NCBI RefSeq assembly: GCF_021560015.1
Contig: NZ_CP073588.1
Location: 558,001-622,000, forward strand
Length of the DNA stretch: 64,000 nucleotides
Direction: 5' to 3'
Source: Shewanella vesiculosa
Lineage (GTDB): Bacteria > Pseudomonadota > Gammaproteobacteria > Enterobacterales > Shewanellaceae
Under the pieces are notes generated by a model. The model was not told the origin of the DNA. It ran no database searches and saw only the letters and a list, made by a program, of their open reading frames with translations. Position numbers and translations under genes: made by a program. Positions 1 to 64,000 of the stretch are shown in pieces (the first letter of the stretch is position 1; the number at the start of each line of letters is the position of its first letter).

Positions 1-27
1 ATGCAGTAATAATAACGGATTAAAATG

Positions 28-50
28 TTATCCACAGAATCTGTGGACAA
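28..50. promoter_or_regulatory. Inverted pair of DnaA-box-like sequences
   Basis: TTATCCACA at 28-36 matches the DnaA box consensus TTATNCACA. TGTGGACAA at 42-50 reads TTGTCCACA on the other strand. The two form a near-perfect 23-bp palindrome with 11-bp arms, one mismatch and a single central base. The gene to the left lies outside the window, so the regulated promoter, if any, is unknown. DnaA binding is inference. Confidence 0.5.
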
Positions 51-154
51 CTTTGTTGACGAATGTTGTTTATATCACTAAGCCTTTGTATTAAGTGATG
101 TTTTGTGTGTGGTTAAAAAGTAACGACGACTTTACTTAAAATCAATTTCGCCTA

Positions 155-187
155 TAAAAAAAAGCCTCATAACGAGGCTTTTTTTAT
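155..187. terminator. Bidirectional rho-independent terminator
   Basis: A 7-bp stem AAGCCTC/GAGGCTT with a 5-base loop is flanked by an A run on the left and a T run on the right. It ends the minus-strand gene at 209-988 and could also end a plus-strand transcript arriving from the left. Confidence 0.85.
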
Positions 188-208
188 AGCAAAATTAAAG
201 CAAGACCA

Positions 209-988
209 TCACCATTTCTTTTTCGGTTGAAATAGCATATCAAGATCATCACCTTCTTTTTTCTGTTTTGGTGCACTTGGTTCACTATGCTTTTGAGCAC
301 CCATTATTTCATCGAGTAGTTGCTTGGCTTCATCGACTTTACGAGCAATAAAAGGATCATTCGGCGTTTGTCCCTTGATCGTGTGCAAAGTGTTTAAAGC
401 TTTAGTGACCATCTGTTTACTTGAACCGTACTGTTTCATAAAGCAAGCGGCACGTGCTCGAGTAATCATAGATTCAACATTAATTCTTAATTGAAGGTTA
501 TCAATACGCATTTCTTCTTGACTAAAAATAGACGGATCAACTTTTCCCTTGTTATGTTCAGCTCGTAAAATCGCTTTAAGTTTTTTGAGTGTTTTGACTA
601 ACTCTAAAACTTGTCTGTCATTATCAGGTAAGCGGAAGCCCTCAATCGCAGGGACTTGGCTTGCTGAGCTAGACACACTAGATACTTGTGCTTTTATGTC
701 GTTTAAGCGACGTTCGTAATCAGATTTTAATTGCCCTGATGCATGTAATAATGACTGCTCTAAAGCATCTTGAATGCGGCGATAAAGGATTAACATAATA
801 TGGCTAGAAGATGGTGTCATACCTGTGTTAGACAAAACGACATCGGTTTCATCTATGATGGCGCGCTGACGAGCAATTTCTATGCGACGCTCGGCTTCTG
901 CACGCTCTTTTTGTTGTTGGACAATACTAAAGCCAATAATTAGCAGTAACAGTGCACCAATAAGAATTAATACCAAAATTAAGGACAT
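209..988 (-). CDS. Hypothetical membrane-anchored coiled-coil protein
   Basis: I do not recognise this 259-residue protein. Residues about 3-22 are a single hydrophobic segment (Leu/Ile/Val rich) followed directly by a charged stretch rich in Gln, Lys, Glu and Arg, so it is probably anchored by its N-terminus with a cytoplasmic helical body. The middle and C-terminal parts are Lys/Glu/Leu rich and look largely helical, with a very basic tail ending in KKKW. It is transcribed away from cysB, stands alone, and ends in its own terminator. No enzymatic motif is visible, so no function is proposed. Confidence 0.75.
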   Translation of the reverse strand: MSLILVLILIGALLLLIIGFSIVQQQKERAEAERRIEIARQRAIIDETDVVLSNTGMTPSSSHIMLILYRRIQDALEQSLLHASGQLKSDYERRLNDIKAQVSSVSSSASQVPAIEGFRLPDNDRQVLELVKTLKKLKAILRAEHNKGKVDPSIFSQEEMRIDNLQLRINVESMITRARAACFMKQYGSSKQMVTKALNTLHTIKGQTPNDPFIARKVDEAKQLLDEIMGAQKHSEPSAPKQKKEGDDLDMLFQPKKKW

Positions 989-2353
<1,365 letters not shown>

Positions 2354-2381
2354 TACTTAATCTCATTTTTGTTTGTTACAT

Positions 2382-2413
2382 AAAAAACCTCGCATGTCAG
2401 CGAGGTTTTTTTT
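2382..2413. terminator. Bidirectional terminator between cysB and purN
   Basis: ACCTCGC/GCGAGGT stem with a 6-base loop, A run on the left and T run on the right. It serves cysB on the plus strand and purN on the minus strand. Confidence 0.88.
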
Positions 2414-2444
2414 ATGAGCAGCATGTTAAAAGCTGAGTGACAGA

Positions 2445-3089
2445 TTAGTCCGGCGCATACCCTGATTCACCGATTAATAGGCCATCTAAATAAGCTTTAC
2501 CATCAGTCATAGTCAAACGACCCAGACTGAACCATTTTACCACCAGTGGATAAATAGCATGTTCTTGTTCGTGAACACGCTCTGCTAATGTTTCAGCATC
2601 ATCTTCAGGGTAAATCGGCACTTTAGCTTGCAATATAGCAGGTCCAGCATCGAGTTCTGGTATCACAAAATGTACACTGGCGCCGTGTTCAGTATCGCCA
2701 GCATCAATGGCACGCTGATGCGTGTGTAATCCTGGATATTTAGGCAATAACGATGGATGGATGTTAATCATCTTTCCAAGGAAATGGCTAACAAAATCAT
2801 CAGTTAAAATACGCATAAATCCGGCTAGAACGATCAGGTCTGGCTGATACTTTTCTATTGCCTTTAATAAACGCGCATCATATTCACTGCGTATTTCATT
2901 GGCATAAGGAATAACACAACTGGTATCAATTTCGCTTTGATGGGCGCGTATTAATCCATAAGCATCCGGCTTGTTACTGATCACTCCAACAATGTTAGCT
3001 TTTAAATTATCATCACAACCATCAATGATAGCTTGAAGATTACTGCCATTACCGGAAATCAGTACCACAACACGACAGCTTTGGCTCAT
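2445..3089 (-). CDS. purN: Phosphoribosylglycinamide formyltransferase PurN
   Basis: PurN transfers a formyl group from 10-formyltetrahydrofolate to glycinamide ribonucleotide, the third step of purine synthesis. The 214-residue product starts with the Rossmann-like VVLISGNGSNLQAIID segment that binds the phosphate. It contains the catalytic INIHPSLLPKYPG motif (residues about 108-120) with the conserved Asn and His, and a later HFVIPELDAGP segment with the catalytic Asp. Length agrees with E. coli PurN (212). It overlaps the end of purM by one base (TAATG type junction), as in a translationally coupled purM-purN operon. Confidence 0.95.
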   Translation of the reverse strand: MSQSCRVVVLISGNGSNLQAIIDGCDDNLKANIVGVISNKPDAYGLIRAHQSEIDTSCVIPYANEIRSEYDARLLKAIEKYQPDLIVLAGFMRILTDDFVSHFLGKMINIHPSLLPKYPGLHTHQRAIDAGDTEHGASVHFVIPELDAGPAILQAKVPIYPEDDAETLAERVHEQEHAIYPLVVKWFSLGRLTMTDGKAYLDGLLIGESGYAPD

Positions 3090-4127
3090 TAGATGATCTC
3101 CACTTGCTCTTCGTCACCTTGACGAGAAGCAATTTCACCTATTAACCAAGCATTTTCGCCTTCGGCGGTTAATAATGCTAATGCGGCATCGACTTTATCT
3201 GCTGGTAGTGCAATCACCATACCGACACCACAGTTAAATGTTAGGAACATTTCGTGTTGTGCAATATTGCCGTTTGTCATTAGCCAATCAAACACCACTG
3301 GCCACTGCCAAGAGTCACCTTTGACGACAGCTTTGCAATCATCAGGCAGCACGCGTGGGATATTTTCCCAGAATCCACCACCGGTAATGTGTGCCATTGC
3401 ATGAATGTCTGATTGTTCAATCAGCTTCAATAAAGGCTTAACATAAATTCTTGTTGGTTCAAGTAAATGGTCTATTAATGGCTTACCAGCAAGATCTTGC
3501 TGCGGGTCTGCTTTACTCACTTCTAATACTTTGCGGATTAACGAGTAACCATTTGAATGAGGACCACTAGAACCTAGAGCGATAAGTGAGTCACCCGCTT
3601 TGACTTTGGTACCATCAATGATGTCTGCTTTTTCAACAACACCAACACAAAATCCAGCTAGATCGTAATCTTCGCCTTCATACATGCCTGGCATTTCAGC
3701 AGTTTCGCCACCAATTAAAGCACAACCTGATTGGAAACAACCTTCAGCGATACCTGTAACAACAGAGGTAGCTGTTTCAACGTCAAGCTTACCTGTTGCA
3801 TAATAATCGAGGAAGAAAAGTGGTTCAGCACCAGAAACAATCAGATCGTTGACACACATGGCAACTAAATCAACACCCACGGTGTCATGCTTTTTTGTAA
3901 TCAATAGCTAATCTTAATTTAGTGCCAACACCATCTGTGCCGGAAACCAGTACAGGGTGTTTATATTTAGTTGGTAATTCGCATAATGCGCCAAAACCAC
4001 CTAAATTGCCCATAACTTCTGGACGGCGAGTGCGTTTTACCGCAGATTTAATGTTGTTTACTAACGCATTACCTGCATCGATATCAACGCCGGCGTCTTT
4101 GTAACTTAGGGGGGTTGGAGTGGTCAC
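3089..4127 (-). pseudogene. purM: Phosphoribosylformylglycinamidine cyclo-ligase PurM, frameshifted
   Basis: PurM closes the imidazole ring of aminoimidazole ribonucleotide, the fifth step of purine synthesis. Reading is split: 4127 to about 3897 encodes [20 protein letters not shown] through to LRLAIDYKK, and from about 3896 the next frame continues [16 protein letters not shown] to the end. The break lies in a run of six A (minus strand, 3891-3896) where five would keep the frame. After removing one base the gene has 346 codons, i.e. 345 residues as in E. coli. I choose the GTG at 4127, preceded by GAGGA, because it gives the family N-terminus; an ATG at 4208 would add 27 unrelated residues. 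The frame break may be a sequence error. Confidence 0.9.
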
Positions 4128-4368
4128 GGAGGATCCTCTAGGGTACATCGTTTTATGGAATTTTATGCGCCGATATTCTACCAGTTTGTCGTGCGAGTCG
4201 GAAGCCATCTTTTTACTTTATCCTATAAAGAAAACGATGATTTGCCTATTTTTTATTGGTTTAGCTCACGATTTACAGCAATTTTGAAACTTTATGTTTT
4301 ATAGAGAGGATAAATCGTCTAACATTTATCAAATTTGCCTGAAATAGTCAGAAATCTAGGAGAAATAA

Positions 4369-4995
4369 ATGAAAGTCGTTGAAGTAAAGCATCCTCTGGT
4401 TCGTCATAAAGTCGGTTTGATGCGTGAAGCAGATATCAGCACCAAACGATTTCGCGAACTTGCCACTGAAGTTGGCAGTTTATTAACCTATGAAGCAACA
4501 GCTGATTTTGAAACTGAAACGGTTACCATCGAGGGGTGGAATGGCCCTGTTACTATTGATCAACTTAAAGGTAAGAAAGTCACTGTCGTGCCTATTTTAC
4601 GTGCGGGTTTAGGAATGATGGATGGTGTGCTTGAGCATCTACCTAGTGCTCGTATTTCTGTTGTCGGTATTTATCGCGATGAAGAAACATTACAGCCTGT
4701 GCCTTACTTTGAAAAAATAGTCAGTAATGTCGAAGAGCGTATCGCATTAGTGGTTGACCCTATGTTAGCCACCGGTGGTTCGATGATTGCGACTATCGAT
4801 TTACTGAAAAAACGTGGCTGTACTTCGATCAAAGCACTGGTTTTGGTTGCCGCGCCAGAAGGTATCAAAGCACTTGAACTCGCGCATCCTGATATTGAAC
4901 TTTATACCGCAGCAATTGATGATTGTTTAAACGAGCAAGGTTATATTTTGCCTGGTTTAGGTGATGCTGGTGACAAGATATTCGGTACTAAGTAA
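4369..4995 (+). CDS. upp: Uracil phosphoribosyltransferase
   Basis: Upp converts uracil and PRPP to UMP in pyrimidine salvage. The 208-residue product has the exact length of E. coli Upp. The N-terminus [19 protein letters not shown] is typical, and the PRPP-binding loop [12 protein letters not shown] lies near residues 128-140. The uracil-binding C-terminal segment ends [13 protein letters not shown], again family-typical. A TAGGAG-like ribosome binding site precedes the ATG. It is divergent from purMN and is followed by a strong shared terminator; no uracil permease gene follows it here. Confidence 0.96.
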
Positions 4996-5067
4996 TATTA
5001 ACTGAGTGATTTTTGTGCTCAATGTTACAGACCATTGTTAGATGGCTTGATGCTTTAATACCAGACA

Positions 5068-5105
5068 ATAAAAAACGGGAGCCTTTGTTAGGCTCCCGTT
5101 TTTTA
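5068..5105. terminator. Bidirectional terminator after upp
   Basis: A 10-bp perfect stem AACGGGAGCC/GGCTCCCGTT with a 7-base loop, A run on the left and T run on the right. It lies between convergent upp and the NhaC-type gene. Confidence 0.92.
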
Positions 5106-5140
5106 TTATATCAAGACAGCTCGTCAGTATTTAGTCTATT

Positions 5141-6466
5141 TTACAATACCATCGCTGCAATCCAGCCAAATATCAGTAATGGGATATTGTAGTGAATAAA
5201 CGTTGGGATAACGCTGTCTCGAATATGGTCATGTTGCCCATCGGCATTGAGACCAGCAGTGGGGCCCAGAGTGGAGTCCGATGCTGGCGATCCTGCGTCA
5301 CCAAGTGCGGCGGCTGTGCCGACGAGTGCAATGGTTGCCGCAATCGAGAAACCAAAACTGAGAGCTAATGGCACATAAATGGTGGCGATAATAGGAATCG
5401 TTGAGAATGAAGAGCCAATTCCCATTGTAATTAACAGTCCAACAATCAGCATCAATAGCGCAGCTAATGCCTTGTTGTCACCAATGATGTCACCTAAAGA
5501 GGTTACCAGTGTGCTAACTTCACCAGTTGATTTAACTACTGCTGCAAAGCCTGCCGCTGCAATCATAATAAAGCCAATATTAGCCATCATGTGCACGCCC
5601 TGATTAAACAAGTCTTTGCTGACTTCGTGCTTGATTATTCCTGAAAACCGAAAAATGATAAATCCACTTAATGCGCCAAATATCATCGAGTCAGTTTGTA
5701 ATTGAACAATTAGCGTCGCCAAAATGGCAGAGAGTGAGACCAACAAACTTTTTCGACTAATGGTGGTTGAAATACTGTCACTGATCACAGGTTGTTCAAT
5801 CATGTATTCTCTAGGTTTGCGATAACTAATAAATATCGCCGTAAGCAGACCAACAACCATACCTATTGCTGGCAGTAACATTGCCTTAGGTATTTGTTCG
5901 GCTACTGCATTTAAGCCATTAGTGTTTAAATTTGCTAACAGGATGTCATTGAGGAAAATGCCACCAAAACCGATAGGTAATATCATATAAGTGGTGACCA
6001 AACCGAATGTCAGAATACAGGCAATAAGACGTCGGTCGATATGGAGCTTAGAAATCACATGCAATAGTGGCGGAATAAGGATAGGAATAAAGGCGATATG
6101 AATAGGCAAAATATTTTGCGATGATATTGCCATTAACAGTATCGTGATCAATAACAACCACCGTACAACTTGGGTATTACCACTATTAGGTTCTTTACCC
6201 AGTTTTTTTATAATTGAATGAGAAATTAACGTTGTTAAGCCTGAATGCGATAATGCTGCGGCGAAGGCACCGAGTAATGCATAACTTAATGCGATTTGAG
6301 CGCCGCCGCCTAAGCCGTCATTAAATGCTGCTATTGTTTGATGAATATCTAAACCACCAACGATACCTGCGACAACAGCACTAATGGTCAATGACACCAC
6401 GTTAATTCGAATAAAGCTTAAAAACAACATTAAGCAAACCGCGATGACAACCGCATTCATAATCAT
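5141..6466 (-). CDS. Na+/H+ antiporter family (NhaC-type) membrane protein
   Basis: A 441-residue inner-membrane protein with about 11-12 hydrophobic helices. It resembles the Na+/H+ antiporter family of the ion transporter superfamily (NhaC/YuiF-like). Family-like features include the glycine-rich [27 protein letters not shown] segment near residues 50-75 and the C-terminal [25 protein letters not shown] segment (about 390-415), a signature of this group. Transport of amino acids or organic cations instead of sodium is possible in this superfamily, so the substrate is uncertain. Two ATG codons (6466 and 6460) are possible starts. It is monocistronic. Confidence 0.8.
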
Positions 6467-6849
6467 TTTTCTTAAAAGTAAGTGAGGCGGCTATTCTTGA
6501 CTGCCAATAGTCTATTTGTCCAGCGTATATCGCTTTTTTGCTTGTTTATGCTGATTTTTTTAGCAATATTGACTAACGTTCATCAGTTGCTGCAAGTAAG
6601 GCACCAGTGAAATCTTCTCAACAAATCATCTTGTCATATTGGAAAGATATTATTCAAAGCGTCATGATGTTTTATTTTTCAGCAGGTAAACCAATTTTCA
6701 TCTGAAATAACTTATAAGTCCGTTGAATTAGATGTATGGTATACAACTGATATATGTCCCAACGTTATAGTTAATTGTTTGCTAGATCACTATTTAGTAA
6801 GAATCTTATAACGTTGTCGAGTGTTTAAGCCATTAAATGGAGATAGATA
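6467..6849. other. Intergenic region between antiporter and peroxiredoxin genes
   Basis: This 383-base AT-rich region lies between divergent genes and must contain both promoters. I looked for a lysine riboswitch (known upstream of some NhaC genes) and for an OxyR site and found no convincing match to either. Confidence 0.4.
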
Positions 6850-7455
6850 ATGAGCGTATTAGTAGGCCGTCCAGCCCCAGATTTTACAGCAGCAGCCGTT
6901 CTTGGTTCTGGTGAGATTGTTGACACATTTAACCTCACTACCGCAATTAAAGGTAAGCCTGCGGTTATTTTCTTCTACCCACTAGATTTCACTTTTGTGT
7001 GTCCATCTGAGCTAATTGCTTTTGATCACCGCATGGAAGAGTTCACTAAGCGTGGTGTTGAAGTGATTGGTGTTTCTATTGACTCACAGTTCACTCATAA
7101 CGCATGGCGTAACACTCCAGTAGACAAGGGTGGTATTGGCCAAGTTAAATACACTCTAGTTGCTGACGTTAAGCACGAAATTTGTAAAGCATACGATGTT
7201 GAACATCCTGAAGCGGGTGTGGCTTTCCGTGGTTCATTCTTAGTAGATAAAGAAGGCCAGGTTCGTCATCAAGTGGTTAACGATTTACCACTAGGTCGTA
7301 ACGTTGATGAAATGATCCGTATGATTGACGCACTTCAGTTCCATGAAGAGCACGGCGAAGTTTGTCCAGCGGGCTGGTCAAAAGGCGAAAAAGGTATGAC
7401 TGCAAGCACTGAAGGTGTAGCGGCATACTTAAAAGACAACTCTGATAAGCTATAA
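6850..7455 (+). CDS. Typical 2-Cys peroxiredoxin (AhpC/Prx1 family)
   Basis: The enzyme reduces hydrogen peroxide and organic hydroperoxides through a peroxidatic Cys. The 201-residue product has YPLDFTFVCPSE with the peroxidatic Cys51 and HGEVCPAGW with the resolving Cys172. The Pro, Thr and Arg of the active site are also in place (PLDFTFVC and FRGSFLVD). This is the eukaryotic-like Prx1 branch, different from E. coli AhpC. No ahpF neighbour is present, so thioredoxin is the likely reductant (inference). The gene is monocistronic with a strong terminator. Confidence 0.93.
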   Translation: MSVLVGRPAPDFTAAAVLGSGEIVDTFNLTTAIKGKPAVIFFYPLDFTFVCPSELIAFDHRMEEFTKRGVEVIGVSIDSQFTHNAWRNTPVDKGGIGQVKYTLVADVKHEICKAYDVEHPEAGVAFRGSFLVDKEGQVRHQVVNDLPLGRNVDEMIRMIDALQFHEEHGEVCPAGWSKGEKGMTASTEGVAAYLKDNSDKL

Positions 7456-7475
7456 TTTGGCGTATTAGAGACAAT

Positions 7476-7501
7476 AAAAAAGCTGCTTTGGCAGCTTTTT
7501 T
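7476..7501. terminator. Terminator after peroxiredoxin gene
   Basis: AAAAAGCTGC/GCAGCTTTTT stem with a TTTG loop and T run. The A run on the left means it could also stop transcripts from the convergent rnt. Confidence 0.9.
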
Positions 7502-7598
7502 ATTGGATCAAAATCATGATTTAGTACTGAATTTGTCGATGTAAATAAATAGTTGGCCATTGATAGCCGGCGAAAAGTGATAAAAATACTGAGCTTAA

Positions 7599-8264
7599 CT
7601 ATTCGTTTGCTAGATCCTTGCTATCATCTTGGTCCACTAACGGCCAACCGCCCAGCGCCTTCCAACGGTTAACGATTAGGCAAAATAATTCGGCCGTGCG
7701 TTCAGTATCGTATAAAGCTGAATGCGCCTCGTTATTATCGAAAGCTATCCCAGCCATTTTACAAGCTTTAGCTAACACTGTATGGCCAATCGCAAGACCT
7801 GCTAGTGTCGCGGTATCAAAACTTGCGAAAGGATGAAATGGAGAACGCTTTAAGCCGTTTCGTTCAATCGCTTGGTTAACAAAACCTAAGTCAAAAGCGG
7901 CGTTATGAGCAACAATAATACTGCGATGGCAATCTGCTGCTTTTTGAGCCTTTTTGACTTCTTTGAATATTTCTAAAAAAGCGACTTTTTCGTCAACGGC
8001 TCCACGAAGTGGGTTGGTGGGGTCAATACCATTAAACGCCAGTGCTGCAGGTTCTAAGTTTGCACCTTCAAAAGGTTCAATATGAAAGTGAAGCGTTTTA
8101 TCAAGTTCAATAATCCCATCGCTATTCATTTTTAATAAGCTGACTGCAATTTCAAGCAACGCATCGGTATTGGCATTAAACCCTGCTGTTTCGACGTCGA
8201 TAACCACAGGGAAATAGCCACGAAAGCGGTGTTTAAACTTGTTAGCGTCGCAAATATCAGTCAT
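7599..8264 (-). CDS. rnt: Ribonuclease T
   Basis: RNase T trims the 3' ends of tRNA, 5S and 23S rRNA as a DEDD-family exonuclease. The product (221 residues from the ATG at 8264) has the first catalytic motif [21 protein letters not shown], a middle [13 protein letters not shown] motif and the final [14 protein letters not shown] motif, giving the D-E-D-H-D set. Length is close to E. coli RNase T (215). I prefer the ATG at 8264 to the upstream TTG at 8282 because the protein family starts near that Met. It is divergent from motY. Confidence 0.94.
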
Positions 8265-8392
8265 TACAGTCTTTATCCTCAATAGCTATCATTTATCGGT
8301 GCAAATGATGTAGGCCGAGTATTATGCGCAAACTCAAGCGCAGTGTCATGTTTGATTGTGGTTTTTATTATCGATTAACCATGATTGTTTTC

Positions 8393-8419
8393 TAAAGGAA
8401 CAGACTTTGGGGCCGATAG
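8393..8419 (+). promoter_or_regulatory. Sigma-28 (FliA) type promoter of motY
   Basis: TAAAGGAA at 8393-8400, an 11-base spacer, then GCCGATAG at 8412-8419 match the flagellar sigma-28 consensus (TAAAGTTT-N11-GCCGATAA) closely. It lies 33 bases before the motY ATG, which is the right position for a late flagellar gene. Confidence 0.8.
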
Positions 8420-8451
8420 TAAGAATGTAACTAGGTATAAAGGGTGTTTTT

Positions 8452-9323
8452 ATGTGGCGAAAACTGATCGTTCTCACAAGTTTGTGTCTTTGCTCAACAG
8501 CCCATGCTGATTTGAGGCACTACGTTGCATCACTTGAAAACTCAGCATGGCGTGTTGGCGAGAATAATCCAATAGAGTGTCGCTTGGAGCATGATATTCC
8601 TGATTATGGCCGTGCAATATTTACCAGTAGAGCCGGTAAAAGTTTAAATTTAAGTTTCACCTTAGATATGTGGCTCAAGCCTGATGCTGTGACTAAAGCA
8701 ACGTTAATTAGCCGAGCTCCTAGCTGGCGTCCAGGGCATAATGCTAAAGAAATTACTGAGTTAACTTACAGTAAGCAGTTTAATGGTGAAGTGCCTAAAA
8801 AAGCCGCCTGGTCAATGTTAAATGAGTTGAGTCAGGGGATGGAGCCGACGTTTTATTATGCTGATTGGTACAATAACGATACTAAAATTGCAGTGGGCAT
8901 CTCTTCAGCTAATTTCGGTGGAAAATATCGTGAGTTTCGCGCTTGTTTAGCAAATTTACTGCCTTATAGTTTTGATGATATCGCTTTTACAGTATTAAAT
9001 TATCAAGAAGGTGGAGTAGAACTGACGCGTTTTTCTACCCAGCAGTTACAAAAAATACAGCGTTACTTGTCTTTTGATCCAGACGTTGAGCTGATTTTAG
9101 TTGATGCATACACAGACAGTTACGGTGGACGCTCTATTAATCAGAGAGGGTGTCAGATAAACGAGCTGCCTCAGTGAAAGATATTTTAATTGCTAGCGGT
9201 ATCCCTAAAGATCGTATTCATACATCCGGTCATGGTGAAAAACGCCATGTTGCAGGCAATGATCTTGCCGAAGAACGTAAGCTAAATCGCCGAGTTGTGA
9301 TTAAAATAACCAAGCCTATCTAA
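8452..9323 (+). pseudogene. motY: Sodium-type flagellar motor protein MotY, frameshifted
   Basis: MotY forms the T ring of sodium-driven polar flagellar motors and helps anchor the stators. A signal peptide (residues 1-19, ending AHA) precedes the N-terminal MotY domain. The C-terminal OmpA-like peptidoglycan-binding domain is split: the first frame reaches VDAYTDSYGGRSINQR, then runs to a stop near 9177. Another frame continues VSDKRAASVKDILIASG to ITKPI at 9323. The break lies near 9144-9150, where a duplicated AG dinucleotide would explain it. Removing two bases gives 289 residues. The upstream sigma-28 promoter supports the assignment. It may be a sequence error or a true lesion. Confidence 0.85.
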
Positions 9324-9545
9324 TTCCTCTCATTTATTTTTTTAGCTGCGCTACTTAGCGCAGTTAAACTCAGTTGTTTATTTATCACTATCTCTTTGGC
9401 CTTGAACTAACATAAATACCTTTTGATTGAATGCCTAAGTGTAAAAAGCTTACTAACTTTTTATTAACGGGTTCGATGCTGAAGGTTGAATACCAAGATG
9501 TATACTCATATGAGATTAATGTTGTTTGCTGCGGCAAAAAAAGAC

Positions 9546-9573
9546 AAAAAAAAACCCACTTAATCCAAGTGGG
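9546..9573 (-). terminator. Orphan minus-strand terminator of the small RNA candidate
   Basis: CCCACTT/AAGTGGG stem with 5-base loop; nine A on the left read as a U run on the minus strand. No protein gene lies upstream of it on that strand for nearly 1 kb or more. Confidence 0.88.
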
Positions 9574-9702
9574 CTAAATAATTTGCAATCAACAAATCTA
9601 AGGAAGGAAGTCAAACATAAGAACTAAAGAAAACTGAGGTATTGGGTTACATCAGTTTGGAGTTCTTGATTTTCAATATCTGAATCACAAGTCTTGAAAA
9701 CA
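9546..9702 (-). ncRNA. Candidate small RNA, unnamed
   Basis: A minus-strand promoter (TTGTCA, 17-base spacer, TATTAT) ends just right of 9702. The predicted transcript of about 155 bases has three stem systems. TTTTCAA/TTGAAAA lies at 9670-9700. A nested hairpin has AAGAACT/AGTTCTT (9619-9625 with 9661-9667) enclosing AAACTGA/TCAGTTT (9631-9637 with 9652-9658). A terminator at 9546-9573 has a 7-bp stem and nine U. Between them is an unpaired pyrimidine tract CUUCCUUCC (9602-9610), complementary to Shine-Dalgarno sequences. No reading frame of note. I do not recognise an Rfam family. Structure is seen directly; expression is inferred. Confidence 0.65.
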
Positions 9703-9707
9703 GGATC

Positions 9708-9736
9708 ATAATAGAATTAATACACTAAACTGACAA
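9708..9736 (-). promoter_or_regulatory. Sigma-70 promoter of the small RNA candidate
   Basis: On the minus strand, TTGTCA (9736-9731), a 17-base spacer and TATTAT (9713-9708) form a near-consensus promoter. The expected start is 9701-9702, immediately before the first stem. Confidence 0.7.
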
Positions 9737-9757
9737 ACTAGAAAAATTACTCTTTAC

Positions 9758-9774
9758 GATTAGTAAAACTAATC
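9758..9774. promoter_or_regulatory. Perfect palindrome upstream of the small RNA promoter
   Basis: GATTAGT-AAA-ACTAATC is a perfect inverted repeat centred about 30 bases upstream of the -35 box of the small RNA candidate, a position fit for an activator or repressor. It is followed by CTTTTT on the plus strand, so it could instead act as a plus-strand terminator. Confidence 0.45.
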
Positions 9775-10394
9775 CTTTTTAATGGTCTTATATTTTTATA
9801 TCTGCCCTAATCGGCTTATATAGCGGTTTTCTAAGTTGTTATTTACATTTTTTGCATAATTATTCGGATTAGATAATTGTGTAATAATTTTATTTAACAA
9901 ATAGAACATATTTGCGTAAATCATGAAGCCTAATAATGTTCCACAATGTGATTAATATTGCTCTTAATCGTTATTGATAGCATTAATAGACTTCAGTTAC
10001 TGCGATGAAAAATACTTCAGATCAGTGTCTTTTGATCCTGTCCCCGAATAGTGTGATAAATAAGCCGCACTTTACCTCGCTCAAAACCATATTTAAGTGG
10101 AGTGTATTTTTAGCTTAACTTTTATTAACGTTTACGTTTATGTGGACGTGCGATAATGGGATTGCAGCGATTATTTTATGTTTATTTGTGGTTACATTTT
10201 TACTTTCGTAAGGGTGAATTGTCGGCTGTCAGCGCCAAGTAATATACTTTCTTGATGGCATACTTTAGTTAACCGCTTGTTAATTATTAGATGGATTACA
10301 TTAATAAAGCTTCATCTCTTGCTGTTCCTGAGGTTTTTCGAGTGTTTCAGTTCATTTTGAGCAAAATAAAGTCTGTTTTTACCTTGGTACATTA

Positions 10395-10423
10395 TTCACA
10401 AGCGTGTTGGTACTCGGTATAGT
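10395..10423 (+). promoter_or_regulatory. Sigma-70 promoter of the ybgC-tol-pal operon
   Basis: TTCACA (10395-10400), a 17-base spacer and TATAGT (10418-10423) lie about 40 bases before the ybgC ATG. Confidence 0.6.
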
Positions 10424-10461
10424 AAGCCAACTTTTACAACCTAAAAATTGATGTTCAAATT

Positions 10462-10860
10462 ATGTTTGTTTGGCCCATTTCTGTCTATTACGAAGATACC
10501 GATGCTGGTGGTGTTGTGTACCATTCGAATTACCTAAAATTTTTCGAACGAGCTCGTACTCAATGGTTAAAAGCGATGGGTGTTAGTCAAGCGGAACTGT
10601 TGACTGAAGACATTGCTTTTGTCGTTAAACATGCTGCATTAGATTTTTGTAAAGCAGCGAAGTTTGAACAGGATTTAGTCGTTGAATCCAAGGTTATAGA
10701 ATTAAAAAAAGTGTCGTTGGTGTTTCACCAGCGCCTAGTTGATCATCAGGGTGATTGCTATTGTGAAGCGACAGTGGTTGTCGCGTGTATATCTTTATCA
10801 CGTATGCGTCCCCGCGCTATTCCCCTAAATATTGTTCAGGAGTTTGACAGTGCACGCTGA
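10462..10860 (+). CDS. ybgC: Tol-Pal-associated acyl-CoA thioesterase YbgC
   Basis: A 132-residue hot-dog fold thioesterase that hydrolyses acyl-CoA and is linked to phospholipid metabolism at the Tol-Pal complex. The N-terminal [25 protein letters not shown] segment is the 4-hydroxybenzoyl-CoA thioesterase signature, with the catalytic Asp and the following HSNY. Length agrees with E. coli YbgC (134). It is the first gene of the tol-pal operon, and its last 11 bases overlap the start of tolQ, which suggests translational coupling. Confidence 0.93.
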
Positions 10861-11539
10861 AATTTCATTTATTGGTTTGTTTTTAGAAGCCAGTGTGTTG
10901 GTAAAGTTAGTTATGCTGACCTTGTTGGCATTATCGATTGCCTCATGGGCTGTGATCCTTCAACGCAACAAATTATTAAGCTCAGCAAGAGTCAAGTCAT
11001 TACGTTTTGAAGATACTTTCTGGTCTGGAGTGGACTTAAATCGACTTTATAAAGAACTGATAGCCAGAGGAAGTGCGATTTCTGGCTTAGAATCGATGTT
11101 TGTTGCTGGTTTTAAAGAATATACCCGTTTGAGTAAAGTAAACAGTAAAGCACCTGAAGCGGTTATGGATGGCACCTCTCGAGCAATGCGAGTGAGTTTG
11201 TCACGTGAAATGGAAAAACTTGAAAACCATTTACCGTTATTGGCAACCATTGGTTCAACGAGCCCATACATTGGTTTGTTCGGAACTGTTTGGGGGATTA
11301 TGAATTCCTTTATTGCGCTAGGTGCGGTAGAAAACGCAACCCTTGCAATGGTTGCTCCAGGTATTGCAGAGGCATTGATTGCCACGGCAATGGGTCTGTT
11401 TGCAGCTATCCCTGCTGTTATTGGTTATAACCGTTTTACAACGCAAGTTGATAAAATTGAAATGACTTATGCTAACTTTATGGAAGAATTCTCCAACATA
11501 TTGCAACGTCAAGCATATAGCGAGAAGGAAGCTGTTTAA
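10850..11539 (+). CDS. tolQ: Tol-Pal system protein TolQ
   Basis: TolQ is the inner-membrane proton-channel subunit that energises TolA with TolR during outer-membrane constriction. I choose the GTG at 10850 (229 residues, as in E. coli TolQ at 230) because AGGAG lies 7 bases upstream and the family N-terminus starts here; the open frame extends to 10832 without support. Three membrane helices are visible at residues about 10-35, 130-155 and 165-190. [13 protein letters not shown] and the [28 protein letters not shown] segment are typical of the ExbB/TolQ family. The stop overlaps the tolR start by one base. Confidence 0.95.
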
Positions 11540-11967
11540 TGTATCAGCGTAAACGTCGTCGCCCAGTTGCAGAAATCAATGTTGTGCCTTACATCGACGT
11601 TATGTTGGTGTTGTTGATTATTTTTATGGTGACAGCGCCTATTGTATCCCAAGGGGTCAAAGTAGAATTACCGCAAGGTAATGCGGAATCTTTACCACCG
11701 GACAGTAAGCCTCCTATCGTTGCTTCAATTGACGCTGATGGGCAATATTTTTTGAATACAGGTAGTAGCTCAAATTCTCAGGCAATGGACTTAGAGCAGG
11801 TATCAACTGAAGTTGGCGCGTTAATCCTACTTGAACCGTTAAGGCCTGTAGTCGTAAAGGCCGATCGTGCAATACCTTACGAAAGTGTTATTCAATTAAT
11901 GATTAGCTTGCAAGGCGCTGGTGTGCCAGCGGTAGGGTTAATGACCGATTCACCAAAGGAGAAATAG
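11539..11967 (+). CDS. tolR: Tol-Pal system protein TolR
   Basis: TolR pairs with TolQ to form the proton-driven motor. The 142-residue product is short at the N-terminus (RKRRRPVAEINVVPYIDVMLVLLIIFMV), containing the single membrane helix with the essential Asp of the PYIDVMLVLLIIFM motif. The remainder is the periplasmic domain, ending with the AGVPAVGLMT segment. Length equals E. coli TolR. It shares one base with the tolQ stop codon and is followed with no gap by tolA, so all three are probably translated in a coupled way. Confidence 0.95.
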   Translation: MYQRKRRRPVAEINVVPYIDVMLVLLIIFMVTAPIVSQGVKVELPQGNAESLPPDSKPPIVASIDADGQYFLNTGSSSNSQAMDLEQVSTEVGALILLEPLRPVVVKADRAIPYESVIQLMISLQGAGVPAVGLMTDSPKEK

Positions 11968-12930
11968 GTGGCTGGCAAATCAGATTTAACTGTACCGATG
12001 TCTATTTCTGCTGGTATTCACATTGGGTTTATCATCATCTTGGCTTTAGGCATTAGTTTTGACGATAAGCCGAAGGTCATGCAAACGGCTGCTGCAAATG
12101 CGCCAGCTTTGAAAGCGATCGTGATTGATCAACAGAAAGTGAATGATAGAGTTGAGCAATTAAAGAAGCAAAAACAAGATGTGGCTCAGCAAGAAAAGGC
12201 TCGTCAAGCAGAATTAGAACGTAAAGCATTAGAAGCCCGTCGCGAGCGTGAACGCGAGCAGGAAAAAATTAAAACCTTAGAGATCCAGCGTAAACAAAAA
12301 GAGCAGGAAACTCAAAAGGCCAATGATGCTGCTAAAGCTGCTCAAGCAAAGCAGGTACTAGAAAAAGAGCGCGCAGATAAAGCTGAAGTGGTTCGCAAAC
12401 AGAAAGAACAGGAACAAAAAGCTGCAGAAGATGCTGCTAAGAAAGCAGCTGAAAAGCGTAAGCAAGAAGAGGCTGCAGCGAAAAAAGCTCAAGAAGAACG
12501 TCAACGTGCTGAAGATGAACGTAAACGGAAGGAAGATGCTGAGCGTAAACGTAAAGCTGAAGCTGATAATAAAGCGCGTCAAGAGCGTGAAATGGCTGAA
12601 GCTATGGCTGCAGAGCAAGACTCACTTTCTAAAACGCGCAATAAGCAGGTCTTGTCAGAGGTTGATAAATATAAGGCCATGATTATTGCCACTATTCAAC
12701 GAAATCTAGTGGTTGATGAGTCAATGCGTGGTAAAAGCTGTCGGGTATTTATTCGTTTAGCTGCAGATGGTTTTGTAACAACAAGCCAAACGTTAGACGG
12801 TGATCAGGTTGTTTGTCGAGCCGCGAAAGCCTCAATAAATAAAGCAGGGCGGTTACCTGTGTCACCTGAACCGGCTGTTTATCAGCAATTAAAAGAAATT
12901 AATTTAACCGTTTCACCGGAATTTAATTAA
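11968..12930 (+). CDS. tolA: Tol-Pal system protein TolA
   Basis: TolA spans the periplasm and links the TolQR motor to Pal and TolB at the outer membrane. The 320-residue product starts with GTG directly after the tolR stop. A membrane helix lies at residues about 14-32. Residues about 55-225 are a long Ala/Lys/Glu/Gln-rich helical rod with many short repeats. The C-terminal domain (about 230-320) has two Cys (GKSCRVFIRL and DQVVCRAAK), as in the TolA domain III. The biased composition of the rod produces long antisense open frames that are not genes. Confidence 0.93.
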   Translation: MAGKSDLTVPMSISAGIHIGFIIILALGISFDDKPKVMQTAAANAPALKAIVIDQQKVNDRVEQLKKQKQDVAQQEKARQAELERKALEARREREREQEKIKTLEIQRKQKEQETQKANDAAKAAQAKQVLEKERADKAEVVRKQKEQEQKAAEDAAKKAAEKRKQEEAAAKKAQEERQRAEDERKRKEDAERKRKAEADNKARQEREMAEAMAAEQDSLSKTRNKQVLSEVDKYKAMIIATIQRNLVVDESMRGKSCRVFIRLAADGFVTTSQTLDGDQVVCRAAKASINKAGRLPVSPEPAVYQQLKEINLTVSPEFN

Positions 12931-12973
12931 TATTAATCGTATTTAATGATGGAATTGAGTTAAAAGGAGTCGC

Positions 12974-14302
12974 ATGAAAAATTTGGCTAAATGGCTAACG
13001 CTGGTATTGATAGTGTTAACTACACCCGCTCGCGCAGCGTTAGATATTGTGATTACAGAAGGGGTTGATGCAGCAAGACCTATCGCTGTGGTGCCTTTTG
13101 TATGGCAAGGGCAAGGTCCTGCTCCAGCATCTATTTCTGATGTTGTGGTATCTGATTTGGCTCGTAGCGGTACCTTTAAAACTCTCGATGTACGTGCATT
13201 ACCACAGTCATCTATTGCGTCAGTGAATGATTTTACTGCTCAGAATTGGACTAATGTTGAAGCTGAAGCACTTGTTGTTGGCTCGATTAAGCCCTATGGC
13301 GCCGATCAGTATTTAGTGAGTTTTGAACTCATTGATTTAGTTAAAGCACAGCTTCAAGCTGGCAAAGGACCTCAGAATAACAGTGAGTTATTGCTTGAAA
13401 GCCGTGAAACCGTTATCAGTGCAAACCAATTTAGACAATATGGTCACCGGATCAGTGATATTGTTTATGAAAAGCTGACAGGAATTCGTGGTGCATTTTT
13501 AACCCGTATTGCATATGTTGTGGTAAAACAAGGTCAAAAAGCACCTTACCATCTAATGATTGCTGACTATGATGGCTATAATGAGCAAATGTTATTGCGC
13601 TCACCTGAGCCATTGATGTCACCGACTTGGTCTCCTGATGGTCGTCGTTTAGCGTATGTGAGTTTTGAAAATAGAAAAGCCGAAATTTTTGTGCAAGACA
13701 TTTATAGTCAAACACGCACTTTAGTGAGTAGTTTTGATGGCATAAATGGTGCGCCAGCATTTTCACCAGATGGTAAAAAACTCGCTGTCACTTTGTCAAA
13801 AGACGGTCAACCAGATATTTATATAATTGATATAACAACTAAAGCTGCTCGACGTATCACAGACCATTACGCAATTGATACCGAGCCTTCTTGGTTCCCA
13901 GATGGTAAGTCTATTTTGTTTACGTCTGAACGAGGTGGCAAGCCACAGTTATATCGAGTAAATTTAGATACAAATAAAGTCTCGCGCATGACTTTTGAAG
14001 GAGAATGGAACCTCGGTGGTTCAATTACCCCAGACGGTCGTAGTATGATTTTTGTAAACCGTACTAACGGTAAGTACCATATTGCTAGAATGGATCTTGC
14101 AACACGTTTTATGCAGGTGCTTTCATCAACTCAACTTGATGAATCGCCAAGTGTTGCCCCTAATGGCACTATGGTTATCTACGGTACAACCCATCAAGGT
14201 AAGCAAGTATTAGCTGCTGTTTCTATGGATGGCAGATTTAAAGCAAGATTGCCTGTCGGCCAAGGCGAGGTGAAATCACCAGCATGGTCTCCGTTTCTCT
14301 AA
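12974..14302 (+). CDS. tolB: Tol-Pal system translocation protein TolB
   Basis: TolB is a periplasmic protein that binds Pal and is released by TolA. The 442-residue product has a signal peptide (residues 1-21, ending ARA), an alpha/beta N-terminal domain (about 22-165) and a six-bladed beta-propeller with repeated [26 protein letters not shown] and PDGRSMIF blade motifs. Length is close to E. coli TolB (430). AAGGAG stands before the ATG. It is fourth in the operon after tolA. Confidence 0.95.
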
Positions 14303-14325
14303 ATAGATATTGATAAGGATTTAAA

Positions 14326-14862
14326 ATGGATCTGAATAAGTTGTTTAAAGCTATGTTGGTTGCAGTTCCGCTTATGGCACTGAGTGCCTGTAGCTCAACT
14401 TCAGACTCTGAAACTGACGCTAACGGTTCTATGAGTGGTACAGGTAGTGAATATGGTGTTGGTGGTATTGAAACAGGTGGTGTCGCTCCTGTGTTAAGCC
14501 CAACAGAGCAGCAACGTTTAAAAGAACAGGAATTACGTCGTCAAAATATCATTTATTTTGATTTTGACCGTAGTGAAGTTCAAAGCGAAAATGCTGAAAT
14601 ACTTCAAGCTCATGGTAACTATTTAGTTGAGCATCCAAATGTTCGCGTATTGATTGAAGGTCATGCTGACGAACGTGGTACTCCTGAATACAACATTGCA
14701 CTAGGTGAGCGTCGTGCTAAAGCGATTGCTAAGTATTTACAAGGTATGGGCGTTCAGGCTGGCCAAATGAGCATAGTCAGTTATGGCGAAGAAAAGCCAT
14801 TGGATTTTTCTCGTAACGATACTGGTTTTGCTAAAAACCGTCGTGGTGTGTTAGTTTACTAA
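14326..14862 (+). CDS. pal: Peptidoglycan-associated lipoprotein Pal
   Basis: Pal anchors the outer membrane to peptidoglycan and is the outer-membrane end of the Tol system. The 178-residue product has a lipoprotein signal with the lipobox LSAC (Cys near residue 22). A Ser/Gly-rich linker follows, then the OmpA-like domain with IYFDFDRSEV, the peptidoglycan-binding EGHADERGTPEYNIALGERRA motif and the C-terminal SYGEEKPLD segment. Length agrees with E. coli Pal (173). A hairpin after the stop may reduce readthrough into cpoB. Confidence 0.96.
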   Translation: MDLNKLFKAMLVAVPLMALSACSSTSDSETDANGSMSGTGSEYGVGGIETGGVAPVLSPTEQQRLKEQELRRQNIIYFDFDRSEVQSENAEILQAHGNYLVEHPNVRVLIEGHADERGTPEYNIALGERRAKAIAKYLQGMGVQAGQMSIVSYGEEKPLDFSRNDTGFAKNRRGVLVY

Positions 14863-14873
14863 GTAAGAAGTAC

Positions 14874-14904
14874 AAGGCCAACCTTTATCGGTTGGCCTTT
14901 TTTT
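14874..14904 (+). terminator. Terminator or attenuator between pal and cpoB
   Basis: A perfect 10-bp stem AAGGCCAACC/GGTTGGCCTT with a 6-base loop and a T run. It lies 12 bases before the cpoB ATG, so it probably partly stops transcription and lowers cpoB expression relative to pal. Confidence 0.85.
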
Positions 14905-14916
14905 AGGGAGATAAAA

Positions 14917-15654
14917 ATGAAACAAGCCATATTAGTTGCGGCAATGTTTTTCACAACGGCTTCAGCTTTTGCTGCTCCAGCCCCTGTTGAAGATGTTGCA
15001 GGTGGTTCTAATAATGACAGAGTGTCAAGATTAGAACGCATCATTAAAGCAAAGCAGCAAGGCGAGTTTGATATGCAGCGTCGTATGGACTCGTTGCAAA
15101 ATGAAGTGTTAGAGTTAAGAGGTATTACTGAGCAACAAAATTATCAAATGAATCAGATATTGCAGCGTCAACGACAGCTGTATGAAGAAATTGCTAATCT
15201 TACTGCTAAGTCATCAACTCCAGCAGTGCCAGCTCAAGCTGACGCGACAACAGTGGCGGCTGCCAGTTCAACGTTGGATGAAACCGGAAGCTATGAGGCA
15301 GCAGTGAATTTAGTCCTCAAAGAACGTAAATACGATGAAGCAATTCCTGCTTTTCGTACCTTCATATCAACATACCCTGAATCTAATTATGCCGCTAATG
15401 CAAACTATTGGTTAGGCCAGTTATTGTATAATAAAAGTGAATACAATGACGCGAAACAAGCTTTTAGTACCGTTGTCAGTAAGTTTGCTGATTCAAATAA
15501 GCGTGCTGACAGTTTAGTTAAACTGGGCATGATTGCCGAAAAAGAAAATGATTCAGCCGGCGCCAGATCGCTTTATAATAAAGTATTAAAAGAGTATGCA
15601 GATAGTGCATCTGCACGCCTTGCACAGCAGCAATTATCGGCATTGAAAGGCTAA
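14917..15654 (+). CDS. cpoB: Cell division coordinator CpoB (YbgF)
   Basis: CpoB links the Tol machine with PBP1B during septal peptidoglycan synthesis. The 245-residue product has a signal peptide (1-19, ending AFA), an N-terminal coiled coil for trimerisation (about 30-90, rich in Gln, Leu and Arg), an Ala/Thr linker, and a C-terminal TPR domain (about 125-245) with YPESNYAANANYWLGQLLYNKSEY. Length is near E. coli CpoB (263). It is the last gene of the tol-pal operon, as in other gammaproteobacteria. Confidence 0.93.
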   Translation: MKQAILVAAMFFTTASAFAAPAPVEDVAGGSNNDRVSRLERIIKAKQQGEFDMQRRMDSLQNEVLELRGITEQQNYQMNQILQRQRQLYEEIANLTAKSSTPAVPAQADATTVAAASSTLDETGSYEAAVNLVLKERKYDEAIPAFRTFISTYPESNYAANANYWLGQLLYNKSEYNDAKQAFSTVVSKFADSNKRADSLVKLGMIAEKENDSAGARSLYNKVLKEYADSASARLAQQQLSALKG

Positions 15655-15661
15655 TCAAGAC

Positions 15662-15687
15662 AAAAAACAGCCTCTTAGTCTGTTTTT
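15662..15687 (+). terminator. Terminator-like hairpin after cpoB
   Basis: AAAAACAG/CTGTTTTT stem of 8 bp with a 9-base loop. It is A/T heavy and therefore weak, but it lies directly after the tol-pal operon. Confidence 0.6.
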
Positions 15688-15719
15688 CATGCAAACAACA
15701 AGAAATTATAAATTTGCGC

Positions 15720-15747
15720 TTGCATGAGAAATTGAAAAAGGTATTAT
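15720..15747 (+). promoter_or_regulatory. Promoter of the tRNA-Lys array
   Basis: TTGCAT (15720-15725), a 16-base spacer and TATTAT (15742-15747), followed by a GC-rich discriminator (GGCGCCC). A GC-rich discriminator is the mark of stable-RNA promoters under stringent control. The expected start is about 15754. Confidence 0.75.
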
Positions 15748-15752
15748 AGGCG

Positions 15753-15780
15753 CCCTCAGAACGGCATAGCCTTCTGGGGG
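15753..15780 (+). other. Leader hairpin of the tRNA-Lys transcript
   Basis: CCCTCAGAA (15753-15761) pairs fully with TTCTGGGGG (15772-15780), with one G:U pair. It sits at the expected 5' end of the array transcript and may protect it or guide processing. Confidence 0.5.
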
Positions 15781-15843
15781 TGTTAAGAGCTATAACTTAT
15801 TCTATCGTTACTGTCTAAGTTAGTGTTTCTTAGTTACCAAGAT

Positions 15844-15920
15844 GGGTCGTTAGCTTAGTTGGTCTTGAAACCGAGACAGTGGGCTTTTTCCCAGTAAGAA
15901 TAGATATTCTTGCAAAACCA
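15844..15920 (+). pseudogene. tRNA-Lys-like element, copy 1
   Basis: Begins GGGTCGTTAGCTTAGTTGGT like the real tRNA-Lys. It then keeps a GTCT/AGAC arm in place of the D stem, a TGGG/CCCA arm whose loop holds UUU, an AAGAA/TTCTT arm and a 3' ACCA. The 3' acceptor half (ACGACCC) is missing, so a closed cloverleaf cannot form. Confidence 0.7.
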
Positions 15921-15924
15921 AGAT

Positions 15925-16000
15925 GGGTCGTTAGCTCAGTTGGTAGAGCAGTTGGCTTTTAACCAATTGGTCGAAGGTTCGAATCCTTCACGACCCACCA
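15925..16000 (+). tRNA. tRNA-Lys (anticodon UUU), copy 1
   Basis: Complete cloverleaf of 76 bases with encoded CCA: acceptor GGGTCGT/ACGACCC, D arm GCTC/GAGC, anticodon arm with loop CTTTTAA, and T arm GAAGG/CCTTC with loop TTCGAAT. All six copies in the array are identical. Confidence 0.98.
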
Positions 16001-16043
16001 CTTTTTAAATCGTGGCTAAACAATTTAAATGTTACACCAAGAT

Positions 16044-16121
16044 GGGTCGTTAGCTTAGTTGGTCTTGAAACAGAGACAGTGGGCTTTTTCCCCAGTAAGA
16101 ATAGATATTCTTGCAAAACCA
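16044..16121 (+). pseudogene. tRNA-Lys-like element, copy 2
   Basis: Same element as copy 1 with one extra C in the anticodon-like arm. This gives a 7-base loop CTTTTTC on a TGGG/CCCA stem, i.e. a UUU anticodon position. Confidence 0.7.
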
Positions 16122-16125
16122 AGAT

Positions 16126-16201
16126 GGGTCGTTAGCTCAGTTGGTAGAGCAGTTGGCTTTTAACCAATTGGTCGAAGGTTCGAATCCTTCACGACCCACC
16201 A
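16126..16201 (+). tRNA. tRNA-Lys (anticodon UUU), copy 2
   Basis: Identical in all 76 bases to copy 1, including the encoded CCA. Confidence 0.98.
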
Positions 16202-16244
16202 CTTTTTAAATCGTGGCTAAACAATTTAAATGTTACACCAAGAT

Positions 16245-16321
16245 GGGTCGTTAGTTCAGTTGGTCTTGAAATAGAGACAGTGGGCTTTTTCCCAGTAAGA
16301 ATAGATGTTCTTGCAAAACCA
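16245..16321 (+). pseudogene. tRNA-Lys-like element, copy 3
   Basis: As copy 1, but GTTC replaces GCTT in the 5' arm and the last arm has a G:U pair (AAGAAT with GTTCTT), so the hairpin is kept. Confidence 0.7.
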
Positions 16322-16325
16322 AGAT

Positions 16326-16401
16326 GGGTCGTTAGCTCAGTTGGTAGAGCAGTTGGCTTTTAACCAATTGGTCGAAGGTTCGAATCCTTCACGACCCACC
16401 A
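16326..16401 (+). tRNA. tRNA-Lys (anticodon UUU), copy 3
   Basis: Identical in all 76 bases to copy 1, including the encoded CCA. Confidence 0.98.
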
Positions 16402-16444
16402 CTTTTTGAATCGTGGCTAAACAATTTAAATGTTACACCAAGAT

Positions 16445-16522
16445 GGGTCGTTAGTTCAGTTGGTCTTGAAACAGAGACAGTGGGCTTTTTCCCCAGTAAG
16501 AATAGATGTTCTTGCAAAACCA
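16445..16522 (+). pseudogene. tRNA-Lys-like element, copy 4
   Basis: As copy 3, with the four-C version of the anticodon-like arm (7-base loop). Confidence 0.7.
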
Positions 16523-16526
16523 AGAT

Positions 16527-16602
16527 GGGTCGTTAGCTCAGTTGGTAGAGCAGTTGGCTTTTAACCAATTGGTCGAAGGTTCGAATCCTTCACGACCCAC
16601 CA
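16527..16602 (+). tRNA. tRNA-Lys (anticodon UUU), copy 4
   Basis: Identical in all 76 bases to copy 1, including the encoded CCA. Confidence 0.98.
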
Positions 16603-16645
16603 CTTTTTGAATCGTGGCTAAACAATTTAAATGTTACACCAAGAT

Positions 16646-16723
16646 GGGTCGTTAGTTCAGTTGGTCTTGAAACAGAGACAGTGGGCTTTTTCCCCAGTAA
16701 GAATAGATGTTCTTGCAAAACCA
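16646..16723 (+). pseudogene. tRNA-Lys-like element, copy 5
   Basis: Same sequence as copy 4. Confidence 0.7.
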
Positions 16724-16727
16724 AGAT

Positions 16728-16803
16728 GGGTCGTTAGCTCAGTTGGTAGAGCAGTTGGCTTTTAACCAATTGGTCGAAGGTTCGAATCCTTCACGACCCA
16801 CCA
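16728..16803 (+). tRNA. tRNA-Lys (anticodon UUU), copy 5
   Basis: Identical in all 76 bases to copy 1, including the encoded CCA. Confidence 0.98.
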
Positions 16804-16846
16804 CTTTTTAAATCGTGGCTAAACAATTTAAATGTTACACCAAGAT

Positions 16847-16925
16847 GGGTCGTTAGTTCAGTTGGTCTTGAAACAGAGACAGTGGGCTTTTTCCCCAGTA
16901 AAGAATAGATGTTCTTGCAAAACCA
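16847..16925 (+). pseudogene. tRNA-Lys-like element, copy 6
   Basis: As copy 4 with one more A before the last arm. Confidence 0.7.
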
Positions 16926-16929
16926 AGAT

Positions 16930-17005
16930 GGGTCGTTAGCTCAGTTGGTAGAGCAGTTGGCTTTTAACCAATTGGTCGAAGGTTCGAATCCTTCACGACC
17001 CACCA
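16930..17005 (+). tRNA. tRNA-Lys (anticodon UUU), copy 6
   Basis: Identical in all 76 bases to copy 1, including the encoded CCA. Last intact copy of the array. Confidence 0.98.
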
Positions 17006-17101
17006 CTTTTTAGACCTCTCCGAGTTAAACTCCAAGATCATCAAAGATTAGTCAATTATTCAACGGCTAAATGATCAATGAATTTTTCGCCATTTAAATA
17101 T

Positions 17102-17156
17102 CAACAGTTGGCTGTCAACTCATTAGCCGAAGGTTCGAATTCTAGATGAACCACAA
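17102..17156 (+). pseudogene. Decayed tRNA 3' portion
   Basis: From CAACAGTTGGCT to GAACCACAA this segment aligns with the last two thirds of the tRNA-Lys. It keeps the GAAGGTTCGAAT T-arm core, but the 3' T stem and acceptor are altered, and GTC stands at the anticodon position. It appears to be a seventh, degenerating unit. Confidence 0.6.
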
Positions 17157-17562
17157 ATTTAGCATTATTCCCCAAGTTATTTTAAAATATCTCAAATCCC
17201 TCGCACTCTAAATCAAAAAATTATCGCCATTGAATTTGATCATAAATATTTTCTAGCTCATCGCTTCAAACCATTCACTGATGGGGGCCTACCATACAAT
17301 TATTCGATGCTCACGATTATTAAATACTTACTTTGTTTAAATTTATTGCGCAATGACCTACAATTTTAGGTCATTAATCTTTTAAATTACTGTCATGTAG
17401 AGTCATTAATTTAATATAGAAAAATGATTTAATCTTAAGTATTAGTTCAATTATAAGTATTTACTTGTCTACTTTTGTCTTATAGACCTATTGCTAATGT
17501 TAACTGTTTGTTGATTGGTTCATATTGCTGAAGATTAGAACAATATCAATAGGGAGATAATA
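17157..17562. other. Intergenic region upstream of the porin gene
   Basis: No gene or clear terminator is visible in this very AT-rich stretch. It holds one strong inverted repeat (17352-17375) and the porin promoter, which I cannot place with confidence. Confidence 0.4.
17352..17375. promoter_or_regulatory. Inverted repeat upstream of the porin gene
   Basis: AATGACCTA-N6-TAGGTCATT is a perfect 9-bp inverted repeat about 190 bases before the porin ATG. A related half-site (GTCATTAA) recurs at about 17403-17410. It may be an operator. Confidence 0.4.
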
Positions 17563-18714
17563 ATGAGAAAGCAAAAGCTAAGTCTTTATGTTGCAAGCGC
17601 TTTGTTAGCGATGAGTGGGGGAGCTCATGCTGCAACCGATATGACCTTTGGTGGCTACATTAAAGCCGATGTAATGTTTAGTGATTATGGCAATGGGGCG
17701 CCAGAATCTGGTTCGTTGTCACGTCAGTTTTATGTGCCAGGGACTATTTATGGGACATCTGGAAACGGCCAGCAAGTTGTCGATTTTCAAGCGCGGGAAT
17801 CACGTTTTAACTTTAAAACAGTTACTGATGTTGATGGCCATAAACTCACAGGTTTTATTGAACTTGATTTTATGACCCATACTGACGGTAACGAGCGAGT
17901 CTCTAACAGTTACTCTCCTCGTATACGTCATGCATTTGTCAGTTATGACAATTGGACAGTCGGTCAGACTTGGACCACGTTTCAAAATCCAGGCGCCTTA
18001 CCGGAGAATCTAGATTTTGTCGGTGCCGCTGAAGGAACACCTTTCGTTAGACAATCACAACTACGTTATACCAGTGGTAATTGGCAATTTTCAATTGAAA
18101 ATCCTGAAACGACTGTAACACCGTTTGGCGGTGGAGGCCGAATCACCAGTGGTAGCGGCGTTGTTCCGGATTTTGTCGGACGTTATAACTTCAGTGCTGC
18201 TAGTGGTTCTGCATTTTCAGTAGCTGCTATTGTAAGACAATTAGATTTAGAGCAAGTTGTTGGAGCAACCCAGTACGATACTTCTGAGTTAGGTTATGGT
18301 GTTAGCTTTGCCGGTGTTATACCTTTAGGTAAAGATGATATTAAATTTACCGCAACTTATGGGGAAGGGTTAGGGCGTTATATGGCGCTTAACTATGCTA
18401 ATGCTGGTGTGCTTGATTCCAATGGTGAGATCCAAGCGATTAAATCCTATGGTGGTTTCGTCGCATACCGTCATTGGTGGTCAGAACAATGGCGTTCTAG
18501 CTTGACGGTTTCAGGTTTCACTGCAGACAATGATATTGCACTTACTGGCGGGGCTGTTAATAAAGAAGCTTATTCTGGCTATGTTAACTTACTATACTCG
18601 CCTTCAAAGCCACTCACATTTGGGGTTGAATATATGCATGCTTTGAATGAGCGCGAAGATGGTTTCGACGGTGATTTGAATCGTATTATATTCTCAGCTA
18701 AATACGCTATTTAG
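17563..18714 (+). CDS. DcaP-like outer-membrane porin
   Basis: A 383-residue porin of the DcaP-like family, trimeric outer-membrane channels known in Acinetobacter for dicarboxylic acid and other anion uptake. A signal peptide ends near residue 23 (HAA). The mature start TDMTFGGYIKADVMFSDYGNG, followed by FQARESRFNFKT and the long alternating beta-strand pattern, resembles this group. The FDGDLNRIIFSAKYAI end is a beta-signal-like strand, although it ends in Ile and not Phe. GGGAG precedes the ATG. The gene is monocistronic. The substrate cannot be told from sequence. Confidence 0.8.
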   Translation: MRKQKLSLYVASALLAMSGGAHAATDMTFGGYIKADVMFSDYGNGAPESGSLSRQFYVPGTIYGTSGNGQQVVDFQARESRFNFKTVTDVDGHKLTGFIELDFMTHTDGNERVSNSYSPRIRHAFVSYDNWTVGQTWTTFQNPGALPENLDFVGAAEGTPFVRQSQLRYTSGNWQFSIENPETTVTPFGGGGRITSGSGVVPDFVGRYNFSAASGSAFSVAAIVRQLDLEQVVGATQYDTSELGYGVSFAGVIPLGKDDIKFTATYGEGLGRYMALNYANAGVLDSNGEIQAIKSYGGFVAYRHWWSEQWRSSLTVSGFTADNDIALTGGAVNKEAYSGYVNLLYSPSKPLTFGVEYMHALNEREDGFDGDLNRIIFSAKYAI

Positions 18715-18730
18715 CCTATAAACTGATAAC

Positions 18731-18762
18731 AAAAAGGCAACCTTATTGGTTGCCTTTTTTTA
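18731..18762. terminator. Bidirectional terminator between porin gene and grxA
   Basis: AAAGGCAACC/GGTTGCCTTT stem of 10 bp with a 5-base loop, A and T runs on either side. Confidence 0.92.
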
Positions 18763-18779
18763 TTTGAAGCTTTTAATAC

Positions 18780-19040
18780 TTATTTAAGTAGATTGTTTTG
18801 GCGAACATAGGCTTCAAATTCAGTGCAACCACCAATTGGTTGTTCGTCAATGAAGATCTGTGGAACAGTTTCAACCGTTTTGCCGACACTTTTTGATAAG
18901 TCTGCTTTGGTGATACCTTCGACATGAATATCAATATATTTAAATTTGAAATCCGCACTTTGCGCCGCTAACTTTTCTGATAACTCAACGGCTCTAACAC
19001 AATATGGGCAACCTGGGCGGCCAAAAATAACTACAAACAT
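18780..19040 (-). CDS. grxA: Glutaredoxin 1 (GrxA)
   Basis: An 86-residue dithiol glutaredoxin that reduces disulfides in ribonucleotide reductase and other proteins using glutathione. The active site CPYC lies at residues 11-14 (GRPGCPYC). VETVPQIFIDEQPIGGCTEF supplies the cis-Pro loop and the glutathione-binding GG. Length matches E. coli GrxA (85). It stands downstream of radD on the same strand, about 80 bases away. Confidence 0.93.
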   Translation of the reverse strand: MFVVIFGRPGCPYCVRAVELSEKLAAQSADFKFKYIDIHVEGITKADLSKSVGKTVETVPQIFIDEQPIGGCTEFEAYVRQNNLLK

Positions 19041-19119
19041 GGTGACTCCTGTTTAATGATCTTGGCAATTTATACCATATGTATTTTTCAAATGGTATTT
19101 GAACACAATTAATTTTGTT

Positions 19120-20871
19120 TTAACTCATATCGATTTTATATTTGCCTTGATAGTCAAAAAATGCGTCAACTAAATCCCAACGATATTTGTTTTTCTTTAG
19201 CAATAATAAATCAGGTTTTCTAAATCGGCTTTGATCCGCCAATACATCTGCTACTTTATTATATTGAGGATGCTTAAGACCTGGCGTGCGAGTGTGGCTT
19301 AGTACAAATACCGCATAAAACGCTTTGCGTTGTGCTGGTGTCGAAAAGTTAAACGTTTGCTTAAAATCATTACCCTCAATATCAATATATTGAATAAGTA
19401 ACTTGTTGTCGTGCTCGAGTAATAGCATTTGCTCACATTTGAATAAATGGTGATGCTGAGCGTTAAGTACTTGCTTTAAGCGTTTATCAGGATCAATTAA
19501 GGTTGATTGGCAGGTGTTACAGATACGTGCCGCTATATCATTTTCAGCTCCACAGTCGGGACATAATTTTGACCTGAATCTAAAGTCACATTGCTGGTTG
19601 TCACTGATTAATCCTTGGCAGCGTCTTCCATAATGCTCAATTATATCGCCATCCCCATCCACTATCCCCCAAAAGATGTTTGCAAATTGGCATACAGGAC
19701 AATGCACTTGAACAGGCACTGATTTACTATTGGGCTTGGTTTGGCCAACTTCAGGATAAAAGAGGTCATAACCGTTCGCGGCGTAATCGATGATTAAACA
19801 ATCGGTTTTATCCGCTGCTAAGCGTAAACCTCGACCAATCATTTGTTGGAATAGGCTCACTGACGCTGTTGGTCTTAATATCGCTATAAGGTCAACATGT
19901 GGCGCATCGAAGCCTGTAGTGAGCACTGCTACGTTGACTATGTACTTCAGGTCTTGGGCCTTAAAGCGTTGAATAATCTCATCACGTGCGTTATGGGGCG
20001 TTTTAGCGGTAATTAACGCAGCATCTTTGTCTAAAAGCGCCATCAATTCATTAGCATGTCTAACGGTTGCAGCAAAAATCAATACACCTTTGCGCAGTGC
20101 TGCAAGTTGCTTCACCTGTTTGATAATTGCTGTGGTTGCGCGGCCTTGATGATTAAGCAAGGAGTCTATTGCCATTTGAGGGTACTCTCCGCTGTCATTT
20201 GGCTCCAGATCACCAAAATCATATTGGGCACTCAGTCCGTCAAAAATAATCGGTTTAGTAAGATAACCTTTATTAATTAATGGCCGCATTGGTAGTTCAA
20301 AAATGCACTTGTCAAAAACAGCGGTGTCAGTATTGCCTACTTTTCCATGGTAATGCACACGGTATATCCAGCCTAAACCTAAACGATAAGGCGTTGCCGT
20401 TAATCCAAGTAATTTTATATTAGGATTTTGCGCTTTAAGATGAATAAGCAATTGTTGATATTGGCTCGTAGACTCATTACTCACTCGATGACATTCATCG
20501 ATAATCACTAATGAAAAGGGTTGGGTAAATTTTGTGAGGGCACGAGCCGCTGATTGAACGCTGGCCACTACCGTTTTACCATTGGCTTTCTTTTGATTTA
20601 ATCCGGCAGAATAGATATTTGCTTCTTGTGTCAGTAAGCCTACCTTTTCGGCATTTTGAGCGACTAATTCCTTTACGTGAGTTAGCACCAGTACATTACC
20701 ATTAGCAATGCGAGCTAGTTCGGCAATGACGATACTTTTGCCTGCACCGGTAGGAAGAACCAATACTGCTGATTGTTGGCTTTGCTTAAAATGAGCAATA
20801 GCAGCATCTACGGATTGTTGTTGGTAATCACGTAGGGTTATCTTTGCAGGTTTAACAGATGAGTCTTTCAA
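19120..20871 (-). CDS. radD: DEAD/DEAH-box helicase RadD (YejH)
   Basis: RadD is a superfamily 2 ATPase involved in recombination and double-strand break repair, and it interacts with SSB in E. coli. The 583-residue product is almost the E. coli length (586). It has the Q-like LRDYQQQSVDAA start, Walker A LPTGAGKS, the DECH box (IIDECHRVSNE), SAT-like GLTATPYRLG, and motif VI QMIGRGLRLA. After residue about 385, zinc-ligand Cys pairs follow (CPVCQ, RRCQG, CPDCGAE and CNTCQ). The start MKDSSVKPAKITLRDYQ fits the family. Confidence 0.92.
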   Translation of the reverse strand: MKDSSVKPAKITLRDYQQQSVDAAIAHFKQSQQSAVLVLPTGAGKSIVIAELARIANGNVLVLTHVKELVAQNAEKVGLLTQEANIYSAGLNQKKANGKTVVASVQSAARALTKFTQPFSLVIIDECHRVSNESTSQYQQLLIHLKAQNPNIKLLGLTATPYRLGLGWIYRVHYHGKVGNTDTAVFDKCIFELPMRPLINKGYLTKPIIFDGLSAQYDFGDLEPNDSGEYPQMAIDSLLNHQGRATTAIIKQVKQLAALRKGVLIFAATVRHANELMALLDKDAALITAKTPHNARDEIIQRFKAQDLKYIVNVAVLTTGFDAPHVDLIAILRPTASVSLFQQMIGRGLRLAADKTDCLIIDYAANGYDLFYPEVGQTKPNSKSVPVQVHCPVCQFANIFWGIVDGDGDIIEHYGRRCQGLISDNQQCDFRFRSKLCPDCGAENDIAARICNTCQSTLIDPDKRLKQVLNAQHHHLFKCEQMLLLEHDNKLLIQYIDIEGNDFKQTFNFSTPAQRKAFYAVFVLSHTRTPGLKHPQYNKVADVLADQSRFRKPDLLLLKKNKYRWDLVDAFFDYQGKYKIDMS

Positions 20872-21125
20872 TTTATTGGTAGTATTATTCTGGTTTGGAT
20901 AAAGCTTAACATAGGCAAGGATTGATAAACCATATTGTGATGAATGAGCGCTTATTTATGGTAAAGCTAAATCAATAAACCATGGCTAAAGGTGATAAAT
21001 ACACGCTAATAGTATTTTTGCGAGATAAGCGCTGTTTTTTTATATAAGTTGGTGTAAATTCATTTACACAGTCAGATGATACTTATAAAAAAATAATAAT
21101 GTATTGCCATCAGGAAAAACACTTT

Positions 21126-21527
21126 ATGAAACGTTTACTGTTAGCCGCTCTGTTTATGGTTAGCCACATCGCCGTTGCTGAAGACGCTTTAGTCATAGGT
21201 TTATCTATTGAAGAGAGCGTGAAGCATTCTGAAGATTTAACCACGTCGGCATCCAAAATTGTCATGGGATTAAATGATACTGTGTCACTCAATGTTGAAG
21301 GTGATTATGGTGTGACAATCGTGTCGACAGAAAATAGCAATAATAAGGTCAATTTGTTGATCAGTTTACGTGATGAATCTAATGACGCTTCGGATTTACT
21401 AGGAGATAAAACAATCAGTCTTAAAGTGGGCCAATCAACCAGTTACAAGGTGACATTAAACGATCATTTATATGACATAACTATTGAGACCTCTTATGCT
21501 CCACAGCCTAAAACCTTAAACAATTAG
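21126..21527 (+). CDS. Small exported protein of unknown function
   Basis: A 133-residue product with a clear signal peptide (MKRLLLAALFMVSHIAVAED, cut after AVA). The mature part is Ser/Asn/Thr rich with alternating hydrophobic residues suggesting a small beta fold. I do not recognise a family. I choose the ATG at 21126, which gives the signal peptide; an upstream ATG at 21099 lacks a ribosome binding site. It is convergent with acs and divergent from radD. Confidence 0.65.
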   Translation: MKRLLLAALFMVSHIAVAEDALVIGLSIEESVKHSEDLTTSASKIVMGLNDTVSLNVEGDYGVTIVSTENSNNKVNLLISLRDESNDASDLLGDKTISLKVGQSTSYKVTLNDHLYDITIETSYAPQPKTLNN

Positions 21528-21566
21528 TCATAGCGAATAAAACTGTTCAGTCCATTAATCTCAGTT

Positions 21567-21591
21567 AAAAAAATGCCCCTCAGTGAGGGGC
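21567..21591 (-). terminator. Terminator of acs
   Basis: GCCCCTC/GAGGGGC stem of 7 bp with a 3-base loop; the A run on the left reads as a U run on the minus strand. Confidence 0.88.
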
Positions 21592-21649
21592 GAAAAGAGA
21601 AATTGGTCAGGATTTCTCGGGTGGATAAGGTATTACAAGTTAGTTTATA

Positions 21650-23602
21650 TTACTCAGTTTTGTTTAGGCGTGACTCAATTAACGTATCAATTACAGCAGG
21701 ATCCGCCAGAGTAGAGGAATCACCTAAGTTGGTCACTTCATTAGCGGCAATTTTTCGAAGGAATCGGCGCATAATTTTGCCAGAACGCGTTTTCGGTAAA
21801 CCGCTTGCCCACTGAATAAGATCCGGTGTTGCAAGGGCGCCAATTTCTTTGCGTACCCATTGACGTAATTCTTGGCGCAACTCTTCCGTTGGCTCAATCC
21901 CACGAGTGAGGGTGACATAAGCGTAAATACCTTGGCCTTTAATGTCATGCGGGTAACCCACAACAGCGGCTTCAGCAACGAGCTCATGCGACACTAGCGC
22001 GCTTTCTACTTCAGCAGTACCTAAGCGATGCCCAGATACGTTAATGACATCATCAACACGACCAGTAATCCAATAGTAGCCATCTTCATCACGACGCGCG
22101 CCATCACCGGTAAAATACATGCCACGGAACGTTTTAAAGTAAGTTAAGGCAAATCTATCATGGTCACCATAAACGGTGCGCATTTGTCCTGGCCACGAAT
22201 CAAGGATAACCAGGTTACCTTCACCGGTACCTTCTACAATATTACCCATGTTATCGACTAGCGCAGGCTGTACACCAAAGAAAGGTCGAGTTGCAGAACC
22301 TGGTTTGGTGTCTGTAGCACCTGGTAGAGGACTTATCAGAATACCGCCCGTTTCAGTTTGCCACCAAGTGTCGACAATAGGGCAGTTTTCATGACCGATC
22401 ACCTCATGGTACCAACGCCATGCTTCTGGATTGATGGGTTCGCCCACTGATCCCATAATGCGTAATGAATCACCTTTATAGCTGCTAAATTGTTCTTTAC
22501 CCTCAGCCATTAGTGCACGAATTAGGGTTGGCGCGGTATAGAGAATATTGACTTTATGACGGTCAATCATTTCACCTAATCGAGCCGGAGTTGGATGATT
22601 AGGTACACCTTCATGAATTAATACCGTCGCGGCATTCGCTAATGGTCCATAGACCATATATGAATGACCAGTGATCCAACCTACATCTGCGGTACACCAA
22701 TATACTTCGTCTGCTTTATAGTCAAACACATATTCGTGTGTCATTGAGGCATACACCATATAACCACCGGTAGTATGCAGCACACCTTTAGGGTTACCAG
22801 TAGAGCCTGAGGTATAAAGTAAAAAGAGTGGATCTTCAGCATTCATTTCAGCGGGTAGACAGAATTCTGAAGCGACTTCCATGAGTGAGTGCCACCAGAC
22901 ATCTCGGCCTTCAACCCAATCGATGCTCCCACCAGTACGCTTAAGTACTATGACCTTTTCGACGCAAGTGACATCTGGATTTGATATGGCTTCATCCACA
23001 CTGCGTTTTAACGGAATTTTTCTGCCACCGCGAACACCTTCGTCGGCAGTAATTAAGACTTTTGATTTACCGTCAATCACCCTTGCAGCAATCGAGTCGG
23101 GTGAGAAACCACCAAACACCACTGAATGCACCGCGCCAATGCGAGCACAGGCAAGCATAGCGACTGCCGCTTCAGGCACCATAGGCATGTATATGGTGAC
23201 GATATCACCTTTATTAACACCTTGGCTTCGAAGGGCGTTAGCAAATTTACACACATCGGCATGTAATTGGGCGTAAGTAATTTTACGTTGCTCATTGGCA
23301 TCGTCACCTTCCCAAATAATGGCTAGTTTATCGCCATGTTCTTCAAGGTGGCGATCTAAGCAATTGGAAGACGCATTGAGCGTGCCATCATAAAACCAAT
23401 TGATTGAAAGGTTATGATCATCAAAAGACGTTTGCTTGATTTTGGTATAAGGTTTGATCCAATCAATACGTTTGCCGTGTTCTCTCCAGAAACCTTCTGG
23501 ATTAATAATGGACTCCTGGTACATTTTCTTATATTGATCGTTATCAACCAGTGCGTTTTCTGCAATGTCACTCGGAACTTTGTAAAGAGATTGCGGGGTC
23601 AT
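21650..23602 (-). CDS. acs: Acetyl-CoA synthetase
   Basis: Acs converts acetate, ATP and CoA to acetyl-CoA for acetate scavenging. The 650-residue product matches E. coli Acs (652). It has the nucleotide loop [19 protein letters not shown] (about 264-282), the WWQTETGG motif, the hinge [22 protein letters not shown] and the C-terminal [12 protein letters not shown] with the Lys acetylated in this family. It is divergent from the CrbS-type kinase gene, whose pathway is known to activate acs in Vibrio and Pseudomonas. A palindrome in the shared intergenic region is a candidate control site. Confidence 0.97.
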
Positions 23603-23665
23603 GGGGCTTCCCTTTCTAAAAATGGCGTGGTTAAAGTATCATCTGCAACAGGCTATCAGCACTAT

Positions 23666-23679
23666 TAGACCTTGGTCTA
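23666..23679. promoter_or_regulatory. Palindrome between acs and the CrbS-type kinase gene
   Basis: TAGACC-TT-GGTCTA is a perfect 6-bp inverted repeat centred 70 bases upstream of the acs start codon. The position fits an activator site such as that of a LuxR-type CrbR. Binding is inferred. Confidence 0.45.
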
Positions 23680-23858
23680 GTTTTAAAATATCCTTAATAT
23701 TTAGTCTGTTGCACGTGTTAATATGGTTATAATTGCTACAGAGTTAGTCTGTTATTTATGATGATTCTATTGTGTAGGTTGTTTTATGTTCAATACACGA
23801 TGTTTTAGGTAAAAATAAAACAGATTTTTAATAATAATAAAGTGATATCGGACGTTTC

Positions 23859-26800
23859 ATGAACTTAACCTTAATCGTTGCCGTGATTGCGGTGTGTTAT
23901 GTGTCATTGCTGTTTATTTTGGCGTGGGGCGCTGAGAGGTGGTTTAGTAAAATAAACCAAAAAGCCCAAGTATGGATTTATGGGCTCAGTTTAGCTGTGT
24001 ATTGTTCTTCCTGGAGCTTTTTAGGCACAGTTGGCCAGTCCGCCAATGATTTATGGTCTTTTTTACCTATTTTTATTGGCCCAATATTGGTGTTTACCCT
24101 TGGCTTTGGCATGTTACGAAAAATGGTGGTGGTGTCTAAAGCGCAAAACATTACTTCTGTTGCCGACTTTATTGCTGCCCGCTATGGTAAATCACAACTA
24201 TTAGCGGCGTTGGTTACGCTAATTGCCTTGTTCGGCATCATGCCTTATATCGCGTTACAGCTTAAAGCCATGGTGTTTAGTCTTAATTTATTTCAACCTG
24301 CTGACAATCCGCTGAGTCCTGTCGCTGTGCCATTATTGATTACCATGTTATTGGCTATTTTTGCCATTTTATTTGGTACTCGTAAATTAGATGCTACTGA
24401 ACATAATCCAGGAATGATGGTGGCGATTGCCTTTGAGTCACTGGTTAAACTGGCAGCCTTTATCTCTGTCGGTGCCGTGATTAGTTTTGGGGTCTTTGAT
24501 GGCTTTGGTGATATTTGGCAACAAGCATCAGATAAAGCATTGATCCAAAATAGTCATATCCGTTTAGAGTCTTTCTTACCTGAATTATTTGTTGGTATGG
24601 CGGCGTTCTTATGTATGCCAAGGCAGTTTCATGTGATGGTAGTCGAGTGCGGTGGCGAGCATATTTTAAGAAAATCGCGATGGATATTTCCAATCTATTT
24701 AGTCTTATTTGGCTTGTTCGTTGCCCCATTGGCACTCGCCGGCAAGGTGATTTTAGGTGATTCAGTGTCAGCTGATACCTATGTGATTAATTTACCTTTA
24801 GCGCTTGATCAACCTGTATTAGCTGTTGTCGCATTACTGGGTAGTTTGTCTGCCGCGACGGGGATGGTGATAGTGGCGGTGGTGACTATTAGCGTGATGG
24901 TGAGTAATGAATGGTTGGTGCCATTTTTGTTGCGAACAGGTCAAATACGAGAAAAGAATTTTAGTCAGTTTTCTAAACTGTTATTAAATGTACGCCGTTT
25001 ATCGATTGTGGTGATTTTAGGTTTTGGTTATTTAAGCTATTTGCTGTTTACCGACCGTGATTCACTTTCACATCTGGGGATGATGTCGTTTGGCGCATTC
25101 TCTCAATTAGCGCCTGCGTTAGTGGGGGGATTGTATTGGAAACACGGTAATCGAGCGGGAGTGTATCTAGGCCTTGCTGTTGGTTTTAGTCTTTGGTGTT
25201 TTATTTTACTTCAAGGTGCCGGTGAAGCCCGTGTGATTGGTGCAGACTCTGGTTTGTTCAATTCAATCACTCCCAATATTAGCGATACTTTGATTGCCTT
25301 ATTAGCCAATATTTTTTGCTATGTGCTGGGTTCTATATGGTTTAGAGCGGGCGTTGCTGAGCGTATTCAAGCGAGTCACTTTGTCAAACCTTGGTCATCA
25401 AAGCAAGATGCTAAAAAACGCCAAGGGCCTATTTCACAACAAGATTTATTAATTTTGGCCAGTCGGTTTGTCAGTCCTACTCGTGCTTATGAAAGTTTTA
25501 GCCGTTTTTCGGCAGATGCGGTTAAAAGTGACAGTTGGTACAAAACGGCTCCAGAAGAGTTAATCGCTCATACGGAACACATGTTGTCGGGTGTGTTAGG
25601 CGCATCAAGTGCTTCACTGGTTATGGACTCTGTTTTACAAGGACGTGATTTGGCTCTTGATGAGGTATTCCATTTAGTGGATGAGGCCTCTTCTAAAATT
25701 ATTTTAAGTCAAGATATGCTGCGAGGTGCAATTGAACACGCTTATGAAGGTATGAGTGTGGTTGATAGAGATCTTAATTTAGTTGCGTGGAATTATCGCT
25801 ATGTTGAATTGTATCAATACCCAGAAGGCTTTTTACAACAAGGTATGCCAATAGCTGATATTGTGCGGTTTAATGCTCTGCGCGGTTTTTGTGGTACTGG
25901 AGACATTGAAAACCAAGTTGAAGTGCGGGTACAACATATGCGAAATGGCACTCCTCATACTTCTGAGCGTGCTCGCCAGGATGGTAAGGTTATAAAAATT
26001 CAAGGCAATCCTATGCCTGATGGTGGTTTTGTAATGACATTTACTGATATCACCCAATATCGTTTACAGGAAAAAGCTTTACTGGAAGCTAATGAAACTT
26101 TGGAAAGTCGGGTACAGGAGCGAACCTATGAACTGGCGTTATCAAACAGCGAGTTATTAGAGGCTAAAGCGCAAGAAGAGCTCGCCAATGCATCAAAAAC
26201 GCGTTTTTTAGCCGCTGTTGGTCACGACTTAATGCAACCGTTAAATGCTGCAAGATTATTTACTGCATCATTATCGCAATATCCAAATCTCGATTTAGAA
26301 GCGCGTACCACATTGACTCATGTCAATAGTTCGCTGAAAACAGCTGGTGAGTTACTAACCGATTTACTCGATATTTCTAAGCTAGACTCTGGCATGGTAG
26401 AGGTTAACCGTCGTGATTTTGCGATTGCAGAGATCATTAACGGTTTATCCATTGAATTTGATGCTATGGCTGCCGATAGTCAAATTTCGTTTTCAATGGT
26501 GCCTTGTACTGCGACCGTTAACTCCGATCCTTCTTTATTGCGACGTGTGTTACAGAATTTTTTAACCAATGCTTATCGTTATGCTCGTGGCGGTAAAGTG
26601 TTATTTGGTTGCCGTCATCGAGGTGATTTTATTGAGATCCAAGTACTGGATACTGGCTGTGGAATTAATGAGTTTGATATACAAGAAATCTTTAAAGAGT
26701 TTAAACGTCTCAATCATCCTAGTAGCCGTAATGTCAGTGGTTTGGGGTTAGGGTTAGCGATTGCTGACAGGATCAGTAAGGTACTTGATCATCAAATACA

Positions 26801-27341
26801 TGTGAGTTCGGCTTTAGGTCGCGGTTCGATATTCTCTATTTCTGTGCCCATAGGTGAAACCATCAGCCAAACAAGCAATAAACCTTTACCAACACTATTG
26901 CAGCCTTTAGCGGGAATTAAAGTGCTATGCATCGACAATGAAGAAGCCATTCTTGCGGGATTAGAATCATTATTAAGCCGTTGGCAATGTGAGGTTATTT
27001 GTGCCAAAGATCTTGCCGATGCACGGATTAAGTTAGGCCTTAAAGGGGTGGCACCAGACATTATGTTAGCTGATTATCACTTAGATGATGATCAAAACGG
27101 TATCGATGCCATGAATGGTATTCGCAGCCGTTATGGGGAGCATTTACCAGGGATATTAATTACAGCCAATACCAATAAAGATTTGGTTGAAGATGTCGAA
27201 AGGCAGGGTTATCACTACATGGCTAAAATGGTTAAACCTGCTGCATTGCGAGCGTTAATTTCGAGTCTAGTTAAAGTAGGTTTACCCATTTTGGCAATAT
27301 TGCTGAGATTAAACATCACCTTTAAAAGGATATTAGTATGA
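23859..27341 (+). CDS. crbS: CrbS-type hybrid histidine kinase with Na+/solute symporter domain
   Basis: A 1160-residue fusion. Residues about 1-500 are a multi-helix Na+/solute symporter domain of the SSS family (PutP-like). A PAS domain follows (about 635-740, EGMSVVDRDLNLVAWN), then the HisKA domain with FLAAVGHDLMQPLNAARLF (phospho-accepting His789). The ATPase domain carries the N box RRVLQNFLTNAYRYARG, G1 VLDTGCGI and G2 GLGLGLAIADRI. A receiver domain (about 1020-1145) has the likely phospho-acceptor Asp1072 in MLADYHLDD. The architecture and location beside acs identify CrbS, which with CrbR controls acetate use. The last 20 residues are unusually hydrophobic for a receiver end. The stop overlaps the next gene by four bases. 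Confidence 0.88.
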   Translation: MNLTLIVAVIAVCYVSLLFILAWGAERWFSKINQKAQVWIYGLSLAVYCSSWSFLGTVGQSANDLWSFLPIFIGPILVFTLGFGMLRKMVVVSKAQNITSVADFIAARYGKSQLLAALVTLIALFGIMPYIALQLKAMVFSLNLFQPADNPLSPVAVPLLITMLLAIFAILFGTRKLDATEHNPGMMVAIAFESLVKLAAFISVGAVISFGVFDGFGDIWQQASDKALIQNSHIRLESFLPELFVGMAAFLCMPRQFHVMVVECGGEHILRKSRWIFPIYLVLFGLFVAPLALAGKVILGDSVSADTYVINLPLALDQPVLAVVALLGSLSAATGMVIVAVVTISVMVSNEWLVPFLLRTGQIREKNFSQFSKLLLNVRRLSIVVILGFGYLSYLLFTDRDSLSHLGMMSFGAFSQLAPALVGGLYWKHGNRAGVYLGLAVGFSLWCFILLQGAGEARVIGADSGLFNSITPNISDTLIALLANIFCYVLGSIWFRAGVAERIQASHFVKPWSSKQDAKKRQGPISQQDLLILASRFVSPTRAYESFSRFSADAVKSDSWYKTAPEELIAHTEHMLSGVLGASSASLVMDSVLQGRDLALDEVFHLVDEASSKIILSQDMLRGAIEHAYEGMSVVDRDLNLVAWNYRYVELYQYPEGFLQQGMPIADIVRFNALRGFCGTGDIENQVEVRVQHMRNGTPHTSERARQDGKVIKIQGNPMPDGGFVMTFTDITQYRLQEKALLEANETLESRVQERTYELALSNSELLEAKAQEELANASKTRFLAAVGHDLMQPLNAARLFTASLSQYPNLDLEARTTLTHVNSSLKTAGELLTDLLDISKLDSGMVEVNRRDFAIAEIINGLSIEFDAMAADSQISFSMVPCTATVNSDPSLLRRVLQNFLTNAYRYARGGKVLFGCRHRGDFIEIQVLDTGCGINEFDIQEIFKEFKRLNHPSSRNVSGLGLGLAIADRISKVLDHQIHVSSALGRGSIFSISVPIGETISQTSNKPLPTLLQPLAGIKVLCIDNEEAILAGLESLLSRWQCEVICAKDLADARIKLGLKGVAPDIMLADYHLDDDQNGIDAMNGIRSRYGEHLPGILITANTNKDLVEDVERQGYHYMAKMVKPAALRALISSLVKVGLPILAILLRLNITFKRILV

Positions 27342-27937
27342 TTGTGTATGGCGATAGCATGTCGGGTAATTGTTATAAGGTGCAGTTGGTGCTGAATCTG
27401 TTAGGTATTGAGCATGTATGGCAAGAAATGAATATCGCTAAAGGTGAAACGCAAACACCAGAGTTTTTAGCTAAAAATCCTCAAGGTAAAATACCGCTAA
27501 TAGAACTCGATGATGGCAGCGTATTATCGGAGTCGAATGCAATTATCGGGTATCTTGCTGAGGGCTCTATGTTGATCCCAACCGATGCTTATAATAAAGC
27601 GAAAATGTATCAGTGGATGTTTTTTGAACAATACAGTCATGAGCCATATATTGCCGTTGCACGCTTTATTCAGTTGTATTTAGGATTACCTGAGGATCGC
27701 TTAGCTGAATATCACTCACTGCACGCTAAAGGCCATAAAGCGCTTGCGGCTATGGAAGCTGAACTAGCAAAGCAACTTTTTCTGTGTGGTTCGCAATTTA
27801 CCTTAGCGGACATTGCTTTGTTCGCTTATACCCATGTTGCCCATCAAGGCGGTTTTGATTTAACCCATTACCCACAGATTAATAAATGGTTACTTCGCAT
27901 AAAACAGCAAGCTAGCTTTGTGCCGATGAAGCGTTAA
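27338..27937 (+). CDS. Glutathione S-transferase family protein
   Basis: A 199-residue cytosolic glutathione transferase. The N-terminal thioredoxin-like domain begins IVYGDSMSGNCYKVQLVLNLLGIEH, with Ser and Cys near the usual catalytic position. It contains NPQGKIPLIELDDGSVLSESNAIIGYLAE, where the cis-Pro and the glutathione-binding Glu-Ser pair lie. The helical C-terminal domain follows from about residue 85. Its ATG overlaps the crbS stop (ATGA), with an AAAAGGA ribosome binding site inside crbS, so the two are probably coupled. The substrate is unknown. Confidence 0.88.
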   Translation: MIVYGDSMSGNCYKVQLVLNLLGIEHVWQEMNIAKGETQTPEFLAKNPQGKIPLIELDDGSVLSESNAIIGYLAEGSMLIPTDAYNKAKMYQWMFFEQYSHEPYIAVARFIQLYLGLPEDRLAEYHSLHAKGHKALAAMEAELAKQLFLCGSQFTLADIALFAYTHVAHQGGFDLTHYPQINKWLLRIKQQASFVPMKR

Positions 27938-27987
27938 TTATTTACTGATTTTATGGATATTTTTTGATTTACATGTGTTGTCAGCCG

Positions 27988-28620
27988 CTATTCGATTATT
28001 GGTATTATTGTTAAAGTATTAAATACTGAATAGGCGATAAAAAGCATAATAGTGCCGACTAGAGCATCAATCACGCGTTGAACTTTAGGCGTACCTAACC
28101 AAGGTGCGAGTTTAGCGGCACCAAATGCTATGGTGTAAAACCACAGTATTGAGGCCAGCATGGTACCAATAGCAAATGCCCATTTTTCGTTGCCATCAAA
28201 AGTGCCCCCCACGCTACCGAGTATCATTACTGTATCTAAATACACATGAGGATTAAGCAAGGTGACAGCAAATGTAGTGCCGATAATTGTTTTACGGCTA
28301 TTGGCCGCTGCAATGTGTGTTGTAACGAGATACTGATTTCTCCACACACTTTTGAACGACAGAACAGCATAAACAACTAAAAAAGTGACGCCTCCCCAAC
28401 CTATCAGTAGCATTAACCATTCACTACTGGCGATTAATTTTCCTCCGCCAAAAATGCCCAGGCCAATTAATAACACATCACACAACATGCAAATTGTCGC
28501 CGCGAGAAAATGATGATTGCGTTTTATTCCTTGGCTTAATATGTATGAGTTTTGTGCGCCAATAGGAATAATCATTCCTAAGCCGAGAATAAGTCCTTGA
28601 AATAATGCAGAGGTAGCCAT
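27988..28620 (-). CDS. argO: Arginine/lysine exporter ArgO (LysE family)
   Basis: A 210-residue inner-membrane exporter with about six helices. The N-terminal LGLGMIIPIGAQNSYILSQGIKRNHHF is the LysE/ArgO signature. LLNPHVYLDTVMILGSVGG in the middle is also typical. ArgO exports arginine and prevents canavanine or arginine build-up. I choose the ATG at 28620 with AGGA five bases upstream, not the TTG at 28641. It is divergent from the regulator gene argP, the usual arrangement. Confidence 0.9.
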   Translation of the reverse strand: MATSALFQGLILGLGMIIPIGAQNSYILSQGIKRNHHFLAATICMLCDVLLIGLGIFGGGKLIASSEWLMLLIGWGGVTFLVVYAVLSFKSVWRNQYLVTTHIAAANSRKTIIGTTFAVTLLNPHVYLDTVMILGSVGGTFDGNEKWAFAIGTMLASILWFYTIAFGAAKLAPWLGTPKVQRVIDALVGTIMLFIAYSVFNTLTIIPIIE

Positions 28621-28778
28621 GAGTATCCTAGTAACGAGCAATGTAATTAATTGCTAAAGTAGCAATAGTTTTGATATAAATTAAATTAATAATTTTTCTA
28701 TTGTATAAGAATAATTAATGAAAGATGTCAAGATACTGGCTACGATGGCTTAAGAGGATTTAATAAGTTGGTAAAATA

Positions 28779-29672
28779 ATGAGTAATCTTGATTATAAAT
28801 TACTGCAAGCATTGAGCTGTGTGATTAAAGAGCAAAGTTTTGAGCGTGCGGCTGGCGTGTTGTGTTTAACACAATCGGCGGTGTCGCAACGAATAAAGCA
28901 GTTAGAACAACATTTTGCTCAACCAGTATTAATTAGAGGCCAGCCGATTGAAGCCACAGATTTAGGTAAGCAGCTATTAAAACACTATTACCAAGTTGTG
29001 CAGTTAGAAGCCGACTTACTTCCTAGCGCTATGCCGCATTCACCCCAAACACCGTTAACCTTGCATATTGCCACCAATGCAGACAGCTTAGCCACCTGGC
29101 TAATTCCGGCAATAGCCCCGGTGATTAAGTCACATTTAATAGAGATTAATCTGCTCATTGAAGGTGAAGACCGCACGATTAATAGGTTAAAGGATGGCCA
29201 AGCTTTTGGGGCTATTTCTGTGCAATCTTCACCTATTAAAGGTTGCCAATTGGCTCGGCTAGGAAATGTTGACTATCTGTTGGTTGCGTCACCTGAGTTT
29301 AGTCGTCATTACTTCCCTAACGGAATTAGTGCTGACAGTCTTAGAAAAGCACCGGGTATCGCTTTTGATCATAAAGACAATATGCACACACGATACATTC
29401 AACAGCATTTTGGACTCACGCAAGGTGAATATCCATTACATACTGTACGTTCATCAGATGCCTTTGTGACCATGGCCAAGCACGGTGCGGCATATGGCTT
29501 AGTGCCAAAAACGCAAATTAAACCGGAGCTGGCTTCAGGTGAGTTAGTGCATATATGTAAAGAGCATATCATCACTGAAACGCTTTACTGGCACCATTGG
29601 ATTTTACTTAAAGGTGTTTATAAAGACGTTTCAGATGCGATTGTTGCCCACGCTCAAGCGGTATTAGATTAA
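28779..29672 (+). CDS. argP: LysR-family regulator ArgP
   Basis: ArgP (IciA) activates argO in response to arginine and is blocked by lysine. The 297-residue length equals E. coli ArgP. The start LDYKLLQALSCVIKEQSFERAAGVLCLTQSAVSQRIKQLE is the winged helix of this subgroup. The effector domain has LTLHIATNADSLATWLIPAI and ends with the WHHWILLKGVYKDVSDAI segment. It faces argO across about 160 bases that must hold the ArgP operator. Confidence 0.92.
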   Translation: MSNLDYKLLQALSCVIKEQSFERAAGVLCLTQSAVSQRIKQLEQHFAQPVLIRGQPIEATDLGKQLLKHYYQVVQLEADLLPSAMPHSPQTPLTLHIATNADSLATWLIPAIAPVIKSHLIEINLLIEGEDRTINRLKDGQAFGAISVQSSPIKGCQLARLGNVDYLLVASPEFSRHYFPNGISADSLRKAPGIAFDHKDNMHTRYIQQHFGLTQGEYPLHTVRSSDAFVTMAKHGAAYGLVPKTQIKPELASGELVHICKEHIITETLYWHHWILLKGVYKDVSDAIVAHAQAVLD

Positions 29673-29731
29673 GCGAAACTGAGTCTTACCTAAACTGAGA
29701 CTTACCCAATCTGAGATTAGCCCAGTTTTGA

Positions 29732-31066
29732 TTATCCATGGCTAATCAAAGTTTGATTATCTTCGCTGGGGACAATGGTGTCGGCAACAGATAACATGGC
29801 AGAGGTTAATTGGGTTAATTGTTCTGCGCTAATGGTATATGGCGGCATGATGTAGATATAGCGACTAAAAGGCCTTACCCACACACCTAAATCAACAAAG
29901 GCTTTTTGCAAGGCTGCGGTATTAACTGGCGAGAGCATTTCTATTACTCCGACACTGCCGAGCACTCTTACATCTTTTACCTGCTTTGACGCCATGGCAG
30001 CGGGCAAGGTGCGTGTTAAATGTGCCTCAATATCTTTTACCTGCTGTTGCCAATCGCCTTTAAGCAGTAAGTCTAAGCTGGCGGTTGCTGCAGCACATGC
30101 CAACGGGTTACCCATAAAAGTGGGCCCATGCATAAACACGCCAGCGGGCGAATCACTAATACCACAGGCCACTTCGTCACTGCATAAGGTGGCAGCAAGA
30201 CTAATATATCCACCAGTTAAGGCTTTACCAACACACAAAATATCGGCCTCAATATTGGCATGCTCATAAGCGAATAGGGTGCCAGTACGGCCAAATCCAG
30301 TGGCTATTTCATCTAATATCAGTAACACGTCATATTGGTCACAAAGTTGACGCAGTTTAACCAGATAAGCTGGGGAGTAAAAACGCATTCCGCCAGCACC
30401 TTGCATGATGGGTTCAATAATCACCGCGGCGATATCTTGGTGGTGTTGCGTAAATGCAGCATCTAACGCGAGTGTATCGGTTTGATTAAGCGGATCATTA
30501 AACTTAGACGTTGGCGCAGGGATAAATACTTGTTTAGTCACATTGTTGCCAAACATGGTATGCATTCCACCGTCTGGGTCACACACGCTCATCGCTGCAA
30601 AGGTATCACCGTGATAACCACTTTTTACGGTCATAATGCGTTGTTTTTGCGGCTGATTGCGGCCTTGCCAATATTGCAGCGCCATTTTTAAGGCGACTTC
30701 AACTGCAATCGAGCCAGAATCGGCTAAAAATACTTTGGTTAAATTGGCGCTGGTCATCTGCACTAAACGTTTTGACGTCTCAATAGCGGGTTGGTGGGTT
30801 ATGCCGCCAAACATGACATGACTCAGTGTTGACAGCTGTTGTTGCATTGCAGCAACAATGGTCGGATGACTGTAACCGTGCACACATGACCACCATGAAC
30901 TCGTGCCATCAATAAGCACTTTACCGCTGTCTAATGTCAGTTCACATCCCTGGGCCGAAACGACGCCATATACAGGCAGAGACTGGGTCATCGAGGTATA
31001 AGGGTGCCAAATGTGTTGTTGATCGAAAGCGTAGTCGATAGTGGTGTTTGTGTCGGAAAATGCCAT
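29732..31066 (-). CDS. bioA: Adenosylmethionine-8-amino-7-oxononanoate aminotransferase BioA
   Basis: BioA makes 7,8-diaminopelargonate from KAPA using S-adenosylmethionine as amino donor. The 444-residue PLP enzyme has HIWHPYTSMTQ near the start, GTSSWWSCVHGYSHP, the cofactor Asp in LLILDEIATGFGRTG, and the Schiff-base Lys in CVGKALTGGYI. E. coli BioA has 429 residues. It is divergent from bioBFCD across 114 bases, as in E. coli, where one BirA operator controls both directions. Confidence 0.95.
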   Translation of the reverse strand: MAFSDTNTTIDYAFDQQHIWHPYTSMTQSLPVYGVVSAQGCELTLDSGKVLIDGTSSWWSCVHGYSHPTIVAAMQQQLSTLSHVMFGGITHQPAIETSKRLVQMTSANLTKVFLADSGSIAVEVALKMALQYWQGRNQPQKQRIMTVKSGYHGDTFAAMSVCDPDGGMHTMFGNNVTKQVFIPAPTSKFNDPLNQTDTLALDAAFTQHHQDIAAVIIEPIMQGAGGMRFYSPAYLVKLRQLCDQYDVLLILDEIATGFGRTGTLFAYEHANIEADILCVGKALTGGYISLAATLCSDEVACGISDSPAGVFMHGPTFMGNPLACAAATASLDLLLKGDWQQQVKDIEAHLTRTLPAAMASKQVKDVRVLGSVGVIEMLSPVNTAALQKAFVDLGVWVRPFSRYIYIMPPYTISAEQLTQLTSAMLSVADTIVPSEDNQTLISHG

Positions 31067-31119
31067 AATTATAAGTGCTCGTTTTTTGACCGCTAGTAAA
31101 GCGTGAAATAGTTACTGCG

Positions 31120-31147
31120 TTGACAGTTTACGGACTCAGGGTATCCT
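31120..31147 (+). promoter_or_regulatory. Promoter of bioBFCD
   Basis: TTGACA (31120-31125), a 16-base spacer and TATCCT (31142-31147) lie 33 bases before the bioB ATG. A BirA operator would be expected here, but I see only a poor half-site (GTTTAC) inside the spacer. Confidence 0.65.
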
Positions 31148-31180
31148 AGCCAACATAAAATCAAAATAAAGGAATGATCC

Positions 31181-32233
31181 ATGTCGTTAGCTGAAGTTCG
31201 TCACGATTGGCAAAAAACAGAAATCGAGGCATTATTTGCGTTGCCTATGAATGATTTATTGTTTAAAGCCCACAGTATTCATCGTGAAACATTTGACCCT
31301 AACGAAGTGCAGATCAGTCGTCTTTTATCGATTAAAACCGGTGCATGCCCAGAGGACTGTAAATATTGTCCACAAAGTGCGCGCTATGATACCGGTCTAG
31401 AAAAAGAACGTTTACTTGAAATTGAAAAGGTATTAACCGAGGCTAAAAGCGCTAAAGCTGCTGGTGCATCACGTTTTTGCATGGGCGCTGCTTGGCGCAA
31501 CCCGCGTGACAAAGACATGCCATATTTAACACAAATGGTAAAAGATGTTCGTGCTTTGGGCATGGAAACCTGTATGACATTAGGCATGCTATCGCCTGAT
31601 CAAGCCAGCAGATTGGCTGATGCAGGTTTAGATTATTACAACCATAACCTTGATACCTCACCAGAATATTACGGCGATGTTATCACCACCCGTACTTATC
31701 AAAGTCGTTTAGATACGCTGACAAACGTGCGAGCCTCTGGGATGAAAGTCTGTTCTGGCGGGATTGTTGGTATGGGCGAGCAAGCCACCGATCGCGCAGG
31801 TTTATTGCAGCAACTTGCTAATTTAGAACAACATCCAGATTCAGTACCGATCAACATGTTAGTAAAAGTGGCCGGTACACCGTTTGAAAATATTGATGAT
31901 CTTGACCCGCTTGAATTTGTCCGCACCATAGCAGTGGCTCGGATTATTATGCCTAAGTCGCGGGTGCGTTTGTCTGCCGGACGTGAAAGCATGAGTGATG
32001 AACTGCAATCCATGTGTTTTTTTGCGGGGGCTAATTCAATTTTCTACGGTTGTAAGCTATTAACTACGTCAAATCCAGAAGAAAATGATGACATGAGTTT
32101 ATTCCGACGTTTAGGGTTACATCCTGAGCAAGGTCCACAAGCCAACATCGAATCTGATAGCGCATTATTAGCCAAAGCGAGTGCTAAGCAAGATAAGTCG
32201 ACTAAGCAGTTCTTTGATGCAGCTGCGCTATAA
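31181..32233 (+). CDS. bioB: Biotin synthase BioB
   Basis: BioB is a radical SAM enzyme inserting sulfur into dethiobiotin. The 350-residue product has the SAM cluster motif CPEDCKYC (Cys56, Cys60, Cys63). Also present are [23 protein letters not shown] and the [19 protein letters not shown] segment, both highly conserved. Length is close to E. coli BioB (346). AAGGA precedes the ATG. bioF starts 6 bases after its stop, so the genes form an operon. Confidence 0.97.
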
Positions 32234-32239
32234 TTTTAC

Positions 32240-33400
32240 ATGACGTTATTAGGCCAGACTGATATGGGGCAGCACCCATTAACCGAGCGGATAAGTAATA
32301 AGCTTGCGGATCTGCAGGTGTTAGGCCTTTTACGCCAACGACATGTGTCGGAAACCAAGCCACATGCAATGGTTGATTTTAGCCATAATGATTATTTAGG
32401 CTTAGCCCATGAACCTGCTTTAGTTCGAGCTCTGTATGCTGGAGCGCAGCAGTATGGTGTTGGCAGCCGTGCATCACCTCTTGTTAGTGGTTATAACCAA
32501 GCCCATTTTGCCCTTGAACAGCGTTTATGCGAGCTGACGGGGCATCAAGCGTGCATGTTATTTAGTTCTGGTTTTAGCGCTAACAACGCGTTAATGAAAA
32601 CCTTGTTTAGCAACAAGGATACTGTCTTAGCCGACAAGTTTGTGCATGCCTCAGTAATTGATGGCTTAAAAGACAGTGGTAGTCAGATTCGGCGCTTTTT
32701 ACATAACGATGTTAACAGTGCAACGCGACTGATCGAGCGCAACCCTCATACAGTTGTGGTTACTGAAAGTGTATTCAGTATGGACGGTGACATTGCCCCG
32801 ATAGCTGAATTATCTCGCTTATGTCAGCAACATGATTGTTGGCTGATTGTCGATGATGCCCATGGCTTTGGGGTATTACCGAGTTCGTTTGTTAATGCCA
32901 ATAATGTGGATATTCAGGTGGTGACATTCGGCAAAGCATTAGGAGGTCAAGGTGCGGCAATTTTAGCCTCTAAAAATGTGATTGATTACTTAGTGGCAAC
33001 TTCGCGTGAATATATTTATTCTACCGCGTTATCGCCCGCAAATGCTCAGTTGGCATTAGCGGCGATTAATTGGCAGCAAGACCATCCACAGTTATTAACA
33101 CAATTAACGGCAAACATCGCCTTATTCAGGCAAGTTGCACTTGAGCATCAACTTGAGATCACGGCTTCAATGACAGCGATCCAGCCGATTATGATTGGCG
33201 ATAATCATCGCGTTTTAGTTATTGCTGAGCACCTAAAACAACAAGGTTTTTTGGTGGGGGCTATTCGCTCACCAACGGTGCCAGTCGGGCAGGCCCGTCT
33301 TCGTATTACGTTAAATGCACAGCATCAAGCCAGCGATATTTGTGCACTGGTTAGTGCAGTGGCCCAGCTTATTCAGCACAATGATGTTAATGATATTTAG
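32240..33400 (+). CDS. bioF: 8-amino-7-oxononanoate synthase BioF
   Basis: BioF condenses pimeloyl-ACP and alanine to KAPA. The 386-residue alpha-oxoamine synthase has DFSHNDYLGLAHEP, the GVGSRASPLVSGY loop, VDDAHGFGVL with the cofactor Asp, and TFGKALGGQGA with the PLP Lys. Length matches E. coli BioF (384). It sits between bioB and bioC in the operon. Confidence 0.95.
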   Translation: MTLLGQTDMGQHPLTERISNKLADLQVLGLLRQRHVSETKPHAMVDFSHNDYLGLAHEPALVRALYAGAQQYGVGSRASPLVSGYNQAHFALEQRLCELTGHQACMLFSSGFSANNALMKTLFSNKDTVLADKFVHASVIDGLKDSGSQIRRFLHNDVNSATRLIERNPHTVVVTESVFSMDGDIAPIAELSRLCQQHDCWLIVDDAHGFGVLPSSFVNANNVDIQVVTFGKALGGQGAAILASKNVIDYLVATSREYIYSTALSPANAQLALAAINWQQDHPQLLTQLTANIALFRQVALEHQLEITASMTAIQPIMIGDNHRVLVIAEHLKQQGFLVGAIRSPTVPVGQARLRITLNAQHQASDICALVSAVAQLIQHNDVNDI

Positions 33401-33456
33401 TAAGCAGCATTAGCACCCAGGCAGTAGCTAAATAAATCGTATCTTTGAGAACCCTC

Positions 33457-34215
33457 ATGACGTTAGATAACTCGGTTGCAAACAAGTTTTCAAGAGCAGC
33501 ACCTTTGTATAAGCAACATGATGTGTTGCAGCGTATGAGTGCTCAGCAATTATTACAGCATGCCAATTTATATGGCACTCTACTCGATATTGGAGCCGGT
33601 CCGGGTACATGTTTTAAAGCTTTCAATGACGTGAAACAGGTTATCGCGGCAGATATTGCGCATGGCATGCTAACGCAATTGGCGCAACAGTATTCTGATT
33701 ACTTATGCCTTTGTTGTGACGCTCAAGCGCTGGGTTTACAAAGTGCATCTATTGACAGCATTTATTCCAATTTAGCTTTGCAGTGGTGTCAGACGCTACC
33801 CAAAGCTTTTAATGAATTTCATCGCGTATTACGAGTGGGCGGTGAATGTCATCTCAGTGTTGTTATTGATGGCAGCTTGGCTGAATTGCAAACGTTAGGG
33901 TTTCACGTCAATCAATTTCACTCTGTATCAGCCCTTAAGTCTGCTTTTATCACCTCGCAAACAATGCCTCCTGATTGGGATAGTATCGATATCCAGGTTG
34001 AGACTATTACGGTTTATTTTGCCGACTTACGTAGCTTACTTTATTCAATTAAAGGGGTGGGGGCATCCAGTGCTCAAGCAGATGAAGAAAAGCAACGCGC
34101 AGTGTTGAGCAAACAACAATGGCAGCAACGGGTTGCATTAGCTGAAAGCTTACGTACCGACAAAGGTTTACCATTAACTTATCAAATTGCGTATATCCGC
34201 GCTAAACGAGGCTGA
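33457..34215 (+). CDS. bioC: Malonyl-ACP O-methyltransferase BioC
   Basis: BioC methylates malonyl-ACP so that fatty acid enzymes can build the pimeloyl chain. The 252-residue product has the SAM-binding motif LLDIGAGPGTC near residue 45 and the SNLALQWCQTLPKAFNEFHRVLRVGG segment, which is typical of BioC. I choose the ATG at 33457; a TTG 12 bases upstream is an alternative. No bioH lies in the window, so the demethylating esterase is elsewhere. It is followed by bioD with a 4-base gap. Confidence 0.9.
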   Translation: MTLDNSVANKFSRAAPLYKQHDVLQRMSAQQLLQHANLYGTLLDIGAGPGTCFKAFNDVKQVIAADIAHGMLTQLAQQYSDYLCLCCDAQALGLQSASIDSIYSNLALQWCQTLPKAFNEFHRVLRVGGECHLSVVIDGSLAELQTLGFHVNQFHSVSALKSAFITSQTMPPDWDSIDIQVETITVYFADLRSLLYSIKGVGASSAQADEEKQRAVLSKQQWQQRVALAESLRTDKGLPLTYQIAYIRAKRG

Positions 34216-34219
34216 AGCT

Positions 34220-34954
34220 ATGCTGTATTTTGTGACTGCAACAGACACTGACAGTGGTAAAACGCTAATTTCAGCGGCACTTTTATCTAAGGCTACAGGT
34301 AATAAGTGTGGCTTTAAACCCATAGCATCAGGGTGTGAGTCTACAGAAGATGGCTTGCGCAATAGCGATGCCATGATGCTAATGACCCAATCTAATATGG
34401 ATTTGCCATATCAAAGTGTTAATCCTATTTGTTTTGCCCCAGCAATTGCACCGCATATTGCCGCTAGGCAAGTAAACCATACTTTAACTGCCCAAGGTGT
34501 TCTTGACACTATGTACCACCCGGCGATGCAAAGTGCTGATTTAGCCTTAATTGAAGGTGCAGGTGGTTGGCGTTTACCATTGGGCAATGGCGAATATTTG
34601 TCTGATACAGTTAAATTATTGAAAGCTAAGCTGCAAAATACTAAGCCACAAACTGAATTAGTCAATCACATGAATTACCCATCAGATTGGCCATCGAGTA
34701 TCGACGTTATTCTCGTCGTAGGCATGAAGCTAGGTTGTTTAAATCATGCTTTATTAACTCAAGAAGCACTGCTAGCAGATGGATTAACGATAGCTGGTTG
34801 GGTTGCAAATCAGGTGGATCCTCAGATGGCTTTTATTGATGACAACCTCGACAGTTTAAAGCAAATAATGACCGGTCCATTTTTGGGATATGTGCCTTAT
34901 TTGGCTAAGCCGACGGCGATTAATGCCGCCCGTTACCTGCAGATGCCTAGCTAA
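34220..34954 (+). CDS. bioD: Dethiobiotin synthetase BioD
   Basis: BioD closes the ureido ring of dethiobiotin with ATP and CO2. The 244-residue product starts with FVTATDTDSGKTLISAALL, a P-loop where the usual GTDTGVGKT reads ATDTDSGKT. KPIASGCE and IEGAGGWRLPLG complete the active site. I choose the ATG at 34220 with GAGG upstream; the open frame begins earlier inside bioC. Last gene of the bio operon; I see no clear terminator after it. Confidence 0.92.
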   Translation: MLYFVTATDTDSGKTLISAALLSKATGNKCGFKPIASGCESTEDGLRNSDAMMLMTQSNMDLPYQSVNPICFAPAIAPHIAARQVNHTLTAQGVLDTMYHPAMQSADLALIEGAGGWRLPLGNGEYLSDTVKLLKAKLQNTKPQTELVNHMNYPSDWPSSIDVILVVGMKLGCLNHALLTQEALLADGLTIAGWVANQVDPQMAFIDDNLDSLKQIMTGPFLGYVPYLAKPTAINAARYLQMPS

Positions 34955-35074
34955 TTCAAATATCGACATAATCGTCAATATAAGGCCCAACCTTTGTCAC
35001 GCATCATGCTGTAAAAGCAAAGTGATGAGTCATAAAAGATGGGCTAAAAAATCAATTTATTTTACTCATAATAA

Positions 35075-36101
35075 CTAGTTTGCAATCGGCATCACGCGAT
35101 TTCTGCCTAGGCGTTTTGCATCGTAAAGTAGCTTGTCAGTTGCCTCAATGAGTTGCGATACATTTTGTTTAGGTTTCCATTCTGCCACCCCAAAAGAGGC
35201 GGTTATTGAGTCAATTACTTTATCGCTACGTCGATCTTTGACACTGAGCTTTTCTATGGCTCTACGTATGCCTTCGGCCAGCTGCCTGGCTACCCTAAAC
35301 TGACTATTGGGAACGATAATAGCAAACTCTTCGCCACCAAAACGGTACAATTTGACTCCGTCACGACACGCTTCTTGGGTCCGCTTAGCCACTGTTTTTA
35401 GGACTAAATCGCCGAGTTGATGGCCAAAACTATCATTGAATATTTTAAAGTGATCAATATCAATTAAAATTAAACAAGTACCTACAGGTGCTGAGCTTAC
35501 TTGCGCTTCTATATCAGTATTAAATGCGCGGCGATTTAATACATTGGTTAATGCATCAAATAGCATGTCTTTTTCAGATGCGGCTAAACGTGTTTTTAGA
35601 GTATCAATTTCAGATTGTGCTTTTTGTAGCTGTTCAGTAAAACTGACCGTGCTAGATCGAATACTGGAAGATTCTTTGACAATATTTCTAACAATGCCAA
35701 TAACTTGTTCAAGTGAGAAACCTTGATTTTCAAGATCACTTAATTTTTTAAAATCTTTATCAATTTGCTTCTGAAATGTTTCAGTATCTAAATTCGTGTC
35801 TTTGAGTGATTGGGATAATTCACATACCATAGCATCTAAATTTTTACGCATATCACGCACATCAAGCTCTACTGGATCCGCAACATATTTACGATAAATT
35901 AGCTCGCTAGTTACTGGTGAACATGTTTGATTTTGTTTGACTGCGGTATCTAACTCTTGATTCAGTAAGGGGTTTTGTTCACCCACATAAGCATACCAAA
36001 GCGCATAGTTTGTTGGTGTGGTAGGGATTTTATATTTTAACATTAACGGAACCGCTTTTTTTTAAATTGGCAGCAGCGGTTTGCAATAGCGTGTTAGACA
36101 T
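35075..36101 (-). pseudogene. GGDEF diguanylate cyclase, frameshifted near the N-terminus
   Basis: The product makes cyclic di-GMP. The C-terminal GGDEF domain (about residues 180-340) has an intact active site, RFGGEEF. The expected inhibitory RxxD site reads RDGV, so product inhibition is probably lost. Before it lies a helical coiled-coil region and an N-terminal domain with TPTNYALWYAYVGEQNP. An upstream ATG at 36101 with a good AGG ribosome binding site encodes SNTLLQTAAANLKK, which joins the main frame only if one A is removed from a run of eight (36056-36063). Without it translation would have to start at 36043. Corrected length is 341 residues. Confidence 0.8.
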
Positions 36102-36206
36102 TATGTGCCTCATGAACTGGGCTGAAAAAGACTTTTAAAATCTATAGTTAAATAAATATAGCAATAATAGCAGGGGTTATACCATCCTATTATGAGGATA
36201 CAAATT

Positions 36207-36235
36207 AAAAAAAAGCACCCTAGGATGCTTTTTTT
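36207..36235. terminator. Terminator after the outer-membrane protein gene
   Basis: AAAAGCACCC/GGATGCTTTT-type hairpin with A and T runs on either side. On the minus strand it follows the stop codon at 36251. Confidence 0.75.
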
Positions 36236-36250
36236 GTAGATAACGTGATA

Positions 36251-37154
36251 TTAAAACACATAAGAGACAGCAAACATTGGCCCAGTAAAGCTGTAGTTAA
36301 TATTATAGTCAAAGGTACGTTGCTCAATATTGCCGATATTACGTGTCTTTTCGATAGTAACGTCGACATCATAGTAGTTATATGCCAATTTTAGCGACCA
36401 GTTATCACAAATTTTTGCTTCGACCCCCTAAACGGACATCGACAAGCGATCCATCTACATCATCATATTTGATTGAAAAGTAATGCGCATGAGCATCAAA
36501 TATCCAGCCAGGGTAAAACTCGTAAGATCCATAAAGACCGATATCAGGCAAAGGAGCCGTTATCGTTTCATCGATAATTTCTGGCGTTGCTACTGAATTA
36601 CTGCATAAGGTTGAATCTGGAACACAGATGCCTATGGTGCCTTTAAAGGCCGTTTCGATAAACATGGCGTGTAAACCTAGCGACACACCAACCGCGTAAT
36701 TTGTACCTTGCCAGACATCATAACCGTACCCTATACGCAAAATGTCTATATTCAGTAAGGTATTGAGTTTCGAGCCAGTTTCAATCAGGTAATCTTTACC
36801 ATCAATATCTTCAAGAATAAAATCTTGTGATACCGTTTCTGTATCTGCTTTGCGATCCAACGATTTCCAATCAATATAAATGTTGTGGCGTTGGTTGAAA
36901 GAAAAGGTAAATTCAAAATAGGGTAAGTATTGTGCTTCAGCTAGAAGAAGTTCGTCTTCAAAGTCCACCGGGAATGTACCGCCGGTTTTAGGGTTTGTGG
37001 CAATAAAGTTTGAATCGGAGTTGGCATAAAACACACCGATATCAAGAGTATATCCATCAGTAAAAGTTGTGCTTTGTATTGATGGCTCGGACTCAGCATA
37101 AGCCGTTCGAGTGATGAGTATCAACAATACTATATAAAAAAAAGATCTTATCAT
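36251..37154 (-). pseudogene. Outer-membrane beta-barrel protein of unknown function, frameshifted
   Basis: The first 249 residues start with a signal peptide (ending AYA) and continue with alternating aromatic/hydrophobic strands typical of a beta barrel. After DVRLG, a run of five G (minus strand, 36424-36428) shifts the frame and a stop follows. Removing one G continues as VEAKICDNWSLKLAYNYYDVDV and ends FAVSYVF at 36251. That terminal Phe is the beta-barrel assembly signal. Corrected length is 300 residues. I cannot name its family. The near-perfect continuation argues for a recent lesion or sequence error. Confidence 0.75.
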
Positions 37155-37597
37155 TGAAACTCCGCACTTATTATTTTTACTATCACAAGATATGCGTCTT
37201 CATATGATGTTGTTGTCAAATCTAATCCCTAATCTATTGTATGCAGATATCCAAAATAAGAATTATCAAATGCATACTCAAAAACATCAAATTTATATAA
37301 ATAGGACCAACCGTTCATTAGCCATACTAGCACTTTGTTACTAGATGTAAAATATTTGTATGTGTTTATTGCGCTAAATCAAGTTTTAAGCAGTAGTTTG
37401 AAGTCAAAGGCGCAAAAGCAATCATTTTGACTGCAATGCCTTATGGGGTTGGGCGTCAGAGTGTTGGCGTTACAGTGGTGAGTGGCAGTAATGTGGCAAA
37501 ACGAAAAGTAGAGTAGAATATTGACCCTACTTCTTCGTTAGATATGTAGCGTAAGTGTTAACGTTTGCAGGCGTTTGTTTTAGTCACTGACCAGAGT
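37155..37597. other. Intergenic region between the outer-membrane protein gene and maoP
   Basis: This 443-base AT-rich stretch shows no gene, hairpin terminator or repeat that I can support. Confidence 0.4.
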
Positions 37598-38026
37598 TTA
37601 TTCTGGCTCGTCGGTGTCAGAAACTTCTTCTTCAACATCGTCAAATTCAATTTCAACTTTAGAACTTGCTGGCGCATGAATAGTACCAACGACAGCATAA
37701 AACGGCTTACCTTTTGCTAGACGGCAATACTTAGACCACAATAACTCCATTGGTGTTGTTGCGGGTAACATGCCTTGAAGAACGCGAATAAACTGGTCTT
37801 CGTCAACATTACAAGGTAATTGCGAGCCATCGGCTAGATTTTTCATTGCTTGACCGTGTTGTTCAAGCAAGTCAGCTTCCTTACTGGTAAAATCACCACA
37901 ACGCTTAAACCCCATAGGGAAATTCGCGTCATCATAGAAGCGTTTAGTTGACTGAAAACTGTTGCTATGACCATTGGAGTTAGCATCAATACCTTGTTTT
38001 GCATTGATAAATGATTGCTGAGACAT
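37598..38026 (-). CDS. maoP: Macrodomain Ori organisation protein MaoP (DUF413)
   Basis: MaoP (YifE) organises the Ori macrodomain in E. coli by acting at the nearby maoS site. The 142-residue product has the DUF413 core: KRFYDDANFPMGFKRCGDFTSKEADLLEQHG and LWSKYCRLAKGKPFYAVVG. It has a longer N-terminus than E. coli MaoP (112) and an acidic tail (EVEIEFDDVEEEVSDTDEPE-like). It is divergent from hdfR, the same arrangement as in E. coli. Confidence 0.9.
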   Translation of the reverse strand: MSQQSFINAKQGIDANSNGHSNSFQSTKRFYDDANFPMGFKRCGDFTSKEADLLEQHGQAMKNLADGSQLPCNVDEDQFIRVLQGMLPATTPMELLWSKYCRLAKGKPFYAVVGTIHAPASSKVEIEFDDVEEEVSDTDEPE

Positions 38027-38134
38027 GGCTAATACCTTCTAAATTGTGAGATATAAACATTTGCAACTGGAGTATTGGCTAGTATTATCATTTTTTAAAT
38101 CAAAATATTTTGTCCTTAATGGTAAAGAGTTTTT

Positions 38135-38989
38135 ATGGATACAGATTTATTAAAAACCTTCTTAGAAGTATCTCGTACTCGACACTTTGGTAAAGCGGCT
38201 GAAAATCTCTACCTTACCCGAAGTGCTGTTAGTTTTAGGATAAAACAGTTAGAAGGTATTTTGGGGATAGAGCTGTTTGAACGTTTGCGTAACAATATTC
38301 AACCTACCCCAGCAGGTGAGAGAATGTTGGGCCATGCTGAGGCGGTGCTTAATGCTTGGGAGAGGGCAAAACAAGATATTATTTTAAATCAGCAGCACAA
38401 TGCTCAGTTGGCTTTATCGGCTGGTAATAATATTTGGGATGCTTATTTACAAGGTTTTTTACAGCCACTGCATTTAGGTTTGGAAGGTGTTGCTTTGAGG
38501 ACTGATGTTTTGTCTGCATCAGTGATGACTCGCCAGCTTATTGAACGCACTTTAGATATTGCGATTACCTTTGATCCTCCAAAACTTGATGGGGTCACAT
38601 TAGTTAAGCTTGCTCAAGTAAAACTGTATCTAGTGTCCAAACAGCAGGGCGTTAAGCTGGCTCAAACGGCTAATTTACCTTATATAAAAGTCGATTGGGG
38701 CACAGCCTTTAATATCACTCACGCCCAAGATTTTACCATGTTGCCTTTACCGGTCCTGCATACCAGCTCTGCTCGCATGGCATTGGATTTTATGTTGAAT
38801 AATAGTGGCTGTGCATTTTTGCCTGAAGCACTCATTCAACCCTATTTAGATAATGGCACTTTATCTCGTGTAGATGATGCAAAATGTATCTATCGACATG
38901 TGTATGCTGCTTATTGGGCTGAAAATGAAAGGCTTGCCTATATTGAACAAGCTATTTCAATATTAACAACAGATAAACTTACGGTTTAG
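38135..38989 (+). CDS. hdfR: LysR-family regulator HdfR
   Basis: HdfR represses the flagellar master operon in E. coli and regulates other genes. The 284-residue product has the winged helix MDTDLLKTFLEVSRTRHFGKAAENLYLTRSAVSFRIKQLE, characteristic of HdfR (the AVSFRIKQLE helix), then the effector domain. Length is near E. coli HdfR (279). It sits back to back with maoP, which strengthens the assignment. In polarly flagellated relatives its targets may differ. Confidence 0.9.
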   Translation: MDTDLLKTFLEVSRTRHFGKAAENLYLTRSAVSFRIKQLEGILGIELFERLRNNIQPTPAGERMLGHAEAVLNAWERAKQDIILNQQHNAQLALSAGNNIWDAYLQGFLQPLHLGLEGVALRTDVLSASVMTRQLIERTLDIAITFDPPKLDGVTLVKLAQVKLYLVSKQQGVKLAQTANLPYIKVDWGTAFNITHAQDFTMLPLPVLHTSSARMALDFMLNNSGCAFLPEALIQPYLDNGTLSRVDDAKCIYRHVYAAYWAENERLAYIEQAISILTTDKLTV

Positions 38990-39006
38990 TATTTACTGGG
39001 CAGTTG

Positions 39007-39378
39007 TTAGAACACTAGTGGCCAAATAATGATCCCCCAGGTGATAGTACACAAGACGAGACTGATGAATACTGCTGCTGAAGCAATATCTTTCGCTTGA
39101 CCACTAAGAGGATGAATTTCATCTCCGACGCGATCTACAACAGCTTCAATCGCAGAGTTTAATAATTCGACAATCAAAACAATTAATAGGGTCATGATAA
39201 GTAGAATGCGTTCAGTTGCACTGATATTGAGTAATAGTGCAACAGGGAACATTAAGCCGGCCAGTACGGTTTCTTGTCTAAAAGCGGCTTCATGTTTCCA
39301 CGCAGACTTTAGGCCCTTCATTGAAAATCCCGTTGCTCGAAAAATGCGCTTTAGACCATGATTATTCTCAGGTTTCAT
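39007..39378 (-). CDS. dgkA: Diacylglycerol kinase DgkA
   Basis: DgkA phosphorylates diacylglycerol to phosphatidic acid to recycle lipid from phosphoglycerol transfer. The 123-residue product has three membrane helices and the conserved VELLNSAIEAVVDRVGDEIHPLSGQAKDIASAAV segment holding the catalytic Glu and the Asn/Glu metal ligands. Length agrees with E. coli DgkA (122). It is convergent with hdfR. Confidence 0.95.
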   Translation of the reverse strand: MKPENNHGLKRIFRATGFSMKGLKSAWKHEAAFRQETVLAGLMFPVALLLNISATERILLIMTLLIVLIVELLNSAIEAVVDRVGDEIHPLSGQAKDIASAAVFISLVLCTITWGIIIWPLVF

Positions 39379-39691
39379 TAAGTAAATTATCTTTTTGGTT
39401 TTGATTGTGCAGATTGTAACATTCCATTCATAGGCTTCCAGCAGTAATTTAACTTTTTGATGGGTTAAAGTTACAAGATAATAGCGATTTCAATCATCAA
39501 TGATGTCCTCAGTTGGTGTTGATTCTACTCGTCTTTCGCTTCAGCTTAAGTGGATAATTCTTAGTTTTGTACTAAGCTTAAGAAGGTTTAAGTCAAGGTC
39601 GTGCTAATCATAAAATTAATGCCAGCTTATGATTCTTATTGGTAATGAGTGGCCACCTTGATATGGATTTGATTAATTGCAAGGATTGCAT
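39379..39691. other. Intergenic region between dgkA and the DNA ligase gene
   Basis: A 313-base region between divergent genes; it must contain both promoters. No RNA gene or repeat seen. AAGGA lies 8 bases before the ligase ATG. Confidence 0.4.
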
Positions 39692-40540
39692 ATGCCTAAG
39701 ATACCCTCGGTTATATTTTCACTGATGATTGCACTGTATAGTTTAACAACGCACAGTGCTGTTTTATCTAAACCTCCCATCCAGTTAGCAACACAATATC
39801 AACCAGATATTACCGTCGCTGAGTATTTAGTCAGTGAAAAACTTGATGGTGTGAGAGGTTATTGGGATGGTCGTCAAATGCTGACTCGTAGTGGTCGAAA
39901 AGTGGTGTTACCAGCATCATTTACCTTGGGCTTTCCTGAAGTGGCTATTGATGGCGAACTCTGGTTAGGGCGTAATCAGTTTGAGCATATTTCAGCATTA
40001 GTTAGGCGTCTGGATACATCCGCTGAAGATTGGCAACAAGTAAAGTTTATGATGTTCGACTTACCAGATCATCCTGGCACTTTTGTTGAACGCTATTTAG
40101 CGATGCAAAAATGGGCTGAGCAAACTGATCCCACTCATTTACAGGTTATTAAGCAGGACACAGTAGCGACAACAGAGGCACTGTTCGATCGACTTGATAG
40201 TGTTGTGAATGCCGGTGGGGAAGGATTAATGTTACATTTTAAACAAGCTCATTATGCCGTGGGGCGCAGCGAGTATATTGTTAAACTCAAACCTAAATAC
40301 GATGCTGAAGCCGTGGTCATTGGTCATACCCAAGGAAAAGGTAAATATCGAGGTCAATTAGGCGCGTTAATTGTAAAAACGCCAGCTGGAATTGTGTTCA
40401 ATATTGGCAGTGGTTTTAGTGATAAACAGCGAGAAAATCCGCCGTTAATTGGTTCAGTCATTACTTATCAGTATTTAGGCTTAACTCAAAAAGGCACTCC
40501 AAGGTTTGCTAGTTTTTTGCGCGAACGGCCATCACAATAG
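39692..40540 (+). CDS. Exported ATP-dependent DNA ligase (LigE type)
   Basis: A 282-residue small ATP-dependent DNA ligase with a signal peptide (MPKIPSVIFSLMIALYSLTTHSA), so it probably acts in the periplasm. Similar exported ligases in Haemophilus, Neisseria and Vibrio have been proposed to act on incoming or extracellular DNA. Motif I is EKLDGVRGYWDG with the adenylated Lys. Later motifs include VAIDGELWLG, FMMFDLP, EGLMLHFK and EYIVKLKPKYDAEAVVIG, followed by a short OB domain. I choose the ATG at 39692 because it gives the signal peptide and has AAGGA upstream. No competence genes are nearby. Confidence 0.9.
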   Translation: MPKIPSVIFSLMIALYSLTTHSAVLSKPPIQLATQYQPDITVAEYLVSEKLDGVRGYWDGRQMLTRSGRKVVLPASFTLGFPEVAIDGELWLGRNQFEHISALVRRLDTSAEDWQQVKFMMFDLPDHPGTFVERYLAMQKWAEQTDPTHLQVIKQDTVATTEALFDRLDSVVNAGGEGLMLHFKQAHYAVGRSEYIVKLKPKYDAEAVVIGHTQGKGKYRGQLGALIVKTPAGIVFNIGSGFSDKQRENPPLIGSVITYQYLGLTQKGTPRFASFLRERPSQ

Positions 40541-40542
40541 TC

Positions 40543-40615
40543 AGCTCTTTTACATTAACTCAAATGTCACTGTGCCTGCACATTACGCTTGAGTTAACAT
40601 GAGTAAAGTCGAGCT
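40543..40615. repeat. Long imperfect inverted repeat
   Basis: AGCTC...TTAACTCAA (40543-40563) pairs imperfectly with TTGAGTTAA...GAGCT (40589-40615), with a perfect 9-bp core and a 25-base loop. It lies just after the ligase stop and may be a weak terminator or an intergenic repeat element. Confidence 0.45.
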
Positions 40616-40687
40616 GGTGGATACACAATGACAAATCAGATCGTTAACTCTGTGCTGCATGCAATCTGGATATAATGGCGATGATAA

Positions 40688-41173
40688 ATGATGGATGATA
40701 AATATCTTTTTAACGTTCACTCTGTGCTATTCGTCTGTATGGGCAACATTTGCCGTTCGCCAACAGCAGAGGCTATCTTTAGGCAACTAGCTAAGCAGCA
40801 TTCACTTCAGCTTGAAATCGATTCTGCCGGCACCATCGCCTATCACCAAGGTCATTCTCCTGATCGTCGCAGCATGATTGCAGGCCATAAGCGTGGACTT
40901 GATTTTACCGATATGAAGGCTCGACAGGTCATTGATGCTGATTTTGAGCACTTTGATTTAATTTTAGCGGCAGATGTTTCTAATTTAGCTGAGTTAACTG
41001 AGCGATGTCCTGTGCATTTACGGTATAAGTTACAGTTGATGTTAAGCTTTGGAGACTCTGCGGTTAAAGAAGTGCCTGATCCATATTATGGTGGGGAAAA
41101 AGGGTTTGAGAGGGTTATTGACTTGCTTGAGGCTAGTTTAACGGCATTAGCGGTATCACTAGCTTCACATTGA
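40688..41173 (+). CDS. Low molecular weight protein-tyrosine phosphatase
   Basis: A 161-residue phosphatase. The P-loop VLFVCMGNICRSPTAEA gives the CX5R signature (Cys17 and Arg23), and the general acid Asp lies in VPDPYYGG near residue 130. It could dephosphorylate protein tyrosine or arginine, or small metabolites; no partner kinase or polysaccharide locus is nearby, so the substrate is unknown. The ATG at 40688 is one of two adjacent Met codons. Confidence 0.9.
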   Translation: MMDDKYLFNVHSVLFVCMGNICRSPTAEAIFRQLAKQHSLQLEIDSAGTIAYHQGHSPDRRSMIAGHKRGLDFTDMKARQVIDADFEHFDLILAADVSNLAELTERCPVHLRYKLQLMLSFGDSAVKEVPDPYYGGEKGFERVIDLLEASLTALAVSLASH

Positions 41174-41247
41174 AATGTATCACTATGACAAGAGGTTTTT
41201 GAATGACTAGGCCGTATATGTATTAACAACCTAGTCGTGGATCGGGC

Positions 41248-42189
41248 TTAATCGTTATAACGTTTGCCAGATCGTTTTAGTTTCTCTTGTTCTATCTTTT
41301 GTTGTTTGATCAGTTCTTTTTCAGCCAGCTTACGCGCGACTTCAACTTTTTCGACTTCAGCCATTGCCGGTGTTTCAAGGCTTAATAAACCAATTTTACC
41401 TGAGCGGTACTCATGCAGTAATAGTTCAGAGACCTTATGGTAATCAACACGCCCACCAGGACGGAGTGCTCCGCGAGAACGGCTAATGGCTTCGAGTAAT
41501 TCAATATCACTGTCAGGCAGCGATTTAAGCTTATAACGCTCGCAAATTTCGTCGGGGTAGGCTTTAAGGAAATAAGCTGCAGCAAACATGGCCACATCTT
41601 CGTATTCCATTGCTGTGTCTTTAATTGCACCAGTGACCGCTAGGCGATAACTGCTGGCTTCGTTATCGACTTTAGGCCATAAGATCCCTGGCGTGTCTGA
41701 CAAAACGATACCGTTACGTAAGTTGATCCGCTGCTGATTTTTAGTTACCGCGGGTTCATTACCTGTTTTAGCAATAGTGCGGCCCGCTAGGGTGTTAATA
41801 ATTGTTGATTTACCGACGTTAGGAATGCCCATTATCATGGTACGAATATCTTTTTCCATGGTGTCACGGTGCGGCACTAGTTTGCGACAAAGATCAGGAA
41901 TACTTCTTACCATTCCCGGTTGTAGGGTGGTGATTGCCGATGCCTGTACACCTTGCTCACGCTCTAGGTATTCAATCCACTGAGCCGTAATTTCTGGATC
42001 CGCTAAATCAGATTTATTGAGCAGTTTAATACAAGGTTTATCACCGCGAAGTTGTGACACCATTGGGTTTTCACTGCTGTATGGAATACGTGCATCGAGC
42101 ACTTCAATAACGAGATCCACTTGAGGCATCGCCTCCTCGATCTCTTTACGTGCTTTGTGCATGTGTCCTGGATACCACTGAATTGCCAT
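41248..42189 (-). CDS. Ribosome biogenesis GTPase YlqF/RbgA family
   Basis: A 313-residue circularly permuted GTPase involved in 50S assembly in Bacillus (RbgA). Motifs come in the permuted order: G4 LLNKSDLAD (about 57-65), then G1 MGIPNVGKSTIINTL (about 120-135), then G3 LSDTPGILWP (about 170). The N-terminal IQWYPGHMHKARKEI is the family start. A basic, helical C-terminal tail follows. RbgA-like proteins are less studied in gammaproteobacteria, so the role is by family. Confidence 0.9.
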   Translation of the reverse strand: MAIQWYPGHMHKARKEIEEAMPQVDLVIEVLDARIPYSSENPMVSQLRGDKPCIKLLNKSDLADPEITAQWIEYLEREQGVQASAITTLQPGMVRSIPDLCRKLVPHRDTMEKDIRTMIMGIPNVGKSTIINTLAGRTIAKTGNEPAVTKNQQRINLRNGIVLSDTPGILWPKVDNEASSYRLAVTGAIKDTAMEYEDVAMFAAAYFLKAYPDEICERYKLKSLPDSDIELLEAISRSRGALRPGGRVDYHKVSELLLHEYRSGKIGLLSLETPAMAEVEKVEVARKLAEKELIKQQKIEQEKLKRSGKRYND

Positions 42190-42268
42190 GATGTTGCCTT
42201 ATAAATCGGAGAGTAAATAACAATAAATACAAAAGTGATATTCTACCTCGTAAGTGGATTAAATGCAT

Positions 42269-42291
42269 AAAAAAAGCGCCTTAAGGCGCTT
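42269..42291 (-). terminator. Terminator of the oxygenase gene
   Basis: AAGCGCC/GGCGCTT stem with a TTAA loop; the A run on the left reads as a U run on the minus strand. Confidence 0.88.
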
Positions 42292-42320
42292 AGTATCGTT
42301 GTTAAATACACTATGAGTGC

Positions 42321-43160
42321 TTAAATCACGCCTAATTCGCGTAATCTTTCCATCAAATAGCTATCAGCCGTATAACGCTCAGATAACACCACTTGTGGAT
42401 TTGGGTGTAAAAACAGCGGTAATGAGATACGAGACTTGGTTTTGTCTGTGCCTTGAGGATTGATGACTCTGTGAGATGTTGATGGGAAATAGCCGCCTGA
42501 GGCTTCTTGTAACATGTCGCCGATATTAATAATAATGCTACCAAAATCACTTGGCACATCAATCCATTCACCTTCTTTAGTCAGCACTTGTAAGCCAGGC
42601 TCATTCGCTGCTGGTAACAAGGTAATTAAGTTAATGTCTTCATGCGCAGCGGCACGGATTGCGCCCATTTCCTCATCTCCTTTCATTGGAGGATAATGAA
42701 GAATGCGTAACAAGGTTTTTTGGCTTTGCGCAATCATGTCGGGTAATGGAATACTATATTTAGCCGCGACGTCTGCAGGTGTGTACTGTTCAATCCAGCT
42801 CAGTAATTCAGACGCTAGCGCATTAGCGTGTTCGTAGTAAGCAAGGATATTCGCCTTTAACGACTCTGGAATGCGTCCCCAAGGGTATACGTGATAATAT
42901 TCTTTGATATCTTTTACGTTATTGCCTTTAGCCGTTTCAGAAATTGATGCGGGAAAGAAGCCATCATGTGTTTCAGCTTTAAACAAAAAATCATTTTTTT
43001 GTTCTGACTGAAAGAAGCTATACCACTCATTATATATATCTTCAACAAGCTGCTTTTGAATTGGGTGGTTAGTAAGTACACCAAAGCCGGTTTCGCGCAG
43101 TGATTCAACAAAATGTTGGGCACTATTAGGTGCTTGGTAATCAATTGTATTTAGTTTCAT
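42321..43160 (-). CDS. 2-oxoglutarate/Fe(II)-dependent oxygenase, isopenicillin N synthase-like
   Basis: A 279-residue non-heme iron oxygenase. The iron ligands are AAHEDINLITLL (His and Asp) and TSHRVINP (His), and KSRISLPLF supplies the Arg that would bind 2-oxoglutarate. The N-terminal QHFVESLRETGFGVLTNHPI is the DIOX_N domain. Beta-lactam synthesis is not implied; related bacterial enzymes have varied and mostly unknown substrates. I choose the ATG at 43160; the open frame extends to 43223. It is divergent from msrBA. Confidence 0.83.
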   Translation of the reverse strand: MKLNTIDYQAPNSAQHFVESLRETGFGVLTNHPIQKQLVEDIYNEWYSFFQSEQKNDFLFKAETHDGFFPASISETAKGNNVKDIKEYYHVYPWGRIPESLKANILAYYEHANALASELLSWIEQYTPADVAAKYSIPLPDMIAQSQKTLLRILHYPPMKGDEEMGAIRAAAHEDINLITLLPAANEPGLQVLTKEGEWIDVPSDFGSIIINIGDMLQEASGGYFPSTSHRVINPQGTDKTKSRISLPLFLHPNPQVVLSERYTADSYLMERLRELGVI

Positions 43161-43325
43161 TATGTATTTCTTATTAGTGTGTTGACCCACCGTAATGGTA
43201 ACCTTAGTCACACTCTGCCGCAATTATTTGCGTGATATCACTCCATTTCCATTTGAGCTGAAATGATTGATGACACGTATTCATTATTACTAGACAGTGG
43301 CAAACAAACTCAACGAGATCTGACC

Positions 43326-44243
43326 ATGAATAATTTAACTGAATTTGAACAGTATGTGATCGAGCAAAAAGGCACCGAGCGTCCTTTTAGTGGCGAATTT
43401 GTTGATCATGATGCACAGGGTGTGTATTTATGTAAAAAATGCCATGCACCACTTTATAAAAGTGAGTATAAATTTAATGCTCATTGTGGCTGGCCAGCAT
43501 TTGATGATGAAATTAAGGGGGCAGTAAAGCATACACTCGATGCTGATGGTCACAGAACCGAAATTACCTGCGCACAATGCGGTGGTCATCTAGGCCATGT
43601 GTTTGAAGGAGAACATTTAACCGATAACAATATCCGTCATTGTGTCAATTCGGTATCAATGATTTTTAAAGGCATTGATGAGCTTTCAGCATCAAATTTA
43701 GCTACGCCTTCTTTCGAAAAAGCGACTTTTGGTGCTGGCTGTTTTTGGTGTGTTGAAGCTATTTTTGCTCAGCTAAATGGCGTGCAAAGTGTTAAGTCTG
43801 GTTATTGTGGCGGTGATGCTAAAGATGCCAATTATGATGCGGTATGTTCCGGTAAAACAGGCCATGCAGAAGTCGTTCATATTGAATTCGATCCCACGGT
43901 TATTCAATATGACACACTCCTTAGTGTATTATTTGAAAGCCACGATCCGACCACACTTAATCAGCAGGGAAATGATAAAGGGCCACAGTATCGTTCAGCT
44001 ATTTTTGCGCATAACAGTGATCAAATTGATACCGCTAACCGATTTATTAACGCCTTAACTGAACAACAAGTTTGGTCTAGACCGATAGTCACTGAAATAA
44101 GTGCATTTGATACATTCTACCCGGCTGAAAGTTATCATGATGAATATTTCGCTAAACACGGGCAACAACCTTATTGTCAGCTAGTGGTTAAGCCAAAATT
44201 TGATAAAGTGATGAGTAAGTTTGCTGATAAACGTAAACGTTAA
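43326..44243 (+). CDS. msrBA: Bifunctional methionine sulfoxide reductase MsrB-MsrA
   Basis: One 305-residue protein joins both repair enzymes in the order B then A. The MsrB domain (about 1-130) has the zinc Cys pairs CKKC and CAQC, and the catalytic Cys in RHCVNS. The MsrA domain (about 150-305) has the catalytic GAGCFWC motif, the GYCGGD segment and HDPTTLNQQGND. MsrB reduces Met-R-sulfoxide and MsrA reduces Met-S-sulfoxide. There is no signal peptide from the ATG at 43326, so it is cytosolic. The upstream in-frame start at 43263 is less likely. Confidence 0.93.
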   Translation: MNNLTEFEQYVIEQKGTERPFSGEFVDHDAQGVYLCKKCHAPLYKSEYKFNAHCGWPAFDDEIKGAVKHTLDADGHRTEITCAQCGGHLGHVFEGEHLTDNNIRHCVNSVSMIFKGIDELSASNLATPSFEKATFGAGCFWCVEAIFAQLNGVQSVKSGYCGGDAKDANYDAVCSGKTGHAEVVHIEFDPTVIQYDTLLSVLFESHDPTTLNQQGNDKGPQYRSAIFAHNSDQIDTANRFINALTEQQVWSRPIVTEISAFDTFYPAESYHDEYFAKHGQQPYCQLVVKPKFDKVMSKFADKRKR

Positions 44244-44263
44244 ATCAATATTTTTGCAGATAG

Positions 44264-44293
44264 AAAAAGGGACTGAATATTCAGTCCCTTTTT
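44264..44293. terminator. Perfectly symmetric bidirectional terminator
   Basis: A 30-base perfect palindrome with GGGACTGAAT/ATTCAGTCCC in the centre and five A and five T outside. It lies between convergent msrBA and the sulP gene. Confidence 0.93.
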
Positions 44294-44314
44294 ATTGATT
44301 AGCGTATTAATCGT

Positions 44315-45869
44315 TTAATCCAATTTATCATCGGCTACTTTATAGTGCGGATCTTCAATAAGGTTAACTTCAACTAAATCGCGTGCTTTATGCAGTAGTG
44401 CTTTACAATCTTGGCTTAAGTGACGTAAGTGCAACCGCTTTCCTGCCGTAACATAACGTTCAGCTAAGGTATCAATCGCTTCTAATGCTGAATGATCTGC
44501 CACTCGTGAATTTTTAAAATCAATAATCACATCTTGGTTATCATTTTCAGCATCAAACAGTTCAAGAAAGTTTGCCACTGAACCAAAGAACAAGGGGCCA
44601 TTTAAGCGATATATTTTCCAGCCGTTATCATCTTCAGTTATGTCAACATTAATGTGCTTTGCGTGTTCCCATGCAAATACTAAGGCAGATACAATTACAC
44701 CGACAAACACTGCAAAGGCCAGATCGGTAAAAACAGTGACAGTGGTGACTAATATAATCACAAATGCATCATGCTTAGGTACTTTGTTCATGAATTTGAA
44801 GCTGGCCCATTCAAAAGTGCCTATGACCACAATAAACATCACACCAACTAATGCTGCCAGTGGAATAATTTCGATAAACGCCGAACCAAACAGAATAAAT
44901 GCCAGTAATGCTAATGCTGCCGTGATGCCAGATAAACGACCTCTACCGCCAGAGTTAATGTTAATCATTGACTGGCCGATCATCGCGCAACCACCCATAG
45001 CACCAAAGAAACCACTAGTAATGTTGCCCACACCTTGGCCGACACATTCTTTGTTACTTTGGCCACGAGTATTGGTCATTTCGTCAATCACTGTTAGCGT
45101 TAATAATGACTCAATTAATCCTACCGCGGCTAAAATACAGGCATAAGGTAATATGATGTAAAAAGTGTCAAAGCTAAATGGCACGCTAGGGATGGCAAAT
45201 GAAGGCAAGTTAACTGCAATAGTTGCAGCGTCATTGCCACTCATTGTTTTTAGAAAATCCAATACATTACTGGTTTCTAAATTGAAACCTACAGTAATCG
45301 CCGTTACCGTTAAAATAGCCACTAAGGATGAAGGCACTGCTGTGGTTAACTTGGGCAAGAAATGGATAATAGCCATGGTTAAAACCACTAAAGCTAGCAT
45401 GATCATTAAGGGTTCTTGTGCCATCCAAATCATGTTGCCCGCGGCGTCTTTAACTTTAAATTGACCGAGCTGGGCTAAGAAAATTACAATCGCTAAACCG
45501 TTTACAAAACCAATCATCACTGGGTAAGGTACGATACGGATAAATTTCCCGAGTTTGAATACGCCCGCTAAAATTTGAATCAGTCCTGCTAACACCACAG
45601 CGGCAAATAAGTATTGCACTCCATGTTCAATTACCAGCGATACCATGACCACAGCCATAGCACCCGTGGCACCAGAAATCATGCCAGGCCGACCACCAAT
45701 TAATGCGGTGATTAGTCCCATAATAAAGGCGGCATAAAGCCCGACCATAGGTTCAACATGAGCGACATGCAAAAGCAACGGCTTCAGGTATTAGGGCCAG
45801 CGCAACAGTTAATCCTGATAAAATATCGGCTTTGCTACTGCTTGTTTTATGGCGAATAAGATCGAACAT
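44315..45869 (-). pseudogene. SulP-family anion transporter with STAS domain, frameshifted
   Basis: A SulP-type membrane protein for sulfate, bicarbonate or dicarboxylates, with about 11-12 helices and a C-terminal STAS domain (about the last 110 residues, [21 protein letters not shown]). Translation from the ATG at 45869 gives MFDLIRHKTSSSKADILSGL and [11 protein letters not shown], then hits a stop. The main frame resumes with [18 protein letters not shown]. The break lies near 45770-45776, where two missing T (or one extra base) would explain it. The uninterrupted frame alone could start only at an internal codon, losing the first helix. Corrected length is about 518 residues. The substrate is unknown. 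Confidence 0.82.
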
Positions 45870-46002
45870 TTAACCTCTGTTTTCATTGGTAAGTTAATAA
45901 AAAGTGATCAGTATATTAACAAAAAATACTCGTTGGCTGAACTGTGACATCCCTAATGTGATGTTTTAATTCGCTGAGGTATTTTTTATTAATCTTTTCA
46001 AT

Positions 46003-46027
46003 AAAAAAGCCATGCTTAGCATGGCTT
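46003..46027 (-). terminator. Terminator of rne
   Basis: GCCATGC/GCATGGC stem with a 3-base loop; six A on the left read as a U run on the minus strand. Confidence 0.88.
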
Positions 46028-46064
46028 AATAAATGATGGGGCTAGTGAACCCCCCTAATTAATG

Positions 46065-49000
46065 CTACTTTGCCGGGCGTGCCATATCAGCTGATGCACT
46101 GTTGTTTATTGCGACTTTTGGCGCACTAGTTTCAGTTGCTTGGGCTTCATAAGTACGTCCTTGAGGCACCGCTTTCTGTTCACGAACATCCACTGTAGGT
46201 TTAGTCATGTCAGATGACACCATAGAACCGAAGCGACTTGCTTTTACAGGTGCTTTTGCTGCTGTAGTGGTGTCAGTAGAAACAACAGTCTCTACTGCAG
46301 GCGCAACGTCTTTAGCTGCAGGTTTAGCTTGACGAACGATTGCCGCAGGCTTGGCCATTGGTGCCGATGCATTAGATGTAACGGCTTTATCCTGCTTGCT
46401 TTCTGCGGTTGTTTCCATCGCCTCTAACGATGCTGCCTCAGCGACTAACGCTTGTTTAGCTGGAGCATCAATAGGGGTTTTAGCGATTTCAACTGCTGAA
46501 GTTTCAACTGCTGTAGTTTCAACTGTCGCTGCAGTTTCGATTACGTCAGCTGTGTTGACTACCGGAGGCGTTTCAGCTGCTTGCTCTTGCTGCAGGAGTG
46601 TCTGCGACAACGTTAGCTGGCTCAACATCAACCTCAGTCTCTTCTGTATCAGTCACTTCAGTCTTTTTAACATCAGCCTTGACGACTTCTGCCGCTGGAG
46701 TAACTGTTGCTGCATCAGTGGCAGTCACAGGCGTTTTAACCTGAGTTTTGGTTTTAGCTTGTTCAGCGTCTAACAGCTTCTCTAGCTCATCATTAGGTGT
46801 GAAAACGGCTTGTTGTGTCGACCCCCGTTTCATCATCACGACGACGGCGTTGACCAGCAGCACGTAGGTGGCGAGGGCTACGACGACTACGACGTTGACC
46901 TTCACGACCTTCAGCTTCACTTTCTGATGCCGCATCATCGGTATTCGCGCTTTGCTCATCAGTTTCTTTTGCAACATCAGAGTGGGTCGCAACCGTTTCA
47001 TTAACAGTGTTGTCTTCAGCTGGAGCCGCTTCTGTTTTCACTTCAACGTCAGCTTTCACTTCAACAGCTGGAGTGTCTGTTTCAACTTGGGCAGTAGAGG
47101 TAACCTTGGTGATTTCTGTTGCTACATCAGCTGCTTCAACCGCCGTGCCTTCTGCAACTTCGGTCGTTTGCTCTGTTTTCTCTTTCCGAGGCTGACGTCG
47201 GCTACGTGGTGCTCTAGTCTCTGATTTTTTATCATCAGATGCTTTCGGCTCAACATTGTTGGCTTCAGATGCGATCAGTTCTACTGATGATTCAGTTGAT
47301 TTACTATCAATAACCTCGGTTGTTGATAATGCTTCATTCTGTTCACTTTCAATACGCACTTTACGACGCATGTTACGACGTTGGCGACGCTCTCTAGCGG
47401 CTTCCTGCTTTGGTGATTTCTCTACAGTGGCCTTAGGTTCTGCCACTTTAGCGTCAGCTACTTTGGTTTCGCTAACGGGTAATGCTTTGTCAACTTTGTC
47501 AGCTCTTGGTTTATTTTTAGCGTTGTCATCTTGAGCAGTATTTCGACTGTTTCGCTCATTACGCTTGTTCTGAGGACGACCTTCAGTGGTGTCTTTCGAT
47601 TTGTCACTGTCATTGCGTTGACGACGGCTATCATTGCGCTTGTCATTGCGGTTACCACTATCGTTACGTGTCTCATTACGACGAGTGTTACGACGTGGGT
47701 TAGTCTGAGTGCTGTCTTTAGTCTGCGCTGTCGCTTTGGTATCTTTCACCTCAGTTTCATTAGCAGAGAATAGGGCGCTGATTGCTGAGATGACTCGTGA
47801 AAACAATCCTGGCTGAGTAGATGCTGTCGCAGGGGCAACATTTACAGGTGCGGTTTTGACGAGATCTTCAGCAGCTTTTTGTGGGGCAGCAAAGCCTTTT
47901 AATGCTGGTTCTGGTGATGCCGCGCGCTCTAATTTACGAGGCTCATACAATTTTGCTGCTGGCTGTTCTACGCGCTTATAGCTTGATTCACTGACTTCAT
48001 CGTCACTCTTACGACGTACCACACGGTAATCTGGGGTTTGCATGTGTGCATCTGGAATGATGTACACTTCAACTTGATGACGCTCTTCAGTAATACGGAT
48101 CGCTTTACGCTTTTCGTTTAATAAGAAAGCCGCCACATCAACTGGCACAATCGCTTCGATTTGTGTGGTGTTTTCTTTAATGGCTTCTTCTTCCATTAAA
48201 CGTAAAATTGATAGTGCTAATGATTCAGTACTGCGAATAGTACCTTGGCCATGACAACGAGGGCATAAATGTGCTGCAGACTCTTCTAGTGATGGACGTA
48301 GGCGTTGACGCGACATTTCCATTAAACCGAAACGAGAAATACGGCCCAATTGAACACGTGCACGGTCATGGTGTACGGCATCACGTAAACGGTTTTCAAC
48401 TTCACGCTGGTGGCGAACAGGGGTCATATCGATAAAGTCGATAACCACTAAACCACCTAAATCGCGAAGACGTAATTGACGTGCAATTTCATCAGCTGCT
48501 TCAAGGTTTGTGTTCAGTGCAGTTTCTTCAATATCACCGCCTTTAGTGGCTCGGGCAGAGTTGATATCAATAGACGTTAATGCTTCTGTGGGGTCAATAA
48601 CAATTGATCCGCCTGATGGTAAACGCACTTCACGTTGGAATGCCGACTCGATTTGAGACTCGATCTGGAAGTGAGTAAATAGAGGCACTTCAGAGTCATA
48701 TAGTTTGACGCGTTCGACAAAATCAGGACGAACTAAACCAATGTGCAGTTTAGCTTCTTCAAAAATTCGTGGATGATCGATAAGGATTTCACCCACATCA
48801 CGACGTAAATAGTCACGAATAGCACGAACAATGACGTTGCTTTCTTGATGAATTAAGAAGGGGGCAGCCTTGCTTTGAGCGGCTTCTTGAATCGCATCCC
48901 AATGATGTTGTAGTACTTTCAAGTCCCACTTTAGTTCTGTTGACTCTTTGCCTACACCAGCCGTACGCACGATTAAGCCCATACCATTAGGTACTTCTAG

Positions 49001-49471
49001 CTCAGACATCGCTTCTTTAAGTTCGGTGCGCTCATCACCTTCGATACGACGAGAAATACCGCCAGCACGAGGGTTATTTGGCATTAAGACTAGGTAAGAA
49101 CCAGCAAGACTAATAAAGGTAGTTAATGCAGCGCCCTTGTTGCCACGTTCTTCTTTATCGATTTGAACAATGACTTCTTGGCCTTCTTGCAGGACTTCTT
49201 TGATGTTTGGACGGCCTTGGAAGGAATATCCTTTAGGGAAATATTCACGACCAATTTCTTTTAGAGGTAAAAAACCGTGACGATCTGCACCGTAGTCAAC
49301 AAATGCGGCTTCAAGTGACGGCTCTACGCGAGTGATTTTACCTTTATAGATATTTGATTTTTTCTGTTCATGACCAGGACTTTCGATGTCTAGATCATAC
49401 AGTTCTTGCCCATCAACTAGGGCTACGCGCAACTCTTCTGATTGAGTTGCATTAATTAACATACGTTTCAT
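46065..49471 (-). pseudogene. rne: Ribonuclease E, with two frameshifts in the C-terminal region
   Basis: RNase E is the essential endonuclease of mRNA decay and rRNA/tRNA processing and the scaffold of the degradosome. The catalytic half is intact: S1 domain ([23 protein letters not shown]), DNase I-like domain with [14 protein letters not shown], and the Zn-link CPRCHGQGT. The low-complexity scaffold half (from about residue 520) is Arg/Glu/Thr/Ala rich. It breaks at a run of five G (minus strand, 46822-46826) and again near 46588-46600. Removing one base at each gives 1134 residues, the normal size for this group. The final GRTYEAQATETSAPKVAI segment is in frame only after both corrections. 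Confidence 0.9.
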
Positions 49472-50098
49472 GATGACGTGATTCTTCTAAATGAGGTCAT
49501 CAAACAACACGATCTTTCTGCATTACGGGCCTGAATTAATCGGTATAACCTCACGGCTAGATCCAGGCAATTAGGTGCTCATTACTGTAAAACGCAGTCA
49601 CTGCGTGTCGCATCCTATTTATGGCTTATTTTCTAGTGTTTACAAAAACAAGGAATTCGTTGACTTACAACCAACCCCATAAATTATGGTATTTTAATCC
49701 GTTAATGCCCAAGTCGAATCGGTTTGTTTGATAACAAGCTAAAATGTTGTTCGAATTTGGGGCGATTTACCACAGTTAAATTAAAATCTTTATTGAATAC
49801 TTACGGTTTAATTGTACAAACGGTTTCTTATCGTTTTTTAATAAATACAATTTGCAAATCAATGATTTGCTACCGGTTAGGTTCATTTTTATAACTGCTA
49901 GTTTTTCGCATTTGGTGAAAGTTGTGAACACTTTATCCACTGTTTACTCTCAACCTGTGGGCAAATATAGCAACAATCGCTATTTTCAGCAATCAAAAGC
50001 CCATATTCTTTCGCGTATTTATTTGAAGTCCAATGCGGCAATAGCCAAGCATTTACTAGATAAGGTACACTATTACGGTTACTACTATATGGCGCATC
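49472..50098. other. Divergent control region of rne and rluC
   Basis: A 627-base AT-rich region. The left part (49472-49640) would be the rne 5' leader on the minus strand and contains two inverted repeats: ACGCAGT/ACTGCGT at about 49592-49606 and GCCTG/CAGGC near 49530-49570. The right part leads to rluC and holds a 17-bp perfect palindrome at 49854-49870. No gene is supported. Confidence 0.5.
49485..49640 (-). promoter_or_regulatory. Putative structured rne leader
   Basis: In E. coli RNase E controls its own mRNA through hairpins in a long 5' leader. This stretch can form a hairpin closed by GCCTG/CAGGC and a second at the ACGCAGT repeat, consistent with such a leader. I cannot confirm homology to the known rne leader family by eye. 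Confidence 0.4.
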
Positions 50099-51055
50099 AT
50101 GAATACTGAAACCACCCCCCAAGTTGAATACGTGACTATCGACGAAGATCATTTTGAACAACGCATCGATAATTTTTTGCTGACTAAATTAAAAGGCGTA
50201 CCGAAAAGCATGATCTATCGGATTGTGCGTAAAGGCGAAGTGCGGGTAAATAAAAAACGCATTAAGCCGGAATATAAATTACAAATCGGAGACATTGTTA
50301 GGGTTCCGCCTGTTCGTGTTGCCGAAAAAGACAATCGCAAGGCACCATCACCTAATTTATCAAGAGTGTCTCAGCTTGAAGAACGTATCATCCATGAAGA
50401 TAATCATTTAATTGTGTTAAACAAGCCTGCCGGTATTGCAGTACATGGCGGAAGTGGCGTGGATTATGGTGTGATTGAAGGCTTACGCTCATTGCGTCCA
50501 CAGCAAAAGTTTTTAGAGTTAGTACATCGTTTAGATAAAGATACGTCTGGTGTGTTGCTTGTGGCTAAAAAACGCAGTGCCTTGAAGCATCTGCATGAAC
50601 AATTGCGCAGTAAAACCATGCAAAAAGATTATTTAGCCTTGGTGCGTGGCGAATGGCAGGCAAGCGATAAAGTGGTTAAAGCACCACTGTTAAAAATCAC
50701 TTTAAAGTCGGGCGAACGCATTGTGCGAGTCAATAAAGAGGGTAAAGAGTCTGAAACCCGCTATAAGATTATGCAGCGTTACCAAGGTTGTACTTTAGTT
50801 AAGGCTAGTCCTGTTACAGGACGAACCCATCAGATACGAGTGCATTGTCAGTATGCTGGTCATGCTATTGCTTGTGATGATAAATACAGTGAGCAGCAAT
50901 TTGATGACAGTATGCGGGCCTTAGGTTTAGACCGTTTGTTTTTGCATGCCGCAGAACTTAAATTTACTCATCCTGAAAATGATCAAGTTATGCAGGTTAA
51001 AGCGCCTTTAGACCCAGTGCTACTGAGCACACTTGAGAAGTTGAAAAGAGTATAA
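50099..51055 (+). CDS. rluC: 23S rRNA pseudouridine synthase RluC
   Basis: RluC makes pseudouridines 955, 2504 and 2580 of 23S rRNA. The 318-residue product (E. coli 319) has an N-terminal S4 RNA-binding domain (RIDNFLLTKLKGVPKSMIYRIVRKGEVRVN). The catalytic motif HRLDKDTSGVLLVAKK lies near residue 142, with the essential Asp. The VTGRTHQIRVH segment follows. It is divergent from rne, the same arrangement as in E. coli. Confidence 0.95.
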   Translation: MNTETTPQVEYVTIDEDHFEQRIDNFLLTKLKGVPKSMIYRIVRKGEVRVNKKRIKPEYKLQIGDIVRVPPVRVAEKDNRKAPSPNLSRVSQLEERIIHEDNHLIVLNKPAGIAVHGGSGVDYGVIEGLRSLRPQQKFLELVHRLDKDTSGVLLVAKKRSALKHLHEQLRSKTMQKDYLALVRGEWQASDKVVKAPLLKITLKSGERIVRVNKEGKESETRYKIMQRYQGCTLVKASPVTGRTHQIRVHCQYAGHAIACDDKYSEQQFDDSMRALGLDRLFLHAAELKFTHPENDQVMQVKAPLDPVLLSTLEKLKRV

Positions 51056-51086
51056 AGGCACACAGCAAATAGAGTAGGGCATTATA

Positions 51087-51734
51087 TTGAACAGTAAAGA
51101 GAAAGCTTTTGACCTGGTTATTTTTGATTGGGATGGCACGCTAATGGACACTGTGGGTAAAATCGTGTCTTGTATGCAAAATGTCGCTCAAGAATTAATG
51201 TTACCCATTCCATCCGAGCAGGAAGTGAGAGATGTCATTGGTTTATCTTTACCCCAAATTATGCCGATTTTATTTGCTGATCATCAAAACCATCAACAAA
51301 TTATTGATTGTTATCGACGTCACCATGTTGCGAGTGTGCTACTCACGCCTTTATTCGATGGCGTCGAATTACTGATCCGTAATCTATTTGATGCGGGTTA
51401 TCATTTAGCTATTGCTACAGGGAAAGGTCGACAAGGTCTTGATAATGTATTAGCTCTCACAGGGTTAGGCGATTATTTTCATGCGACCCGTTGCGCCGAT
51501 GACGCACAAAGTAAGCCGCATCCTGAGATGTTGTATTCGTTATTGGCTCATTTTGATGTTACCGCAGACAGAGCCATTATGATTGGCGATTCAATTCACG
51601 ACTTAGCCATGGCCAATAATGCTGGCATGGCAAGTATAGGTGTGAGTTATGGCGCCCATAATGAATCCAGACTCAATCTATTAAACCCGCGTGCTATTGT
51701 AGACCAGCCTTGTGCGATTCGTGACTATCTTTAA
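51087..51734 (+). CDS. HAD-family hydrolase, phosphoglycolate phosphatase-like
   Basis: A 215-residue haloacid dehalogenase superfamily phosphatase. Motif I is VIFDWDGTLMDT (about residues 11-22), motif II IATGKG, motif III Lys in SKPHPEML, and motif IV IMIGDSIHDLAMANNAG. The helical cap between motifs I and II is of the beta-phosphoglucomutase/Gph type. The substrate is unknown. It starts with TTG at 51087, 31 bases after rluC, and probably shares its transcript. Confidence 0.88.
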   Translation: MNSKEKAFDLVIFDWDGTLMDTVGKIVSCMQNVAQELMLPIPSEQEVRDVIGLSLPQIMPILFADHQNHQQIIDCYRRHHVASVLLTPLFDGVELLIRNLFDAGYHLAIATGKGRQGLDNVLALTGLGDYFHATRCADDAQSKPHPEMLYSLLAHFDVTADRAIMIGDSIHDLAMANNAGMASIGVSYGAHNESRLNLLNPRAIVDQPCAIRDYL

Positions 51735-51932
51735 TTTTTATGGCCGATGTGATGATGATAGTCGCATTACGGCATTGAAGATAAGTGTGTCCGACGCTGT
51801 ATCGTATTCGCTTCTGTATGATACTCAGCTTACTTCTGTGTTATGTCTCTTGTTATAACCACATCAAGCACAGATACCATTATCTACCCCCATCTCCCCT
51901 TATTAAATTCGATATCAGTATTTGTTGGTTGA

Positions 51933-52541
51933 TCATTCTGGTGCTTGACTGAGTACATCTACACCGTGCTGAGCGAGTAAATCTATCAGTTTAATTAATG
52001 GTAGACCGATTAGGGTGTTAGGGTCATCACCTTCTAAACGCTCAAACAGAGCTATACCTAATCCTTCACATTTGAAACTTCCGGCACAATATAATGGTTG
52101 TTCTGTATTGATGTAGTAGCGAATTTGCTCCGCAGATAAATGTTTAAAATGAACCGTAAACGGTTCAACACAAGATAACATTTGTTGATTGGCACTATTG
52201 AATACTGCAAGGCCGGTATAAAAAGTAATAGCTTGACCTGACGCCGCGCTTAATTGCGCTATCGCATTGTCTACTGTGTGAGGCTTACCAATAATTTGAC
52301 CGTTAATCAGTGCAACTTGATCCGAACCTATAATTAATTGCGGCACTGATTTGTTCTCTATTAGTTGGGCGCCTGCGAATGCTTTTTGTTCGGCTAAGCG
52401 TTTGACTAAAGATAATGCGGTTTCATTTTTTGCTGGCGATTCATCAATATTAGGGTTAACACAGTTAAACGGCAGCATTAATTTAGCTAATAATTGCTGA
52501 CGAAAAGGTGAGGTTGATGCAAGTACAAGATTGAATTCCAT
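51933..52541 (-). CDS. yceF: Maf-family nucleotide pyrophosphatase YceF
   Basis: YceF hydrolyses 7-methyl-GTP and related modified nucleotides. The 202-residue product starts with [17 protein letters not shown], the Maf motif, and has NPNIDESPA and [12 protein letters not shown], where the catalytic Asp lies. Length is near E. coli YceF (194). It is divergent from yceD, as in E. coli. Confidence 0.92.
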
Positions 52542-52750
52542 TGGCTTTGTTTCAGTATTTGTTGGCTAATAACAGAATATTAGTCAGTTTACTGTATTCA
52601 TCTATGCAAATGGAGCATTTTTCTCGAGTAATGCTTGTGTGATTGGTTTGGGTTCGGTAAAATTTGCCAACTTTCAAATTCAATGCCGGATTTAAAGAGT
52701 ACCTAAAGTTCGTTATTAGGTGAGGTTACCGTATTTTTACGGAAATTTTC

Positions 52751-52778
52751 TTTGACTCCAGCGTTTTCAAACTATAAT
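52751..52778 (+). promoter_or_regulatory. Strong promoter of yceD-rpmF and the fab cluster
   Basis: TTTGAC (52751-52756), a 16-base spacer and a consensus TATAAT (52773-52778), followed by a GC-rich discriminator (GCGCGCC). The expected start near 52785 lies only about 5 bases before the yceD ATG at 52790. Confidence 0.75.
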
Positions 52779-52789
52779 ATGCGCGCCTT

Positions 52790-53314
52790 ATGCAAACAGT
52801 AAAGATACCGGTTTCAATTGATCCTATACGCGCTGCCTCTAGCGGCCTTCGTTATGAAGGTATCATTTTAGGCAAGCAACTAAAGCGATTAAGCGAGTTA
52901 TGTGCCGGCGACTGTTCCGACGTAGTTGTGTCGTTGGAATGTGGCGTCGATTTACAGGGGATAGTCTACCTTCGCGGGAAGGCTGTGACGGAGCTCACTC
53001 TGCTATGTCAACGTTGCATGACACAATTTACTACTGAGGTTACGGTCGACTTTTGTTTTAGTCCTTGTAAGACTGAGGCAGAAATCGATGAGCTCCCGGA
53101 TGCGTATGACCCAATTGAGTGTAATGAGATTGGTGAAGTACGTCTGCATCAATTGATTGAAGATGAATTGATAGTCGCTATGCCTATCATCCCGATGCAC
53201 GATGATAATAATTGTAAGTCTGGGTCGAAAGATATAGTTGTAGGCGAGATCGAACCCGCTCATGAGGAGCGTCCAAATCCGTTTGCAGTGTTAGAAAAAC
53301 TGAAGAGCAAGTAA
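52790..53314 (+). CDS. yceD: 23S rRNA accumulation protein YceD (DUF177)
   Basis: YceD is a conserved partner of rpmF, important for 23S rRNA accumulation in E. coli and plants. The 174-residue product (E. coli 173) begins MQTVKIPVSIDPIRAA, nearly as in E. coli. It contains ELTLLCQRCMTQFTTEV, with the Cys pair typical of the family, and the NPFAVLEKLKSK end. There is no ribosome binding site, and the predicted transcript start is only a few bases upstream, so the message appears nearly leaderless. rpmF follows after 18 bases. Confidence 0.93.
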   Translation: MQTVKIPVSIDPIRAASSGLRYEGIILGKQLKRLSELCAGDCSDVVVSLECGVDLQGIVYLRGKAVTELTLLCQRCMTQFTTEVTVDFCFSPCKTEAEIDELPDAYDPIECNEIGEVRLHQLIEDELIVAMPIIPMHDDNNCKSGSKDIVVGEIEPAHEERPNPFAVLEKLKSK

Positions 53315-53332
53315 TCGTAGGAGACAGGTCCA

Positions 53333-53503
53333 ATGGCTGTACAACAGAATAAAAAATCACGTTCAAAGCGCGGAATGCGTCGTTCACATGATTCATTGAG
53401 CACTGCTCAATTGTCAGTAGACGCAACTAGTGGTGAATTACATCTACGTCACAACGTGACTGCTGATGGTTTTTACCGCGGTAAAAAGGTTATCAACAAG
53501 TAA
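53333..53503 (+). CDS. rpmF: Large ribosomal subunit protein L32
   Basis: A 56-residue basic protein beginning [20 protein letters not shown], the L32 signature. It ends with the [17 protein letters not shown] segment, also typical. E. coli L32 has 57 residues. AGGAGA stands about 9 bases before the ATG. This is the non-zinc form, without the C-terminal Cys pairs seen in many other bacteria. It lies between yceD and plsX, coupling ribosome and lipid genes. Confidence 0.96.
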
Positions 53504-53518
53504 TTTGTTGCTAATTGA

Positions 53519-54547
53519 ATGACAAATCTGACGCTTGCGTTAGATGCGATGGGGGGCGATCACGGCCCCCACGTGACAGTGCCTGCAGCCTTGCAGGCAT
53601 TGAAATTTAATACATCCCTAAAAATTATTTTGGTTGGCAATCAAACCGAAATAGAAAAATATATCCTTCAAGCTGATCCAACAACTTTATCCCGCATTGA
53701 AATAATTCATACCACTGAAGCTGTCACTATGTGTGATAGGCCCATTCATGCTTTGCGTTCACGTAAAAATAGCTCAATGAAAATTGCTATTGAACTGGTG
53801 CGCGATGGAAAAGCAGCTGCCTGCGTTAGCGCGGGTAACACGGGGGCGTTGATGGCGATGGCTAAGGTATTATTAAAAACCTTACCAGGCATTGATAGAC
53901 CAGCATTGGTATCTTGTTTACCAGCTATGACAGGCAAGCCTGTTTATCTGCTGGATTTAGGCGCCAATGTTTCTTGCGATTCCGAGACTTTATTTCAGTT
54001 TGCTATTATGGGGTCGGTATTGTGTGAAGCTGTTCATAAAAAGTCCCGGCCGAAAGTGGCATTATTGAACGTTGGTATTGAAGCGATTAAAGGGAATGAC
54101 CAAGTCCAACAGGCTGGCCAAATTCTTCAACATACGGACCAAATTAATTATATTGGTTTTGTAGAAGGCGATGAAATTTATACCGGTAATGTTGATGTGA
54201 TCGTTTGTGACGGATTTGTCGGCAACATCACCTTAAAAACCTCAGAGGGCATTGCCAAGCTATTAGTTCATCAATTAAAACGCGGCTTAAATGATGGTTT
54301 TTTTGTGCGTTTACTCTCCAAACTCATCGCTCCTCGCATACAAGCAGTACTCAGTAAGATGAACCCCGACCACTATAACGGTGCAAGTCTGATAGGATTG
54401 CGCGGAATAGTAGTAAAGAGTCATGGTAACGCGGATGAAGCTGCATTTTTACAAGCATTAAATTTAGCAGCAACAGAAGCAAAACGTCGTCTTCCTGAAA
54501 TGATTAAAGATCGTTTGGAGTCGATTCTTTTAGACATCAATAGCTGA
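53519..54547 (+). CDS. plsX: Phosphate acyltransferase PlsX
   Basis: PlsX converts acyl-ACP to acyl-phosphate at the start of phospholipid synthesis. The 342-residue product has [12 protein letters not shown] at the start, the [27 protein letters not shown] segment and [17 protein letters not shown], all family hallmarks. E. coli PlsX has 356 residues. It follows rpmF by 15 bases and precedes fabH by 8 bases. Confidence 0.95.
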
Positions 54548-54555
54548 TCTCATAT

Positions 54556-55515
54556 ATGCACACAAAAATTCTCGGAACAGGTAGCTATCTACCTGTGCAA
54601 GTTCGTAGCAATCAAGATCTTGAAAAAATGGTTGAAACCAGTGACCAATGGATTGTTGATCGAACTGGTATCTCTGAGCGGCGTATTGCTGCAACAGACG
54701 AATCGGTTTCAACAATGGGTTATCAAGCGGCATTAAAAGCGCTTGAAATGGCTGGGATAGAAGCCAGTGATCTTGATATGATTGTTTGCGGAACCACAAG
54801 TGCATCAAACGCATTTCCTGCAGCAGCATGCGAAATTCAAGCCTTATTAGGCGTCAAAAATATTCCTGCCTTTGATATTGCAGCCGCATGTTCTGGTTTT
54901 ATTTATGCCTTATCCGTTGCAGATCAATTTGTTAAAAATGGTTCTGCTAAAAAAGTATTAGTCATTGGTTCAGATGTATTGTCGCGGATGTGTGATCCTT
55001 CTGATCGCTCCACGGTAATTTTGTTTGGTGATGGCGCTGGCGCTGCGATTATTGGTGTCAGTGATACCCCAGGTATTATTGCAACCCATATTTATGCAGA
55101 TGGTAGCCAAGGGGACTTATTAAAATGTTCTTTCCCGCCTCGCGCCAATGAAAGTTCTACAGCGGTCGGTTTTATGACGATGAAAGGCAACGATGTCTTT
55201 AAAGTGGCCGTGACACAGTTATCGAATGTCGTCACCGAAACCCTGCGCCTTAATAATGTCGATAAATCTGAAATTGACTGGTTAGTGCCACATCAAGCTA
55301 ATTTTCGCATTATCAATGCCACAGCCAAAAAATTGAACATGAGCTTAGATAAAGTGGTGCTTACCTTAGCTAGGCATGGTAATACCTCAGCCGCTTCCGT
55401 ACCCATTGCATTAGATGAAGCCGTTCGTGATGGCCGAATTCAGCGTGGGCAATTACTATTGCTGGAAGCCTTCGGTGGCGGTTTCGCTTGGGGCAGTGCA
55501 TTAATTCGTTTTTAA
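54556..55515 (+). CDS. fabH: 3-oxoacyl-ACP synthase III FabH
   Basis: FabH starts fatty acid synthesis by condensing acetyl-CoA and malonyl-ACP. The 319-residue product has the catalytic Cys in [14 protein letters not shown] (about residue 112), His in [10 protein letters not shown] (about 245) and Asn in [10 protein letters not shown] (about 275). Length matches E. coli FabH (317). It is within the plsX-fabHDG operon. Confidence 0.96.
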
Positions 55516-55547
55516 TTTTCAAATTATTTTTATACAGGTAACCGTTT

Positions 55548-56474
55548 ATGGAAAATGTTGCTTTTGTATTCCCTGGTCAAGGTTCTCAGGCCGTAGGGAT
55601 GTTAGCTGAATTGGCTCAAACTCATGCCATTATTGGCCAAACCTTTGCCGAGGCGAGTGATGCTTTAGGTTATGATTTATGGGATCTTGTTGCCAATGGC
55701 CCAGCTGAAACCTTAAATGAAACCGATAAAACTCAGCCTGCATTACTCACCGCAAGTGTGGCTATTTGGCGGGCATATCTAGCGTCTAACAAGCCTATGC
55801 CTTCAATACTTGCAGGCCATAGTCTTGGAGAATATTCTGCTTTAGTATGTGCCGGGGTGATTGAATTTACCGATGCTGTTAAATTGGTTGAGCTACGCGG
55901 AAAATTAATGCAACAAGCTGTACCTGCGGGTTCTGGAGCTATGTTTGCCATTATTGGACTTGCTGATGAGGCTATTGCCACTGCATGTGCGGAATCGGCG
56001 CAAGGTGATGTGGTGAGTCCTGTGAATTACAATAGTCCAGGGCAAGTTGTTATAGCGGGTGAAAAAGCCGCTGTAGAGCGCGCAGCCGCTGCGTGTAAAG
56101 CTGCAGGTGCTAAAATGGCAGTTGCGCTACCTGTTAGCGTTCCGTCCCATTGTGCATTAATGAAGCCTGCAGCCGATGAATTAGCTAAAGCCTTAATTGA
56201 GATGACGTTTTCTGAGCCTAGCATCAAGGTAATCAATAACGTTGATGTGGCAATGCCAACCGACGCTCAAGCAATTAAAGATGCGTTAGTGCGCCAATTG
56301 TATTGCCCGGTACGGTGGAGCGAAACTGTTGAGTGTATGGCGACACAAGGTGTTACAAAATTAGTAGAGTGTGGACCTGGTAAAGTATTAACCGGTTTAA
56401 CAAAAAGAATTAATAAATCGATATCCGCTCAAGCGGTTAATGATGTTGCTTCATTTGCAGCATTAGTCGAATAA
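55548..56474 (+). CDS. fabD: Malonyl-CoA:ACP transacylase FabD
   Basis: FabD loads malonyl groups onto ACP. The 308-residue product (E. coli 309) has VFPGQGSQAVGML at the start, the nucleophile Ser in AGHSLGEYSALV (about residue 92), the malonyl-binding Arg in VELRGKLMQ, and the His in SVPSHCALM (about 201). It lies between fabH and fabG. Confidence 0.96.
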   Translation: MENVAFVFPGQGSQAVGMLAELAQTHAIIGQTFAEASDALGYDLWDLVANGPAETLNETDKTQPALLTASVAIWRAYLASNKPMPSILAGHSLGEYSALVCAGVIEFTDAVKLVELRGKLMQQAVPAGSGAMFAIIGLADEAIATACAESAQGDVVSPVNYNSPGQVVIAGEKAAVERAAAACKAAGAKMAVALPVSVPSHCALMKPAADELAKALIEMTFSEPSIKVINNVDVAMPTDAQAIKDALVRQLYCPVRWSETVECMATQGVTKLVECGPGKVLTGLTKRINKSISAQAVNDVASFAALVE

Positions 56475-56484
56475 AGGAGTTGAT

Positions 56485-57231
56485 ATGAGCTTTAGCATTA
56501 ATTTAGACGGTAAGGTTGCATTAGTCACAGGTGCTAGCCGTGGTATTGGCCGCGCAATTGCAGAGTCGTTAGTACAAGCGGGTGCCATGGTTATTGGCAC
56601 AGCAACCAGTGAAAAAGGTGCAGCGGCGATTCAAGCTTACCTAGGTGACAAAGGCTTCGGGATGGTGTTAAATGTCACTGATAGCCAGTCAGTGGCTGAT
56701 TTATATAGCCAGATCAAAGAAAAAGCCGGTGAAGTTGATATTCTTATTAACAACGCAGGCATTACTCGTGATAATTTACTGATGCGAATGAAGGATGATG
56801 AGTGGCAAGATATTATTGACACCAATTTGACATCATTATTTAAATTGTCTAAACCAGTAATGCGATCTATGATGAAAAAACGTTTCGGACGTATAATCAG
56901 CATTGGATCAGTTGTGGGTACAATGGGTAATGCTGGCCAAGTTAATTACTCGGCGGCTAAAGCGGGTTTGATTGGATTTACAAAATCTCTTGCAAGAGAG
57001 GTTGCATCTCGTCAAATAACAGTGAATGCTATTGCACCTGGATTTATTCAGACAGATATGACAGATGAGCTGACAGTAGAGCAGCAACAAGCTATCATGT
57101 CGCAAGTTCCGATGGAACGATTAGGGCAAGCACAAGAAATTGCCAATGCAGTATTGTTTTTGGCCTCGGATTCAGCCGCTTACATCACAGGCGAAACATT
57201 GCATGTGAATGGCGGCATGTACATGGTTTAA
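56485..57231 (+). CDS. fabG: 3-oxoacyl-ACP reductase FabG
   Basis: FabG reduces beta-ketoacyl-ACP with NADPH. The 248-residue short-chain dehydrogenase has the cofactor loop TGASRGIGRA (about 16-25), NNAGITRDNLLMRM, the catalytic Tyr and Lys in YSAAKAG (about 155-159), and ends with the VNGGMYMV segment typical of FabG. AAAGGAG precedes the ATG 10 bases after fabD. Confidence 0.96.
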   Translation: MSFSINLDGKVALVTGASRGIGRAIAESLVQAGAMVIGTATSEKGAAAIQAYLGDKGFGMVLNVTDSQSVADLYSQIKEKAGEVDILINNAGITRDNLLMRMKDDEWQDIIDTNLTSLFKLSKPVMRSMMKKRFGRIISIGSVVGTMGNAGQVNYSAAKAGLIGFTKSLAREVASRQITVNAIAPGFIQTDMTDELTVEQQQAIMSQVPMERLGQAQEIANAVLFLASDSAAYITGETLHVNGGMYMV

Positions 57232-57291
57232 GAGCGATAGGTAGGTAACTACCTTCATTTGAGTCAGTGTTAGTGATAATTCAATGTCATT

Positions 57292-57312
57292 TTTTGTGGT
57301 TAGACCACAAAA
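57292..57312. promoter_or_regulatory. Inverted repeat between fabG and acpP
   Basis: TTTTGTGGT-TAG-ACCACAAAA is a perfect 9-bp inverted repeat midway between fabG and acpP. It could slow or stop transcription between the genes, or be an operator for the acpP promoter. Confidence 0.4.
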
Positions 57313-57394
57313 TCTAAGCTTGCATTGTTATCTAATTCGAATAAACTACTCGCAATCTTACGCAAGTGCGTAATTTGAATAGGAAAGAAAACTA

Positions 57395-57628
57395 ATGAGC
57401 AACATCGAAGAACGTGTAAAGAAAATCATCATCGAGCAACTTGGCGTTAAAGAAGAAGACGTTAAATCAGCTGCTTCTTTTGTAGACGATTTAGGCGCTG
57501 ATTCTCTAGACACTGTTGAATTGGTTATGGCTCTAGAAGAAGAGTTTGATACCGAGATCCCTGACGAAGAAGCTGAAAAGATCACTACTGTTCAAGCAGC
57601 GATCGATTACGTTTCTAAGAATCAGTAA
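57395..57628 (+). CDS. acpP: Acyl carrier protein
   Basis: AcpP carries acyl chains through fatty acid and lipid synthesis. The 77-residue acidic protein (E. coli 78) has the phosphopantetheine Ser37 in [13 protein letters not shown]. The first residues [19 protein letters not shown] are near-identical across gammaproteobacteria. AGGAAAG precedes the ATG. It is separated from fabG by 163 bases and from fabF by a strong terminator, so it can be expressed at a higher level than its neighbours. Confidence 0.97.
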
Positions 57629-57640
57629 TCAAGAATTCAC

Positions 57641-57672
57641 AAAAACAGGCGGCATTTATGCCGCCTGTTTTT
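57641..57672 (+). terminator. Terminator after acpP
   Basis: CAGGCGGCA/TGCCGCCTG stem of 9 bp with a 4-base loop, extended by A:T pairs, with a T run. Confidence 0.93.
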
Positions 57673-57790
57673 GTTTAAAGCATTTGTAAACGCTCGTTCC
57701 ATTTAATTGCACTAGAACACCCTTCCTTATATCTCTTTAGCTTTATCGCAATAATGGCATCGTGGCAGATTTTATTTAAAGGTGAATATC

Positions 57791-59030
57791 ATGTCTAAAC
57801 GTCGTGTCGTCATCACAGGTCTTGGTCTTGTGACTCCTGTGGGTAATGATGTCGAATCTTCTTGGAATGCCTTATTGGCTGGTCACAGTGGTATTGCTCC
57901 CATTACTAAGTTTGATGCGAGTGAATATAGCACTCGTTTTAGCGGCTCAGTCAAAGATTTTGATATCGAAAAATACTTAACCCAAAAAAGATGCCCGTAA
58001 AATGGATTTATTTATCCAGTACGGTATGGCTGCGGGTATTCAAGCGGTGCAAGATTCTGGCCTCGATATGAGCCAAGAGAATCCCGCTCGAATCGGTACC
58101 GCGATTGGTGCTGGTATGGGCGGCATGTGGTTAATTGAACAAGGTCATTCAGCTTTGCTCAATGGTGGCCCGCGCAAAGTGTCACCATTTTTTGTCCCTA
58201 GTACCATTATCAACATGATAGCGGGTCATTTGTCGATTATGTATGGCATGACAGGTCCTAACTTTGCAGTGACAACAGCCTGTACTACGGGTGTACACAA
58301 TATCGGTTTTGCCGCACGTACTATTGCTTATGGTGATGCCGATGTAATGGTTGCCGGTGGCGCTGAAGATGTGACTAGTCCATTAGGTGTTGCAGGTTTT
58401 AGTGCAGCTAAAGCATTATCTACTCGTAATGACGATCCCAAAGCAGCCAGTCGTCCTTGGGACAAAGACCGTGACGGCTTTGTTATTGGTGATGGTGCCG
58501 GTGTCATTGTGATGGAAGAATATGAACGAGCTAAAGCCCGCGGAGCTAAAATTTACGGCGAGTTAGTTGGTTTTGGTATGAGTGGTGATGCATTCCACAT
58601 GACATCGCCACCTAGTGATGGTGCGGGTGCTGCGGCGGCAATGGTTAATGCCATTAATGATGCGCAAATTGAAAAAGAGCAAGTGGGCTATATTAATGCC
58701 CATGGCACATCTACCAATGCGGGTGATAAAGCTGAAGCTGCAGCTGTAAAGTCGGTATTTGGCCCTTATGCTTATGAGGTGCTGAGTTCGACTAAATCAA
58801 TGACCGGACATTTATTAGGTGCCGCGGGGGCGGTAGAGGCCATTTTCACTTTGCTTGCGCTGCGCGATCAACATGTTCCACCAACGATTAATTTAGACAA
58901 TCCAGATGAAGGTTGTGACTTAGATTTTGTTGCCCATACATCTCGTCGCCATCAATTTGATTATGCTTTATGTAACTCATTTGGTTTCGGCGGCACCAAT
59001 GGTTCTTTATTATTCAAAAAAATCGATTAG
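57791..59030 (+). pseudogene. fabF: 3-oxoacyl-ACP synthase II FabF, frameshifted
   Basis: FabF elongates acyl-ACP and adjusts membrane fluidity by cis-vaccenate formation. Residues 1-67 (SKRRVVITGLGLVTPVG to EKYLTQK) are in one frame, and the rest from [16 protein letters not shown] is in the next. The break is in a run of six A at 57984-57989 where five keep the frame. The remainder has the catalytic Cys in [14 protein letters not shown] and the two His in [13 protein letters not shown] and [15 protein letters not shown]. Corrected length is 412 residues (E. coli 413). The lesion may be a sequence error. I choose the ATG at 57791 with AAGG upstream. Confidence 0.9.
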
Positions 59031-59042
59031 TTTCGTTAAGCT

Positions 59043-59069
59043 AAAAAAAGCGCCTCTGGCGCTTTTTTG
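59043..59069 (+). terminator. Terminator after fabF
   Basis: AGCGCC/GGCGCT stem with a 3-base loop, extended by A:T pairs, with a T run. Confidence 0.9.
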
Positions 59070-59127
59070 TAATAACACAAAGTGTATCGTTATTTATAGA
59101 TACATCTTGCGATCATCAGGAGGTTTT

Positions 59128-59616
59128 ATGGCCGGTAAAGATAGACAACTTACACTACGTTTTTTGGCTGAGCCTGCAGATGTCAATTTTGGTGGAAAGG
59201 TGCACGGCGGTGCGGTTATGAAATGGATCGATTTAGCCGCTTATGCCGCAGCCGCAGGATGGAGTGGTAAATACTGTATTACGGTTTACGCTGGTGGTAT
59301 TCGCTTTGTTAAACCTATTCACGTAGGTAATATTGTTGAAGTGACTGGTAAAGTGATTTATACCGGTACTACATCGATGCATATCGCTATTGACGTTAAA
59401 GCCGGTGACCCTAAAGAGTCAGAACGTCATTTAACCACCCATTGTATTGTCATTATGGTTGCTGTAGATGATGACGGTAATCCTATCTCAGTTCCAGAAT
59501 GGATCCCCACTACCGCTGATGATATTCGTTTGCGTGATAGTGCTATGCGATTAATGGATATGCGTAAACGTATCGGGGCTGAAATGGAAGCCCACGTTAA
59601 ACCTTCAGTTGTTTAA
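59128..59616 (+). CDS. Acyl-CoA thioesterase, hot-dog fold (YciA-like)
   Basis: A 162-residue hot-dog thioesterase of the acyl-CoA hydrolase group. The core DVNFGGKVHGGAVMKWIDLAAYAAA holds the conserved Asn and Gly loop followed by the catalytic Asp. FVKPIHVGNIVEVTGKV follows as in YciA and related enzymes. I choose the ATG at 59128 with a perfect CAGGAGG upstream; the open frame extends far upstream through the fabF end. It probably forms an operon with the next gene, 14 bases downstream. Confidence 0.9.
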   Translation: MAGKDRQLTLRFLAEPADVNFGGKVHGGAVMKWIDLAAYAAAAGWSGKYCITVYAGGIRFVKPIHVGNIVEVTGKVIYTGTTSMHIAIDVKAGDPKESERHLTTHCIVIMVAVDDDGNPISVPEWIPTTADDIRLRDSAMRLMDMRKRIGAEMEAHVKPSVV

Positions 59617-59630
59617 ATAAAGAGGATGAT

Positions 59631-60506
59631 ATGGCCAAAGTAGCATTTATTGGTTTAGGCGTTATGGGATACCCTATGGCGGGACATTTAGTTAAGCAAG
59701 GGCATGATGTTACTGTGTACAACCGCACTGCCAGTAAAGCTCAACAATGGGTTGAACAGCATGGTGGTAAGGCTGCAGATACGCCAAAAGATGCAGCTAA
59801 AGGTCAAGATATTGTTTTTACCTGTGTGGGTAATGATGATGACTTACGCCAGGTCGTCTTAGGTGAACACGGTGTCGTTCATGGCATGCATGCGGGGGCC
59901 ATTTTAGTTGACCATACTACGGCTTCTGCCGATGTTGCCCGTGAAATTGCTGCACATATTGAGCCGCTAAGTATCGCTTTTTTAGATGCGCCTGTTTCTG
60001 GTGGTCAAGCGGGTGCCGAGAATGGTGTATTAACGGTAATGATGGGTGGCGAGCAAGCGCATTTTGATACAGTTAAGCCTGTTATTGAAGCGTATAGTCG
60101 TTGCGCTGAGCTATTGGGGCCTGTCGGTGCGGGACAATTAACCAAAATGGTTAACCAAATCTGTATTGCTGGTGTGGTGCAAGGTTTAGCGGAAGGACTT
60201 CATTTTGCTAAAAGTGCGGGTTTAGATGGCTTGAAAGTGATTGAGGTCATCAGCAAAGGTGCTGCGCAAAGTTGGCAGATGGAAAACCGTTACCAAACCA
60301 TGTGGCAAGGTAAATACGATTTTGGTTTTGCTATTGATTGGATGCGTAAAGATTTAGGCATTGCCCTCGATGAAGCTCGTCGCAATGGCAGCCATTTACC
60401 CGTAGCAGCGTTAGTTGATCAGTTTTACTCAGAGGTTCAGGCCATGAAAGGTAACCGCTGGGATACCTCTAGTTTACTTGCTCGTCTTGAAAAATCGCGT
60501 GATTAG
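59631..60506 (+). CDS. NAD(P)-dependent beta-hydroxyacid dehydrogenase (3-hydroxyisobutyrate dehydrogenase family)
   Basis: A 291-residue dehydrogenase. The N-terminal Rossmann motif is VAFIGLGVMGYPMAGHLVKQGHDVTVYNRT. The substrate-binding loop is LDAPVSGGQAGAENGVLTVMMGG (about 118-140), and the catalytic Lys is in QLTKMVNQICIAG (about 172). The TVYNRTASK sequence after strand 2 suggests NADP preference (Asn-Arg in place of an acidic residue). The substrate could be tartronate semialdehyde, succinic semialdehyde or a hydroxyisobutyrate-like acid; the context does not decide. Confidence 0.88.
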   Translation: MAKVAFIGLGVMGYPMAGHLVKQGHDVTVYNRTASKAQQWVEQHGGKAADTPKDAAKGQDIVFTCVGNDDDLRQVVLGEHGVVHGMHAGAILVDHTTASADVAREIAAHIEPLSIAFLDAPVSGGQAGAENGVLTVMMGGEQAHFDTVKPVIEAYSRCAELLGPVGAGQLTKMVNQICIAGVVQGLAEGLHFAKSAGLDGLKVIEVISKGAAQSWQMENRYQTMWQGKYDFGFAIDWMRKDLGIALDEARRNGSHLPVAALVDQFYSEVQAMKGNRWDTSSLLARLEKSRD

Positions 60507-60919
60507 TATTCATAATTTGTTGTAATAAAGTGCTATTACAGTAAAAAGCTCCGATTTTTATCGGGGCTTTTTTATTGACGATAAATAAGTAAATCGTCAT
60601 TTATCTGCGTCCGTCTTTTTAATGCTAGTAAATTTATTGAATAAAAACCATCGAGTTACATGATGTAGCGCACATATTCAAAGTATTAACGCTGCTATTA
60701 TCATTCCATCTAAATTAATTTTGCTTAAAGTGGATTGATTAACTAAGTTTATATTGCCCATCAATTTTAGACTACTTTATAAGTTGTTTAATAAATCGTT
60801 GGTAAATCATTTATAAACTAGGTTGTTGAGTAAGCCATAAGTAAAGTGTTGTGCTGCAGTGTGATGACCCGCGTCAGATAAAAAGAATGTGGGCATACGC
60901 TAAATTGGAGGAATGAATA
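60507..60919. other. Intergenic region upstream of cctA
   Basis: A terminator at 60543-60573 ends the dehydrogenase gene. The remaining AT-rich 340 bases must hold the cctA promoter. I find no CRP or FNR site that I would defend. Confidence 0.4.
60543..60573 (+). terminator. Terminator after the dehydrogenase gene
   Basis: AAAAAGCTCCGA pairs with TCGGGGCTTTTT with one T:G pair and a 6-base loop, followed by T residues. Confidence 0.88.
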
Positions 60920-61255
60920 GTGAACAATAAACTACTAAGCGCATTGTTTGCGGCTGGTTTTGCGGTAATGATGATGTCTTCTGCATCATTTGCTGCTGAT
61001 CAGACGCTCGCAGAGTTTCACGTTGAGATGGGTGGTTGTGAAAACTGTCATGCTAATGAAGAACCGTCTGCTGATGGTGCTTATGAATTTGAACAATGTC
61101 AAAGTTGTCATGGCACACTAGCCGAAATGGACGAAAATCATAAGCCACATGATGGTGTCTTAATGTGCGCAGATTGTCATGCACCACATGAAGCCAAAGT
61201 AGGTGATAAACCAACATGTGATACATGCCATGATGATGGTCGTACAGCAAAATAA
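60920..61255 (+). CDS. cctA: Small tetraheme cytochrome c (CctA)
   Basis: CctA (small tetraheme cytochrome, STC) is an abundant periplasmic electron carrier in Shewanella, moving electrons from CymA toward periplasmic and outer-membrane reductases. The 111-residue precursor has a signal peptide (cut after residue 25, SFA/AD) and four CxxCH heme sites: CENCH, CQSCH, CADCH and CDTCH. Additional His residues ([21 protein letters not shown]) can serve as distal ligands. It starts with GTG, preceded by a strong GGAGGA. Monocistronic with its own terminator. Confidence 0.93.
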
Positions 61256-61756
61256 GCTATCTTTGATGGCAAAAAATACCGACATTTTGTCGGTATTTTT
61301 GTTTCTATTAGACGAATGTTACCGTGTTATTGTTGCTAGAAATATCTTCTTGTCGCTGAATAAAGAGTATCCAATCAAATTACGCTTATCAAAAGTGGTC
61401 CTGGCATAGACCTTTTCTGCTCATTAACCATCTAGGTAAGTAATCTCAATAACGTTTTTATATGACTTAGCCGTGTCAATTTGACTGGGCTAGTGGAGAT
61501 AATGGCTCAAAAGCGTCACGTCATTTTTATTTTATTAGCTTAAAGTTAGGCATTCTTCAATCAAGTTAACTAGAATGAGATAACGTCAATAATCAATCGC
61601 CAATCAGTACTGATCACTAGTATTAAGGTCTATTTTTGATTGTTTTCATTATTCTTTTGACTGATATGCAGACGAGGCCATGGTTGTTAGTATTACCTTG
61701 TTTGAATATAGGTTTAGCATTGAAGGCTGTTGATTTAATCACATGGAGTGTATCAA
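61256..61756. other. Intergenic region between cctA and the LuxR-type gene
   Basis: This 501-base AT-rich stretch contains the cctA terminator (61271-61304) and a perfect 12-bp palindrome ATCAGTACTGAT (61603-61614) about 145 bases before the regulator gene. No gene is supported. Confidence 0.45.
61271..61304 (+). terminator. Terminator after cctA
   Basis: TACCGACA/TGTCGGTA stem with a short T loop, flanked by A and T runs. Confidence 0.92.
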
Positions 61757-62386
61757 ATGTTTAAAGTCGTAAATTGGATGATAGTATCGAGGTCTGAGTT
61801 ATTAGTCGATTTGCTCGATTGCCGATGGCCACAAGAGTTTTTGGTTAAATTAACTAAAACCCAGCCTAGCAATATGGCTAAAATGTTAGCAGTTGAACCG
61901 ATTGTGATAGTTTTTTTTGACCTATCAACCATAGATTTACAACAAGCCTATCAATTACAACGCCTGATTGAACGTGAATATTGCTCTATTCATACTGTGT
62001 TTATCAATTTCCCTAAGCAGCTTGATACCCGATTCCTTATTCATCCTTTAACGATAGGGGTGTTTTATACTGATAGCAGCCTTGCAGAAATTAGCATTGG
62101 TTTAAATGACATAATGAAAGGTCGAAGAGTCATACCGCAGGATTTATTACGTTCTATGGTGGACGATGATAATCATGATGATAATGAGCAGTTAACAATC
62201 CGCGAACGTGAAGTGCTACAAACCTTGCTAACTGGCAGTACCAATTTAGACATAGCTAACCAATTATTTGTAAGTGAATCAACCATCAAAACGCATTTAT
62301 ATCGCGCCTTTAGAAAAATCGGTGTGTCTAGTCGTGGCCAAGCAATTGCTTGGGCGCAAACTCACATGCATGAAGTAAGGTTATAA
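61757..62386 (+). CDS. LuxR-family transcriptional regulator, CsgD-like
   Basis: A 209-residue regulator with a C-terminal LuxR helix-turn-helix (about 140-205): LTIREREVLQTLLTGSTNLDIANQLFVSESTIKTHLYRAFRKIGVSSR. The N-terminal 130 residues resemble a receiver-like domain but lack an obvious phospho-acceptor Asp triad, as in CsgD/VpsT-type proteins that control biofilm matrix. Whether it binds cyclic di-GMP cannot be told here. I choose the ATG at 61757 with GGAG upstream. It is convergent with the M61 peptidase gene. Confidence 0.82.
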   Translation: MFKVVNWMIVSRSELLVDLLDCRWPQEFLVKLTKTQPSNMAKMLAVEPIVIVFFDLSTIDLQQAYQLQRLIEREYCSIHTVFINFPKQLDTRFLIHPLTIGVFYTDSSLAEISIGLNDIMKGRRVIPQDLLRSMVDDDNHDDNEQLTIREREVLQTLLTGSTNLDIANQLFVSESTIKTHLYRAFRKIGVSSRGQAIAWAQTHMHEVRL

Positions 62387-62429
62387 GCACTTGCTTGTCG
62401 GTTAATCATATGGCGAAAAAACACAAGAT

Positions 62430-62465
62430 AAAAAGAGGTATTCAGAGATACCTCTTTTTATTTTT
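62430..62465. terminator. Bidirectional terminator
   Basis: AAAAAGAGGTAT/ATACCTCTTTTT stem of 12 bp with a 6-base loop, between the convergent LuxR-type and M61 peptidase genes. Confidence 0.92.
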
Positions 62466-62471
62466 GAGTGA

Positions 62472-64000
62472 TTAACCAAGCCACAATGATGTTTTAGATG
62501 CATCTTTGATGCTAAGGGAAATAGTATCTAAAGCGGCTTCACTAATTGGCAAGGTTCCTTGCATCAGTTCATCACGTCTAAACCAGTGTAGGCTGATTTG
62601 CTCACCAACAGTCAAGCTTTGCAATTGCTGTTCAAATTGTGCTGTAACTTGTAAATTATCTGCTGCAATTAATAAATCACCCGCACTAAGACCCGCTTGA
62701 TGGGCCGGACTGTGTTGGATGACGCTCAACACTTTTAAGCCCAATGATTCCGCTTTTGTTCTAGCACCAAAGCCAATGTTAAAGCCTTTAGCATCACCGC
62801 CACCTAAATCTGTGTTACCTTCGCTTGCTCGAAGCTTCATAGACACCCCAACCTGAGCCAGTAAGGCTTCAAGCGGTATATCATCACAGCTATTGAGGTA
62901 AGCAAATACATCATCACATGGACGTTTTAGGATGGTTTCAACAATCCGTTGATGGCTAAGCGGATCGGTACCGACACCGGTTAAGCCGTATTGTTGCCAA
63001 AGCTGACGCATAACATCGTCTAAACTTTTTTGCCCCTGGGTTTCAATGCGAAGAGTTAAATCTAAAAATAACCCAAACAGTGCCCCTTTGGTGTAATAGC
63101 TGACAATGGCATTAGCGGCATTTTCATCTTGCTTATAAAACTTGGTCCAAGCATTAAAACTTGACTGTTTTAGGGTTTGCTTAAAACGACCTTGACCTCT
63201 ATATACTCGGGTCATAATTTGGCTAAGCAAGGTAAGGTAAGCGGCTTGATCAATACATTGAGATTTAAAGGTAATTAAATCATCATAGTACGAAGTAATC
63301 CCCTCATATGCCCATAGTTGCTCTGTGTAAGACTCTTGCGATAAATCAAATGGGCTAAATTCAGCCGGTTTAATCCGTTTCACATTCCATGAGTGGAAGT
63401 ATTCATGGCTGCACAGTGACAAATAAGTGCGGTAACCTTTATCGACTGGTGCTTCTAATGACTGAGGTAAATCATTACGTGAACACATTAGTGCAGTTGA
63501 GGCTTTATGCTCTAAGCCACCAAAACCATTGTCTAAAACAGTGGTCATAAATACATAGCGTTCAAAAGGAGCTGGCGTGCCAAATAAATTGATTTGGTAT
63601 TCGCATATGGCTTTAAGGTCTTTGGCTAAGCGAGCCATGTTGGCTCTATGCTTACCACTTAATACGATATCGTGAGGCACGCCGGCTGCATAAAATGTCT
63701 CTATGGTTAGCTCGCCCATTTCAACCGGATGATCGATTAAGTCGTCATAGTTTTCCGCGCTAAAATCACCAAAGCCGAATTGCTCGCCAGTGGTTCGAGT
63801 CATGCTGGTGGCCAAGGTCCAATGGGATAATTCAGCTAGTGCTGGTGTTGCAATTGTGACTCTATGAGATTGAGATTCCAGCCCTTTGGCGGCTAAAAAC
63901 ACACTACTGCCATTGAAGAAGCCATGATTAGTGTCCAAATGTGCAGTGCGGACAGACAAGTCCCAAGCATAAATTTGGTAGCATAAGGTAATATGGCTAC
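62472..64000 (-). CDS. M61-family glycyl aminopeptidase with PDZ domain, 5' end outside the window
   Basis: The open frame runs off the right edge without a start: the last bases encode HITLCYQIYAWDLSVRTAHLD, which matches the interior of M61 peptidases, so a TTG at 63959 is not the start. The zinc site is CSHEYFHSWNVKRIKP, with HExxH. AYEGITSYYDDL follows with the third ligand Glu. The last 100 residues contain a PDZ domain (LGLKVLSVIQHSPAHQAGLSAGDLLIAAD). These enzymes cleave N-terminal Gly and Ala. About 80-90 N-terminal residues are missing from view. Confidence 0.9.
   Translation of the reverse strand, partial: SHITLCYQIYAWDLSVRTAHLDTNHGFFNGSSVFLAAKGLESQSHRVTIATPALAELSHWTLATSMTRTTGEQFGFGDFSAENYDDLIDHPVEMGELTIETFYAAGVPHDIVLSGKHRANMARLAKDLKAICEYQINLFGTPAPFERYVFMTTVLDNGFGGLEHKASTALMCSRNDLPQSLEAPVDKGYRTYLSLCSHEYFHSWNVKRIKPAEFSPFDLSQESYTEQLWAYEGITSYYDDLITFKSQCIDQAAYLTLLSQIMTRVYRGQGRFKQTLKQSSFNAWTKFYKQDENAANAIVSYYTKGALFGLFLDLTLRIETQGQKSLDDVMRQLWQQYGLTGVGTDPLSHQRIVETILKRPCDDVFAYLNSCDDIPLEALLAQVGVSMKLRASEGNTDLGGGDAKGFNIGFGARTKAESLGLKVLSVIQHSPAHQAGLSAGDLLIAADNLQVTAQFEQQLQSLTVGEQISLHWFRRDELMQGTLPISEAALDTISLSIKDASKTSLWLG

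Follow-up and report, generated by a model that had tools for sequence, protein, structure and literature searches.

Several described small RNAs (sRNAs) approach, from different sides, the locus analysed here in Shewanella, whose metal respiration is well known. FnrS, CyaR and RoxS/RsaE are CU-rich sRNAs directed against Shine-Dalgarno sequences, and RyhB is an sRNA under Fur control. RyhB has been studied as a trans-acting sRNA of Shewanella oneidensis (PMC5826389), and 209 sRNA candidates have been predicted in S. piezotolerans (PMC5471319). The closest parallel in promoter layout is gcvB of E. coli, where sites for the regulator GcvA are centred at -65 and -43 from the start, the second being less conserved (PMC5002191). 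The GcvA motif is given as ATTAG-n5-CTAAT in that footprinting study, which took in 150 Gammaproteobacteria, and the GcvA site of RegPrecise coincides with ATTA-n7-TAAT (PMC5002191), while another source describes a T-N11-A site with CTAAT (PMC3658693). In Shewanella, GcvA is listed as present with gcvTHP under its control, and the motif of the genus is stated to be completely different from that of E. coli (PMC3223726).

The locus described below was not named in the titles and abstracts among the matches listed for Shewanella literature on sRNAs and Hfq, GcvA and glycine cleavage, GcvB, start sites and noncoding RNA, and no title or abstract start in the literature search linked cspD with GcvB or an sRNA in this genus. 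It could be among the 209 candidates of S. piezotolerans; the genes motY, tolQ and ybgC are absent from the main text of that paper (PMC5471319).

Here, we analyse an intergenic region in a 64,000-nt stretch of the Shewanella vesiculosa genome (contig NZ_CP073588.1, positions 558,001 to 622,000), referred to as the window. On comparative grounds, we consider it likely that the region encodes a stand-alone trans-acting sRNA, activated by GcvA in response to glycine, which would act by pairing with Shine-Dalgarno regions.

Genomic locus and predicted elements

The predicted gene, as read directly from the window sequence, is on the minus strand, with motY on one side and ybgC/tolQ on the other, and the neighbouring proteins carry the Pfam domains MotY_N, OmpA, thioesterase (YbgC-type) and MotA/TolQ/ExbB. 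A 201-bp query found a single homologous copy in each of 129 Shewanella genomes (weakest E = 1.8e-7), although for many distant genomes the alignment is confined to the core; locus L002 comes nearest to the window's sRNA, at 91% identity. The gene motY adjoins the sRNA in the same orientation in 117 of these 129 loci and ybgC lies within 1.5 kb in 36; among the 12 loci lacking a motY match, L053 is close to the end of its contig and in the others motY may sit beyond the flank examined. In the window strain, motY itself (8452-9323, plus strand) looks broken by a frameshift or a sequencing error, with MotY_N in an ORF at 8452-9177 and the OmpA part in another frame at 9150-9323; a crude frame test recognised a motY-length frame in 112 of the 129 genus loci. 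Elsewhere in the window, six tandem tRNA-Lys (TTT) genes with a period of about 200 bp occupy 15925-17005 of the plus strand.

An earlier note, made from the letters of the window, had described an unannotated sRNA gene at 9546-9736, with a terminator that no protein gene on that strand uses. Its TTTTCAA/TTGAAAA stem, two nested 7-bp stems, CU tract and terminator with nine U were all found as placed: the outer arms of stem-loop 1 at 9700-9694 and 9676-9670, the nested pairs AAGAACT/AGTTCTT and AAACTGA/TCAGTTT, the CU tract CUUCCUUCC at 9610-9602 within the invariant core, and a 7-bp terminator stem inside 9573-9555 followed by nine T at 9554-9546. No minus-strand ORF of at least 40 aa overlaps 9546-9702. 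The promoter is likewise present (TTGTCA at 9736-9731, a 17-bp spacer and TATTAT at 9713-9708) and its region is conserved, but taken alone it is no better than chance, three promoter-like sites occurring in 8800-10400 against a shuffle mean of 6.5; terminators in the same interval number two versus 0.8 in shuffles. As an ensemble, the elements exceed chance, the predicted 157-nt RNA folding with z = -3.56 and none of 200 shuffles being as stable. The span given in the note was right, but the operator at 9773-9737 had been left out (Table 1). The apparent promoter of its own and the Rho-independent terminator with a U run are features by which Hfq-dependent trans-encoded sRNAs are classed; the 5' end at about 9701-9702 is inferred from the -10 box and the 3' end from the terminator.

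Table 1. Predicted features of the sRNA locus, with positions in the window.
Feature	Position	Strand	Remarks
IR1, ATTAGTTTTACTAAT, probable GcvA site	9759..9773	-	ATTAG-N5-CTAAT; centred at 9766, which is 65 bp before the predicted start
IR2-like weaker half-site, AGTAA-TTTTT-CTAGT	9737..9751	-	Centre 9744, about -43
Sigma-70 type promoter, TTGTCA-N17-TATTAT	9708..9736	-	Motif match and conserved alignment columns
Predicted sRNA transcript	9546..9702	-	About 157 nt; 129 of 129 genus genomes
Stem-loop 1: outer stem (7-bp TTTTCAA/TTGAAAA arms) with variable inner hairpin	9670..9700	-	119 of 129 loci have recognisable outer arms
Stem-loop 2: AAGAAC/GUUCUU outer stem around AAACUGA/UCAGUUU hairpin	9619..9667	-	Outer arms in 114 of 129 loci; outer pairs also in RNAalifold
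Invariant core, proposed seed: GUUCUUAUG(C/U)UUGACUUCCUUCCUU..AUUUGUUGAUUGCAA	9583..9624	-	Near-identical alignment columns
Rho-independent terminator: AGCCCACTTGGATTAAGTGGGTT then T run	9546..9575	-	Terminator scan and compensatory changes

A predicted GcvA operator

Alignment of the DNA upstream of the sRNA revealed IR1 as a block in which the arms are fixed and the N5 centre varies. The arms are exact in 96 of the 129 loci and carry one mismatch in 24, leaving nine loci with two or more mismatches, one of which (L095) is cut off by a contig end; at most one mismatch was found in 3 of 387 300-nt background windows taken at the ends of these loci versus 120 of 129 upstream regions. A second, IR2-like element of the form TTTTTCT[AC]G[TC] is present in 91 of 126 loci, and where both elements occur their centres are 22 bp apart in 83 of 84 cases. 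Of 126 loci, 45 contain the exact sequence TTTGTC, and a -10 box accompanies it in 44. Within these 44 loci, which are the part of the 126 examined in which the spacing was scored, the centre of IR1 lies 65 bp from the predicted start in 36 and 63 bp in eight.

The identical box, ATTAG-N5-CTAAT, precedes gcvA in all 30 sampled genomes (27 exact, three with one mismatch). Upstream of gcvT, where 26 of 30 loci were readable, eight sites are exact, nine have one mismatch and nine have two; two of the one-mismatch sites were discounted, since at -15 they run into the start codon, so that 15 of 26 remain at one mismatch or fewer. The identities of GcvA and GcvT are above the NCBIfam cut-offs. The window strain's genome contains 17 copies of the motif versus 20 of the reversed control, and two of the other 16 copies sit upstream of gcvA and gcvT. 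Because this genome-wide count is no higher than the control, the operator is convincing only by its position and conservation. A copy at about 2.095 Mb (L138), which precedes a gene for cytochrome bd subunit I by some 630 bp, is probably due to chance.

Since the same box precedes gcvA and the published gcvB sites share the -65/-43 placement, the sRNA is probably activated by GcvA. We regard control by this regulator as very likely and a response of the sRNA to glycine as probable. The sRNA might instead be genuine and yet answer to some other regulator of the LysR type whose T-N11-A box is similar, in which case the match to GcvA would be coincidental. Boxes of the LysR family resemble one another, and a first look with a gcvA query returned between 26 and 87 LysR-like candidates per genome. 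The differing GcvA motif reported for Shewanella points the same way (PMC3223726). Against this stand the identical arms that precede gcvA itself in all 30 genomes sampled and a -65/-43 geometry that is that of the published gcvB promoter (PMC5002191), and we consider a different LysR-type regulator unlikely.

A CRP-like site upstream of IR1 was rejected as a general feature of the locus, being found in 30 of 126 loci only and absent from the window strain. Where it does occur, for example in L067, L028 and L039, it reads GTGA-N6-TCAC and stands at a fixed spacing 24-25 bp upstream of IR1; catabolite control of the sRNA may have been added in some lineages.

Comparison with GcvB and other sRNAs

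Searched against Rfam (release 15), the sRNA matched no family at the gathering score, and it is a family new to that release. The best weak match was RF02837 with 26.5 bits (cut-off 49.5), and the weak below-threshold matches include anti-hemB and rli22. The GcvB model (RF00022) scored 12.1 bits at the locus against a cut-off of 42, and the RyhB model reached only 16.9 bits against 55, which sets the RNA apart from RyhB. GcvB itself was found over the cut-off in 25 of 119 genomes of the order and in none of 20 Shewanella genomes, five of which gave below-threshold matches. A match of this kind in the window strain's genome, at 544854-545024 (L261; 32.9 bits), is a false positive: by eye, the stretch looks like the coding region of an rplY-like gene (ribosomal protein L25) followed by its terminator.

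Twelve GcvB loci were fetched from other families of the order; gcvA starts beside GcvB in nine of them and the R1 sequence ATGTTGTGTTTGCA is present in 11. R1 is missing from the Shewanella sRNA, the core of which reads TTTGTTGATTGCAA instead, and the sRNA (567.5 kb) and gcvA (172.9 kb) lie about 395 kb apart on the same contig. Membership in the GcvB family was rejected on model score, position and R1 seed alike. What the two RNAs share is a stand-alone sRNA gene preceded by boxes of the GcvA type centred at -65 and -43 (at the Shewanella locus the second box is an imperfect half-site and both are counted from a predicted start), a Rho-independent terminator, seed regions modelled as unpaired for the Shewanella sRNA and, for the Shewanella sRNA as a prediction, a response to glycine. 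They differ in that the sRNA is not beside gcvA, has a CU-rich seed where R1 is GU-rich, and has a different predicted target. The sRNA would work in the manner of a GcvA-controlled RNA without membership in the GcvB family. By description, it also resembles FnrS, CyaR and RoxS/RsaE in its C/U-rich stretch aimed at ribosome-binding sites, and differs from them in its predicted regulator and its long invariant core.

A highly diverged GcvB that has moved away from gcvA would account for the common promoter layout, for the failure of GcvB to exceed the cut-off in the 20 Shewanella genomes, and for a short U/G-rich stretch ending in UUGCA that both RNAs contain. Its model score, however, is below that of the false positive in the same genome, R1 is absent, and no homology emerged. 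Such a descent appears quite improbable.

Conservation and structure of the RNA

Folding of 42 dereplicated homologues gave z < -2 for the whole transcript in 41 and, in a shuffle control for the stretch of stem-loops 1 and 2, for the 5' half in 38. In single-sequence folds, the inner hairpin of stem-loop 1 has at least five pairs in 110 of 119 loci and takes 48 distinct forms (a few stem-loop 1 rows having been parsed too long), and the inner stem of stem-loop 2 has at least five pairs in all 114 loci, with 62 distinct stems. In the window strain, the inner hairpin of stem-loop 1 forms no pairs when folded alone. RNAalifold on the 42 aligned sequences recovered 27 pairs, six of them with changes on both sides and mostly in the terminator, and did not recover the inner hairpins. 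An example is the terminator column pair 177/193, which shows compensatory changes (AU in 18, GC in 17, GU in six and CU in one). The 42 sequences were dereplicated from 102 parsed loci; 27 of the 129 remained unparsed, in 25 cases with TTTTC[AG] not found at the 5' end. Because the parser required this sequence, the invariance of the 5' arm in the alignment is due in part to selection.

The columns of the CU tract are identical in 126-127 of 127 loci (L128 and L129 were left out). Over the 42 sequences, the CU tract has a mean unpaired probability of 0.70 (minimum 0.34), whereas the block that follows has one of 0.46. According to these models, the CU-rich tract is mostly single-stranded and the second half of the core less so. 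Stems, CU tract, terminator and promoter region are kept in Shewanella, the inner stems vary yet stay paired, and the terminator pairs compensate, all of which bears out what the earlier note had expected of relatives of a genuine gene. Its overall reading, an unannotated trans-acting sRNA of no recognised family with a CU tract directed against Shine-Dalgarno sequences, is likewise supported by this conservation. We judge the sRNA gene to be almost certainly real.

A covariance model of the sRNA matched 32 of 394 genomes of the order and two of its 114 genera, namely 30 genomes of Shewanella and two of the sister genus Ferrimonas. Among the genomes listed, one further Ferrimonas genome (G157) has no match and nothing was found outside the two genera, with filters strict enough to discard weak matches. 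When the genome_contigs collection (described as covering 84,980 species) was searched with a pattern of the core, 82 stretches were obtained; the 80 listed comprise 70 from Shewanella, five from Ferrimonas and five scattered others. These five others (L367, L368, L377, L381 and L394) were rejected by eye for want of both the conserved flank and a terminator. The Ferrimonas copies retain the core as CUUCCUUC..UUUGUUGAUUGC and keep GGTTCTTTTGCTTAACTTCCTTC..TTTGTTGATTGC and a terminator. In two of the five, ybgC-tolQ lies about 2.7 kb upstream of the sRNA, less than 1.6 kb of upstream DNA having been examined for the other three, and motY was not found beside any of the five in the flanks examined. 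Among four Ferrimonas loci with upstream DNA, three have only the left arm of IR1 intact and one reads ATGAG-N5-CTAAT.

The invariance of the core could also stem from a tiny peptide, MLDFLPSIC or MLDFLP, which would make the transcript a leader or a dual-function RNA. A start codon is indeed present in 115 of the 129 loci (ATG in 111, GTG in four), with MLDFLPSIC encoded in 84 loci and MLDFLP in 21. However, 14 loci have no start codon, the position of the stop varies between loci, the ATG is missing from the Ferrimonas copies, third codon positions are likewise frozen, and by eye no ribosome-binding site precedes the frame. The mini-ORF was rejected as too poorly conserved across the 129 loci, and we consider a peptide function of the core very improbable. 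That no independent RNA exists, the hairpins being either a terminator for the converging motY or spurious structure, is scarcely credible: the hairpin lies about 220 bp beyond the end of the motY remnant and promoter-like sites are common by chance, but the terminator scan calls this terminator for the minus strand only, and operator, promoter, 5' stems and core are conserved, not the terminator alone.

Predicted targets

The CU tract would fit an antisense repressor of translation, a role we regard as decidedly likely for the sRNA. The sequence AAGGAAG-N0-14-ATG occurs 90 times in the window strain's genome versus 48 times for the control, as expected of Shine-Dalgarno sites, and those sites lying in 70 fetched loci were scored, yielding 38 gene starts of at least 60 codons. 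With the 34-nt consensus core, cspD ranks first of these 38 at -23.4, whereas with the window's own 34-nt core it ranks fifth at -21.2, behind L309 (-26.2), L282 (-22.3), and L284 and L292 (-21.8 each). The identity of the window strain's CspD protein is given by TIGR02381 (125.6 bits, cut-off 115.4). In E. coli, CspD is a stationary-phase inhibitor of DNA replication.

Conservation of the site was followed in 25 genomes with GAAGGAAGT-N1-12-ATG. The string GAAGGAAGTGGAAGTATG was found in 20 of them, the next most frequent string, GAAGGAAGTGATG, in seven. Eight loci were read, seven with exact GAAGGAAGTGGAAGTATG and one variant, and all are cspD; the remaining 13 of the 20 were taken as cspD by the string only. 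In G061 (read as cspD) and in G055, one base differs after GAAGGAAGT; in the same search, G033 and G127 gave no match and the site of G119 was not identified. The region from promoter to start of cspD is near-identical in eight Shewanella loci (L278, L478, L482, L487, L489, L496, L500 and L502), and conservation of the leader may be due to its own translation.

The predicted pairing between core and cspD leader spans about 42 nt. For the genus consensus, the duplex reaches -34.4 kcal/mol, which none of 2000 shuffled cores and none of 2000 shuffled leaders equalled, and for the window strain -29.0 kcal/mol, with 7 of 2000 as good in each shuffle, cspD having been chosen after inspection of the results. 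Co-folding of the full-length sRNA with the cspD leader gains 12.4 kcal/mol. Among 143 mechanically called ORF starts of at least 120 codons, no start pairs as well as cspD (-33.7 and -29.0), mean pairing being -14.4 and -14.3 and the best -24.5 and -26.0. In 80-nt windows paired with the consensus core, cspD attains -34.1 to -36.4, and sites unrelated to it get as far as -29.3 to -31.6.

As regards a seed of the Hfq class, the core is invariant and the CU tract mostly unpaired by prediction, and pairing with cspD is strong but only fifth of 38 in one ranking. Owing to that rank, our confidence in cspD was lowered from evenly balanced to slightly below, and we put it forward tentatively as the most likely conserved target. 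The earlier note had named no target. Two other candidates fell away, asmA (30 loci fetched) and tolR (27 loci read of 80), which pair strongly in the window strain and are not conserved in relatives. For the M3 peptidase gene dcp, AAGGAAGT was seen by eye in eight of 20 orthologues read (30 loci fetched), and a dcp-type peptidase is a weak second candidate in some species only. The pattern GGAAGGAAG-N0-30-ATG was rejected, neither of its two matches in the window strain's genome being a plausible gene start.

Discussion

In the proposed mechanism, plentiful glycine would lead the LysR-type regulator GcvA to switch the sRNA on. GcvA would bind ATTAG-N5-CTAAT at -65 together with the weaker site at -43 and recruit RNA polymerase. 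The resulting RNA of about 157 nt would fold into two stem-loops and a terminator, leaving the CU-rich tract mostly single-stranded. With the help of Hfq, which is assumed here, the core would then block translation by pairing with Shine-Dalgarno regions in which (G)AAGGAAG(U) occurs, the most likely conserved target being cspD, the gene of a cold-shock-domain protein. The reading yields predictions for each level of control, with GcvA as the regulator, glycine as the signal and cspD as the first target.

For the Shewanella-Ferrimonas lineage, it is conceivable, though we put it no higher than a tentative proposal, that GcvB has been replaced by an unrelated sRNA which keeps the promoter logic of gcvB at another place in the genome and links glycine abundance to CspD. 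If so, in a lineage in which GcvB went undetected, GcvA would drive another RNA with other targets, and a regulatory RNA would prove exchangeable while its transcriptional control stays. For the cell, this would mean that rich medium silences the growth brake CspD through a single antisense core of about 40 nt.
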